A program made the position numbers and the translations under genes. From IMG/VR virus record IMGVR_UViG_3300032245_000134, positions 1 to 37,318 of that record: a stretch of 37,318 bases of DNA; one strand, written 5' to 3'. The notes beneath the pieces are model-generated. The model saw only the letters and a program-made list of their open reading frames with translations. It ran no database searches and had not been told where the DNA came from. Shown here piece after piece: positions 1 through 37,318 of this stretch. Origin of the DNA: a virus. Numbering within the stretch: the first letter of the stretch is position 1; every line of letters begins with the position of its first letter.

Positions 1-116
1 GATGAATGGCAAACTCCAGTAGAAACTGCCAAAACTATGCGTTGTGGTAATTGCTCTGCATTTATCCAAACTCCTGAAATGATGGACTGCATAGTTAGTG
101 GCATACAAGGTGAAGA
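1..116. repeat. Terminal direct repeat, left copy
   Basis: Bases 1-116 are identical to bases 37203-37318. The shared block lies inside a protein-coding gene whose frame is continuous across the join. This is most simply the overlap left when a circular or circularly permuted genome is assembled, making the true unit about 37,202 bp. A short exact terminal repeat on linear virion DNA cannot be excluded from sequence alone. Confidence 0.95.
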
Positions 117-309
117 GTCAGATAACGAAACATACGCTAACGAAGTAGTTGATGGTGCTAAATTAGGTTACTGTGAATTATTTGAGTTCAAGTGTGCAGC
201 AGATAGGACATGTAGTGCATGGTTAGTAGGTGGTCCAATTACAAAGCCAATGACAACAAAAGAAAAACAAACTCTCATTATGGCTAAACATCTTTACGGA
301 AAGAAATAA
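1..309 (+). CDS. Cysteine-rich conserved phage protein, 3' part of a gene crossing the window ends
   Basis: The gene starts at ATG 37068 and runs through the junction to TAA 307-309, giving a 147-residue protein; an in-window start at 37 would remove 57 residues. In full-length numbering the cysteines are C60, C63, C75, C103, C110 and C116, with C-x2-C near the middle and a GYC motif. The spacing recalls metal or iron-sulfur binding (the C-x2-C...C...G-aromatic-C order is HiPIP-like), but no family assignment can be proved here. It follows the DUF6496 gene by a TAATG overlap and precedes two small basic proteins, at the promoter-proximal end of the late operon. Function unknown. Confidence 0.85.
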   Translation, partial: DEWQTPVETAKTMRCGNCSAFIQTPEMMDCIVSGIQGEESDNETYANEVVDGAKLGYCELFEFKCAADRTCSAWLVGGPITKPMTTKEKQTLIMAKHLYGKK

Positions 310-310
310 C

Positions 311-457
311 ATGAAGCCAGGTTTATACGCAAACATTGCAGCAAAGAAAGCTAGAATTAAAGCAGGTTCAGGTGAGAAGATGCGTAAAGTAGGTTCTAAA
401 GGCGCACCAACTGCTAAAGCATTTAAACAAGCAGCAAAGACAGCTAAGAAGAAATGA
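311..457 (+). CDS. Small Lys/Ala-rich basic protein (48 aa)
   Basis: ATG 311 lies one base after the preceding stop. The frame ends TGA 455-457, overlapping the next ATG at 454 (ATGA). The 48 residues begin MKPGLYANI and contain GSGEKMRKVGSKGAP, a pattern I recognise from short basic proteins near the packaging genes of other marine and freshwater phages. It is about one third Lys plus Arg with no cysteine or membrane segment. It may bind nucleic acid, but no function is known to me. Tight coupling on both sides supports it as a real gene. Confidence 0.75.
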   Translation: MKPGLYANIAAKKARIKAGSGEKMRKVGSKGAPTAKAFKQAAKTAKKK

Positions 458-705
458 TTAAAAAAGGCAAAGAAACATTCTCAGGTTATAACAAACCAAA
501 GAGAACACCAGGTCATCCTACAAAGTCGCATGCTGTATTAGCTAAAGAAGGCGATACAGAAAAACTTATACGTTTTGGTCAAAAAGGCGTCACAGGCGAT
601 AAAACAAATACAGATAGAGCAAAGTCATTTAAAGCAAGACATGCTAAAAACATTGCAAAAGGAAAAATGTCCGCAGCATACTGGGCTAACAAGGTTAAGT
701 GGTAA
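454..705 (+). CDS. Conserved basic protein (83 aa)
   Basis: The start overlaps the upstream stop by ATGA. The protein is rich in Lys and Arg and ends in a block (KSFKARHAKNIAKGKMSAAY, then WANKVKW) that I know as a recurrent C-terminus of unannotated phage proteins beside terminase genes. No signal peptide or transmembrane segment is visible. The last seven bases overlap the GTG start of the glycosyltransferase. Function unknown; a virion-associated or DNA-binding role is only a guess from charge and position. Confidence 0.8.
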   Translation: MIKKGKETFSGYNKPKRTPGHPTKSHAVLAKEGDTEKLIRFGQKGVTGDKTNTDRAKSFKARHAKNIAKGKMSAAYWANKVKW

Positions 706-1406
706 AACTAGATATATACGTAGGATATGATGGCAAAGTAGAACCAATTGCTTATCATAACTTTTGCCAGTCAGTTATAGAAAAGTCATCTATACCGGTA
801 AGTTTTACACCATTAGCACTAAATACTTTAAAAGACTACGAAGAAACACATAAAGACGGTAGTAACGCATTTATCTATTCACGCTTTCTAGTTCCATATC
901 TAAATAACTTTAAAGGTATCGCACTATTCGTAGATGGCGATATGATATGTAGAACAGATATAGCAGAGATACTAACTAACTTTGATAATGACGAAGCAGT
1001 TAAAGTCGTAAAGCATAACTACACAACAAAGCATCCAGTTAAATATCTAGGTGCAAAGAACGAAGACTATCCTAAAAAGAACTGGTCAAGCGTTATGTTA
1101 TGGAACTGCTCACATTGGCTAAATAAACAATTAACACCTAAGTTTGTGCAAGAACAAACAGGTAAATATCTACATAGGTTTGAATGGCTAAAGTATCCTG
1201 AAGAACAAGTAGGTAAGCTAGACGAAACATGGAACTGGCTAGAAACAGAATACGAATACAATTCAGATGCTAAATTAGTGCATCACACATTGGGAACACC
1301 ATGCTTTAAAGACTATCAGAATACAGACTATAGTCAAGAATGGTGGGAAACATACCAAAGAATGATATATCCTCTTAAAGGCAAGAACAGGGAAAGCGAA
1401 CTATGA
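699..1406 (+). CDS. Glycosyltransferase, GT-A fold (GT8-like)
   Basis: A 235-residue protein starting at GTG 699, four bases after an AAGG ribosome site. It opens with a beta-strand and YVGYD motif typical of nucleotide-sugar binding, and carries a DGD at residues 79-81 within ALFVDGDMI, the DxD metal/nucleotide-sugar motif of GT-A enzymes. A conserved HHTLGTP stretch lies near residue 200. The family moves a sugar from a nucleotide donor to an acceptor; the acceptor here is unknown and could be a virion protein, DNA or host glycan. Being in the late operon favours virion or cell-surface modification. It overlaps genes on both sides by a few bases. Confidence 0.85.
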   Translation: MVKLDIYVGYDGKVEPIAYHNFCQSVIEKSSIPVSFTPLALNTLKDYEETHKDGSNAFIYSRFLVPYLNNFKGIALFVDGDMICRTDIAEILTNFDNDEAVKVVKHNYTTKHPVKYLGAKNEDYPKKNWSSVMLWNCSHWLNKQLTPKFVQEQTGKYLHRFEWLKYPEEQVGKLDETWNWLETEYEYNSDAKLVHHTLGTPCFKDYQNTDYSQEWWETYQRMIYPLKGKNRESEL

Positions 1407-1708
1407 ACTTCTTAGACTATTTAACAAATGCTATGACAGGTGGACAACCAACTGAACAAGAGTTAATGATGCGTAAAATGGCACAGCAAGGTTTATTAAG
1501 TCAACCACAAGGTGCAATAGGTGAATTACAAGGAACACCTATGACACCAGAAATGATGCGTAACATGACACCACCAATCTCAGGTAAAGGTGAAATGGCA
1601 GACCAATATAGACAAAACCTATTAAGACCAGGTATGACTATGCAACAAAATTACGTAGACCCACGTATCATTGAAATGATGTATTACAGAGGCTTATTAA
1701 GCAAATAA
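1403..1708 (+). CDS. Hypothetical Met/Gln-rich protein (101 aa)
   Basis: It starts at ATG 1403, overlapping the glycosyltransferase stop (ATGA). It is rich in Met, Gln, Pro and Gly, with repeated MTP/MMR segments and a C-terminal DPRIIEMMYYRGLLSK. No catalytic motif, signal peptide or membrane segment. Composition resembles small virion or packaging-associated proteins, but I do not recognise a family. It lies directly upstream of the terminase pair. Confidence 0.7.
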   Translation: MNFLDYLTNAMTGGQPTEQELMMRKMAQQGLLSQPQGAIGELQGTPMTPEMMRNMTPPISGKGEMADQYRQNLLRPGMTMQQNYVDPRIIEMMYYRGLLSK

Positions 1709-1745
1709 ACAAAGAGGGCAACCAACCTAAGGGAGTTGCAAAACA

Positions 1746-2063
1746 ATGGAAAATAACGAACAACTTGAAAAAGTAGAAGAAATATCAAGTCATGGTGGTA
1801 AAAGACCAGGCTCAGGTAGAAAAGCAGGTACGCCTAATAAAATGTCTGCTACAGTTAAAGAGAATGTTATAGCTGTATTTGATGGCATAGGCGGTGTAGA
1901 ACACATGAAGCAATGGGCTATAGATAACCCTAATAACTTCTATAACATATACGCTAAGATACTACCTACACAAACAGAACTAAGTGGACCAGATGGTTCA
2001 GAACTACCATTAGGCATTGGAATTACTTTTGTCAAGCCAGACGATAGCTCAGTTTCCGAATAA
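1746..2063 (+). CDS. Candidate terminase small subunit
   Basis: A 105-residue protein with a GGGAG ribosome site at 1731-1735 ten bases before ATG 1746. The N-terminal region has GGKRPGSGRKAGTPNK at about residues 17-32, the basic Gly/Arg/Lys motif common in small proteins preceding large terminase genes, followed by a helical segment and an acidic tail. Known small terminases recognise the packaging site and feed DNA to the large subunit. Its 3' end overlaps the terL start by 47 bp. The assignment rests on the motif and position, not on a full domain match. Confidence 0.6.
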   Translation: MENNEQLEKVEEISSHGGKRPGSGRKAGTPNKMSATVKENVIAVFDGIGGVEHMKQWAIDNPNNFYNIYAKILPTQTELSGPDGSELPLGIGITFVKPDDSSVSE

Positions 2064-3285
2064 ACTAGACTTCTTATTTGAGCCACACCGTTACAAAGTA
2101 GCATACGGTGGTAGAGGTTCTGGTAAGTCATGGTCTATGGCAAGAGCATTGCTTATAAAAGCAGCTAATGAGCCAACACGTGTCTTATGCGCACGTGAAA
2201 TACAAAAGTCTATCAAGCAGTCAGTTCATACATTACTTAATGACCAAATACAGTCTTTAGGTCTAGGAGCTTTCTATGAAGTTCTTGAGTCAGAGATTAG
2301 GGGTATTAACGGTAGTACATTTAGCTTTACTGGTCTTGCTACAAATACTGTTGAGTCTATAAAGTCGTTTGAAGGCTGTGACATAGTATGGGTTGAGGAA
2401 GCACAAACTGTATCACGCAAAAGCTGGGATATTCTTATTCCTACGATACGTAAACCTAATTCAGAGATATGGGTAAGTTTCAACCCTAACATAGATACAG
2501 ACGATACATATACTAGGTTCGTGGTTAATCCACCAGAGAACGCTAAGGTTGTTAAAGTAAACTATACTGACAATCCTTGGTTTCCTGAAGTATTAGAAAT
2601 AGAACGTCAACATAGTGAAAAGACTAATCCTGACTATGCAAACATCTGGGAAGGTGATTGTAAAGCAGCAGTTGATGGTGCTATATACTCTAACGAGATA
2701 CGTGAAGCACAAGAAGAAGGACATATTACTAATGTTCCTTATGACCCAATGCTAAAGGTTCATGTAGTTATGGACTTAGGTTGGAACGATAGTATGTCAG
2801 TTATACTATGCCAAAAAGGTGTATCAGACTTACGCATTATTGGTTACATAGAAGATGACCATAGGACTTTAGATAGTTATTCTGCACAACTAAAGAACTT
2901 ACCATACAATTGGGGTCAAATGTTCTTACCACATGATGGACAGTCTAAAGACTTCAAGCATGGTATATCAGCAGAAGATATAATGAGAAAGCTAGGATGG
3001 GATACACGTATTGTTCCTAAACAAGACATAGAGTCTGGTATTAAACTAGCAAGAATGAACTTTCACAGAATATACTTTGATAAGTCATCACAAAGACTTA
3101 TTGAATGTTTAAAGAATTACCGCAGAAGTATAAACTCTGCAACTAACGAACCTGGCGCACCATTACATGATGAGTATTCACATGGAGCAGATGCGTTCAG
3201 ATATTTATGTACATCTATTGAGTCCATGACTAACGATACATGGGGTAACACTAAGATAGAGTATTCATCAAGAGGAATTGTTTAA
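2017..3285 (+). CDS. terL: Terminase large subunit (packaging ATPase/nuclease)
   Basis: A 422-residue TerL of the PBSX/Terminase_3 type. Walker A GGRGSGKS lies at residues 31-38 and Walker B DIVWVEEA at 122-129, followed by the WVSFNPN coupling motif. The nuclease half contains VVMDLGWNDS, HDGQSKDF and a terminal HGADAFRY, the acidic/His motifs of the RNase H-like domain. It pumps DNA into the prohead through the portal. The start used is TTG 2017; another TTG at 2029 is possible and would lose four residues. It overlaps the portal gene by TAATG, so translation is probably coupled. Confidence 0.95.
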   Translation: MELLLSSQTIAQFPNKLDFLFEPHRYKVAYGGRGSGKSWSMARALLIKAANEPTRVLCAREIQKSIKQSVHTLLNDQIQSLGLGAFYEVLESEIRGINGSTFSFTGLATNTVESIKSFEGCDIVWVEEAQTVSRKSWDILIPTIRKPNSEIWVSFNPNIDTDDTYTRFVVNPPENAKVVKVNYTDNPWFPEVLEIERQHSEKTNPDYANIWEGDCKAAVDGAIYSNEIREAQEEGHITNVPYDPMLKVHVVMDLGWNDSMSVILCQKGVSDLRIIGYIEDDHRTLDSYSAQLKNLPYNWGQMFLPHDGQSKDFKHGISAEDIMRKLGWDTRIVPKQDIESGIKLARMNFHRIYFDKSSQRLIECLKNYRRSINSATNEPGAPLHDEYSHGADAFRYLCTSIESMTNDTWGNTKIEYSSRGIV

Positions 3286-5282
3286 TGAATTTAAAAGACT
3301 CAGAAGTTATTGCACAGATAGAGCAACAAGAGAATATTGCCTATGGTGTAAATGATGCAGCATTGTCTAATGACAGAGCTGAAGCGATTAACTACTACTT
3401 GGGTGAACCATTCGGTAATGAAGTAGAAGGTCGTTCACAAGTTATCTCTTATGACGTTCAAGACACTATTGAGTCAGCATTACCACAATTACTTAAAGTA
3501 TTCGTAGCTGGTGATAAGGTTGTTCAATTTGACCCTAAAGGTCCTGAAGACCAAGAAGCAGCAGACCAAGAAACAGATTATATTAACCACGTAGTCATGG
3601 AGAAAAACCCAGGCTTCAACATATTCTACGTATGGTTTAAAGACGCATTACTATCTAAAAATGGTTATGTAAAAGTATTTGCTGAAGAAGAGGAAGAAAC
3701 AGAAGAGTATAACTATAAAGGTCTTACTGACGCACAACTACAAATGTTGGTTGCAGAAGAAAAGACAGAAGTAGTAGAACACACAGCATATCCTGACCCA
3801 TCTGTAGACTTAGCTATGTTACAACAACAAGCTATGATGCAAGGTCAAGACCCAGCTATGGTTATGCAACCTATGTTACATGACGTTAAGCTCAAGGTTA
3901 CAGAAAAGAATACAGAGATTAAGATTGAGAACGTAGCACCAGAGAACATTATGGTTTCTGTAGATGCTACAGGTCCTAACCTACAAAATGCACGTTTTGT
4001 TCAGCACAGAGAAATTATGCAATTGGCTGACATTGCTGAAGCATTTGGCAAGACATTAAACTATGTAAAACAAGTTATGTCAGATATTCGTGATACATTT
4101 GACACAGAGTCTAATGCACGTGATATTTATGATGAAGAATATGACAGAGCCATGCTTGAAAGTGAAGCAATGGTTAAAGACACTTATATTGTTCTTGATG
4201 GTGAACGCTGGAGATATGTCATCTTAGGTAATACAGTTCTCTATAAAGAGAAATGCGAATACGTACCTTTTGCATGTATTACTCCAATGATTATGCCACA
4301 TAGACATATTGGTCGTTCTTATGCTGACTTGACTATGGACATTCAGTTAGTTAAGTCTACACTTATTCGTGGTCAGTTAGATAACATGTATCTAGCTAAC
4401 AATGGTCGTTATGCTATATCTGATAGAGTAAACCTAGACGATATGCTTACATCAAGACCAGGTGGTATTGTAAGAACTGTTGGTGAACCAGGTAGTGCTA
4501 TTATGCCTTTATCACATCCACCACTTCCACCTACAAGTTTCACTATGGTTGAATACATGGACTCTATGAAAGAAAAGAGAACAGGTGTTACAGCTTATAA
4601 CCAAGGTTTAGATGCTAATACATTAAACAAGACAGCTACAGGCGTTCAACAAATTATGAACGCATCTCAACAACGTATTGAGTTAGTAGCTAGAACATTT
4701 GCAGAAACAGGTGTTAAAGAGTTATTCCAATTAGTTCACTTCCTAGTGAGAACAACACTTACTAAACCAGATATTATTCGTTTACGTAACAAATGGGTAG
4801 AAGTAGACCCAAGAGAATGGAAAGCTCGTAAAGACTTATCTATCTCTGTAGGTTTAGGTGCAGGTAATAAAGACCAACAATTACTACATCTCAATACTAT
4901 TCTACAAGCTCAAAAAGAAGCTATCCAAATTGGTATTACATCACCAGAGAAGATTTACAATGCTTTAGCTAAACTTACACAGAACGCAGGATTTAAAAAC
5001 CCTGATGAGTTCTGGATTAACCCTGCTAATACTCCTGAACAAGAAGGTCAAAAAGCACCTTCAGAAGCAGAGATTATGGTGCAAGGTCAATTAGCTATTG
5101 AGCAACAAAAAGCTCAAGCACAGATGTTACAAGAGCAAGAACGTAGCAAGAACGATATTATTATTGAACGTGAAAAGATTATTGCACAAGCTGAGTTAGA
5201 GAAGTTTAAAGCTAAATTAAAAGCTGAAACTGACTTAGCAATTGCACAAATAAAAGCACAGTCAGGAGCAATGTATGGCTAA
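3285..5282 (+). CDS. Portal protein (P22-type)
   Basis: A 665-residue protein directly after terL, the usual portal position. Its length fits P22-like portals, longer than the 400-500 residues common in siphophage portals. The N-terminal third is mixed alpha/beta (NYYLGEPFGNEVEGRSQVIS). The middle has the conserved DIQLVKSTLIRGQLDNMYLA region, and the last 100 residues are Gln/Glu/Lys-rich and predicted coiled coil, like the P22 portal barrel. The dodecameric ring is the DNA channel and docks terminase and tail. The stop is overlapped by the next ATG. Confidence 0.9.
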   Translation: MNLKDSEVIAQIEQQENIAYGVNDAALSNDRAEAINYYLGEPFGNEVEGRSQVISYDVQDTIESALPQLLKVFVAGDKVVQFDPKGPEDQEAADQETDYINHVVMEKNPGFNIFYVWFKDALLSKNGYVKVFAEEEEETEEYNYKGLTDAQLQMLVAEEKTEVVEHTAYPDPSVDLAMLQQQAMMQGQDPAMVMQPMLHDVKLKVTEKNTEIKIENVAPENIMVSVDATGPNLQNARFVQHREIMQLADIAEAFGKTLNYVKQVMSDIRDTFDTESNARDIYDEEYDRAMLESEAMVKDTYIVLDGERWRYVILGNTVLYKEKCEYVPFACITPMIMPHRHIGRSYADLTMDIQLVKSTLIRGQLDNMYLANNGRYAISDRVNLDDMLTSRPGGIVRTVGEPGSAIMPLSHPPLPPTSFTMVEYMDSMKEKRTGVTAYNQGLDANTLNKTATGVQQIMNASQQRIELVARTFAETGVKELFQLVHFLVRTTLTKPDIIRLRNKWVEVDPREWKARKDLSISVGLGAGNKDQQLLHLNTILQAQKEAIQIGITSPEKIYNALAKLTQNAGFKNPDEFWINPANTPEQEGQKAPSEAEIMVQGQLAIEQQKAQAQMLQEQERSKNDIIIEREKIIAQAELEKFKAKLKAETDLAIAQIKAQSGAMYG

Positions 5283-5475
5283 TGAAAGAGCAGCAGAACA
5301 AGGAGCAGTTATTGTAGGTTATGCTAGTACAAAACCTGCAGGTTCAGTATCACGTTTAGGTGGTGCAGGCGCAATAGAAGCAAATATGATAGACTATAAG
5401 ACTGCTTACTCATCTAAAGTAAGTGGCTTAACAGCTAAGGGTCGCTGGATAAATAAGGCTAAAGGATACATTTAA
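5275..5475 (+). CDS. Hypothetical protein (66 aa)
   Basis: ATG 5275 overlaps the end of the portal gene, with AGGAG at 5264-5268 as ribosome site. The product is Ala/Gly-rich at the N-terminus and ends GLTAKGRWINKAKGYI. No signal peptide, membrane segment or cysteine. It sits between portal and scaffold, where small head-associated proteins are often found. Function not recognised. Confidence 0.65.
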   Translation: MANERAAEQGAVIVGYASTKPAGSVSRLGGAGAIEANMIDYKTAYSSKVSGLTAKGRWINKAKGYI

Positions 5476-5745
5476 TTGGATAAGTCTTTAGAAGAAGTAA
5501 AGCGTGGCGAACAAGCTGCAGTAGTTTTAGAGAACCCATTATTTAAAGAAGCAATGTCAAAGGTTAAAGAGAACATTGTCAACACTATGGCAACAAGTCC
5601 ATTAGGTGACGAGAAGACTCATAACAGATTAGTCATAGCTTTACAGTTATTAAACCAAATTGAGAAACAACTTACTGACGTGATGAACACAGGTAAGTTA
5701 GCAACCATACAAACAGATAGACCTAAGTTTAAGATATTTGGGTAA
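5476..5745 (+). CDS. Hypothetical helical protein (89 aa)
   Basis: It starts with TTG 5476 immediately after the preceding stop; AAGGA lies at 5460-5464. The protein is mostly helical with charged heptad-like stretches (KEAMSKVKENIVNTM, LVIALQLLNQIEKQLTDV) and ends TDRPKFKIFG. Short alpha-helical proteins between portal and scaffold are common in podovirus-like genomes and probably belong to the head. An intrinsic terminator follows five bases after its stop. Confidence 0.7.
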   Translation: MDKSLEEVKRGEQAAVVLENPLFKEAMSKVKENIVNTMATSPLGDEKTHNRLVIALQLLNQIEKQLTDVMNTGKLATIQTDRPKFKIFG

Positions 5746-5749
5746 GGAC

Positions 5750-5785
5750 AAGCCCACTTAAAGCTCACTTCGGTGGGCTTTTTTA
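5750..5785 (+). terminator. Intrinsic terminator with two alternative 5' arms
   Basis: AAGCTCAC (5761-5768), loop TTCG and GTGGGCTT (5773-5780) form an 8-bp stem with one G-U pair, followed by T5781-5784 within a T-run that includes the last stem bases. A second copy of the left arm, AAGCCCAC at 5750-5757, pairs perfectly with the same right arm. It separates the packaging genes from scaffold and capsid. Confidence 0.85.
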
Positions 5786-5809
5786 TTGTCTAATTTTAAG
5801 GAAGATATT

Positions 5810-6811
5810 ATGAGTGACCAAGTCGTAGAACAGTCACCACAAAGCCGATTAGAGGCTATGCTAGGTGATGATATTCAGTCTGATGCTAAACCAAATTTGG
5901 ATGCACCAGAAGAAGAACTTAAACCACAAGAAGCTGAGACAGAAGCTGAAGAACCTACTGAAGAAGTAGAGTCTGAAGAAGAAGTCGTAGATGAAGCACC
6001 AGATGACCAAGTTGAGGAAGAAGAACAGTCGGAAGATGAAGTTCCTGCTATCCTTAAGTTAAAGGTTAACGGTGAAGAAGTTGAAAAGCCAATTGACGAA
6101 GTCGTAGCATTAGCACAACAAGGGCTTGACTACACACAAAAGACACAACAAGTAGCAGAACAACGTAAAGAGCTAGAAACTTATGCTGAGCAAATTAAAG
6201 CTCAAGAGCAAGCCTTTCAACAACAAGTTCAACTTAATAACGTCTTAATTGAAGATGTAGCGAAAATTACAGCACTAGACCAACAATTAAACCAATATGC
6301 TAACGTGAATTGGCAACAATTGTCTGATAGTGATTTTGTAGAAGCGCAAAAACTTTTCTTTACATATAATCAGCTACAGCAAGAACGTAGCACATTAGTT
6401 TCACAGTTTGAAGCCAAAAAGCAACAAGTCGCTCAGTCGCAAGCGCAATTGATGGCAGAGAAGATAGCAAAAGGAAAAGAAGTTTTAGCAAAAGAGATAC
6501 CAAATTGGAGTCCTGAGACTAACCAAGCATTGTTATCTACTGGCAAAGACTATGGTTTTTCTGATGCAGAACTCAACTCAATTGTTGACCCTCGTCACGT
6601 GAAGGTTTTGCATGACGCTATGCAATGGCGCAAACTTCAACAAAAGGACTCTATTGTAAAGAAAAAGGTATCAAGCGCAAAACCAGTCGTGAAACCTGGT
6701 GCTAAAGATGCCAAAGCGGAAGCTAGTTCTAACCAACGTCAACTACGTGACTCGTTACGTAAGACAGGTAAGTCAGACCTAGCACAAAAACTTATAGAAA
6801 ACATGCTTTAA
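5810..6811 (+). CDS. Scaffolding-type protein
   Basis: A 333-residue protein starting at ATG 5810, chosen for AAGGAAG at 5798-5804; a TTG at 5786 is less likely because it falls at the terminator's T-run. The first 90 residues are very acidic (EEVESEEEVVDEAPDDQVEEEE). The middle is Gln/Glu-rich predicted coiled coil, and the tail is basic with GKSDLAQKLIENML. An acidic N-terminus, central coiled coil and position just before the capsid gene are the signature of scaffold proteins, which guide prohead assembly and then leave. No protease motif is seen. Confidence 0.8.
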   Translation: MSDQVVEQSPQSRLEAMLGDDIQSDAKPNLDAPEEELKPQEAETEAEEPTEEVESEEEVVDEAPDDQVEEEEQSEDEVPAILKLKVNGEEVEKPIDEVVALAQQGLDYTQKTQQVAEQRKELETYAEQIKAQEQAFQQQVQLNNVLIEDVAKITALDQQLNQYANVNWQQLSDSDFVEAQKLFFTYNQLQQERSTLVSQFEAKKQQVAQSQAQLMAEKIAKGKEVLAKEIPNWSPETNQALLSTGKDYGFSDAELNSIVDPRHVKVLHDAMQWRKLQQKDSIVKKKVSSAKPVVKPGAKDAKAEASSNQRQLRDSLRKTGKSDLAQKLIENML

Positions 6812-6832
6812 TTTACAAAGGAAAAAAACATC

Positions 6833-7786
6833 ATGGCAGTTTCAGCAACCAATAGTTATACCGGTAAAGGTATACAAGAGTCTTTTGAAGATATTATCTT
6901 TGATATTTCTCCAGAAGATACACCATTATTATCAATGGCAAAAAGAATGACAGCAGGTCAAACATACCATCAATGGCAAACAGACGCATTAGCAGCAGCA
7001 GCTTCTAACGCAGCAGTTGAAGGTGATGACGCTTCATTCGCAACATTACCTGCTACAACAGTATTAGGTAACTACACACAAATCTCACGTAAAACAGTTC
7101 AAATTTCTAACACTTATGACGTTGTTCGTAAATATGGTCGTAAGTCTGAAGTTGCTTACCAACTTATGAAAGCTGGTAAAGAACTTAAACGTGACATGGA
7201 ATATGCAATGGTTCGTAACCAAGCATCTTCAGCAGGTGGCGCAGCTACAGCTCGTACATCAGCTGGTATTGAGTCTTGGATTGTGAACAGAGTATTAGCT
7301 ACAGGTTCTACATCTGGTACAACTCCTGGTTTCTCAGGTGGTACAGTTGCAGCTCCTACAGACGGTACTTCAGTAACATTTGTTGAAGCAGACTTAAAGT
7401 CAGCTTTACAATTAGCATGGGTAGACGGTGGTGAGCCATCAACTATCCTTATGTCAGCAACTAACAAAGCACGTTTCTCTGGCTTTGCTGGTATCGCTAC
7501 TAAGTTCAACAATGTTCAAGGTACAACACAAGCTACTATTACTGGTGCTGCAGACGTTTACGTTTCAGACTTCGGTAATCATACTGTGAAACTTGACCGT
7601 TTCATGCGTGACCAAGCTGTTCTAGCTATTGACCCTAACTACGTTGGTTTAGCTTCATTACGACCAATTGAGAAACAAGAGTTAGCTACAACTGGTGACT
7701 CAACAAAATGGTTACTTACTTCAGAGTACGCATTAGTGGTTCAAAACCCAGATGCACACGCTAAAGTACAAAACACAGGTGCTTAG
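6833..7786 (+). CDS. Major capsid protein (DUF5309 / SU10-like)
   Basis: A 317-residue protein with AAGGA shortly before ATG 6833. The N-terminus SATNSYTGKGIQESFEDIIF and ISPEDTPLLSMAKRMTAG, followed by an ISRKTVQISNTYDVVRKYGR block, matches the DUF5309 (SU10 major capsid) family of HK97-fold capsid proteins as I know it. Codons are strongly regular, as expected for the most abundant virion protein. It follows the scaffold gene by 21 bp, and a hairpin lies just downstream. Confidence 0.92.
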   Translation: MAVSATNSYTGKGIQESFEDIIFDISPEDTPLLSMAKRMTAGQTYHQWQTDALAAAASNAAVEGDDASFATLPATTVLGNYTQISRKTVQISNTYDVVRKYGRKSEVAYQLMKAGKELKRDMEYAMVRNQASSAGGAATARTSAGIESWIVNRVLATGSTSGTTPGFSGGTVAAPTDGTSVTFVEADLKSALQLAWVDGGEPSTILMSATNKARFSGFAGIATKFNNVQGTTQATITGAADVYVSDFGNHTVKLDRFMRDQAVLAIDPNYVGLASLRPIEKQELATTGDSTKWLLTSEYALVVQNPDAHAKVQNTGA

Positions 7787-7806
7787 TAACTAAGTTATGA
7801 TATAAT

Positions 7807-7828
7807 GGAGGGAGTTAATTCTCCCTCT
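7807..7828 (+). promoter_or_regulatory. Hairpin after the capsid gene
   Basis: GAGGGAG (7808-7814) and CTCCCTC (7821-7827) form a perfect 7-bp stem with a TTAATT loop. The bases after it (TGTTGTATTTTATT) are T-rich but not a clean run. It could attenuate transcription or protect the 3' end of the capsid mRNA. A TATAAT at 7801-7806 just before it has no convincing -35 box. Confidence 0.6.
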
Positions 7829-7841
7829 GTTGTATTTTATT

Positions 7842-8165
7842 ATGCCAATATTATTTGACCACAATAGCGTAACAGGTGTAAGTCAGTACTTTGACTATGA
7901 CCCAGCTAAAGATACATACTACCTAACTTCTACTCAAGACTTGAGTGGCATGTTAGACAAGATTAAACAGTCTAGAGATAATCCTGAAATATGGGATAAA
8001 GGTGTTAAACAAGAATGGGCGCACTTTGCTAGTATTCCACCTGTAGTGGAAATGCAGTTAAAGAAAAAGGGTATAGATATATATAACCCTAACCAAACTA
8101 AAGAACTTATAAAAGAAATAAACGAAAACTATCCATACTTGAAGTTGACTACAAAACGTGGATAA
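7842..8165 (+). CDS. Conserved hypothetical protein downstream of capsid (107 aa)
   Basis: Start taken at ATG 7842; a TTG at 7830 would add four residues. The product begins MPILFDHNSVTGVSQYFDYD and is rich in Lys, Asp and Tyr, with no membrane segment or catalytic motif. A protein of this kind often follows DUF5309 capsid genes, so a head-associated role is possible but unproven. Its end overlaps the next gene's GTG start by 8 bp. A hairpin at 7808-7827 lies in its 5' region and may affect its translation. Confidence 0.7.
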   Translation: MPILFDHNSVTGVSQYFDYDPAKDTYYLTSTQDLSGMLDKIKQSRDNPEIWDKGVKQEWAHFASIPPVVEMQLKKKGIDIYNPNQTKELIKEINENYPYLKLTTKRG

Positions 8166-9480
8166 AGACGAATTAAAGCAAGTACAGTTAGCAATACATG
8201 ACCTCATACAAAAAGAACAGTATGATGTTGCAATGCCTATTATTAACGAAGTACTTATGGAATACCCTAATGATGCAGCAACATTAAACTTTGCTGGATA
8301 CATTTGGTTAATGGGTGATAAACCTGCATTTGCATACCAATACTTCCGTAGAGCATTACAAGAACAACCAGGTAATAAAGCATTATGGACTTCTCTAGGT
8401 CGTGCATGTCACGAAATGGATAACTTTGAAGAAGCTATTAAATACTTCTTAAAGTCAGCAGAACTAGACCCTAATTACGCAATGGCATACTCTAATGCTA
8501 GTGCTTCATTAGTTCAAATGTCTAAATGGGAAGATGCAGAAAAGTCAGCTAAGATGGCTTTGGAATGTGACCCTACAGAATTACACGCACAATTAAACCT
8601 AGCTCATAGTTACTTAGCTAAAGGACAATGGGTAGAAGGTTGGAAAGAATGGGGTAAGTCACTAGGTGGCAAGTTCCGTAAAGAATTAGTCTATGGTGAC
8701 GAACCAAGATGGAATGGCGATAAAGACAAAACTATTGTTATCTATGGTGAACAAGGTCTAGGTGATGAGATATTCTATGCTTCATGTATACCTGATGCTA
8801 TAGACATTAGTAAGAAAGTTTATATAGACTGTGACGAAAGACTAGAAACACTATTTAAACGTAGTTTTCCTACAGCAGAAGTGCATGGCACTCGCAAACA
8901 AGACAATGTGGAGTGGTTAGATGGACTTACTTTTGATGCAAGGTGTGGAATTGGTTGTCTCCCCCAATTTTTCAGGACAAACAGCAAGTCTTTTCCTGGG
9001 ACTCCTTTTCTAGTACCAGATAGTGAAAAGGTTGACATGTGGAAGCACATGTTTAAGTCATGGAATAAGACAGTAATTGGTATCACAACTAAAGGTGGTA
9101 CGTTTAGAACTAACTCTAAAGGTCGTCAACTCACAGAAGATGACTTACAACCATTATTAAGACGCAAAGATATACAGTTAGTTAGCTTAGACTATAGCGT
9201 AGAACGCAAAATTGATGGTATTAAATACTTTGAATTTGCAACAGACGCAAAAGACTATGACGAAACAGCATCTATTATAGCTGCATGTGACATGGTTTTA
9301 GGTGTAAATACTACAGCATTGCATTGTAGTGCTGCTATGGGCGTTAAAACATGGTGCTTAGTACCTAAATGGCATCAATGGCGTTATGGACAACCAAGTA
9401 TGCCATGGTATCGCCACATGAGACTAATTTATCAAGACGATAGAACATGGAAAGAAGTCATTGAGCAACTTAATATCTGA
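8158..9480 (+). CDS. TPR protein with C-terminal glycosyltransferase-like domain
   Basis: A 440-residue protein from GTG 8158. Residues 1 to about 165 hold roughly four tetratricopeptide repeats, for example AFAYQYFRRALQEQPGNKAL and AIKYFLKSAELDPNYAMAYS. The remainder (about 190-440) resembles a GT-B fold: IVIYGEQGLGDEIFYAS is typical of TPR-linked, GT9/GT41-like proteins, and MVLGVNTTALHCSAAMG matches the nucleotide-sugar binding segment of heptosyltransferase-like enzymes. Fusions of this kind glycosylate proteins or glycans. The target is unknown; with the GT-A enzyme at 699-1406 and a neighbouring methyltransferase it may decorate virion proteins. Confidence 0.8.
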   Translation: MDKDELKQVQLAIHDLIQKEQYDVAMPIINEVLMEYPNDAATLNFAGYIWLMGDKPAFAYQYFRRALQEQPGNKALWTSLGRACHEMDNFEEAIKYFLKSAELDPNYAMAYSNASASLVQMSKWEDAEKSAKMALECDPTELHAQLNLAHSYLAKGQWVEGWKEWGKSLGGKFRKELVYGDEPRWNGDKDKTIVIYGEQGLGDEIFYASCIPDAIDISKKVYIDCDERLETLFKRSFPTAEVHGTRKQDNVEWLDGLTFDARCGIGCLPQFFRTNSKSFPGTPFLVPDSEKVDMWKHMFKSWNKTVIGITTKGGTFRTNSKGRQLTEDDLQPLLRRKDIQLVSLDYSVERKIDGIKYFEFATDAKDYDETASIIAACDMVLGVNTTALHCSAAMGVKTWCLVPKWHQWRYGQPSMPWYRHMRLIYQDDRTWKEVIEQLNI

Positions 9481-9973
9481 CCAATACAGAGAAATGCAGT
9501 CAAAACTGCATGAAGATGCAAATTATGGTGTAGCAAGTGTAGGATATGCACCACTTGTTGACGTAATTATCAAAGAAAACAAAATAAGATACCTATTAGA
9601 CTACGGTGCAGGTAAATGTAGACTAAAAGATGCTCTTACAGTAGATGTAAAATACACTCCGTATGAGCCAAGTAATGAATTATGGTCATCTACCCCTGAA
9701 CCAACAGAGTTCGTAGCTTGTATTGACGTTCTAGAGCATATAGAGCCTGAATTATTGGATAATGTTCTAAATGACTTACAGCGTGTGACTATGAAATTTG
9801 GACTATTTACGATACATACTGGTCCTGCAGCTAAAATTCTACCAGATGGTCGTAATGCACATCTCATTCAAGAACCACTATCATGGTGGGAAGATAAAAT
9901 TAAATTAAGGTTTAAAATAATTAGGCAAGTAGGTATGACTAACGGTTGTATCTTCTTTGTTAAAAAAGGATAA
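9461..9973 (+). CDS. SAM-dependent methyltransferase-like protein
   Basis: A 170-residue class I methyltransferase-like protein. The glycine-rich SAM loop appears as YLLDYGAGKCRLKDAL and the acidic motif as VACIDVLEHIEPELLDNVL, matching the Methyltransf_11/23 pattern. The start is uncertain: TTG 9461 overlaps the previous gene by 20 bp, while ATG 9494 would shorten the protein by 11 residues without touching the SAM loop. The substrate is unknown. Its close link to the TPR-glycosyltransferase suggests the two modify the same molecule. Confidence 0.75.
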   Translation: MSNLISDQYREMQSKLHEDANYGVASVGYAPLVDVIIKENKIRYLLDYGAGKCRLKDALTVDVKYTPYEPSNELWSSTPEPTEFVACIDVLEHIEPELLDNVLNDLQRVTMKFGLFTIHTGPAAKILPDGRNAHLIQEPLSWWEDKIKLRFKIIRQVGMTNGCIFFVKKG

Positions 9974-9975
9974 TT

Positions 9976-10590
9976 ATGGCTTTCACAAATTATAGTTCGT
10001 TCGTTACAGTAGTAGAGAACTACTTAGCACGAACAGACTTAAGTTCACAAATACCTGACTTCATTCAGTTAGCACAAACAAGAATGTCACGTGACTTAAG
10101 AACTGAAAAGATGCTTAAGGTAGCTACTGCAACATCTACTGGTGGTGACGGAACAATAGCATTACCAAGTGATATGCTAGAGGTTAGAGAAATACACGTA
10201 CAAGGTAACCCAGTAATTAGACTAGAGTATCAGTCACCAGACTTATTCTTTAAGAACGGTCAAACAACATTTTCAGGTTTACCATACTACTTTACAATGC
10301 TAGGTTCAGAGTTTCAATTTGCACCTATATTTGACTCAACAATGACAGTTCAAATATTGTATTATGCTCAACCTACATTTATATCAACAACAACTGCTAG
10401 TAATTTATTCCTAGCTAATTACCCAGACGCTTTATTATATTCAACTCTAGCTGAAGCAGAACCATACTTGATGAATGATGGTCGTATTCAAACATGGTCA
10501 GCTTTATATGACAGAGCAATTGCTAACATTAAGACAAGCGACTTGGGTCAAACATACCCATACACTTCACTAAGCGTAACACCAAGATAA
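9976..10590 (+). CDS. Head-tail adaptor (P22 gp4 / SU10 adaptor-like)
   Basis: A 204-residue protein, with AAGGA just before ATG 9976. The N-terminal helices FIQLAQTRMSRDLRTEKML and the following LPSDMLEVREIHV, together with a C-terminal YLMNDGRIQTWSALYDRAI segment, match the adaptor proteins that join portal to short tail in podoviruses. In such virions twelve copies bind under the portal and close the channel. Placement between capsid and tail genes agrees. Confidence 0.82.
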   Translation: MAFTNYSSFVTVVENYLARTDLSSQIPDFIQLAQTRMSRDLRTEKMLKVATATSTGGDGTIALPSDMLEVREIHVQGNPVIRLEYQSPDLFFKNGQTTFSGLPYYFTMLGSEFQFAPIFDSTMTVQILYYAQPTFISTTTASNLFLANYPDALLYSTLAEAEPYLMNDGRIQTWSALYDRAIANIKTSDLGQTYPYTSLSVTPR

Positions 10591-10600
10591 GGACAATATT

Positions 10601-10987
10601 ATGGCAGAAATGAGTAACTATTTAGAGAACGCATTAATTAACGCTACTCTACGCAATACAACATATACATCACCAGCAACAGTTTATGTATCACTATGGA
10701 CTTCAGACCCTACAGATGCAGGTTCAGGTAATGAAGTATCAGGTGGTTCATACGCTAGAACTTCAGTAACATTTGGCGCACCATCTAACGGTGCTTCACT
10801 TAATAGTTCTGCAGTAGAGTTTCCACAAGCTACAGCTTCATGGGGAACAGTTGCTTATATTGGTATTAATGATGCTTCTACAAGTGGCAATCTTTTATAC
10901 CATACACCATTAACAACATCTAAAACAATTGACACAGGCGATATATTCAAAATTGCTATTGGTAGTCTTTCAGTAACATTATCTTAA
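10601..10987 (+). CDS. Virion structural protein, gp80/tail-fibre-associated type
   Basis: A 128-residue beta-rich protein beginning MAEMSNYLENALINATLRN and containing PATVYVSLWTSDPTDAGSG and SGGSYARTSVTF. This pattern belongs to a widespread phage family often annotated as tail fibre or minor structural protein (Gp80-like). Two in-frame ATGs, at 10601 and 10610, are possible; AAGGA near 10588 favours the first. It opens the fibre block. Confidence 0.75.
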   Translation: MAEMSNYLENALINATLRNTTYTSPATVYVSLWTSDPTDAGSGNEVSGGSYARTSVTFGAPSNGASLNSSAVEFPQATASWGTVAYIGINDASTSGNLLYHTPLTTSKTIDTGDIFKIAIGSLSVTLS

Positions 10988-10995
10988 GGTAAATT

Positions 10996-11970
10996 ATGCC
11001 AGTACCAATGACGCTAGAGCAACTAGACGTTTATGGTAGTTTGGAAAATGTACCATATAGTTTAGATAATACATTTTATGACAATGGCACTACAGTATGT
11101 GGTCCATGGACTTTAGACCAGTTAGACGCATTTGGTAGTCTAGATAATTTAGCTATTTCATTAGATAGCACATTATGGACTACTAATGCTTGTATTAATT
11201 TATCTGATGCTCTTATTACTTCAGATGCAGCAGTTGTTGCAGACGCTACAAGAATAAGAACAAGTAGTGGTGCAGTAGATGCTAACGCTAACGTAGTAGC
11301 AAGTGGTACAAGAATTGCTACAGGTGATGCAGTTATCACAGCAAATGCACAAGTAGAAGCAAACGTCACTAGAATTACATTTAGTAATGCTGATATTACA
11401 GGTAACGCTACTGTAGTTGCTAATGGCGTTAAAATTGTAGTAGGTAATGCAGATATAAATGCTTTAGCTACTGTAGATGCTACAGGATACGCTATATATT
11501 CATCTAGTGGTTCTATTACAGCTACTGCTACAGTATTAGCAGATGGTATTAGAGTCCAATTAGGTGAGGCTTCTATTACAGGTGATGCAACAGTATCATC
11601 TTCTGCAATACGAATTAGAACAAGTGAAGCAGATATAACAGGAACTGCTACAGTCTCAGCAATTGGTGGTGTATTGTATTCAGGTGCTGCAGATATAACA
11701 GCAGAAGCATTATTATCATGTAGTCCAAATGCAATATTCTACGGTATTGGTAATATTTCAGCATTAGCTACCATTGTAGCTTCAGGTACTATATTAGGAG
11801 AAGAATGGTCTCCAGTCACTCCAGGCTCAGAGTCATGGACAGGTGTAACACCAAGTAGTGATACTTGGACAGTAATAACAGCAGGTAGTAGTTCATGGAC
11901 TGATATAGGTTTTGGTTCAGATACATGGACAGCATCAAGTTCAAGTAACGATACATGGTCACAAATTTAA
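10996..11970 (+). CDS. Repetitive beta-solenoid fibre-like protein
   Basis: A 324-residue protein with three repeat zones. Residues 5 to about 65 hold two copies of a TLxQLDxxGSLxN...SLD motif. The middle (about 75-255) is a run of roughly nine units of 20-24 residues built on GxADITAxATVxAxGxRI, as in beta-solenoid fibres. The last 55 residues hold about five copies of SWT / DTW-type units (GSESWTGVTP, SSDTWTVITA, GSSSWTDIGF). No membrane segment. The N-terminal motif also occurs in the nozzle protein at 18092-19513, suggesting a common docking element. Likely a tail fibre or appendage. Confidence 0.75.
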   Translation: MPVPMTLEQLDVYGSLENVPYSLDNTFYDNGTTVCGPWTLDQLDAFGSLDNLAISLDSTLWTTNACINLSDALITSDAAVVADATRIRTSSGAVDANANVVASGTRIATGDAVITANAQVEANVTRITFSNADITGNATVVANGVKIVVGNADINALATVDATGYAIYSSSGSITATATVLADGIRVQLGEASITGDATVSSSAIRIRTSEADITGTATVSAIGGVLYSGAADITAEALLSCSPNAIFYGIGNISALATIVASGTILGEEWSPVTPGSESWTGVTPSSDTWTVITAGSSSWTDIGFGSDTWTASSSSNDTWSQI

Positions 11971-11984
11971 TTACGAGGTAAAAA

Positions 11985-12788
11985 ATGGCAAAGAATAAAA
12001 TCAGTCAGTACGACTCAACAAGTGCTGGCGCAAACTTAAATACAGATATTGCAGGTATTAATATTGATGAGGGTTGCGCACCTTCAGGTATTAACAATGC
12101 TATTAGAACACTCATGGCGCAAATTAGAGACTTACAGTCTGGAGTTAGTGGTGACTCTATTCCTGTAACAGCAGGTGGTACTGGTTCTACTACAACAGCT
12201 TCAGCTAGGTCAGCTTTAGGTCTTGCTATTGGTACAGACGTATTAGCTCCTCCTTCAGGCACAGCTATTTTAAAAGCTAACTCTGGTGGTGCTTTAGCAA
12301 ACGCTTCTGCAGGTACAGACTATGTAGCTCCAGCAACAGCAACTACATTCACAGCTACTCAAACATTTACAGGTTCAACAACAGCTATCGCTGCAGTATT
12401 CCAAGATGCAGCAGAAGTCGCAACAGTATCAGCTACAGCAGCTACAGGTACTATCAACTATGATGCAACTTCACAGTCTGTGTTATACTACACAACAAAC
12501 GCAAGTGCTAACTGGACAGTAAACTTTAGAGGTAATGGCACAACATCTTTAAATACTCTCATGTCAACAGGTCAAGCTATTACATTAGTATTCCTAGTAT
12601 CACAAGGTGCTACAGCTTACTATAACAATGCAGTCACTATTGACGGTACATCTGTAACACCTAAATATCAAGGTGGCACAGCATGGTCAAGTGGTAATGC
12701 TTCAGGAATAGACGCTTACTCTTATACTATCGTCAAGACAGGTTCAGCAACATACACAGTATTCGCAGCTCAAACTCAATTTAAGTAG
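11985..12788 (+). CDS. Tail fibre protein
   Basis: A 267-residue protein. The N-terminus KISQYDSTSAGANLNTDIAG and GINIDEGCAPSGINNAIRTL is a frequent phage fibre-base motif. A VTAGGTGSTTTASARSALGL segment, common in trimeric fibre shafts, comes next. The C-terminal half is Ser/Thr/Ala-rich beta structure ending VKTGSATYTVFAAQTQFK. It probably forms the proximal part of the host-recognition fibre, with the next genes as the distal adhesin. Confidence 0.8.
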   Translation: MAKNKISQYDSTSAGANLNTDIAGINIDEGCAPSGINNAIRTLMAQIRDLQSGVSGDSIPVTAGGTGSTTTASARSALGLAIGTDVLAPPSGTAILKANSGGALANASAGTDYVAPATATTFTATQTFTGSTTAIAAVFQDAAEVATVSATAATGTINYDATSQSVLYYTTNASANWTVNFRGNGTTSLNTLMSTGQAITLVFLVSQGATAYYNNAVTIDGTSVTPKYQGGTAWSSGNASGIDAYSYTIVKTGSATYTVFAAQTQFK

Positions 12789-12797
12789 GAATTAACA

Positions 12798-15707
12798 ATG
12801 TCATTATTGTCAAGACTAGCCGTACAAGCCGCAAGAGCTTATGGTATTCTATCTGCCGCAGATAAAACAAAAGTAGCAGCATCTTATCTTGTTGTTGCTG
12901 GTGGTGGCGGAGGTGGTGGTGGATTAACTTCTACAACAATTGGCGGTGCTGGTGGAGCTGGTGGATTATTATCATCTACAATTACATTATCAACTCTTAA
13001 TACTTATTCTATTACAGTAGGTGCAGGTGGTAATGGGTCTTTAGGTACAGCAGTACCTACATCAGGCTCTAATTCAATATTATCTGGAACAGGAATTACT
13101 ACAGTAACATCTATAGGTGGTGGTAATGGTGCAAATTACACTTCAGCTAATGGTGGTTCTGGAGGTTCAGGTGGTGGTAGCCAAGTTGGTGGAGCTGGAG
13201 GTACAGGAACTGCTGGACAAGGTAATAATGGTGGTACTGGGGTATCTGGAGCAACTGGAGGCGGTGGTGGTGCTAATGCGGTAGGTGGTAATGCTGCTAC
13301 AAATACTGGTGGAACAGGTGGCTCAGGTACTGCATCATCTATATCAGGTAGTTCAGTTACTTATGCTGGTGGTGGTGGCGGTTCAACTTATAATATTGGT
13401 AGTGGTGGAGGTGCTGGTGGCTCTGGAGGTGGTGGAGCAGGCGGTTCAGGTGCAGCAGGTGTTGCAAATGGAACTTCAGGAACTGCAAATACTGGTGGTG
13501 GTGGCGGTGGAGCTGGAACTTATACTGCAAATTCATCTGGAACTACAGGCGGTTCAGGCGGTTCAGGAGTAGTCATCATATCTTACGCATCTGCTACACC
13601 TAAATTCGTAGGTGGTACTCTTACTACTTCAGGTGGTAACCAAATACACACATTCACATCTTCAGGCACATTAAGCCCTCTTACACCTGTAACAGCTAGT
13701 TATTTAGTAGTGGCTGGTGGAGGTGGAGGTGGTGTCTTTTATGGTGGTGGTGGTGGTGCAGGTGGCTATCAAACTTCATCTACTACACTTTATTCAGGTG
13801 CAACTTATGTTGTGACTGTAGGTGCAGGTGGTGCTATTTCTTCAGGAACTGGTAGAGGTTCAAGTGGCGGAAATTCAGTTTTAAGTGGTACAGGTTTAAC
13901 AACAGTAACATCTACTGGCGGTGGAGGTGGCGGTGGTTCTTCAGGTGCTCCTCAAAGTGGGGGTAATGGTGGTTCAGGTGGCGGTGGCGGTGGTTCAGGT
14001 AGTGGTGGAGCTGGTGGTACTGGAATATCAGGACAAGGTTTTGCAGGAGGTACAACAGCAACTGGCTATTCAGGCGGTGGAGGTGGTGCTTCTGCTGTAG
14101 GTGGAAATGCTGTAGCTTCTACAAATGCTGGGGTAGGTGGTGCAGGTTCTGCTTCTTCAATATCAGGAACTTCTACAACTTATGCTGGTGGTGGCGGAGG
14201 TAACGGAGCATTAGGAGGTGCTGGAGGTGGTGGCGGACAAGGTGCTCCAAATGGAGTTTCAAATACTGGTGGTGGAGGTCAAGGGGATGCTGGCTCTGGT
14301 GGCTCTGGTGTAGTTATCATCTCATACGCTGGTTCACAAGTATTTAACGGTGGTCTAGTCACATCATCAGGTGGTAATACTATCCACACATTTACAGCTA
14401 CAGGTGCTTTAACACCACTTACTAATAACCTAAACAATTCTTTAAGGTTTAGAAATAGTGCTAGTGCTTATCTATCAAGAACACCAACTTTAGCTAGTTC
14501 AAGAACTACATGGACATGGAGTGGTTGGGTAAAAAGAGGTAGATTAACTACAGGTTATATTCAAGGACTATTTGCTGGTGTTGATAGTTCAGCAAATACA
14601 ATTGTTACAGGCTTTAGGTTTACAGCTACAGATGCTTTAGAATTAATTAGCTATAATGCAGGATATACAGGTCAAATAGTTACTACTCAATTATTTAGAG
14701 ACCCATCTGCTTGGTATCATTTGGTTGCTGTTTATGATACAACTCAAGCAACTGCAGCTAATAGAACTAGAATTTATGTTAATGGACAACAAGTAACAGC
14801 ATTTTCAACTGCTACATACCCTTCACAAAATTATAATGGCTTTGTAAATACAACAGGTCTTCATGTAAATGGAGCTGCATTATACAGTGGAGTTATTGAG
14901 CATTTAGATGGTTATTTAGCAGATGTAAACTTCATTGACGGTCAAGCACTAGAACCATATTACTTCGGTAATAATGACGCTAACGGTGTATGGAAACCAG
15001 TTAAATACACAGGTATGTATGGCACTAACGGTTTCTACCTAACATTTGGTAACACAACATCTACCACAACATTAGGCTACGATAGTTCAGGTAACGGTAA
15101 CAATTGGACAACTAACAACATTAGCTTAACAGCAGGCACAACTTATGATGCTATGCTAGATGTTCCTACTAATACAAGTGCGACTGTGGCTAATTATGCT
15201 ACTTTAAACCCTTTAATACCTGTAACTACAACTACTGTAACTAATGGTAATTTAAGTTTAAACTCTTATAATCCTAGCGGTTCTGTATTTGGAACTATTG
15301 GTGTTTCTAGTGGCAAATGGTATTTTGAAATGGTTGCATATACAGACGCTATGAGTGGTATTTCAGGCACTCCAAATGGAGGTGCTTTTCCAGGTGCTGC
15401 ATCAAATGCTTACACTTGGGACTCAGCAGGTGCAACTAAATATAGTAATGGAAGTGGTGCAAGTTATGGTTCTGCTACATCTAATGGCGATATTGTTGGT
15501 GTAGCATTTGACCTTGATAGCGGTTCTATTACATTCTATAAAAACAATGTAAGTCAAGGAGTAGCATATACATTTACTCCTAGCGGAACTTATTTCCCAG
15601 CATTTAGAAATGGTTCTTCCACTAATACATCAGTAAACTTTGGACAACGACCATTCTCTTACACACCTCCTACAGGCTATGTAGCACTAAACACATATAA
15701 CCTATAA
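12798..15707 (+). CDS. Large Gly-rich adhesin with LamG and SPRY domains (5' piece of a split fibre)
   Basis: A 969-residue protein. Two related glycine-rich modules, at about residues 29-290 and 301-541, each open with YLVVAGGGGGGG, end with GGSGVVIISYA and are followed by a GGN-IHTFT motif, so they arose by duplication. Residues 549 to about 725 form a LamG/concanavalin-like lectin domain (TWTWSGWVKRG, IYVNGQQVTAF, LDGYLADVNFIDGQALEPYY). Residues about 838-958 form a SPRY domain (SSGKWYFEMVAY, VGVAFDLDSGSITFYKNN). Glycine-rich modules and lectin domains fit receptor binding. The protein ends YVALNTYNL, where relatives I know continue into the domain now encoded at 16207-17232. Confidence 0.88.
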   Translation: MSLLSRLAVQAARAYGILSAADKTKVAASYLVVAGGGGGGGGLTSTTIGGAGGAGGLLSSTITLSTLNTYSITVGAGGNGSLGTAVPTSGSNSILSGTGITTVTSIGGGNGANYTSANGGSGGSGGGSQVGGAGGTGTAGQGNNGGTGVSGATGGGGGANAVGGNAATNTGGTGGSGTASSISGSSVTYAGGGGGSTYNIGSGGGAGGSGGGGAGGSGAAGVANGTSGTANTGGGGGGAGTYTANSSGTTGGSGGSGVVIISYASATPKFVGGTLTTSGGNQIHTFTSSGTLSPLTPVTASYLVVAGGGGGGVFYGGGGGAGGYQTSSTTLYSGATYVVTVGAGGAISSGTGRGSSGGNSVLSGTGLTTVTSTGGGGGGGSSGAPQSGGNGGSGGGGGGSGSGGAGGTGISGQGFAGGTTATGYSGGGGGASAVGGNAVASTNAGVGGAGSASSISGTSTTYAGGGGGNGALGGAGGGGGQGAPNGVSNTGGGGQGDAGSGGSGVVIISYAGSQVFNGGLVTSSGGNTIHTFTATGALTPLTNNLNNSLRFRNSASAYLSRTPTLASSRTTWTWSGWVKRGRLTTGYIQGLFAGVDSSANTIVTGFRFTATDALELISYNAGYTGQIVTTQLFRDPSAWYHLVAVYDTTQATAANRTRIYVNGQQVTAFSTATYPSQNYNGFVNTTGLHVNGAALYSGVIEHLDGYLADVNFIDGQALEPYYFGNNDANGVWKPVKYTGMYGTNGFYLTFGNTTSTTTLGYDSSGNGNNWTTNNISLTAGTTYDAMLDVPTNTSATVANYATLNPLIPVTTTTVTNGNLSLNSYNPSGSVFGTIGVSSGKWYFEMVAYTDAMSGISGTPNGGAFPGAASNAYTWDSAGATKYSNGSGASYGSATSNGDIVGVAFDLDSGSITFYKNNVSQGVAYTFTPSGTYFPAFRNGSSTNTSVNFGQRPFSYTPPTGYVALNTYNL

Positions 15708-16219
15708 TGAAAAGACTAGACTTAATAGGACATAAATTTACTAAACTAACTGTCACAGAGTTTGCTGGCATGGATAATGCTAAACAAAGTATGTGGAAAG
15801 TTAAATGTGAATGTGGAACAGAGAAAACTGTAAAAGGTTATGCTTTAAGAAATGGCAATACAAAGTCATGTGGATGCCTTCTTGTAGAACAAGGAAGAAA
15901 AGCAGGTTTAAGTCATGGCACTCACAGAATGAGCAATACACGCACATATAAAAGTTGGGACGCTATGAAGGCTAGATGTTTAAACTATAAAAGCACAAGC
16001 TATCTATTTTATGGTGCATTAGGTATTAAAATTTGTGATAAATGGATAACATTTGAAGGCTTCTATGAAGATATGGGAGATAGACCTGAAGGAACAAGTT
16101 TGGATAGAATTAATCCATTTGGTGATTATAATAAAGAAAATTGTAGGTGGGCTGATAAAAAAACTCAACTACACAACAGTCGTAAAAATTATATTAAGGA
16201 AGTAATATGCCGACCATAA
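15707..16219 (+). CDS. HNH/AP2-type homing endonuclease
   Basis: A 170-residue protein. The N-terminal zinc-type part has WKVKCECGTEKTV and TKSCGCLL. The middle is TRTYKSWDAMKARC, followed by YGALGIKICDKW, and the HNH-like core is SLDRINPFGDYNKENCRWA, all hallmarks of free-standing phage homing endonucleases. These cut intron- or insert-less alleles and copy themselves by repair. The start overlaps the fibre stop (TAATG) and the end overlaps the next fibre ORF, so the insertion is about 500 bp and almost entirely coding. It appears to interrupt the fibre gene. Confidence 0.87.
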   Translation: MKRLDLIGHKFTKLTVTEFAGMDNAKQSMWKVKCECGTEKTVKGYALRNGNTKSCGCLLVEQGRKAGLSHGTHRMSNTRTYKSWDAMKARCLNYKSTSYLFYGALGIKICDKWITFEGFYEDMGDRPEGTSLDRINPFGDYNKENCRWADKKTQLHNSRKNYIKEVICRP

Positions 16220-17232
16220 ATAAAGGCAGTGACTATTTTGGTGTATTAACATACACAGGTGATGGAGCTGCAAGTAAAACTGTTGTAGATACAAGTGCTG
16301 TTACCTTTCAGCCTGACTTTGTATGGATAAAAAGTAGAAGTGGTGCTACAGACCATGCTTTATATGACGCTGTTCGTGGAACTACTAAAGACTTGGTATC
16401 TAACTCTACCGCAGCAGAAACAACACAATCTACAGGATTAACTAGCTTTGTTAATGGTGGCTTTACTATAGGTAATTTAGCTAAACTAAATACAAGTGGT
16501 GCTACTTATACAGCATGGTGTTGGAAAGCAAACGGTGCTGGTTCATCTAACACTAATGGCTCTATTACATCTACTGTATCTGTAAATACAACTGCTGGGT
16601 TTAGTATTGTGACTTATACAGGAAATGGAACTGCTGGAGCTACAGTTGGACATGGACTAGGGGTTGCTCCTAGTATGGTAATAATTAAGAATAGAACTGC
16701 CGCAGCTCAAAATTGGCTTGTATGGCATAAATCTATTTCACAAGCAATTCAAACATCATCTGTAATAACATTAAATGGTTATACTGGAAGTACATTATTA
16801 AATGGAACAGGTGCTTCATTTACATACGCTTTTGACTCACAAATTAATGGCTCTACTAATTCAATGTTAGCTTATTGCTGGGCAGAAATAGCAGGCTTTA
16901 GTAAATTTGGTTCTTACACAGGTAATGGTTCTACTGATGGTGTATTTGTATATACAGGATTTAGACCTAAATATATAATGGTTAAAAGAACAACTGGAAC
17001 TGTATATGCTTGGTGTGTATGGGACTCTGCTCGTGAAACATATAACGTAGAAAATGCAATTTTAACTGCAAATACATCTAATGCAGAAAATACAGGAACT
17101 TTATATGTAGACTTTTTAAGTAATGGTTTTAAATTTAGAAGTTATAGTAATGGTTCTGAAAATGCTAGTGGTGAGCCATATATTTATGCCGCTTTTGCAG
17201 AGTCACCATTTAAGATTAGTAATAGTAGATGA
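16207..17232 (+). CDS. C-terminal fibre domain (DUF7483-type), 3' piece of a split fibre
   Basis: A 341-residue protein with an AAGGA site six to seven bases before ATG 16207. It repeats a YTGDG/YTGNG unit (VLTYTGDGAASKTVVD, IVTYTGNGTAGATVGH, FGSYTGNGSTDGVFVY) and has FQPDFVWIKSRSGATDHALY, typical of domains that directly follow LamG/SPRY modules in phage fibres. The first codons (PTINKGSDYF) read naturally after the YNL end of the gene at 12798-15707, so the two were probably one protein before the HNH gene entered. Whether the separate pieces reassemble is unknown. Confidence 0.82.
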   Translation: MPTINKGSDYFGVLTYTGDGAASKTVVDTSAVTFQPDFVWIKSRSGATDHALYDAVRGTTKDLVSNSTAAETTQSTGLTSFVNGGFTIGNLAKLNTSGATYTAWCWKANGAGSSNTNGSITSTVSVNTTAGFSIVTYTGNGTAGATVGHGLGVAPSMVIIKNRTAAAQNWLVWHKSISQAIQTSSVITLNGYTGSTLLNGTGASFTYAFDSQINGSTNSMLAYCWAEIAGFSKFGSYTGNGSTDGVFVYTGFRPKYIMVKRTTGTVYAWCVWDSARETYNVENAILTANTSNAENTGTLYVDFLSNGFKFRSYSNGSENASGEPYIYAAFAESPFKISNSR

Positions 17233-17717
17233 GATTTAGAAAGCCACGCAAAGATTTAACTAATTATGAAAATGACCATTGTGTAGCATTAAGGTCAGAA
17301 AAAGCTTGTTTTTGGGTTATTAAATGTAAATATTGTGGTGGTGAACACGAACAAACATCTCGTGAAATTCAAAACAATGCAAAAACAAGACAATGTGAAA
17401 CATTTAAACCACATAATTGGTCAGGTCTTGAAAGAGAAGATAATATCATGCGTAAACAATATGGTATATCAACTCAACAATTTGAAGAATTACTAGAGTT
17501 TCAAGGTGGTGGATGTGCTATATGTGCTAAACCTATTGAAAATATTAGACGTAGAATGAATATAGACCATGACCATGAAACAAATAAGGTTAGAGGTATA
17601 TTATGCACAGGATGCAACACAGGTATTGGACATTTAGGTGATAACATAGAAGGGTTAAAAAGGGCTTTGTATTATTTAGAAAATACACCTTTTGATGAAT
17701 ATTTAAACAAGGAGTAA
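17229..17717 (+). CDS. Endonuclease VII-like HNH endonuclease
   Basis: A 162-residue protein. The C-terminal half carries CAICAKPIENIRRRMNIDHDHE and VRGILCTGCNTGIGHLGDN, the zinc-binding and His/Asn-rich core of the recombination endonuclease VII family; the N-terminal half has KCKYCGGEHE as an extra zinc-type motif. T4 gp49 resolves branched DNA, but short free-standing members of this family commonly act as mobile endonucleases. Here it lies directly behind the fibre piece (ATGA overlap) rather than with replication genes, so a mobile role is favoured. Confidence 0.85.
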   Translation: MRFRKPRKDLTNYENDHCVALRSEKACFWVIKCKYCGGEHEQTSREIQNNAKTRQCETFKPHNWSGLEREDNIMRKQYGISTQQFEELLEFQGGGCAICAKPIENIRRRMNIDHDHETNKVRGILCTGCNTGIGHLGDNIEGLKRALYYLENTPFDEYLNKE

Positions 17718-17719
17718 TA

Positions 17720-18082
17720 ATGGCACATTTCGCACAAATTAATGAAGATAATATAGTCACTCAAGTAATTGTAGTGGCTAATCAAGACACAGCCGATAAA
17801 GACGGTGTAGAGAATGAAGCAATTGGTGCTGCTTTCTGTAATAACCTTCTTGGCGGCACTTGGAAACAAACATCTTATAACGGTAAAATCCGCAAAAATT
17901 ATGCAGGTATTGGTTACAAGTATGATGCAACTTTAGACGCATTTATCCCACCACAACCATTCGCTTCATGGACATTAGATGAAACAACAGCACAATGGAA
18001 AGCACCTGTTGACTATCCAACAGACGGTGGTAGATATACTTGGAATGAAGAAATAACTTCTTGGGACGCAGTAACAGAATAA
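17720..18082 (+). CDS. Virion-associated protein of the fibre region
   Basis: A 120-residue protein after AAGGAG, starting MAHFAQINEDNIVTQVIVVA and containing KNYAGIGYKYDATLDAFIPP and FASWTLDETTAQWKAPVDYP. This layout recurs in many marine and freshwater phages near fibre genes, usually annotated as hypothetical or fibre-related. Beta-rich and aromatic, with no membrane segment. Probably a small structural or fibre-associated protein. Confidence 0.78.
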   Translation: MAHFAQINEDNIVTQVIVVANQDTADKDGVENEAIGAAFCNNLLGGTWKQTSYNGKIRKNYAGIGYKYDATLDAFIPPQPFASWTLDETTAQWKAPVDYPTDGGRYTWNEEITSWDAVTE

Positions 18083-18091
18083 GGAAAATGA

Positions 18092-19513
18092 ATGGCTACT
18101 CAAAGAATAGCTTTTACAGAATGGCTACCAGACCAGCCTACGACTACTGGAGCATTGCTAGAGGCTAATAACGTCTATCCTTTAACGATAGGTTATGGTC
18201 CATTTCCTTTATCTGCTGACTATTCTAGTGCTGCTAGTGAAGACTTAAACAACGTAACTGCTGCTAAATTTGAATTAAGCACAGTATTATTTGCTGGTGG
18301 TACTACTAAACTATTTAAGTTTAACCCTGCTACTACTGCATTAGACAATGTAAGTAAAACAGGTGGTTATAGTGGTGCTGACCGTTGGAGCTTTGTTCAG
18401 TTTGGTAACGCTGTATTAGCTTCTAACAACCAGTCTAAAATACAAGCATGGTATGTAGGAACTTCTACTGCATTTGCAGACGTATCTGCTGACGCACCTA
18501 TTGCTAAATACATTACAGTTGTTCGTGACTTTGTAGTTGCAGCTAACATTAGTGGCACAGCTAACAAATTACAATGGTCAGACATTAATGATGAAACTGA
18601 CTGGACAAGTGGTGGTGCTTCACAAGCTGATTATCAAATTATAGCAGAAGGTGGAAACATTACCGGTATTACAGGTGGTGAATTTGGTATCGTCTTATTA
18701 GAACGTGCTATTTACCGTATGTCATATATTGGCTCACCATTATTCTTCCAGTTTGACGCTATCTCACGTAACTTAGGTTGTAATACACCAGGTTCTATCA
18801 CACAATATGGACCTAATACTTACTTCCTAGCTGATGACGGTTTCTATGCTTGTGACGGTACTAATGTCTATAACATTGGTAATGACAAGGTAGACGAATA
18901 CTTTTATGACAACATGGCTTTAGCATTACAAGACACTATTAGTGCTGCTATTGACCCTGTACGTAACATTGTAGTATGGAATTATCCTAATACTAACGGT
19001 GGTCGTTCACTTCTTATCTACAATTGGTTAGTTAAGAAATGGTCTTCTGCTGACACTACTTCAGAATATATTGTATCTTTAGCTTCATCTTCTATCACTT
19101 TAGAAGGTTTAGATGCTTACGGTACTATAGATACATTACCTGCTTCACTAGACAGTCGTGTATGGTCAGGTGGTAAATTTTTATTTGGTGGTGCAGATGG
19201 TGCTAAAATTGTAACGTTTACAGGTCAAAACTCTACTGCATCTATTGTTGTAGGTGAAATGGAGTTTGGATATAACTCTGTAGTGACTAATGCACGTTCA
19301 CAAATAGATAATGGTGCTTGTACAATGGCTATAGCATCTCGTAAACAATTAAATAGTGCTGTTAATTACAGTTCTACAGTCACACAAAACTCTGATGGCA
19401 CATGTCCATTACGTTCTTATGGTCGTTATCACAGAATTAGAGTAACACCTACAGGAACATGGACACATGCTATATCTGTAGACGTAGATTATACACAAAG
19501 CGGTGGTAGATAA
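18092..19513 (+). CDS. Tail nozzle / DNA stabilisation protein (P22 gp10-like)
   Basis: A 473-residue all-beta protein beginning MATQRIAFTEWLPDQPTTTG. Repeated blade-like units (FVQFGNAVLASNN, YFLADDGFYACDGTNVYNIG) and VDEYFYDNMALALQDTISAA fit the gp10/nozzle family, which forms the hexameric tail hub under the adaptor. Near residue 340 it contains LDAYGTIDTLPASLDSRVW, matching the N-terminal repeats of the protein at 10996-11970. It overlaps the next gene by TAATG. Confidence 0.8.
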   Translation: MATQRIAFTEWLPDQPTTTGALLEANNVYPLTIGYGPFPLSADYSSAASEDLNNVTAAKFELSTVLFAGGTTKLFKFNPATTALDNVSKTGGYSGADRWSFVQFGNAVLASNNQSKIQAWYVGTSTAFADVSADAPIAKYITVVRDFVVAANISGTANKLQWSDINDETDWTSGGASQADYQIIAEGGNITGITGGEFGIVLLERAIYRMSYIGSPLFFQFDAISRNLGCNTPGSITQYGPNTYFLADDGFYACDGTNVYNIGNDKVDEYFYDNMALALQDTISAAIDPVRNIVVWNYPNTNGGRSLLIYNWLVKKWSSADTTSEYIVSLASSSITLEGLDAYGTIDTLPASLDSRVWSGGKFLFGGADGAKIVTFTGQNSTASIVVGEMEFGYNSVVTNARSQIDNGACTMAIASRKQLNSAVNYSSTVTQNSDGTCPLRSYGRYHRIRVTPTGTWTHAISVDVDYTQSGGR

Positions 19514-20334
19514 TGTCCATACGTGACATGTATCGTAAACTTAATTGGCAAGGTGGAACGCCAAGAGAAGTATCAGAAGTAGTAAACAACCTTGTAGAAG
19601 GTAAGTCTAATAATACAGGTGAAATTACTTTAAACGCTGGTGGTGCAACATCAACCACTATTTATGATGAACGTATAGGTTATAACTCTGTTGTTTTGCT
19701 TATGGCAACAACAGCTACAGCAGCAGATGCAGTTAATACTGCATTACCTTATGGTGCATGGCAAAATACTACTACACATACAGCAGCAAGTACTACTACA
19801 GCATATCCTATTGACTTAAATGTTACAGACTTTCAAGAAGGTATTGAGTTATTAAGTAGTTCACATTTAAAAGTAAAGTATTCTGGTATATATAACATAC
19901 AGTTTAGTCTTCAACTATCTAGTCTTTCTAATGCTACAGAAGAAGTAGACGTATGGTTTAGAAAAAATGGTACAGATATACCTGGTTCTAACAGTAGTTT
20001 TGGTTTAGCACCTAGAAAGTCAGCTAGTGACCCTTATAAAGTTATTGCTGCGCTTAATTATTTTGCTACATTAGCAGCAAATGACTATATAGAACTTGTA
20101 TGGAGAACATCAAATACTGCTGTTACTATTAAAGCATTTACAGGATTAACTTCTCCTACTAGACCTGATATTCCTAGTGTTATTGTCACTATGCAATATG
20201 TATCTGGTGATGGTTATTCTAGTGGTTTATTTGGTGGTGTATGGATAAGTTCTACTACTAAAGGACAAGCTGTAATTACGCATCCTGCTAACACATTAAC
20301 TACAAAGACGTACAGATATATTGTAGTTGCGTGA
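19513..20334 (+). CDS. Structural protein with C1q/TNF-like beta domain
   Basis: A 273-residue protein. The N-terminal 40 residues (MSIRDMYRKLNWQGGTPREV) may anchor it to the tail. Residues about 115-235 resemble a C1q/TNF jelly roll: HLKVKYSGIYNIQFSLQLSS, VDVWFRKNGTDIPGS and NDYIELVWRTSN. Such domains act as trimeric receptor-binding or decoration modules in phages. The start overlaps the nozzle stop (TAATG), implying coupled expression. Confidence 0.75.
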   Translation: MSIRDMYRKLNWQGGTPREVSEVVNNLVEGKSNNTGEITLNAGGATSTTIYDERIGYNSVVLLMATTATAADAVNTALPYGAWQNTTTHTAASTTTAYPIDLNVTDFQEGIELLSSSHLKVKYSGIYNIQFSLQLSSLSNATEEVDVWFRKNGTDIPGSNSSFGLAPRKSASDPYKVIAALNYFATLAANDYIELVWRTSNTAVTIKAFTGLTSPTRPDIPSVIVTMQYVSGDGYSSGLFGGVWISSTTKGQAVITHPANTLTTKTYRYIVVA

Positions 20335-20346
20335 TATAATTATAGG

Positions 20347-20745
20347 ATGATTTTACACTATATACCTAAAGATAATTTACGTCAACATTGGGACTATGTA
20401 AAACATGGTCTTGAATTAGTAAGACAACGTGGTCATACATCTTGGATAGTAGAAGATGTTTATTGTGACTGTTATGAAAATAGGTCAATGCTATTTGTAG
20501 GCATTATAAACAACAAAGCAGTAGGTTTCGTAGTACTTCAACCATTAGGAGACACACTTCATGTATGGGCTTCTTGGTCTACTATTAATGACCTTACACT
20601 ATTTACACAAGCATTTCAAGAAATACAAGCAATAGCAAAACAAGGCGGTAAAACTAAAGTTACATTCAATTCAGAACGAAAAGGATGGGAACGTAGAGCA
20701 AGACAAATGGGTTTTAAACCTCAAACATGGGAATATACACTTTAA
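20347..20745 (+). CDS. GNAT-like protein
   Basis: A 132-residue protein starting at ATG 20347. The pattern WIVEDVYCDCYENRSMLFVG, KAVGFVVLQPLG, and a final EIQAIAKQGGKTKVTFNSER plus GWERRARQMGFKPQTWEYTL fits a short GNAT acetyltransferase-like fold. A clear acetyl-CoA loop (Q/R-x-x-G-x-G/A) is not obvious, so activity is uncertain. Similar proteins lie beside ejection-protein genes in other podoviruses. Confidence 0.6.
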   Translation: MILHYIPKDNLRQHWDYVKHGLELVRQRGHTSWIVEDVYCDCYENRSMLFVGIINNKAVGFVVLQPLGDTLHVWASWSTINDLTLFTQAFQEIQAIAKQGGKTKVTFNSERKGWERRARQMGFKPQTWEYTL

Positions 20746-20754
20746 GGAAATAAT

Positions 20755-21882
20755 ATGTTTAAGTTACACAATTGGGTGCAAGAATTAGTACAATCATTCA
20801 CATTTTATGGTGGAGGCGGTTCAGGTGGTGGAGGTACTACTACGTCTAAAACTACTTCTGAATTAGACCCAACAGTTAGACCTTATGTAGAATATGGTTT
20901 ACAAGAAGCTAAAGGTTTATATCAAACTCCTGGTCCTTCATACTATCCTGGTCAAACATACATTGGACCATCTGCACAAACTTCTGCATCACTACAAGCA
21001 GCTCAAAATAGAGCATTAGCAGGTAGTCCATTAGCTCAAGCAGCTCAACAACAACAATTAGGTACTGTTGGTGGTCAATACTTATCAGCTGGTAACCCAT
21101 ACTTCACACAAGCATTAGCAGGTCCTACACAACAAGCTACACAAGCATATAATGACGCTATTAAAGCTGCACAAGGTACAGCATCTATGGCAGGTCGTTA
21201 TGGTTCAGGTGTATCTGCTGACATTCAAAACAGAGCAGCAAACACATTAGCTACTACACTTGCTAATAAATATGGTGATTTAGCATATCAAAACTATGCA
21301 GCAGAACGTGCAGCACAAAATGCTGCTGCTGTTAATGCACCTGCTATGGCTGCTTCTGATTATGCTGATATTCAACAATTAGCTAACGTAGGTAAAACTG
21401 CTGAAGGTTATCAACAAACAGCATTACAATCAGCTATTGACCGTTATAACTACGAACAAAACTTACCATATCAAAAACTATCTGCATACCTTGGTGCTGC
21501 TTATGGTACACCTATGGGTCAAGTTTCTACATCACAACAACAATCATCAGGTGGTGGCAAGATTGTATGTACAATGATGAACGAACAAGCATACGGTTTT
21601 GGTTCATTCAGAAATGCAATTTGGCTTAAACATTCAGAAAATATGCCTAATGCTAAAGTATATGAAAAAGGCTATCACACACTATTCTTACCATTAGTAG
21701 AATTTGCTAAAGGTGAAGGTAAACTTAATAAGATAGTACGTAATGTATTAGCACATATTGCTAGACATAGAACTGCTGACATTTATAAACAAATGCGTGG
21801 TAATAAGAGAGACACATTAGGTCATATTTATCGTGCTATCTTAGAACCAATCTGCTACTTAGTAGGAAAGGTAGGTAAATAA
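20755..21882 (+). CDS. Virion/ejection-type protein (375 aa)
   Basis: AAGGAAA precedes ATG 20755. The protein has a Gly-rich patch at residues 19-27, a Gln/Ala-rich helical centre (AAQQQQLGTVGGQYL, AMAASDYADIQQLANVGKTA) and a distinct C-terminal domain beginning CTMMNEQAYGFGSFRNAIWL. The C-terminal domain recurs in phages as a hypothetical structural protein. Long Ala/Gln-rich helices next to tail genes suggest an internal protein released during DNA entry. No lysozyme motif seen. Confidence 0.7.
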   Translation: MFKLHNWVQELVQSFTFYGGGGSGGGGTTTSKTTSELDPTVRPYVEYGLQEAKGLYQTPGPSYYPGQTYIGPSAQTSASLQAAQNRALAGSPLAQAAQQQQLGTVGGQYLSAGNPYFTQALAGPTQQATQAYNDAIKAAQGTASMAGRYGSGVSADIQNRAANTLATTLANKYGDLAYQNYAAERAAQNAAAVNAPAMAASDYADIQQLANVGKTAEGYQQTALQSAIDRYNYEQNLPYQKLSAYLGAAYGTPMGQVSTSQQQSSGGGKIVCTMMNEQAYGFGSFRNAIWLKHSENMPNAKVYEKGYHTLFLPLVEFAKGEGKLNKIVRNVLAHIARHRTADIYKQMRGNKRDTLGHIYRAILEPICYLVGKVGK

Positions 21883-22595
21883 TGGGCGCACCAGTATTAA
21901 TTCCAGCAGCAATTGGTGCTGTTAGTTCAGCAGCAATGGGTAAAAACCCACTTTTAGGTGCAGCTATGGGCGGTGCTTTAGGTGGTGTAGGTTCAAGTTT
22001 ATTTGGTGGTGCGGCAGCAGGTGCAACAGGTGCATCTCAAGCAGCAGCTCCAGCATCATTATTTGGTTCTACAGAAGCTATTAGTCCATTTACTCCTACA
22101 GGTGTATTAGGTACACAAACAGCTACTTCAGCATTATCAGGTATGCAACCTACTTTAGGCATGGCAGGTGAACAATTTGCAGCACAAAATGCACCTTTAT
22201 ATACAGGTAGTCAAGGTATGTTTGATGTAGGTGGAACACAAAACCAAATCTTAGGTGGAATTGGTCAACAAACAGCAATCGGCGGTGGTGGATATGACCC
22301 ATCATTAATGGGAAGCGTTAAACGTGGTATTGAGTCAGGTTATGGCACATTATCAGATTGGGCTAAAGCTAATCCTATGCAGGCATTATCTACAACAGGT
22401 CAAATGGTTCAAGCAGTAAGTCCACAAGAACAAGCTCAACAAACTATGCAGCCTGCAATTCCTCCAATTACAAAAGGAACATATAATACTGCTCCTACAT
22501 TAGGTCAAGGTCCAAATGAAAAAGTTGCTACAAGATTACAAGTAACACCTAACCAATTACAACTATATCCTTCATATTTTAGAGGAGGCTATTAA
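21882..22595 (+). CDS. Gly/Ala-rich virion protein (237 aa)
   Basis: It starts by TAATG overlap. The first 50 residues are a hydrophobic Gly/Ala-rich run (ALGGVGSSLFGGAAAGATGA) that could insert in membrane, as in podovirus ejection proteins. The rest is Gln/Pro/Thr-rich and ends LQLYPSYFRGGY. Position within the internal-protein block supports a DNA-ejection role, but there is no specific family motif that I recognise. Confidence 0.68.
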   Translation: MGAPVLIPAAIGAVSSAAMGKNPLLGAAMGGALGGVGSSLFGGAAAGATGASQAAAPASLFGSTEAISPFTPTGVLGTQTATSALSGMQPTLGMAGEQFAAQNAPLYTGSQGMFDVGGTQNQILGGIGQQTAIGGGGYDPSLMGSVKRGIESGYGTLSDWAKANPMQALSTTGQMVQAVSPQEQAQQTMQPAIPPITKGTYNTAPTLGQGPNEKVATRLQVTPNQLQLYPSYFRGGY

Positions 22596-22596
22596 T

Positions 22597-23316
22597 ATGG
22601 CTTTTTTTGACACAAATACAAACCCATTTGCAGGAATAAACATATTTGGTGCTAAACCTAGTGAAGCACTTACTGGTATTCTTAGTCCTGTAGACCAAGA
22701 AAAACTTAAAAACCAAGCATTAGCACAAGGTGTTTTAGGTGGTCTTGCAACATATCTATCTACTCCTAAAAATTTAGGTGCTGGTAGTCCATTACCTTAC
22801 TTAGGTAAAGCATATCTTGGTGGCATGCAACAATCACAAGGTGCTTACGATACAGCATTAAAGAGTAAGATGGATGCTTTAACAATGGCTAAAAATATGA
22901 AAGAACTTGAAATGTCAGGAATGACAGACGTTCAAAAACTATTAAGAGCTAAAAATGAATTAAGTCCAGAAAGTCCAACATATAAAGGTGATTTTGAAGC
23001 TCTTGATGCAGCTATTACTAAACTTACTAATGTTGACTCTACATTTATTAGAAACTACGAATATGCTGTTAAAAAAGGTTATACAGGTACTCCAGAAGAT
23101 TGGCAAAAACTTAATATTGTTACTCAACAACAATATTTAGACCCATATAGAGCTGCTGAGTCAACTTATAAATATGGTGATACAGGACCTACAATTAATG
23201 CTCCTAAATTTGCTACTATGAAAGATGTTGCAGATACAGCAAAAGCAACAGGTAAAACAACAGACCAAGTAATTCAAGACTTGAAAGCTAGAAAAATAGA
23301 AGTGAGGACAAAATAA
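22597..23316 (+). CDS. Virion/ejection-block protein (239 aa)
   Basis: A strong AGAGGAGG site at 22580-22587 precedes ATG 22597. The N-terminus (FDTNTNPFAGINIFGAKPSE) is followed by a Gly/Leu-rich segment, GVLGGLATYLSTPKNLGAGS, and a long charged helical region (ALKSKMDALTMAKNMKELEM). The end, TGKTTDQVIQDLKARKIE, looks like a helical hairpin. Likely a virion component by neighbourhood; function unassigned. Confidence 0.68.
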   Translation: MAFFDTNTNPFAGINIFGAKPSEALTGILSPVDQEKLKNQALAQGVLGGLATYLSTPKNLGAGSPLPYLGKAYLGGMQQSQGAYDTALKSKMDALTMAKNMKELEMSGMTDVQKLLRAKNELSPESPTYKGDFEALDAAITKLTNVDSTFIRNYEYAVKKGYTGTPEDWQKLNIVTQQQYLDPYRAAESTYKYGDTGPTINAPKFATMKDVADTAKATGKTTDQVIQDLKARKIEVRTK

Positions 23317-23948
23317 TGGCTGACTTATCACAATTTTTATATGCACCACAACAAGCTCCTGAAGCTCCTGAAGGTGTAAGAACACCATGGCAAGGTTTAC
23401 CACCAGCACGTGCTGATATTGCAAGACAAAGAGCAGGAGAACAAGCTCAAAAGTATTTGCAAGATAACGCTTCTGTTGTTAATCAAGGTGCTGAAGTTTT
23501 AAACCAACTTGAACAATTTGGTGAACTAAATAGAAAGTCACGAACAGGTGCATTATATGAAGGTTCTTTAGCTTCATTTATGCCTGAGTCATTACGTGGT
23601 GCAGATGAAAAAGTTATGCAATCTATTACTTCTGATTTAGCTCCTAAAAAACGTATCGCTGGTTCTGGTACAACATCTGATAGAGATATTGCTTTGTATC
23701 TACAATCATTACCTTCTATTGAAAAAGGTGGTGACGTTAATCAACAAATTCGTGAAAACTATCGTCAACAATATGAAAAAGCAAATGCTAAATTACAATT
23801 TATGCAAAACTATTTTGACCAATATGGTCATCTAAATGGTGCAGATGCTTTATGGCAACAACAAAATAAAGTAGTTAATCAAAATCCACCTGCTGGAGCA
23901 ACAAATAAGTTATTTAATGCAGCAGATGCAATCATTAAAGGAAGATAA
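23316..23948 (+). CDS. Virion/ejection-block protein (210 aa)
   Basis: It starts with a TAATG overlap. It has a Pro/Ala-rich N-terminus (FLYAPQQAPEAPEGVRTPWQ) and then long Gln-rich helices (REQ/QQYEKANAKLQFMQNYFD), consistent with an elongated internal protein. A conserved GSLASFMPESLRGADEKVMQ segment lies near residue 85. No enzymatic motif recognised. It belongs to the four-gene set 20755-25150, which probably encodes the ejection apparatus. Confidence 0.66.
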   Translation: MADLSQFLYAPQQAPEAPEGVRTPWQGLPPARADIARQRAGEQAQKYLQDNASVVNQGAEVLNQLEQFGELNRKSRTGALYEGSLASFMPESLRGADEKVMQSITSDLAPKKRIAGSGTTSDRDIALYLQSLPSIEKGGDVNQQIRENYRQQYEKANAKLQFMQNYFDQYGHLNGADALWQQQNKVVNQNPPAGATNKLFNAADAIIKGR

Positions 23949-23950
23949 GC

Positions 23951-25150
23951 ATGGCTAGCGCAGCAGAATACGCACAATGGATAACAGAAAATGCTGATAA
24001 AAAAGGTACGCCTGAATTTAATACAGTAGCTAATGCTTATCAAGCTGCTAAAATTCAAGAACAAAAAGGTTCTAAACCATCAGGTTCTTTAGTTGAAAGC
24101 ATTAAAAGTGGTATTAGCGATATTAAAGAGTTATTTCCACAAAATCATGAAGAATATTTAGCTTTAAGAGCTAAAATTGGTAATCCTACTCGTGATGAAA
24201 TGTTAAAAGAATATAGTCAAATTGGTTTAAATTTTGCATCTCCATCTGGTGTAGGTCAAGTTACATCTAAACTATTTCCAGGTATAGCAGAAACAGTTTC
24301 TAATGTAGCAAAACAAACTATTCCTGAAAGACTAATGCAAAGTGCTTTAAAACCAACAATAAAACAATTAGAGTCAGGTCAAGCTAAAACAGCAATTCAA
24401 ACTTTACTAAAAGAAGATGTAAATCCAACATTAGGTAAAACAATATTTGGTAAAGGTATAGATACTTTACAAGCTAAAGTTGATACTTTAAATAGTCAAA
24501 TTGTAGATATTATTAAAAACTCTAAAGGTACTGTTAATAAGTCACAAGTAGTTTCATATTTAGATGATTTAGAAAAAAATGCTTTAAATAACGCTTTACC
24601 TGCTGGTGATATTGCAGCAATACAAGCAGCAAGACAAGAGTTTTTAGCTCATCCTTTACTTAAAAATCTTGAAGAAATACCTGTTCAATTAGCTCAAAAA
24701 CTTAAAGTAGGTACATATAAGAGTCTTGGTGAAAAGGCTTATGGTGAACTTAAAGGTGCTACTATTGAGTCAGGTAAAACACTAGCACGTGGTTTAAAAG
24801 ACTTAATTGGTAAAGCAGAACCAGGTGTTCTTGGTCTTAATAAAGAGTCACAAGCATTATATGATACTTTAGATGTAGCTGAACGTAGAGCATTTATGGA
24901 AGCTAATAAAGACATTGCAGGTCTTTCAACTTTATCTAAAGACGCTAAAAATCAAATAGCAATGTTAGCTGATAGAAATGCAAACTTCAAAGCATTATTA
25001 GCACGTACTATTTATAAAGTTGGTAAAACTGGTGAAAAATATAGTGGTTTATTAGGTAAAGAAATTCCTTATACATCTACAACAGGAAAAGAAGTTATCC
25101 CACCTCTGTTAGTCAAAGGCGGTGGTCTATTAAGTCAATTTAACGAATAG
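23951..25150 (+). CDS. Virion/ejection-block protein (399 aa)
   Basis: GGAAG just before ATG 23951 is a good ribosome site. The N-terminus AAEYAQWITENADKKGTPEF reads like the small helical domain found at the start of many phage internal proteins. The rest is Lys/Leu/Ala-rich helix with repeated heptads (IDTLQAKVDTLNSQIVDIIK), ending in a Gly-rich tail (PPLLVKGGGLLSQFNE). This is the last and largest of the ejection-type block. Peptidase or lysozyme motifs are not seen. Confidence 0.68.
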   Translation: MASAAEYAQWITENADKKGTPEFNTVANAYQAAKIQEQKGSKPSGSLVESIKSGISDIKELFPQNHEEYLALRAKIGNPTRDEMLKEYSQIGLNFASPSGVGQVTSKLFPGIAETVSNVAKQTIPERLMQSALKPTIKQLESGQAKTAIQTLLKEDVNPTLGKTIFGKGIDTLQAKVDTLNSQIVDIIKNSKGTVNKSQVVSYLDDLEKNALNNALPAGDIAAIQAARQEFLAHPLLKNLEEIPVQLAQKLKVGTYKSLGEKAYGELKGATIESGKTLARGLKDLIGKAEPGVLGLNKESQALYDTLDVAERRAFMEANKDIAGLSTLSKDAKNQIAMLADRNANFKALLARTIYKVGKTGEKYSGLLGKEIPYTSTTGKEVIPPLLVKGGGLLSQFNE

Positions 25151-25158
25151 GAATAGTA

Positions 25159-25317
25159 ATGGTCAAGACAGACACAGACTCACGTTTAAATACGCATGAG
25201 GAAATTTGTGCTATTCGCTACGAACAAATAAATGCAAGACTGAAGCGTTTAGAACAAATACTCATTGGTACAGCAGGTTTCATCATTGTTTATTTACTAA
25301 CCCATGGAATGAAATAA
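25159..25317 (+). CDS. Small single-pass membrane protein (52 aa), possible holin or accessory
   Basis: ATG 25159 to TAA 25315-25317. The first 34 residues are charged and helical (HEEICAIRYEQINARLKRLE), followed by one hydrophobic segment, ILIGTAGFIIVYLLTHGMK, at the C-terminus. The layout (charged N-terminus, C-terminal anchor) fits small phage membrane proteins or class III-type holins. The next gene's ATG overlaps its last base, which supports it as a real gene. A second holin candidate lies at 27451-27948. Confidence 0.7.
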   Translation: MVKTDTDSRLNTHEEICAIRYEQINARLKRLEQILIGTAGFIIVYLLTHGMK

Positions 25318-25826
25318 TGCAAACATTAAGAAACCTAGTAGCATTAATTATAGGAATGTCTATGGGAGTGTTATTAGCACTTACTATGGATGCTAAAGCA
25401 GATACAACTACTATCAACTATAAAGGTCAACCACCACCTAGTGCCATTAGCCCTTCTATAAGTGCTTTTAGCCAAGACGTTTGCCTTGTTCCTGTTAGTG
25501 GTTCTGTTTCTAGTACATTGTTTGGCGTAAGTGGTGGCTCTGGTTATAAAGACGTTAATTGTGAACGTATTAAATTAGCTAAAACACTTAATGACTTAGG
25601 TCTTAAAGTAGCTGCAGTATCTATACTTTGTCAAGATGATAGAGTATTTGAAGCCATGATACAAAGTGGTTCACCATGTCCTATAAACGGTTCTATAGGT
25701 GATGCTGCTAAACGTGGTTGGTATGAACGTAACCCTTCTATATTTAAGAAACTATATGGCGATACATACACGATACCGCTTGTTCCTGACGAGCCTGTTA
25801 CTGTTACTAACATTAAAGGAAAATAA
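25317..25826 (+). CDS. Secreted protein with four cysteines
   Basis: Start taken at ATG 25317 (TAATG coupling); earlier in-frame starts would disrupt the signal peptide. The N-terminus TLRNLVALIIGMSMGVLLAL followed by TMDAKADT is a clear signal peptide with a cleavage site after AKA or nearby. The mature 140 residues contain four cysteines (CLVP, NCERI, LCQDD, PCPIN), suggesting two disulfides in the periplasm. No catalytic motif recognised. Its 3' end overlaps the next secreted protein by 71 bp in another frame. Confidence 0.75.
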   Translation: MQTLRNLVALIIGMSMGVLLALTMDAKADTTTINYKGQPPPSAISPSISAFSQDVCLVPVSGSVSSTLFGVSGGSGYKDVNCERIKLAKTLNDLGLKVAAVSILCQDDRVFEAMIQSGSPCPINGSIGDAAKRGWYERNPSIFKKLYGDTYTIPLVPDEPVTVTNIKGK

Positions 25827-26829
25827 TGCTTATGCTTGGTATTGCAACTATACTCCAACGCCTGAAGGATACATGCTTCCAGGTTCTCTCTATTGTAACG
25901 GCATTGACCCACAAATTGCACTTAAAGACTATTGGTGTGTATCTTATAGACCAGATGACCCATTATGTGGTGCGTATAAAGCTCCTGTTTGTTCAGACTT
26001 GGTTGAAAATCAAACCACAGCTTGTACGTTACCTCATTATAGCGGTGCTATTAACCAAAGCAGGACTTTTAGTTGTTCTACAAACTCTTGGTCAGCTTGG
26101 ACAGAAACTAGCAACAATTGCACACAAGACCCTCCAACGTGTCAAACAAGTGTTGAAACTAGACAAGTAGCTTGTCAACCGGAGTACGTAGGTTCAATTA
26201 CAGAAACAAGAACATCATCTTGTCCTGACCCTTATGGTAATCCTATATGGAATACATGGGTAGAGACAGCTAATTCATGTGTTAAGAGTGCTACAAACGT
26301 CACTAACGTAGCTTCACCAGTTAGTCCTAGTAGTCCACTTAACCCTGTAAATAACCCACCTCCTGTTGCACCACCACCTCCTGCACCTATGCCAGAGGCT
26401 AGTCCACCACCTCCTGAAGCACCTAAGGTAGAGTCAGCTCCACCTAAGGTTGAACAACCAAAACAGGAAGTTAAAAGCGAGCCAAAAGCAAAAGAAGACA
26501 ACCCAAAAGACCCACCAAAGGCTGAACAAAAGAGTGAAAGCAAGGAGAGTCCTAAACTTGACGTACCAAAGGGTAAGGAGCTTGTACATGGTTTTGGGAT
26601 AGTCCTTTCATTAGAAATACTTAATAAACCTATTATACAACAAATTGAATTAACAGACGCCTTTAAATTTGACCAGGAACTTAACAATGACTTCGGAAAA
26701 AACGAAAACTTTAAACTTGAACTTCTCCAGCTCTCAACTCCTCAAGATGCTTTTATTGGTTCTGCCGATATTAGCTGGAAGCGCATACGCAGGCATAACT
26801 TTTTACAACAAGATGGTTACGGCAATTGA
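25756..26829 (+). CDS. Secreted thrombospondin-like protein with TonB-like Pro/Lys/Glu stalk
   Basis: A 357-residue protein from ATG 25756, chosen because residues 1-27 form a signal peptide (RLFLTSLLLLLTL...NAYA). Cys-rich repeats resembling thrombospondin type 1 follow (SCSTNSWSAWTETSNNC and a related NPIWNTWVETANSC). Residues about 189-270 are a proline stalk with alternating Pro, Lys and Glu (PPPPAPMPEASPPPPEAPKV, EQPKQEVKSEPKAKED), like the TonB periplasmic spacer. The C-terminal 80 residues are unlike any domain I know. Both ends overlap other genes, by 71 and 143 bp. The architecture suggests a periplasm-spanning role near lysis; this is inference. Confidence 0.72.
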   Translation: MAIHTRYRLFLTSLLLLLTLKENNAYAWYCNYTPTPEGYMLPGSLYCNGIDPQIALKDYWCVSYRPDDPLCGAYKAPVCSDLVENQTTACTLPHYSGAINQSRTFSCSTNSWSAWTETSNNCTQDPPTCQTSVETRQVACQPEYVGSITETRTSSCPDPYGNPIWNTWVETANSCVKSATNVTNVASPVSPSSPLNPVNNPPPVAPPPPAPMPEASPPPPEAPKVESAPPKVEQPKQEVKSEPKAKEDNPKDPPKAEQKSESKESPKLDVPKGKELVHGFGIVLSLEILNKPIIQQIELTDAFKFDQELNNDFGKNENFKLELLQLSTPQDAFIGSADISWKRIRRHNFLQQDGYGN

Positions 26830-27094
26830 TGCTGTTGACAGTTTAGACTTAGCACCTATAGAGTCAAGAATAAATGGTTTAGAAATACAAGTTAAAGCTA
26901 TTAATGAAAGACAATATCAACTATCAGAGTCTATAATGAAAGCTAGTGAAAAGTCATCTGACGCTATTGCTAACTCACGTGAGACTTCTGCTATGGTATC
27001 AGGTCTACGTAAAGAATTAGAAGCTACTGTAAACGCTATGGATGACAAATTAAATACTGTCAAACGTGCATCTATGAACCCATTATCAAAATGA
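26687..27094 (+). CDS. Membrane-anchored coiled-coil protein, i-spanin-like
   Basis: Start ATG 26687 has AGGAA at 26674-26678; an upstream ATG at 26669 is possible. The 135 residues have one hydrophobic segment near 20-42 (LLKMLLLVLPILAGSAYAGI), then a long coiled coil (IESRINGLEIQVKAINERQY, ELEATVNAMDDKLNTVKRAS). One N-terminal anchor plus a periplasmic coiled coil is the inner-membrane spanin architecture. It overlaps the secreted Pro-rich protein by 143 bp in a different frame. No typical lipoprotein partner is visible, so the spanin label is tentative. Confidence 0.7.
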   Translation: MTSEKTKTLNLNFSSSQLLKMLLLVLPILAGSAYAGITFYNKMVTAIDAVDSLDLAPIESRINGLEIQVKAINERQYQLSESIMKASEKSSDAIANSRETSAMVSGLRKELEATVNAMDDKLNTVKRASMNPLSK

Positions 27095-27450
27095 CATTTA
27101 TCACAGAAAACAATATAGCTAATTTATATTCAGCTTTAATAGAGTTTCCTGTGTTTGACGAATATAAACTACCACCAGCAAGTAAAGTAGATTTTGTTAT
27201 TGTGCATGATGATAGCATCTGTGGTGAATATCAACCACCTGAAGCAGGTGAACCACATGTTATCACTATTAGCACAGCTAGATGTGGTCATTTAGATACA
27301 GTATTAAAAACACTATGTCACGAAATTATACACATGTGTGTTTATTTAGACTCACCTAAAACAGAAAAGTATATAAGTCATAAAGGCTTGTTCTTAAAAT
27401 TACAAAAACGTATAGCCAATAATCTTGGTTATGACCCAAAGGAGTTATAA
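27091..27450 (+). CDS. SprT-like zinc metalloprotease
   Basis: A 119-residue protein. HEIIH at residues 77-81 within TLCHEIIHMCVYLDSP is the HExxH zinc motif, with a later His (SHKGLFLKL) as possible third ligand. This short layout corresponds to SprT-like phage proteins. The family cleaves proteins, in some cases those attached to DNA; target unknown here. The start overlaps the coiled-coil gene by ATGA. Its presence in the lysis region is unusual. Confidence 0.75.
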   Translation: MTFITENNIANLYSALIEFPVFDEYKLPPASKVDFVIVHDDSICGEYQPPEAGEPHVITISTARCGHLDTVLKTLCHEIIHMCVYLDSPKTEKYISHKGLFLKLQKRIANNLGYDPKEL

Positions 27451-27948
27451 GTGTTAAGCATATTATCAGGTATATTAGGTTTTGCAACTTCAGGTTTACC
27501 AAGTATTCTTGGTTTCTTTCAGCAAAAAGGTGACCAAGCACATGAACGTGCAATGGCTAAATTACAGAACGAACAAGCTATGGCTATGGCACAAGCTGGA
27601 TTTGTAGCACAAGAAAAGATTGCAGCAATTGAATTAGAACAAACTAACGCTGAAACATATACAAGAGAACGTGAAGCATTATACGAACATGATGCTAAAC
27701 TTGTATCAGAAGCAGCTCCATGGGTAAAAACACTTAATGCTTGTGTAAGACCAATGGTAGCATTTATATTTGTTGGCTTATTATTGTTTGTAGATATTGG
27801 TGGCTTTATTTGGGCAGTTAATAGTTCAGGTTTTAATCCTGAAGCTATGAATGTAATTTTCTCTGATGATGAAATGGCTATTGTATCTTCTATTATTGGT
27901 TTCTACTTTGGCTCTCGTACTTGGGAAAAAAAGCGTGAAAGCGTCTAA
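27451..27948 (+). CDS. Holin (GTA/3TM-type)
   Basis: A 165-residue protein from GTG 27451, directly after the metalloprotease stop and behind AAGGAG. It has hydrophobic segments at about residues 1-22 (SILSGILGFATSGLPSILGF), 103-123 (MVAFIFVGLLLFVDIGGFIW) and 147-158 (MAIVSSIIGFYFGSRTWEKK region), separated by a charged helix. This is the layout of the 3TM holin family that forms membrane lesions for endolysin release. The end overlaps the lysozyme reading frame. Confidence 0.8.
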   Translation: MLSILSGILGFATSGLPSILGFFQQKGDQAHERAMAKLQNEQAMAMAQAGFVAQEKIAAIELEQTNAETYTREREALYEHDAKLVSEAAPWVKTLNACVRPMVAFIFVGLLLFVDIGGFIWAVNSSGFNPEAMNVIFSDDEMAIVSSIIGFYFGSRTWEKKRESV

Positions 27949-28384
27949 AGAGGCAATTAAGTTAATTAAGCACCATGAAGGCGTTAGGAATAAACCTTAT
28001 AAATGTCCTGCTGGGCTTTGGACTGTTGGTGTTGGTCATCTTATCGGTGATGGTAAAACGCTACCAGCGGAATGGAATAAAACATTTTCTAATGAGGAAA
28101 TAGATGGGCTTCTTTCAAGAGACCTCAGTCGCTTTGAGTCTGGAATACATAAGATGTTACCTAACGTGTCTCTTAGACAACATGAGTTTGATGCTTTGGT
28201 TAGCTTTTGCTTTAATTTGGGTCTTGGATGCTTTCAGCGTTCAACTATCCGTCAAGCGATTATTCGTGGCGATAAAGAACAAGCTATGGAGTCGTTAGTT
28301 AAGTATTGCAAAGCTGGTGGTAAAATATTAAAAGGCTTACAAAACAGAAGATTAGATGAACGGAAATTGTTTTTAGGGTTATAA
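27935..28384 (+). CDS. GH24 phage lysozyme (endolysin)
   Basis: Start GTG 27935 gives 149 residues; ATG 27866 in the same frame would add 23. The glycosidase core is intact: catalytic E15 (HHEGVRNKPY), C24 nine residues on, and T30 in GLWTVGVGH, that is the E-8-C/D-5-T spacing of T4/P1-type lysozymes, with Cys at the second position as in P1 Lyz. It cleaves the sugar backbone of peptidoglycan. The longer start encodes MMKWLLYLLLLVSTLALVLG, which resembles a signal-arrest-release segment read out of frame from the holin. Which start is used is open. Confidence 0.85.
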   Translation: MKASKEAIKLIKHHEGVRNKPYKCPAGLWTVGVGHLIGDGKTLPAEWNKTFSNEEIDGLLSRDLSRFESGIHKMLPNVSLRQHEFDALVSFCFNLGLGCFQRSTIRQAIIRGDKEQAMESLVKYCKAGGKILKGLQNRRLDERKLFLGL

Positions 28385-28402
28385 TAGATTATCTTAACCC
28401 TA
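28374..28402 (+). promoter_or_regulatory. Hairpin touching the ribosome site of the metallophosphoesterase gene
   Basis: TAGGGTTA (28374-28381) pairs perfectly with TAACCCTA (28395-28402), eight base pairs, with the 13-base loop containing ATAAT/ATTAT complementarity. It starts inside the last codons of the lysozyme gene and ends at the first base of the AGGAGAG site at 28402-28408 for TTG 28413. There is no T-run, so it is more likely to control translation or RNA stability than termination. Confidence 0.55.
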
Positions 28403-28412
28403 GGAGAGTTCC

Positions 28413-29117
28413 TTGAAATATAAATCAGTTCTAGTCATATCTGACCTACATATTCCATATCACCATCCTGACGCATTTGCATTTCTAAAAGCACTTAAAA
28501 CAAAATACAAGTTTGACCACATAGTCAACATAGGTGATGAGCTAGACCAACACGCTATATCAATGCACGAACATAACCCAGACTTATATTCTGCTGGGCA
28601 TGAATTAGAACAAGCTAAGAAACACGTAAAAGAACTAGAAAAGATATTCCCTAAGATGACTTTGGTGCATAGTAACCATAGTTCTTTAGTTTATCGCAGA
28701 GCATTAAAATATGGCATGCCTAAGGCATATTTAAAGCACTATAACGAGTTTTTAGAAGTTGGTAATGGTTGGGTATGGGTAGATGACCACACTATTACTT
28801 TATCTGATAATAGTCGTTGTTTTTTTACTCATGGCTTATCTGCTGACGTTCTTAAAGTAGCTCAACAATATGGCATGAATACAGTTCAAGGTCATTATCA
28901 CACTAAATTTAGTATTGGCTATTACAGCAACCCAGATGCTCTTATTTGGGGTATGCAAGTAGGATGTTTAATACATCAAAAGTCTATGGCATTTGACTAT
29001 GCTAAAAACTTTAAGAGTCGTTTCATTGTAGGTTGTGGAATTATTATTAACGGTCAACCAAAACTAATGCCTATGGTATTAAAAGAGAATGGGCGTTGGA
29101 ATGGTAATGTTTCTTAG
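28413..29117 (+). CDS. Calcineurin-like metallophosphoesterase
   Basis: A 234-residue protein from TTG 28413 with AGGAGAG at 28402-28408. Metal-binding motifs appear in order: SDLHIPYHH (DxH) near residue 10, NIGDELDQH (GDxxD) near 41, HSNHSS (NH) near 88, FTHG near 140 and GHYHTKF (GHxH) near 158. These coordinate the two metals of the phosphoesterase family. Phage members hydrolyse phosphodiesters such as cyclic nucleotides or nucleic acid ends; the substrate here is unknown. It lies at the end of the late operon. Confidence 0.88.
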   Translation: MKYKSVLVISDLHIPYHHPDAFAFLKALKTKYKFDHIVNIGDELDQHAISMHEHNPDLYSAGHELEQAKKHVKELEKIFPKMTLVHSNHSSLVYRRALKYGMPKAYLKHYNEFLEVGNGWVWVDDHTITLSDNSRCFFTHGLSADVLKVAQQYGMNTVQGHYHTKFSIGYYSNPDALIWGMQVGCLIHQKSMAFDYAKNFKSRFIVGCGIIINGQPKLMPMVLKENGRWNGNVS

Positions 29118-29124
29118 GACAATT

Positions 29125-29301
29125 ATGCAACGGTCAGAAATAGAAGTTATATGCAATCACATGTTAGGTAGAACTATCGTATCATGTGAAGCTGAACACG
29201 GAGATAGCACTATCATCATCCAATTAGATGATGATAGCTATATAGAGATTAGTGGTGAAGAACTATCTGTCTATGGCGAATTAACACCAAGAGACGATTA
29301 A
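29125..29301 (+). CDS. Hypothetical acidic protein (58 aa)
   Basis: Start ATG 29125 chosen for AGGA at 29116-29119. The product (SEIEVICNHMLGRTIVSCEA, then DDDSYIEISGEELSVYG) is acidic, with alternating beta strands. It is the last plus-strand gene before the leftward operon, and its stop codon overlaps that of the minus-strand gene at 29298, so the two operons converge without an intergenic region. Function unknown. Confidence 0.7.
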   Translation: MQRSEIEVICNHMLGRTIVSCEAEHGDSTIIIQLDDDSYIEISGEELSVYGELTPRDD

Positions 29302-29453
29302 ACGCATATTACAATACCATTAGAACCTGTTTGACAAATAGTTACAGAACCATCAGGTGCTAATATTGTAGTAGATTGTGCAAGAGCCTTTTCAGTTCCC
29401 CAAATAGCTAATGCAGCCATCACAATAATAAATATCCAATAGATTTTACTCAT
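29298..29453 (-). CDS. Secreted small protein with signal peptide (51 aa)
   Basis: ATG at 29453 (minus) to stop 29298-29300. The N-terminus KIYWIFIIVMAALAIWGTEK followed by ALA is a signal peptide with an AxA cleavage site; the mature part is about 26 residues with two cysteines (VTICQTGSNGIVICV). It starts inside the end of DUF3310 (ATGAGTAA overlap), as expected for a real operon member, and is the last gene of the leftward operon. A small disulfide peptide exported to the periplasm; function unknown. Confidence 0.75.
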   Translation of the reverse strand: MSKIYWIFIIVMAALAIWGTEKALAQSTTILAPDGSVTICQTGSNGIVICV

Positions 29454-29721
29454 CATCAACCCTACCTAACATAGCTTCTAATGCTGGTGGATTAACAGCT
29501 TCTTCATCTTTCATTACTTCTATAAGTTTATTCTTATACCATTCTGACTTATCTAAGTCTTGTTCAAAAGCACCTTTAAAAGGATAGCGTAAGTCATACT
29601 TCATCTTACAACCTTTTAGGTATCCAATAAACTCTTCCTTAGTCAAACGACTTTCAATTACATCTATTGTTTCAATACCGCCTTGCATATAATGCGGTGG
29701 TCTATTTACCATATCTACCAT
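29446..29721 (-). CDS. DUF3310 protein
   Basis: A 91-residue protein. VNRPPHYMQGGIETIDVIES and EEFIGYLKGCKMKYDLRYPF match DUF3310, a widespread phage family that includes part of T7 gp1.7, linked to nucleotide metabolism. The usual KY-WRY segment appears here as KYDLRYPFKG. The acidic C-terminus ends GRVDDE. An AGGGG ribosome site sits in the end of the upstream small membrane gene. Part of the leftward operon. Confidence 0.88.
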   Translation of the reverse strand: MVDMVNRPPHYMQGGIETIDVIESRLTKEEFIGYLKGCKMKYDLRYPFKGAFEQDLDKSEWYKNKLIEVMKDEEAVNPPALEAMLGRVDDE

Positions 29722-29723
29722 AA

Positions 29724-29840
29724 CTATCCCCTTATAAAAAATAAATCAACAATTTCATAACAACCATACGCAAACCAAATCATACTACAAATTACTAAAA
29801 GCCACACAACATAATCAAGTATTTTTTCTATAAAATCCAT
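29724..29840 (-). CDS. Small membrane protein (38 aa)
   Basis: ATG at 29840 to TAG 29724-29726. MDFIEKILDYVVWLLVICSM and IWFAYGCYEIVDLFF form one long hydrophobic helix with two cysteines. GGAG lies upstream on the minus strand. It overlaps the gene before it and its 3' end carries the ribosome site for DUF3310, so it fits the operon. Such peptides in early operons may modify host membranes; function unknown. Confidence 0.6.
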   Translation of the reverse strand: MDFIEKILDYVVWLLVICSMIWFAYGCYEIVDLFFIRG

Positions 29841-30033
29841 TGCGTTCTCCATAACTTAATAATCTTGGCAATGTTAAATATCCTTGTTGTTCTAAATTTT
29901 TAAGCCTAGTCCATGTTGTTACTGTTTCTTGCACTAATTCTTTTCTAGTGCAATTAGGATGATTAAACATATAAGTCTTAATAAAATTAGCTTTACGTTG
30001 GTCATCTAGTTTAGTGTACATTTTTAATTCCAT
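29815..30033 (-). CDS. Small winged-helix-like protein (72 aa)
   Basis: A basic 72-residue protein. The segment NHPNCTRKELVQETVTTWTR followed by LKNLEQQGYLTLPRLL has the helix-turn-helix plus wing spacing of small DNA-binding proteins. The start may be ATG 30033 or a second ATG four codons later; neither has a strong ribosome site. It overlaps neighbours on both sides. Possible transcriptional regulator of the operon, unproven. Confidence 0.6.
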   Translation of the reverse strand: MELKMYTKLDDQRKANFIKTYMFNHPNCTRKELVQETVTTWTRLKNLEQQGYLTLPRLLSYGERNGFYRKNT

Positions 30034-30160
30034 GTAATTGTTCTATAAGTCTAGCAAATCTAAATATCTTATCAATAGTTACTACTTGACTACCATATCC
30101 AAATGCATCTTTATATACTTTTATAATTTCTTCTTGTGTTAGTGGTTTAGAGTCCACCAT
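30011..30160 (-). CDS. Conserved small phage protein (49 aa)
   Basis: ATG 30160 to TAA 30011-30013. The pattern LTQEEIIKVYKDAFG and FRFARLIEQLHGIKNVH matches a very common short phage protein that ends in a FARxIExxHGI motif and occurs in early operons of many phages. Function unknown. It overlaps both neighbours by 14-23 bp. Confidence 0.78.
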   Translation of the reverse strand: MVDSKPLTQEEIIKVYKDAFGYGSQVVTIDKIFRFARLIEQLHGIKNVH

Positions 30161-30380
30161 GAGCCTCCGTTAATTTCTTACTATCGTATCTTGACAATCC
30201 TTTATATTCTTCTACAGGTTCACCAGGATACAATGGTGTTATCTTAATATGGTGCGTTGTATTCTTTAAGTCGTTTAAATATGATAATTGGTTAGGATGA
30301 AATGACCATAAATAAGACTTCTTTAGGTCACCTGATTTAACGTCATACTCTTGATAAAGCCATGCAACTGGTTCTTTCAT
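30147..30380 (-). CDS. Hypothetical protein with ITPLY motif (77 aa)
   Basis: A 77-residue protein beginning KEPVAWLYQEYDVKSGDLKK and containing HIKITPLYPGEPVEEYKGLS. The VAWL...PLY frame recurs in short phage proteins of unknown function, often in early operons. No membrane segment. Its start overlaps the stop of the wall-hydrolase gene at 30380. Confidence 0.7.
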   Translation of the reverse strand: MKEPVAWLYQEYDVKSGDLKKSYLWSFHPNQLSYLNDLKNTTHHIKITPLYPGEPVEEYKGLSRYDSKKLTEAHGGL

Positions 30381-30769
30381 TAATAAAATACCATCCTTCC
30401 TATTTTCTTGTTAGGTTTCATTTCCCAAATATATCTCATATCTACACTATCGTCATGGAAGTATAAACTATTTCCTACAGGGTTTGCATGCTTTTTAAAG
30501 AACAATGTATCTACTACAAGTAATTCTGTTTTTAGAAATACCTCTTGGTCTGGTTTTTCATGCTTACCACTTACATAGTTTTCTACTCCTATGAATTGAC
30601 CACGAGCATAAACTACTTCGCAAGCATCTTTACCAAATTTTTTAGACCTTACTCTATTCATAATGACATGAATAACACCTAACTTTTCTTCTAGTGATTG
30701 CATGTTTGCTTCTGTGTAAACTGCTGTTGCTATGCAATGTACATCATGTTCTGAAATATGTATATCCAT
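30380..30769 (-). CDS. SleB-like cell wall hydrolase
   Basis: A 129-residue protein. IATAVYTEANMQSLEEKLGV and HVIMNRVRSKKFG, followed by VYARGQFIGV and NSLYFHDD, match the Hydrolase_2/SleB family with the catalytic Glu in VYTEAN. The family acts on peptidoglycan as a lytic transglycosylase or amidase. There is no signal peptide, and it is expressed in the leftward operon, not with the GH24 endolysin. AAGGTAG is the ribosome site on the minus strand. Role (entry, lysis timing or turnover) uncertain. Confidence 0.82.
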   Translation of the reverse strand: MDIHISEHDVHCIATAVYTEANMQSLEEKLGVIHVIMNRVRSKKFGKDACEVVYARGQFIGVENYVSGKHEKPDQEVFLKTELLVVDTLFFKKHANPVGNSLYFHDDSVDMRYIWEMKPNKKIGRMVFY

Positions 30770-30816
30770 TATCTACCTTTAATGATTATCTTGTGTCTAG
30801 CAAACCCACACAAGCG

Positions 30817-30848
30817 TATAATTCTATTATAAATCTAAAAGAAAGGAG
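30817..30848 (+). promoter_or_regulatory. pqqA -10 box and ribosome site
   Basis: TATAAT at 30817-30822 is a perfect -10 hexamer. The best -35 candidate, TTGTGT at 30791-30796, is 20 bp away, so the promoter is weak or relies on another factor. AAAGGAG at 30842-30848 lies seven bases before ATG 30856, one of the best ribosome sites in the window. This gives pqqA its own signals on the strand opposite to its neighbours. Confidence 0.55.
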
Positions 30849-30855
30849 AACTGCC

Positions 30856-30927
30856 ATGTGGACAACACCAGCTGCTACAGAAATGCGTTTTGGCTTTGAA
30901 GTAACCATGTACGTAATGAACAAATAA
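30856..30927 (+). CDS. pqqA: PQQ precursor peptide PqqA
   Basis: A 23-residue peptide: MWTTPAATEMRF, then GFEVTMY at residues 13-19, then four residues. PqqA peptides share the MW-x-x-P opening and the E-V-T-x-Y core, whose Glu and Tyr (here E15 and Y19) are cross-linked by PqqE to become pyrroloquinoline quinone, the cofactor of methanol and other dehydrogenases. The length equals bacterial PqqA. No pqqB, C, D or E is in this window, so host enzymes would have to process it. It is the only plus-strand gene inside the leftward operon, between the SSB-like and SleB-like genes. A longer frame from 30694 is discounted because the ribosome site fixes ATG 30856. The region looks less AT-rich than its surroundings, suggesting transfer from a host. 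Confidence 0.93.
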   Translation: MWTTPAATEMRFGFEVTMYVMNK

Positions 30928-30940
30928 TTGTTATGCTTAT

Positions 30941-30968
30941 GGGGATGCTCCTAGAAAGGAACATCCTC
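30941..30968. promoter_or_regulatory. Hairpin behind pqqA
   Basis: GGGGATG (30941-30947) pairs with CATCCTC (30962-30968), one wobble, and TCCT (30949-30952) with AGGA (30957-30960) around an AGAA loop, beginning 13 bases after the pqqA stop. It has no T-run, so is not a classical terminator. It also forms the 3' end of the SSB-like gene on the other strand. It may end or protect the pqqA transcript. Confidence 0.5.
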
Positions 30969-31193
30969 ATCTGCACCTTCAACAGCAGGTTTACTTCTTA
31001 CTTCAGCTTTAGGTTCTTTTAACTGAACTGTGCCTGAAATAAATTTACCATTAGCACTTTCTCTAATCCAACCACTAATTCTAAACTCAATACCATCTAC
31101 ATTCATATTACCTGTATAGTTTGGTCGTTTAGGATTATCACCCTGGTCATTCTTAAATAATGTAAACGTGTTTGTGTTGTCATACTGTGCCAT
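30951..31193 (-). CDS. SSB-like protein
   Basis: An 80-residue protein. FTLFKNDQGDNPKRPNYTGN and FRISGWIRESANGKFISGTV resemble short phage proteins of OB-fold type, and the C-terminus GADEDVPF imitates the acidic DDDIPF tip that SSB uses to recruit repair proteins. It is shorter than full SSB, so this is a tentative assignment. It sits directly downstream of the exonuclease and annealing genes, which supports a recombination role. Confidence 0.65.
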   Translation of the reverse strand: MAQYDNTNTFTLFKNDQGDNPKRPNYTGNMNVDGIEFRISGWIRESANGKFISGTVQLKEPKAEVRSKPAVEGADEDVPF

Positions 31194-31196
31194 ATA

Positions 31197-31820
31197 CTAC
31201 TCCTTTAGTTTTAAAATTGTTTGGTCTACTTCGTCTAGGAACTTAACCACTTCAGCTTCTAGTTCTGCAATGTAAGCATTATCTCTGTCAACCCTAGAAA
31301 CAAAGAGCTGTAATTCTACAGGGAAATTAGGATTGTAGCTAATAAAATCTACCCACTTAGCACCTGTGCAAGCTAACTGCCATTGCATTTGTGGTATGTA
31401 TTTACTAGGAACTGATTTACTCATAAGAGTATTAGTATGTGTAGTTTCTATAGGACATTTAATCTCTATAAGACCTGCATACTTACCTTCCTCTTCTGCA
31501 TTTACAGCTCCGTCAGGACTAGCACCACTATTCTTAATAACAGGATGGTCAAAGAAACCTACCTCTGTAACAGATACCCCTTTAGATTGCATATAAAGCT
31601 CTCTAGCAGCACTTTCTCTTTCAATCCCATCTAACATAGCCTGGTTGACAAAACTATCGCCTTTTTTTCCTGTAAGACGTTCTGATACTAATTGAACAAG
31701 GTAGTTTTGACGTGATGTAGATACACCTGTTTTAGTTTTGGCGATAACATCCGATATTCTGGATGCTGTCACCTTGCCTAATCTTTGTTGAAACCACTCA
31801 TCTGTGCGTTGCTCAATCAT
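31197..31820 (-). CDS. YqaJ / lambda-exonuclease-type recombinase
   Basis: A 207-residue PD-(D/E)XK nuclease. EQRTDEWFQQRLGKVTASRI is the usual N-terminus, GIERESAARE holds the conserved Glu (65-74), GASPDG at 99-104 and EIKCP at 119-123 carry the catalytic Asp, Glu and Lys, and QMQWQL follows. The enzyme resects double-stranded ends to give a 3' overhang for the annealing protein next door. It overlaps the DUF1071 stop by four bases. Confidence 0.93.
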   Translation of the reverse strand: MIEQRTDEWFQQRLGKVTASRISDVIAKTKTGVSTSRQNYLVQLVSERLTGKKGDSFVNQAMLDGIERESAARELYMQSKGVSVTEVGFFDHPVIKNSGASPDGAVNAEEEGKYAGLIEIKCPIETTHTNTLMSKSVPSKYIPQMQWQLACTGAKWVDFISYNPNFPVELQLFVSRVDRDNAYIAELEAEVVKFLDEVDQTILKLKE

Positions 31821-32218
31821 AGGAAGTCCTTGCTAGAAACAGCTTTTAAAGATGGTTGTTCTGACTCTGGAATATCCTCACCGCTATAGATGTATAAACC
31901 AATACCATGTAATGCAATAGCTTTAGCTAAACATCTTTGCATAGCTGTATTAACTGCCATAGCATCAGGATTAGGAATAGCTTGGTTTCTAAAGTTAAGC
32001 ACAGGTAATTGTGAAGTCATAGACTTACCAAACGCATGGACTGTGCAGAATACCATAAGTGTTTCACCAAACTGTTTAGGTTCACCATAAGTCCATGTTG
32101 CAGTTGGGTCTTGCTGCAGAAGTGTATCTACAGCCCAAGCCCATGATAAGTATGATAGACCATTTTTTTTCTCAATGTGGTCTGAAACATTAATCTTACG
32201 TAGTTCGTTATAGTTCAT
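31817..32218 (-). CDS. DUF1071 single-strand annealing protein (Sak3-type)
   Basis: Start chosen at ATG 32218 (133 residues, NYNELRKINVSDHIEKKNGL) because GGAGAG lies just ahead; an upstream ATG at 32284 would give 155 residues and also has a ribosome site. LSYLSWAWAVDTLLQQDPTA and PNPDAMAVNTAMQRCLAKAI are the DUF1071 signature, a family of Rad52-related phage recombinases. With YqaJ it forms a two-component recombination system, as Red-beta and exo do in lambda. Confidence 0.85.
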   Translation of the reverse strand: MNYNELRKINVSDHIEKKNGLSYLSWAWAVDTLLQQDPTATWTYGEPKQFGETLMVFCTVHAFGKSMTSQLPVLNFRNQAIPNPDAMAVNTAMQRCLAKAIALHGIGLYIYSGEDIPESEQPSLKAVSSKDFL

Positions 32219-32372
32219 CTTTGCTCTCTCCTCTTGTTGATGTTGTTCCATCATTACTTGGTCGTAATGTTGTTGTTGACTCATTTGCTCTCTCCCATTT
32301 ATCGTTATCTAGTTTAAGTTCTTCGTTTAATCTTTTAAGTATTATTGCTATATGTTCTAGTTCTGTAGCCAT
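32208..32372 (-). CDS. Small hypothetical protein (54 aa)
   Basis: ATG 32372 to TAA 32208-32210. The first 30 residues form a helix (LEHIAIILKRLNEELKLDND) and the tail is Ser/Thr-rich. A GGGG motif precedes the start. It overlaps DUF1071 by 11 bp if the latter begins at 32218, a normal coupling; if DUF1071 begins at 32284 the overlap becomes 77 bp. Confidence 0.55.
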   Translation of the reverse strand: MATELEHIAIILKRLNEELKLDNDKWERANESTTTLRPSNDGTTSTRGESKDEL

Positions 32373-32557
32373 AACATCCCCACTATAATTAAAACCAATA
32401 TGACAGTCAAGACATTTGTTGTGATATGTTCTTGGCGTTCAGTATCGTCATTATTGTATTCAACACCATATCTTTCACGATAACTTCTAGGTGTTTTATA
32501 ATCCCATTGGTTATACCAGGTATTATGTCTATCCTTTTCCCATCCAAATTTATCCAT
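32357..32557 (-). CDS. Membrane protein, C-terminal anchor (66 aa)
   Basis: The N-terminal 45 residues are polar and aromatic (KFGWEKDRHNTWYNQWDYKT); the last 20 are one hydrophobic helix, LTVILVLIIVGMLWLQN. The start overlaps the previous stop (TAATG). Tail-anchored small membrane protein of the early operon; function unknown. Confidence 0.7.
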   Translation of the reverse strand: MDKFGWEKDRHNTWYNQWDYKTPRSYRERYGVEYNNDDTERQEHITTNVLTVILVLIIVGMLWLQN

Positions 32558-32652
32558 TAGATAAGACCCTCCATTTTACCCATCATGTAAATACAAAACG
32601 CTACATAACACCAAAAAGCTATTACTGTGATTATCATTGTCTTAATTTTCAT
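32557..32652 (-). CDS. Small membrane peptide (31 aa), first gene of the leftward operon
   Basis: ATG 32652 to TAA 32557-32559. KIKTMIITVIAFWCYVAFCI is a single hydrophobic helix followed by YMMGKMEGLI. GGAGAG on the minus strand lies six bases upstream, a clear ribosome site, and the stop overlaps the next ATG. It is the first product after the divergent promoter. Confidence 0.75.
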   Translation of the reverse strand: MKIKTMIITVIAFWCYVAFCIYMMGKMEGLI

Positions 32653-32667
32653 GTATCTCTCCTAAAG

Positions 32668-32707
32668 TTGACAAGTGAACTTTAAACTCATAAAAAATAC
32701 TTGTCAA
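32668..32707. promoter_or_regulatory. Symmetric divergent early promoters
   Basis: TTGACAAGT (32668-32676) and ACTTGTCAA (32699-32707) are a perfect 9-bp inverted repeat. Read rightwards, TTGACA 32668-32673 has a 17-bp spacer to TAAAAA 32691-32696. Read leftwards, TTGACA (32707-32702) has a 17-bp spacer to TAAAGT (32684-32679). Each strand thus has a perfect -35 with a weak -10, and the two promoters overlap completely. They would drive the early operons at 32652 (left) and 32778 (right) and exclude one another. Confidence 0.72.
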
Positions 32708-32777
32708 GTATTTCTAGTAATAAACTAGTAAAAAAATAGTTTACAAATGAAATAAAGTTATGTTAATGTTCTGACCT

Positions 32778-32954
32778 ATGGACATATTGCGTTACATTAT
32801 ATTAGATGAATTTGACGGAAAACCTATAAGAGCCTTTAGTAACAAGGCATCTGCTAAATGGTTTTTAGAGTCAAGACCTAATTGCAAGCTCCATATTTTG
32901 CCCAAAGCAAAAGTTTTACCAGTAACAGAACTTTATGAAGAATGTTTATTTTAA
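32778..32954 (+). CDS. Small conserved protein (58 aa), first gene of the rightward operon
   Basis: ATG 32778 to TAA 32952-32954. DILRYIILDEFDGKPIRAFS and ASAKWFLESRPNCKLHILPK give a mixed alpha/beta protein with two cysteines. The start has no evident ribosome site. A GGAGAG in the bases after its stop serves the next gene. Function unknown; early, directly after the divergent promoter. Confidence 0.7.
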   Translation: MDILRYIILDEFDGKPIRAFSNKASAKWFLESRPNCKLHILPKAKVLPVTELYEECLF

Positions 32955-32964
32955 GGAGAGTATT

Positions 32965-33150
32965 ATGACACAAACTGAATTATTAGAAAAATTATTAGTA
33001 GCACAAACATCATTATGTAAAATCCAAAACATTATAGACTCATCAGATACTCATTTAATGGATGGTGGTATAGAATTAAATGAAGAAGAGTTAAGCACAA
33101 TTTATGAACATATTTGTCAAGGTTTAGGAGATATAAATGTACAAGATTAA
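32965..33150 (+). CDS. Small helical acidic protein (61 aa)
   Basis: Start ATG 32965 chosen for GGAGAG at 32955-32960. TQTELLEKLLVAQTSLCKIQ and EELSTIYEHICQGLGD form two amphipathic helices; overall acidic. The 3' end overlaps the replication gene by 14 bp. Function unknown, early. Confidence 0.65.
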   Translation: MTQTELLEKLLVAQTSLCKIQNIIDSSDTHLMDGGIELNEEELSTIYEHICQGLGDINVQD

Positions 33151-33754
33151 GAACTGGGAGAAGTTTAATCTTTATAATCCTAAGAACCCACGTTATCAAA
33201 AAAAGATGACGTGGTTTAAGTTTTATGGAACTGATTACATAAATAACGTAGAAATACATAAACTATCTTTTGAACAAAAAGCTATTTTAGTAGAGTTATG
33301 GTGTCTTGGTTCTGAAAGTGATGGTGTGTTACCTGACAACTTTGAAATATCTTTTAGACTTCATTATCCTATTGAATTTATTGAAAAAATACTTGACAAG
33401 TTAGTTACTAGAGGATTTCTAGTAGAAAACTATACGCCTGTTAGGATAGAGAAGAGAAGAGAAGAGAAGAAGAGAGAAGATATATATGTCGTTAAAACGA
33501 CCAATAGGTTTGATGAATTTTGGGAACACTATCCTAATGTTCGTAAAGTCAACAAGAAAACTTGTTTAGAAAGATGGGCTAATAAAAATCTTGACGCTAT
33601 AGCAGATGAAGTTATAGGATATGTCAAGCGCATGAAAGATACTCAATCATGGAAAGATGGTTTCTCACCAGCTCCATTAACTCTACTTAACCAGGAGAGA
33701 TGGAATGATGGTGAAATACCTAAAGAACGTAAAGTTTGGGAAGGTGGTATTTAG
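33137..33754 (+). CDS. Replication initiator / replisome organiser-like protein
   Basis: A 205-residue protein. Residues 35 to about 100 form a winged-helix type domain (IHKLSFEQKAILVELWCLGS, ISFRLHYPIEFIEKILDKLV). A charged linker (EKRREEKKRED) follows and a C-terminal domain (RFDEFWEHYPNVRKVNKKTC, LERWANKNLDAIADEVIGYV) like those of phage replication proteins that load helicase. The linker is written by a pure-purine GAGAA repeat, which may be part of the origin. It overlaps the helicase gene by TAGTG. Function inferred from architecture. Confidence 0.75.
   Translation: MYKIKNWEKFNLYNPKNPRYQKKMTWFKFYGTDYINNVEIHKLSFEQKAILVELWCLGSESDGVLPDNFEISFRLHYPIEFIEKILDKLVTRGFLVENYTPVRIEKRREEKKREDIYVVKTTNRFDEFWEHYPNVRKVNKKTCLERWANKNLDAIADEVIGYVKRMKDTQSWKDGFSPAPLTLLNQERWNDGEIPKERKVWEGGI
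33449..33480 (+). repeat. Purine-only GAGAA repeat inside the replication gene, origin candidate
   Basis: Four perfect GAGAA units (33449-33468) followed by imperfect ones, 32 purines in a row, then an AT step TATATAT. Lambda and relatives keep their origin in the initiator gene, so this asymmetry is a candidate origin or unwinding element. Confidence 0.4.
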
Positions 33755-34668
33755 TGAACATAGGTGAAGTAATAGATAAACTAACAGTCAATCAGTCTGT
33801 CATTACTGATTACTATGAACAGGAGTTTAGTCATGCAGAGTTTAAAGTTAAAAGTACGGATATATTTGTTGATGACTTGGTCAAGTATTTTGGTGAGGAA
33901 ATTCATAGTGGAAAATCACTTGGCTGGGTTAAGACGGAAGATAAGTTTCGTGTTAGGAATTCGGAAGTAAACATTCTTACCGGTGTGTCAGGTCATGGTA
34001 AAAGTATGTGGTTATCACAAGTCATATTAGCTATGATGCGACAGAATACTAAATGCCTAGTAGCTAGTTTAGAGATGCGACCTGTGCTTACATTGGCTCG
34101 TATGATTACACAGACTTTAGGTTCACCTGAACCAACAGATGATTACATACACAAGTTTTGTGATAGAGCTAAAGACAAGTTATATATTTATGACCAAACA
34201 GGTGTCACTACTTCACAAGACATGATAGCAACGCTATACTATGGGAAACATATTCTTGGTGTAGATGTATTTGTGATTGACAGTCTTATGAAGATGAGTG
34301 ATATATCTGAAGAGTCTTTAGAAGCTCAAAAACTATTTGTAGATAAGTTAGCAGTTGTGTCACGAGACCTCAATATTGCAGTTTTTTTAGTGGCACACAC
34401 AAGAAAAATGAAGTCTGAAGATGAAATACCAGATGCTACAAACATCATGGGTAGTTCACATATCAGAAATTTATGCGATAATATTATTTGTGTATGGCGT
34501 AATAGGTCTAAAGAAAAATTGATAGAAGAAGGAAAGACACCTGAAGAAGAACTAAAGATTATTCCAGATGCTAAGGTCTTTGTTCAGAAGCAGCGTAATG
34601 CACAATGGGAAGGTTCATTTAACTTTTGGTTTGACACAAAAGGATTACGATACAAGGAGAGTCCATGA
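33754..34668 (+). CDS. DnaB-type replicative helicase (RecA fold)
   Basis: Start GTG 33754 chosen for the preceding AAGGTGG and the TAGTG overlap; a TTG at 33736 would add six residues. 304 residues, with Walker A GVSGHGKS at 77-84, Walker B VDVFVIDS at 170-177 and VFLVAHTRKM as the following strand/His motif. This fits the DnaB/T7 gp4-like C-terminal helicase domain, without primase. It would unwind DNA for host polymerase. It follows the initiator-like gene. Confidence 0.88.
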   Translation: MNIGEVIDKLTVNQSVITDYYEQEFSHAEFKVKSTDIFVDDLVKYFGEEIHSGKSLGWVKTEDKFRVRNSEVNILTGVSGHGKSMWLSQVILAMMRQNTKCLVASLEMRPVLTLARMITQTLGSPEPTDDYIHKFCDRAKDKLYIYDQTGVTTSQDMIATLYYGKHILGVDVFVIDSLMKMSDISEESLEAQKLFVDKLAVVSRDLNIAVFLVAHTRKMKSEDEIPDATNIMGSSHIRNLCDNIICVWRNRSKEKLIEEGKTPEEELKIIPDAKVFVQKQRNAQWEGSFNFWFDTKGLRYKESP

Positions 34669-34838
34669 CCATAAATGATTTTATCAAAGAATGTAAAAAG
34701 CTATTTGGCAATGATATAGAATACAAAGCAACTTCTAAAGACGGACAAGTATTTAAAACGAAAGGATGGAGAGATGATAAAGTGGGCATTAACCAGAGAC
34801 AACTTACCTCAGCTTATAGAAAAGCTAAAAGCACTTGA
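34665..34838 (+). CDS. Small hypothetical protein (57 aa)
   Basis: ATG 34665 overlaps the helicase stop (ATGA) with AAGGAGAG just ahead, a strong ribosome site. TINDFIKECKKLFGNDIEYK and TKGWRDDKVGINQRQLTSAY are basic and helical. It overlaps the ninB start by 65 bp in another frame. Function unknown. Confidence 0.65.
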   Translation: MTINDFIKECKKLFGNDIEYKATSKDGQVFKTKGWRDDKVGINQRQLTSAYRKAKST

Positions 34839-35130
34839 CTTTACTCATAGATGGCGTGTAACAGTAACAGACGCTAAACTAAACCGTAGCCTAGAACAAA
34901 ACGAAAGACTATGGGAACTATACACAAGTATTGGTCAACATCTAGGCATTGAGAAAGATAAGATACACGAACTTATGGGATATAAATTCTTACGCTACCA
35001 AACAGAAATTGCAGGTATGCCTATAGAACTTATAAAGTCAACAACTAAACTAACCACAAGTGAGATGACAGAATACCAACAACAAATAGAGGTATGGGGT
35101 CAGACTATGGGTTGGGGTTGGGATTACTAG
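34774..35130 (+). CDS. ninB: NinB-type recombination protein
   Basis: A 118-residue protein, WRVTVTDAKLNRSLEQNERL, WELYTSIGQHLG, then YKFLRYQTEIAGMPIE and KLTTSEMTEYQQQIEVWGQT, the NinB pattern of lambda (about 146 aa, a little longer). NinB assists RecFOR/Red-type recombination. GGAG precedes the start. The end overlaps DUF1364. Confidence 0.88.
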   Translation: MIKWALTRDNLPQLIEKLKALDFTHRWRVTVTDAKLNRSLEQNERLWELYTSIGQHLGIEKDKIHELMGYKFLRYQTEIAGMPIELIKSTTKLTTSEMTEYQQQIEVWGQTMGWGWDY

Positions 35131-35420
35131 TGAACTATAGAAACCCTAAACTACTTAAACTAGCAGATGGAGCAGAATGTATGATGTGTTCCATGCAAGA
35201 TGGAACTGTAGTAGCTGCACATTCTAATCAACTAAGAGATGGAAAGGGAACATCTATAAAGGCACATGATTACCGTATAGCGTTTCTATGTTATCAATGT
35301 CATCACATGATAGATAATGACAAAAGTTTAGATAAACATGATAGAATAGCTGCATGGGAAGAAGCTCACCGTAAAACTATAGGTTGGCTATTTACTAACA
35401 ATCATTTGGAGGTAAAGTAA
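35130..35420 (+). CDS. DUF1364 HNH-like zinc protein
   Basis: GTG 35130 overlaps the ninB stop (TAGTG) and gives 96 residues starting NYRNPKLLKLADGAECMMCS. DGTVVAAHSNQLRDGKGTSI and FLCYQCHHMIDN carry a zinc-type cluster with HS/HH, the DUF1364 layout of HNH-like phage proteins beside nin genes. Possibly a nuclease. The longer start at 35094 is rejected because it adds an out-of-family tail. Confidence 0.82.
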   Translation: MNYRNPKLLKLADGAECMMCSMQDGTVVAAHSNQLRDGKGTSIKAHDYRIAFLCYQCHHMIDNDKSLDKHDRIAAWEEAHRKTIGWLFTNNHLEVK

Positions 35421-35710
35421 TGGGCAAAGGAAGCGCACCTAGACCATTTACAGATAGAGAAGTATTTGAGTCTAACTTTGATAAAATATTTAGGTCTAAA
35501 GAACCAAGTGATGATGTATCACCACATACACTTGAATATGAATACGAACTAAATAAATCTACAGGTAATGTAGAAAAGACATATTCTCGGATAGATGTTA
35601 TTGCGCAGAATGGAAACGAAGGCTTACATTATCCTGAGTCTTTAGAGCAAGGAACATCTAAACCTAATGGAGAACAATTTGGCAACGAGTCCAACTCAAC
35701 TGAGTCTTAA
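35420..35710 (+). CDS. Conserved hypothetical protein (96 aa)
   Basis: TAATG overlap with the previous gene. GKGSAPRPFTDREVFESNFD and KIF at the start is a common phage motif (MGKGSxPRPF). The rest is acidic and disordered, Ser/Asn-rich (NGEQFGNESNSTES). Function unknown; early-operon member. Confidence 0.75.
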   Translation: MGKGSAPRPFTDREVFESNFDKIFRSKEPSDDVSPHTLEYEYELNKSTGNVEKTYSRIDVIAQNGNEGLHYPESLEQGTSKPNGEQFGNESNSTES

Positions 35711-35996
35711 GAAATTAAGAGAAGAAGGATATACAGTAGCAGTAGTAGAACATTGGAACGCATTTGCTAGAATAAGACAAGACCTATTTGGTTTTATAGA
35801 TTTACTAGCTTTAAAAGGTAAAGAAGTATTAGCAGTTCAAACAACGTCAGCAAGTAACATGAGTGCTAGATGTAAAAAGATAGCAGACCATGAAAATGTA
35901 GGTGCAGTTCGTGAAGCTGGTTGGACTATTCATGTACATGGTTGGCATCAAGATGATAAAAGGAAATGGCATTGCAAAGTGAAAGATGTATCGTGA
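35679..35996 (+). CDS. PD-(D/E)XK-like protein, candidate resolvase or nuclease
   Basis: TTG 35679 is chosen over ATG 35667 because GGAGAA at 35669-35674 is its ribosome site and relatives begin MATxPTQ. 105 residues: ATSPTQLSLKKLREEGYTVA, then HARIRQ-like ARIRQDLFGFIDLLALKGKE and VLAVQTTSASNMSARCKKIA. D-x-n-Q-x-T spacing resembles the PD-(D/E)XK core with Gln in place of Glu. Likely a nuclease-fold protein; activity uncertain. Confidence 0.72.
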   Translation: MATSPTQLSLKKLREEGYTVAVVEHWNAFARIRQDLFGFIDLLALKGKEVLAVQTTSASNMSARCKKIADHENVGAVREAGWTIHVHGWHQDDKRKWHCKVKDVS

Positions 35997-36337
35997 AAGA
36001 AAAGATACTAGAATATCTTACAGAACCACGAACTATAAACGACATAGCAGAACATATAGACTCTAATTATCCTATTACAAAGAACATACTTGTAGAGATG
36101 AGAGATGCAAATGTTATTCACGCTTATAAAGACAATCAAAATAGGCTTATGCACTATTACGTTCCTCAGCCACATCCATTACAAACTATATTTGGACATG
36201 CAGTAAACTTTACACCAGACCAAATAAAAGGCGTTATAAGTCATAACGCAGATGACGCTAAACATAATCTACAACACAAGACTACACAAGAAACGTATGG
36301 AGAAAGCGTAGCATATACGCTAACACGATATGATTAG
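35993..36337 (+). CDS. Winged-helix protein (114 aa)
   Basis: Start GTG 35993 chosen for overlap with the previous stop (GTGA). KEKILEYLTEPRTINDIAEH and IDSNYPITKNILVEMRDANV followed by HAYKDNQNRLMHYYV is a classic small winged helix-turn-helix. The C-terminus is longer and charged. Possible transcription regulator of the early-to-late switch; target unknown. Confidence 0.65.
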   Translation: MKEKILEYLTEPRTINDIAEHIDSNYPITKNILVEMRDANVIHAYKDNQNRLMHYYVPQPHPLQTIFGHAVNFTPDQIKGVISHNADDAKHNLQHKTTQETYGESVAYTLTRYD

Positions 36338-36659
36338 CATGGAAAGATTAATGTCCATTATGGATGATTGGGCTTTATGGATGAAGTCGGATAATCACAA
36401 GCTAGGTTATCCATCTAAAAGCATAGGTATGTCATCTGGTGGTGAGTCTACAAGTGATGTGTTTGAGGATATGTGTTCTGCCCAGGATATGACCAATGTA
36501 AGAACTATTCACGCTATCATACATAGTTTAGATAAGGGTCAACAAGATGCTATATACGCTAGATACCTAGATGCAAAAAAGCCACTTGCATATCCATATA
36601 AACTAGAATTAGCCTTTGATAATCTCCTAACCATAGCTTCAAGACGAATAAACGCATAA
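36330..36659 (+). CDS. Q-like late antiterminator (candidate)
   Basis: A 109-residue protein at the end of the early operon. MDDWALWMKSDNHKLGYPSK and the C-terminal LDKGQQDAIYARYLDAKKPL followed by ELAFDNLLTIASRRINA match the layout of Q/ArpU-type antiterminators, whose C-terminal helix-turn-helix resembles sigma region 4. Directly downstream lie a promoter, a short leader and a terminator before the late genes, as with lambda Q. Sequence resemblance is moderate; the context raises it. Confidence 0.65.
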   Translation: MISMERLMSIMDDWALWMKSDNHKLGYPSKSIGMSSGGESTSDVFEDMCSAQDMTNVRTIHAIIHSLDKGQQDAIYARYLDAKKPLAYPYKLELAFDNLLTIASRRINA

Positions 36660-36664
36660 ACTTG

Positions 36665-36694
36665 TTGAACAAAACTAGTAAAGTATGCTATAAT
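36665..36694 (+). promoter_or_regulatory. Late promoter (pR'-like)
   Basis: TTGAAC 36665-36670, an 18-bp spacer, and TATAAT 36689-36694 (perfect -10). Predicted start near 36701. It stands between the Q-like gene and the first late gene. The spacer holds AAACTAGTAAA, also found at 32722-32732 beside the early promoters. Confidence 0.8.
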
Positions 36695-36701
36695 AACGCC
36701 T

Positions 36702-36725
36702 ATGTGGACAACTCCTGTCCGTTAA
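36702..36725 (+). other. Seven-residue leader ORF resembling the pqqA start
   Basis: ATG 36702 sits at or next to the predicted start of the late transcript and encodes MWTTPVR, then TAA. There is no ribosome site. The first bases match the pqqA start in 15 of 16 positions, so it may be a decayed or mimicking pqqA fragment, or chance. A small GGAC/GTCC stem lies in it. Confidence 0.3.
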
Positions 36726-36739
36726 TAATGTAATCCCAC

Positions 36740-36780
36740 AAAGCCTGACTGCACTCTCTCCGTGGTTGGGCTTTTTCTTT
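36740..36780 (+). terminator. Intrinsic terminator at the head of the late operon (tR'-like)
   Basis: AAAGCCTGAC (36740-36749) pairs with GTTGGGCTTT (36765-36774), two wobble pairs, with CAC/GTG stacked inside and loop TCTCTCC; T-rich run CTTTTTCTTTTT follows. It lies about 40 nt after the predicted late start and before all late genes, so it would cut transcripts at about 75 nt unless antiterminated. Confidence 0.85.
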
Positions 36781-36782
36781 TT

Positions 36783-36956
36783 ATGAAACTATCTATCTGC
36801 GAACAATGTGGTGAGCCTTTTGACTTCACCGAATACTCTTTATGTAACGATTGTAGATATGACCACAGATTTATTAAACTAAGGAATGATAATGAAAAAA
36901 CCAACAACAAAAAAAGGCAAGATGGCAAAAGTAGGGAAAGTGATGAAGGAATTTAA
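36783..36956 (+). CDS. Small zinc-ribbon-like protein (57 aa)
   Basis: ATG 36783, 57 residues. KLSICEQCGEPFDFTEYSLC followed by NDC gives two C-x2-C pairs, a zinc ribbon. The tail (residues 37-57) is highly charged and is read over the DUF6496 gene in another frame (65 bp overlap). No ribosome site is visible after the terminator's T-run. First gene of the late operon. Confidence 0.65.
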   Translation: MKLSICEQCGEPFDFTEYSLCNDCRYDHRFIKLRNDNEKTNNKKRQDGKSRESDEGI

Positions 36957-37068
36957 AACAGGTATGCTTCACACAGGCTCTAAAAAAGGTCCAGTAGTTA
37001 AATCTCCTAAACAAGCTATTGCTATCGCATTAAGCGAAGCAGGCATGAGCAAAAAGAAGAAAAAATAA
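36892..37068 (+). CDS. DUF6496 basic protein
   Basis: ATG 36892 fits AAGGA at 36881-36885 better than ATG 36886, which would be too close. 58 residues: KVGKVMKEFKTGMLHTGSKK followed by GPVVKSPKQAIAIALSEAGM and a poly-Lys end, the DUF6496 pattern. Small basic phage or bacterial proteins of unknown function. The stop overlaps the next ATG (TAATG). Confidence 0.82.
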   Translation: MKKPTTKKGKMAKVGKVMKEFKTGMLHTGSKKGPVVKSPKQAIAIALSEAGMSKKKKK

Positions 37069-37318
37069 TGGCTAAAGAATGTCCAGTCGTCACACACGAC
37101 ATAAAACTTAATCTCAAAAATAGGGACTGGGCGTTTAAAAATGTAGGTTACGGTCCAGCTAATCCTGAAGAACATAACAATGAATTTTGGAGTGCTAAGT
37201 CAGATGAATGGCAAACTCCAGTAGAAACTGCCAAAACTATGCGTTGTGGTAATTGCTCTGCATTTATCCAAACTCCTGAAATGATGGACTGCATAGTTAG
37301 TGGCATACAAGGTGAAGA
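37068..37318 (+). CDS. Cysteine-rich conserved phage protein, 5' part (continues at base 1)
   Basis: ATG 37068 opens a frame beginning AKECPVVTHDIKLNLKNRDW that runs open to the window end and continues in frame from base 1 to 309. Since 37203-37318 duplicates 1-116, the unique part is 37068-37202 (45 codons). The junction-spanning frame shows the genome is circular or permuted. For motifs see the entry at 1-309. Confidence 0.88.
   Translation, partial: MAKECPVVTHDIKLNLKNRDWAFKNVGYGPANPEEHNNEFWSAKSDEWQTPVETAKTMRCGNCSAFIQTPEMMDCIVSGIQGE
37203..37318. repeat. Terminal direct repeat, right copy
   Basis: Exact copy of bases 1-116, read from the alignment of both ends. Any count of genes or bases should drop one copy. 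Confidence 0.95.

Follow-up and report, generated by a model that had tools for sequence, protein, structure and literature searches.

The closest described relatives of the locus studied here are the pqqA genes of methylotrophic bacteria, which encode the precursor peptide of PQQ. Methylotroph hosts hold 3-12 pqqA copies beside a single pqqBCDE set, and solitary copies are common (PMC4109929); in the methanotroph OB3b, transcript levels are 11,857-13,927 for pqqA but 142-372 for the remaining pqq genes, a difference of about 30-90 times, and that pqqA, too, had escaped gene prediction (PMC3615186). According to work cited in PMC9851590, 70-80% of purified PqqA was converted to PQQ in cell-free extract. 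In our own sample, all 80 of 80 Methylophilaceae genomes carry pqqA, with 1-12 copies each and a mean of 4.4. On these observations, hosts already act as though precursor were in limiting supply.

Viral copies of the gene have been reported as well. The Lake Baikal viral population VP_266 encodes PqqA beside methanol dehydrogenase, and for VP_139/VP_266 the viral pqqA and viral methanol dehydrogenase were proposed to raise methanol oxidation (PMC7678222); pqqA also stands among listed viral genes from a reservoir (PMC13188868). An earlier note on the DNA analyzed here, made from the sequence alone, knew of no established description, and these two papers correct it. The Lake Baikal case differs from ours in concerning one population of a large, T4-like phage known from metagenomes, described without a survey or an operator, and the pqqA of cultured phages went unremarked. 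What is new here is the near-general presence of pqqA in methylophages, cultured ones included, together with its match to the host, its selection signature, its autonomous placement and an upstream operator common to host PQQ genes.

The window, meaning the whole stretch of 37,318 nucleotides that we analyzed (IMG/VR record IMGVR_UViG_3300032245_000134), contains a single PqqA copy by six-frame search of the record. Its open reading frame of 23 codons plus TAA lies exactly at 30856-30927 on the + strand and encodes the peptide MWTTPAATEMRFGFEVTMYVMNK, which scores 40.3 bits against the Pfam PqqA model PF08042 (E 3e-10; curated cut-off 21.1 bits) and 38.8 bits against the NCBIfam equivalog TIGR02107 (E 5.6e-10; cut-off 20 bits), and which matches letter for letter the PqqA found in many Methylophilaceae, among them Methylotenera, Methylopumilus and OM43. 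The peptide is not covered by any PHROGs model. Glu15 and Tyr19 form the E-x-x-x-Y core whose residues are cross-linked to make PQQ, and from the identity to host PqqA we infer cross-linking by PqqE/PqqD and conversion to PQQ. A ribosome binding site, AAAGGAG (30842-30848, +), ends 7 nt before the ATG, and an AAGGAG-like site precedes nearly all phage pqqA copies. An alternative in-frame GTG would give a 77-aa ORF at 30694-30927; because ribosome binding site, homology and relatives all favor the ATG at 30856, we take the latter as the start. The earlier note had proposed just such a 23-residue PqqA frame with a strong ribosome site, and the proposal is confirmed: the ORF encodes a PqqA of the bacterial type. 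Where that reading fell short was in overlooking the shared upstream operator element and the hosts' many pqqA copies.

The surrounding genome is that of a genuine tailed phage, with TerL, portal, SU10-type major capsid and other structural proteins, lysozyme, a DnaB-type helicase and a recombination module of SSB, YqaJ exonuclease and Sak annealing protein; the host probably belongs to the Methylophilaceae. pqqA sits between a divergent cell wall hydrolase gene (Hydrolase_2, endolysin-like; 30380-30769, -) and the convergent gene for the ssDNA-binding protein SSB (30951-31193, -) that starts the SSB/YqaJ/Sak module, on the strand opposite to both. The same placement recurs elsewhere: pqqA is antisense to both neighbors in 56 of 125 viral contigs, as against 5.5% of control ORFs, and the median upstream gap is about 104 nt for phage pqqA versus 2 nt for controls. 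Phage pqqA is thus its own transcription unit. A predicted stem-loop immediately 3' of the gene (30939-30970, +), overlapping the end of the SSB gene, is possibly a 3' hairpin of pqqA and has no T-run on the + strand; a terminator scan of window positions 30600-31100 found none. Elsewhere in the window, two ORFs between tail-fibre-like genes (15707-16219 and 17229-17717) have by eye the look of HNH-type endonucleases and are possibly homing endonucleases.

How widely is the gene distributed among phages? A strict degenerate DNA pattern matches at least 119 IMG/VR contigs. By tblastn against 50,697 phage records, pqqA is carried by nine Methylophilales phage records (P19250A, MEP301, Venkman, MEP401, MEP402 and four Melnitz records), which are all those found in the searched collection, and by the spring-water phage MW202481, a relative of the window phage; the 50,697 records yielded no further true phage pqqA. 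The named Methylophilales phages HIM624-A, phiMB624-A, MEP431-434, Venkman EXVC038S, MG-MTP1 and RSA-MFP1 were absent from this collection and stand outside the nine. Two matches labeled 'Acinetobacter phage MD-2021a' (CAKLQF020000010.1 and CAKLQH020000055.1) were rejected as bacterial chromosome contigs, with fur and ppk upstream and a full pqqABCDE. The authors who described the pqqA-bearing isolates assign them to unrelated phage types (PMC10580990, PMC9004378), and we counted lineages from such published classifications, gene-sharing single linkage having merged most loci at low thresholds. Among IMG/VR relatives of the window by TerL (80% identity or more), pqqA is present in all 5 contigs that reach 35 kb and in 7 of the 9 that reach 25 kb. 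The SAR11 phage HTVC008M, placed in Melnitz's family by the Melnitz authors (PMC9004378), has no pqqA.

None of the cultured Methylophilales records has pqqA annotated. Spurious antisense hypothetical ORFs cover the true gene in MW202481 (L003:2067-2195, -) and Melnitz (L008:4461-4556, -). The earlier note had anticipated both this wide, unannotated occurrence and a methylotroph host range; the contigs and records above substantiate the former, and the presence of the gene in Methylophilales phages, together with the identity of the peptide to Methylophilaceae PqqA, the latter. Venkman (L005) and MW202481 (L003) share an 85-nt block over pqqA and its ribosome binding site that is 90.6% identical, with otherwise no megablast match in 7 kb, which suggests a recent exchange of a bare pqqA cassette.

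Phage pqqA is under strong purifying selection. In a second degenerate scan, whose pattern put no constraint on the Glu and Tyr codons as a guard against circular evidence, Glu15 and Tyr19 were kept in 126 of 126 matches (108 distinct DNA sequences), bearing out the conservation that the earlier note had made a test of its proposal. Over all codons of 129 distinct phage ORFs, dN/dS is 0.085 (dN 0.099, dS 1.17, so that synonymous sites are near saturation), and it is 0.15 when the codons that the search pattern had fixed are set aside. The presence of the gene in at least 119 viral contigs, the complete retention of the two residues and the strength of selection exclude a chance ORF.

Phage and host pqqA genes also have an upstream element in common. 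De novo motif searches run separately on phages and hosts recovered what proved to be the same dyad, CTCATGAAAATCATGAG around -125 in hosts and TTAATGATTTTC(N)TTA around -88 in phages. With a threshold score of 7, a matrix derived solely from hosts detects the element before 63% of the pqqA copies in phages and before 0.4% of 488 phage genes of other kinds (p about 1e-44), an enrichment of about 150-fold, and likewise in 11 of 14 loci of the TerL set that the pqqA pattern had not selected; about one third of phage copies have no recognizable element. The window holds a degenerate operator-like copy, TTAATGATTATCTTGTG (30779-30795, +), with a weak score of 4.9, on a scale where 5 is reached by only 1.4% of other phage genes, and the corresponding values for the close relatives L361 and L363 are 10.9 and 7.1. 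A likely -10 hexamer, TATAAT (30817-30822, +), starts 36 nt downstream of the operator's AATGATT core. Most often, operator and TATAAT are 36-37 nt apart in phages and 59-60 nt apart in hosts. A generic sigma-70 promoter scan of window positions 30600-31100 gave nothing above chance and no pair at TATAAT, and the mean best-promoter score of phage pqqA leaders is only slightly above that of shuffles; the operator and the TATAAT enrichment derive from anchored analysis. Leaders spanning about -50 to -12 from the ATG fold more stably than shuffles (mean z -1.32 in phages and -0.99 in hosts, compared with about -0.2 and -0.1 immediately upstream), so that the 5' leader possibly forms an mRNA-stabilizing hairpin; the folds gave no conserved shape.

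In hosts, intergenic near-exact copies of the operator lie upstream of eleven pqqA genes in five genomes. One host genome (G094; L410/L415, about 1500-1526) has head-to-head overlapping CATGAAAATCCTGAG copies on both strands, 63-74 nt upstream of a TonB receptor that matches the PQQ transporter PqqU/YncD, whose structure is solved (9c4o, E 1.8e-82), which suggests that PQQ import and synthesis may be co-regulated in methylotrophs; PMC12124388 suggests that the two are generally regulated independently. In the small number of xoxF loci inspected, from hosts and phages, no strong site lies upstream, so that the element looks specific to PQQ genes rather than to methanol dehydrogenase. A non-exhaustive literature search found no earlier description of the operator. 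We lean towards an undescribed methylotroph PQQ regulon, in which the CTCATGAAAATCATGAG operator would control host pqqA and in some hosts pqqU, the shortened version in methylophages would make viral pqqA answer the host's PQQ/methanol signal, and PqqA would be a general hallmark of Methylophilaceae phages that had gone unnoticed.

The partners that PqqA would need are not encoded with it. As the earlier note had observed for the window, pqqB-E do not accompany phage pqqA: tblastn found them beside viral pqqA in 0 of 138 loci, and none of 37 viral records with pqqA has a PqqE above the cut-off. The gene is solitary in these phage loci, outside any pqqABCDE operon, a likeness to the solitary pqqA of Methylophilaceae, which is often away from pqqBCDE. 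Methanol dehydrogenase is absent from most pqqA phages, the window phage included. A host XoxF query nevertheless matched nine viral contigs, 7 of which also carry pqqA. The two largest, IMGVR_UViG_3300025120_009955 (72 kb; L380, L399) and IMGVR_UViG_3300042891_000377 (104 kb; L381, L401), were judged viral from head-maturation proteases of phage type, present in both, and from ribonucleotide reductase, confirmed by family search in the 72-kb contig; the Gp23 major capsid family matched none of the XoxF contigs and gave no match in controls either. The former also encodes a formate-dehydrogenase-like protein of 946 aa, and the latter phosphate-binding PstS-like, porin-like and peroxiredoxin genes. 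In both, XoxF lies near curli-like repeat proteins, and in the 104-kb contig pqqA adjoins a small HNH-like gene.

Taken together with the host-identical peptide, these data make it likely that the ORF works as an auxiliary metabolic gene in a tailed phage of Methylophilaceae, supplying PqqA, from a host-type promoter, to the host's PqqB-E for PQQ synthesis. It lies in a real phage genome, occurs in sequenced isolates and is identical to a host metabolic gene, as an auxiliary metabolic gene should be. Phage-made PqqA would pass through host PqqE/PqqD, PqqB, PqqC and peptidases to yield PQQ, which serves the XoxF/MxaF methanol dehydrogenases as cofactor, and so would sustain methanol oxidation and ATP supply. 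Why carry the precursor alone? Each PQQ uses up one molecule of PqqA, with PqqB-E acting as catalysts, so the PqqA step should need the most synthesis and fail first if host mRNA decays, which would make a single 72-bp gene the cheapest way to keep methanol oxidation going. The host-type promoter would be read by host RNA polymerase and a host PQQ regulator, probably early; since the operator is common to host pqqA (and one pqqU), control of phage pqqA by a host PQQ-related regulator is probable. We infer expression during infection, processing by host enzymes and a gain in PQQ or, as the earlier note proposed, in energy flow, as well as the identity and sign of the regulator. Counting against this reading are the weak operator copy in the window (4.9), the blank generic promoter and terminator scans, the lack of methanol dehydrogenase in most pqqA phages and of the element at about a third of phage copies; moreover, as hosts already hold several pqqA copies, an added phage copy may change little.

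Other readings of the same gene deserve weighing. It might be a mere passenger, captured from a host and spread without benefit through recombination around the single-strand annealing module: at least 56 of 148 viral loci have a gene for SSB, an exonuclease or an annealing protein within 2.5 kb of pqqA, and the 85-nt block at 90.6% identity joins two otherwise unmatched phages. A passenger would hardly show a dN/dS of 0.085, near-fixation in the window lineage, presence in several unrelated phage types and absence from a SAR11 phage relative, and we give this account little credence. Small phage peptides do inhibit host enzymes, and a phage without pqqB-E could use PqqA as a decoy that occupies host PqqE/PqqD, lowers or redirects PQQ synthesis and stops host respiration. 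Yet the phage sequence does not differ from that of a productive substrate in the host, both cross-linked residues are invariant, and a perfect substrate gains a decoy nothing; phage pqqA also travels with phage XoxF, a PQQ user, so that this is a very improbable use of the peptide.

Two further readings place the benefit elsewhere. Extra PQQ might close the PqqU receptor to competing phages, or feed other quinoproteins; in E. coli, a phage that uses PqqU is blocked by PQQ (PMC12124388), and in one Methylophilaceae genome the pqqA-type operator also precedes pqqU. Against this, phage pqqA tracks XoxF across viral contigs and methylophages are not known to use PqqU, and we rate such a role as just as improbable as the decoy. 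The roughly 150-fold enrichment of the element at pqqA over other phage genes would also suit titration, with the many phage operator copies soaking up the host PQQ regulator and the DNA mattering more than the peptide, but the coding frame is under strong selection and one third of copies keep the ORF without the element, which leaves titration the least probable of the readings considered. Metabolic supply by a phage-encoded precursor thus remains our preferred explanation.

The viral gene resembles bacterial PqqA (PF08042/TIGR02107, solitary Methylophilaceae copies) in its identical peptide, its small ORF led by a ribosome binding site and its upstream operator-like element, and differs in lying on a phage genome and in the shorter operator spacing given above. 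A parallel is cyanophage psbA, an auxiliary gene for the turnover-prone D1 protein subunit: in both cases the phage would sustain host energy metabolism through the part used fastest, but psbA encodes a protein subunit, whereas the product of pqqA is a substrate consumed to make a cofactor. Auxiliary genes are usually regarded as encoding enzymes or protein subunits; with pqqA, a phage would provide the starting material for a cofactor of ribosomal origin, leaving the enzymes to its host. So tiny a gene escaped annotation in the cultured methylophages examined here, and surveys of metabolism in marine and freshwater viruses of methylotrophs have accordingly passed it over. The cultured phage-host pairs make its role testable at once, the gene offers a sequence marker for predicting Methylophilaceae hosts, and the operator common to host pqqA, one host pqqU and phage pqqA provides a direct route to the methylotroph PQQ regulator. 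pqqA may be the most general metabolic gene of methylotroph viruses.
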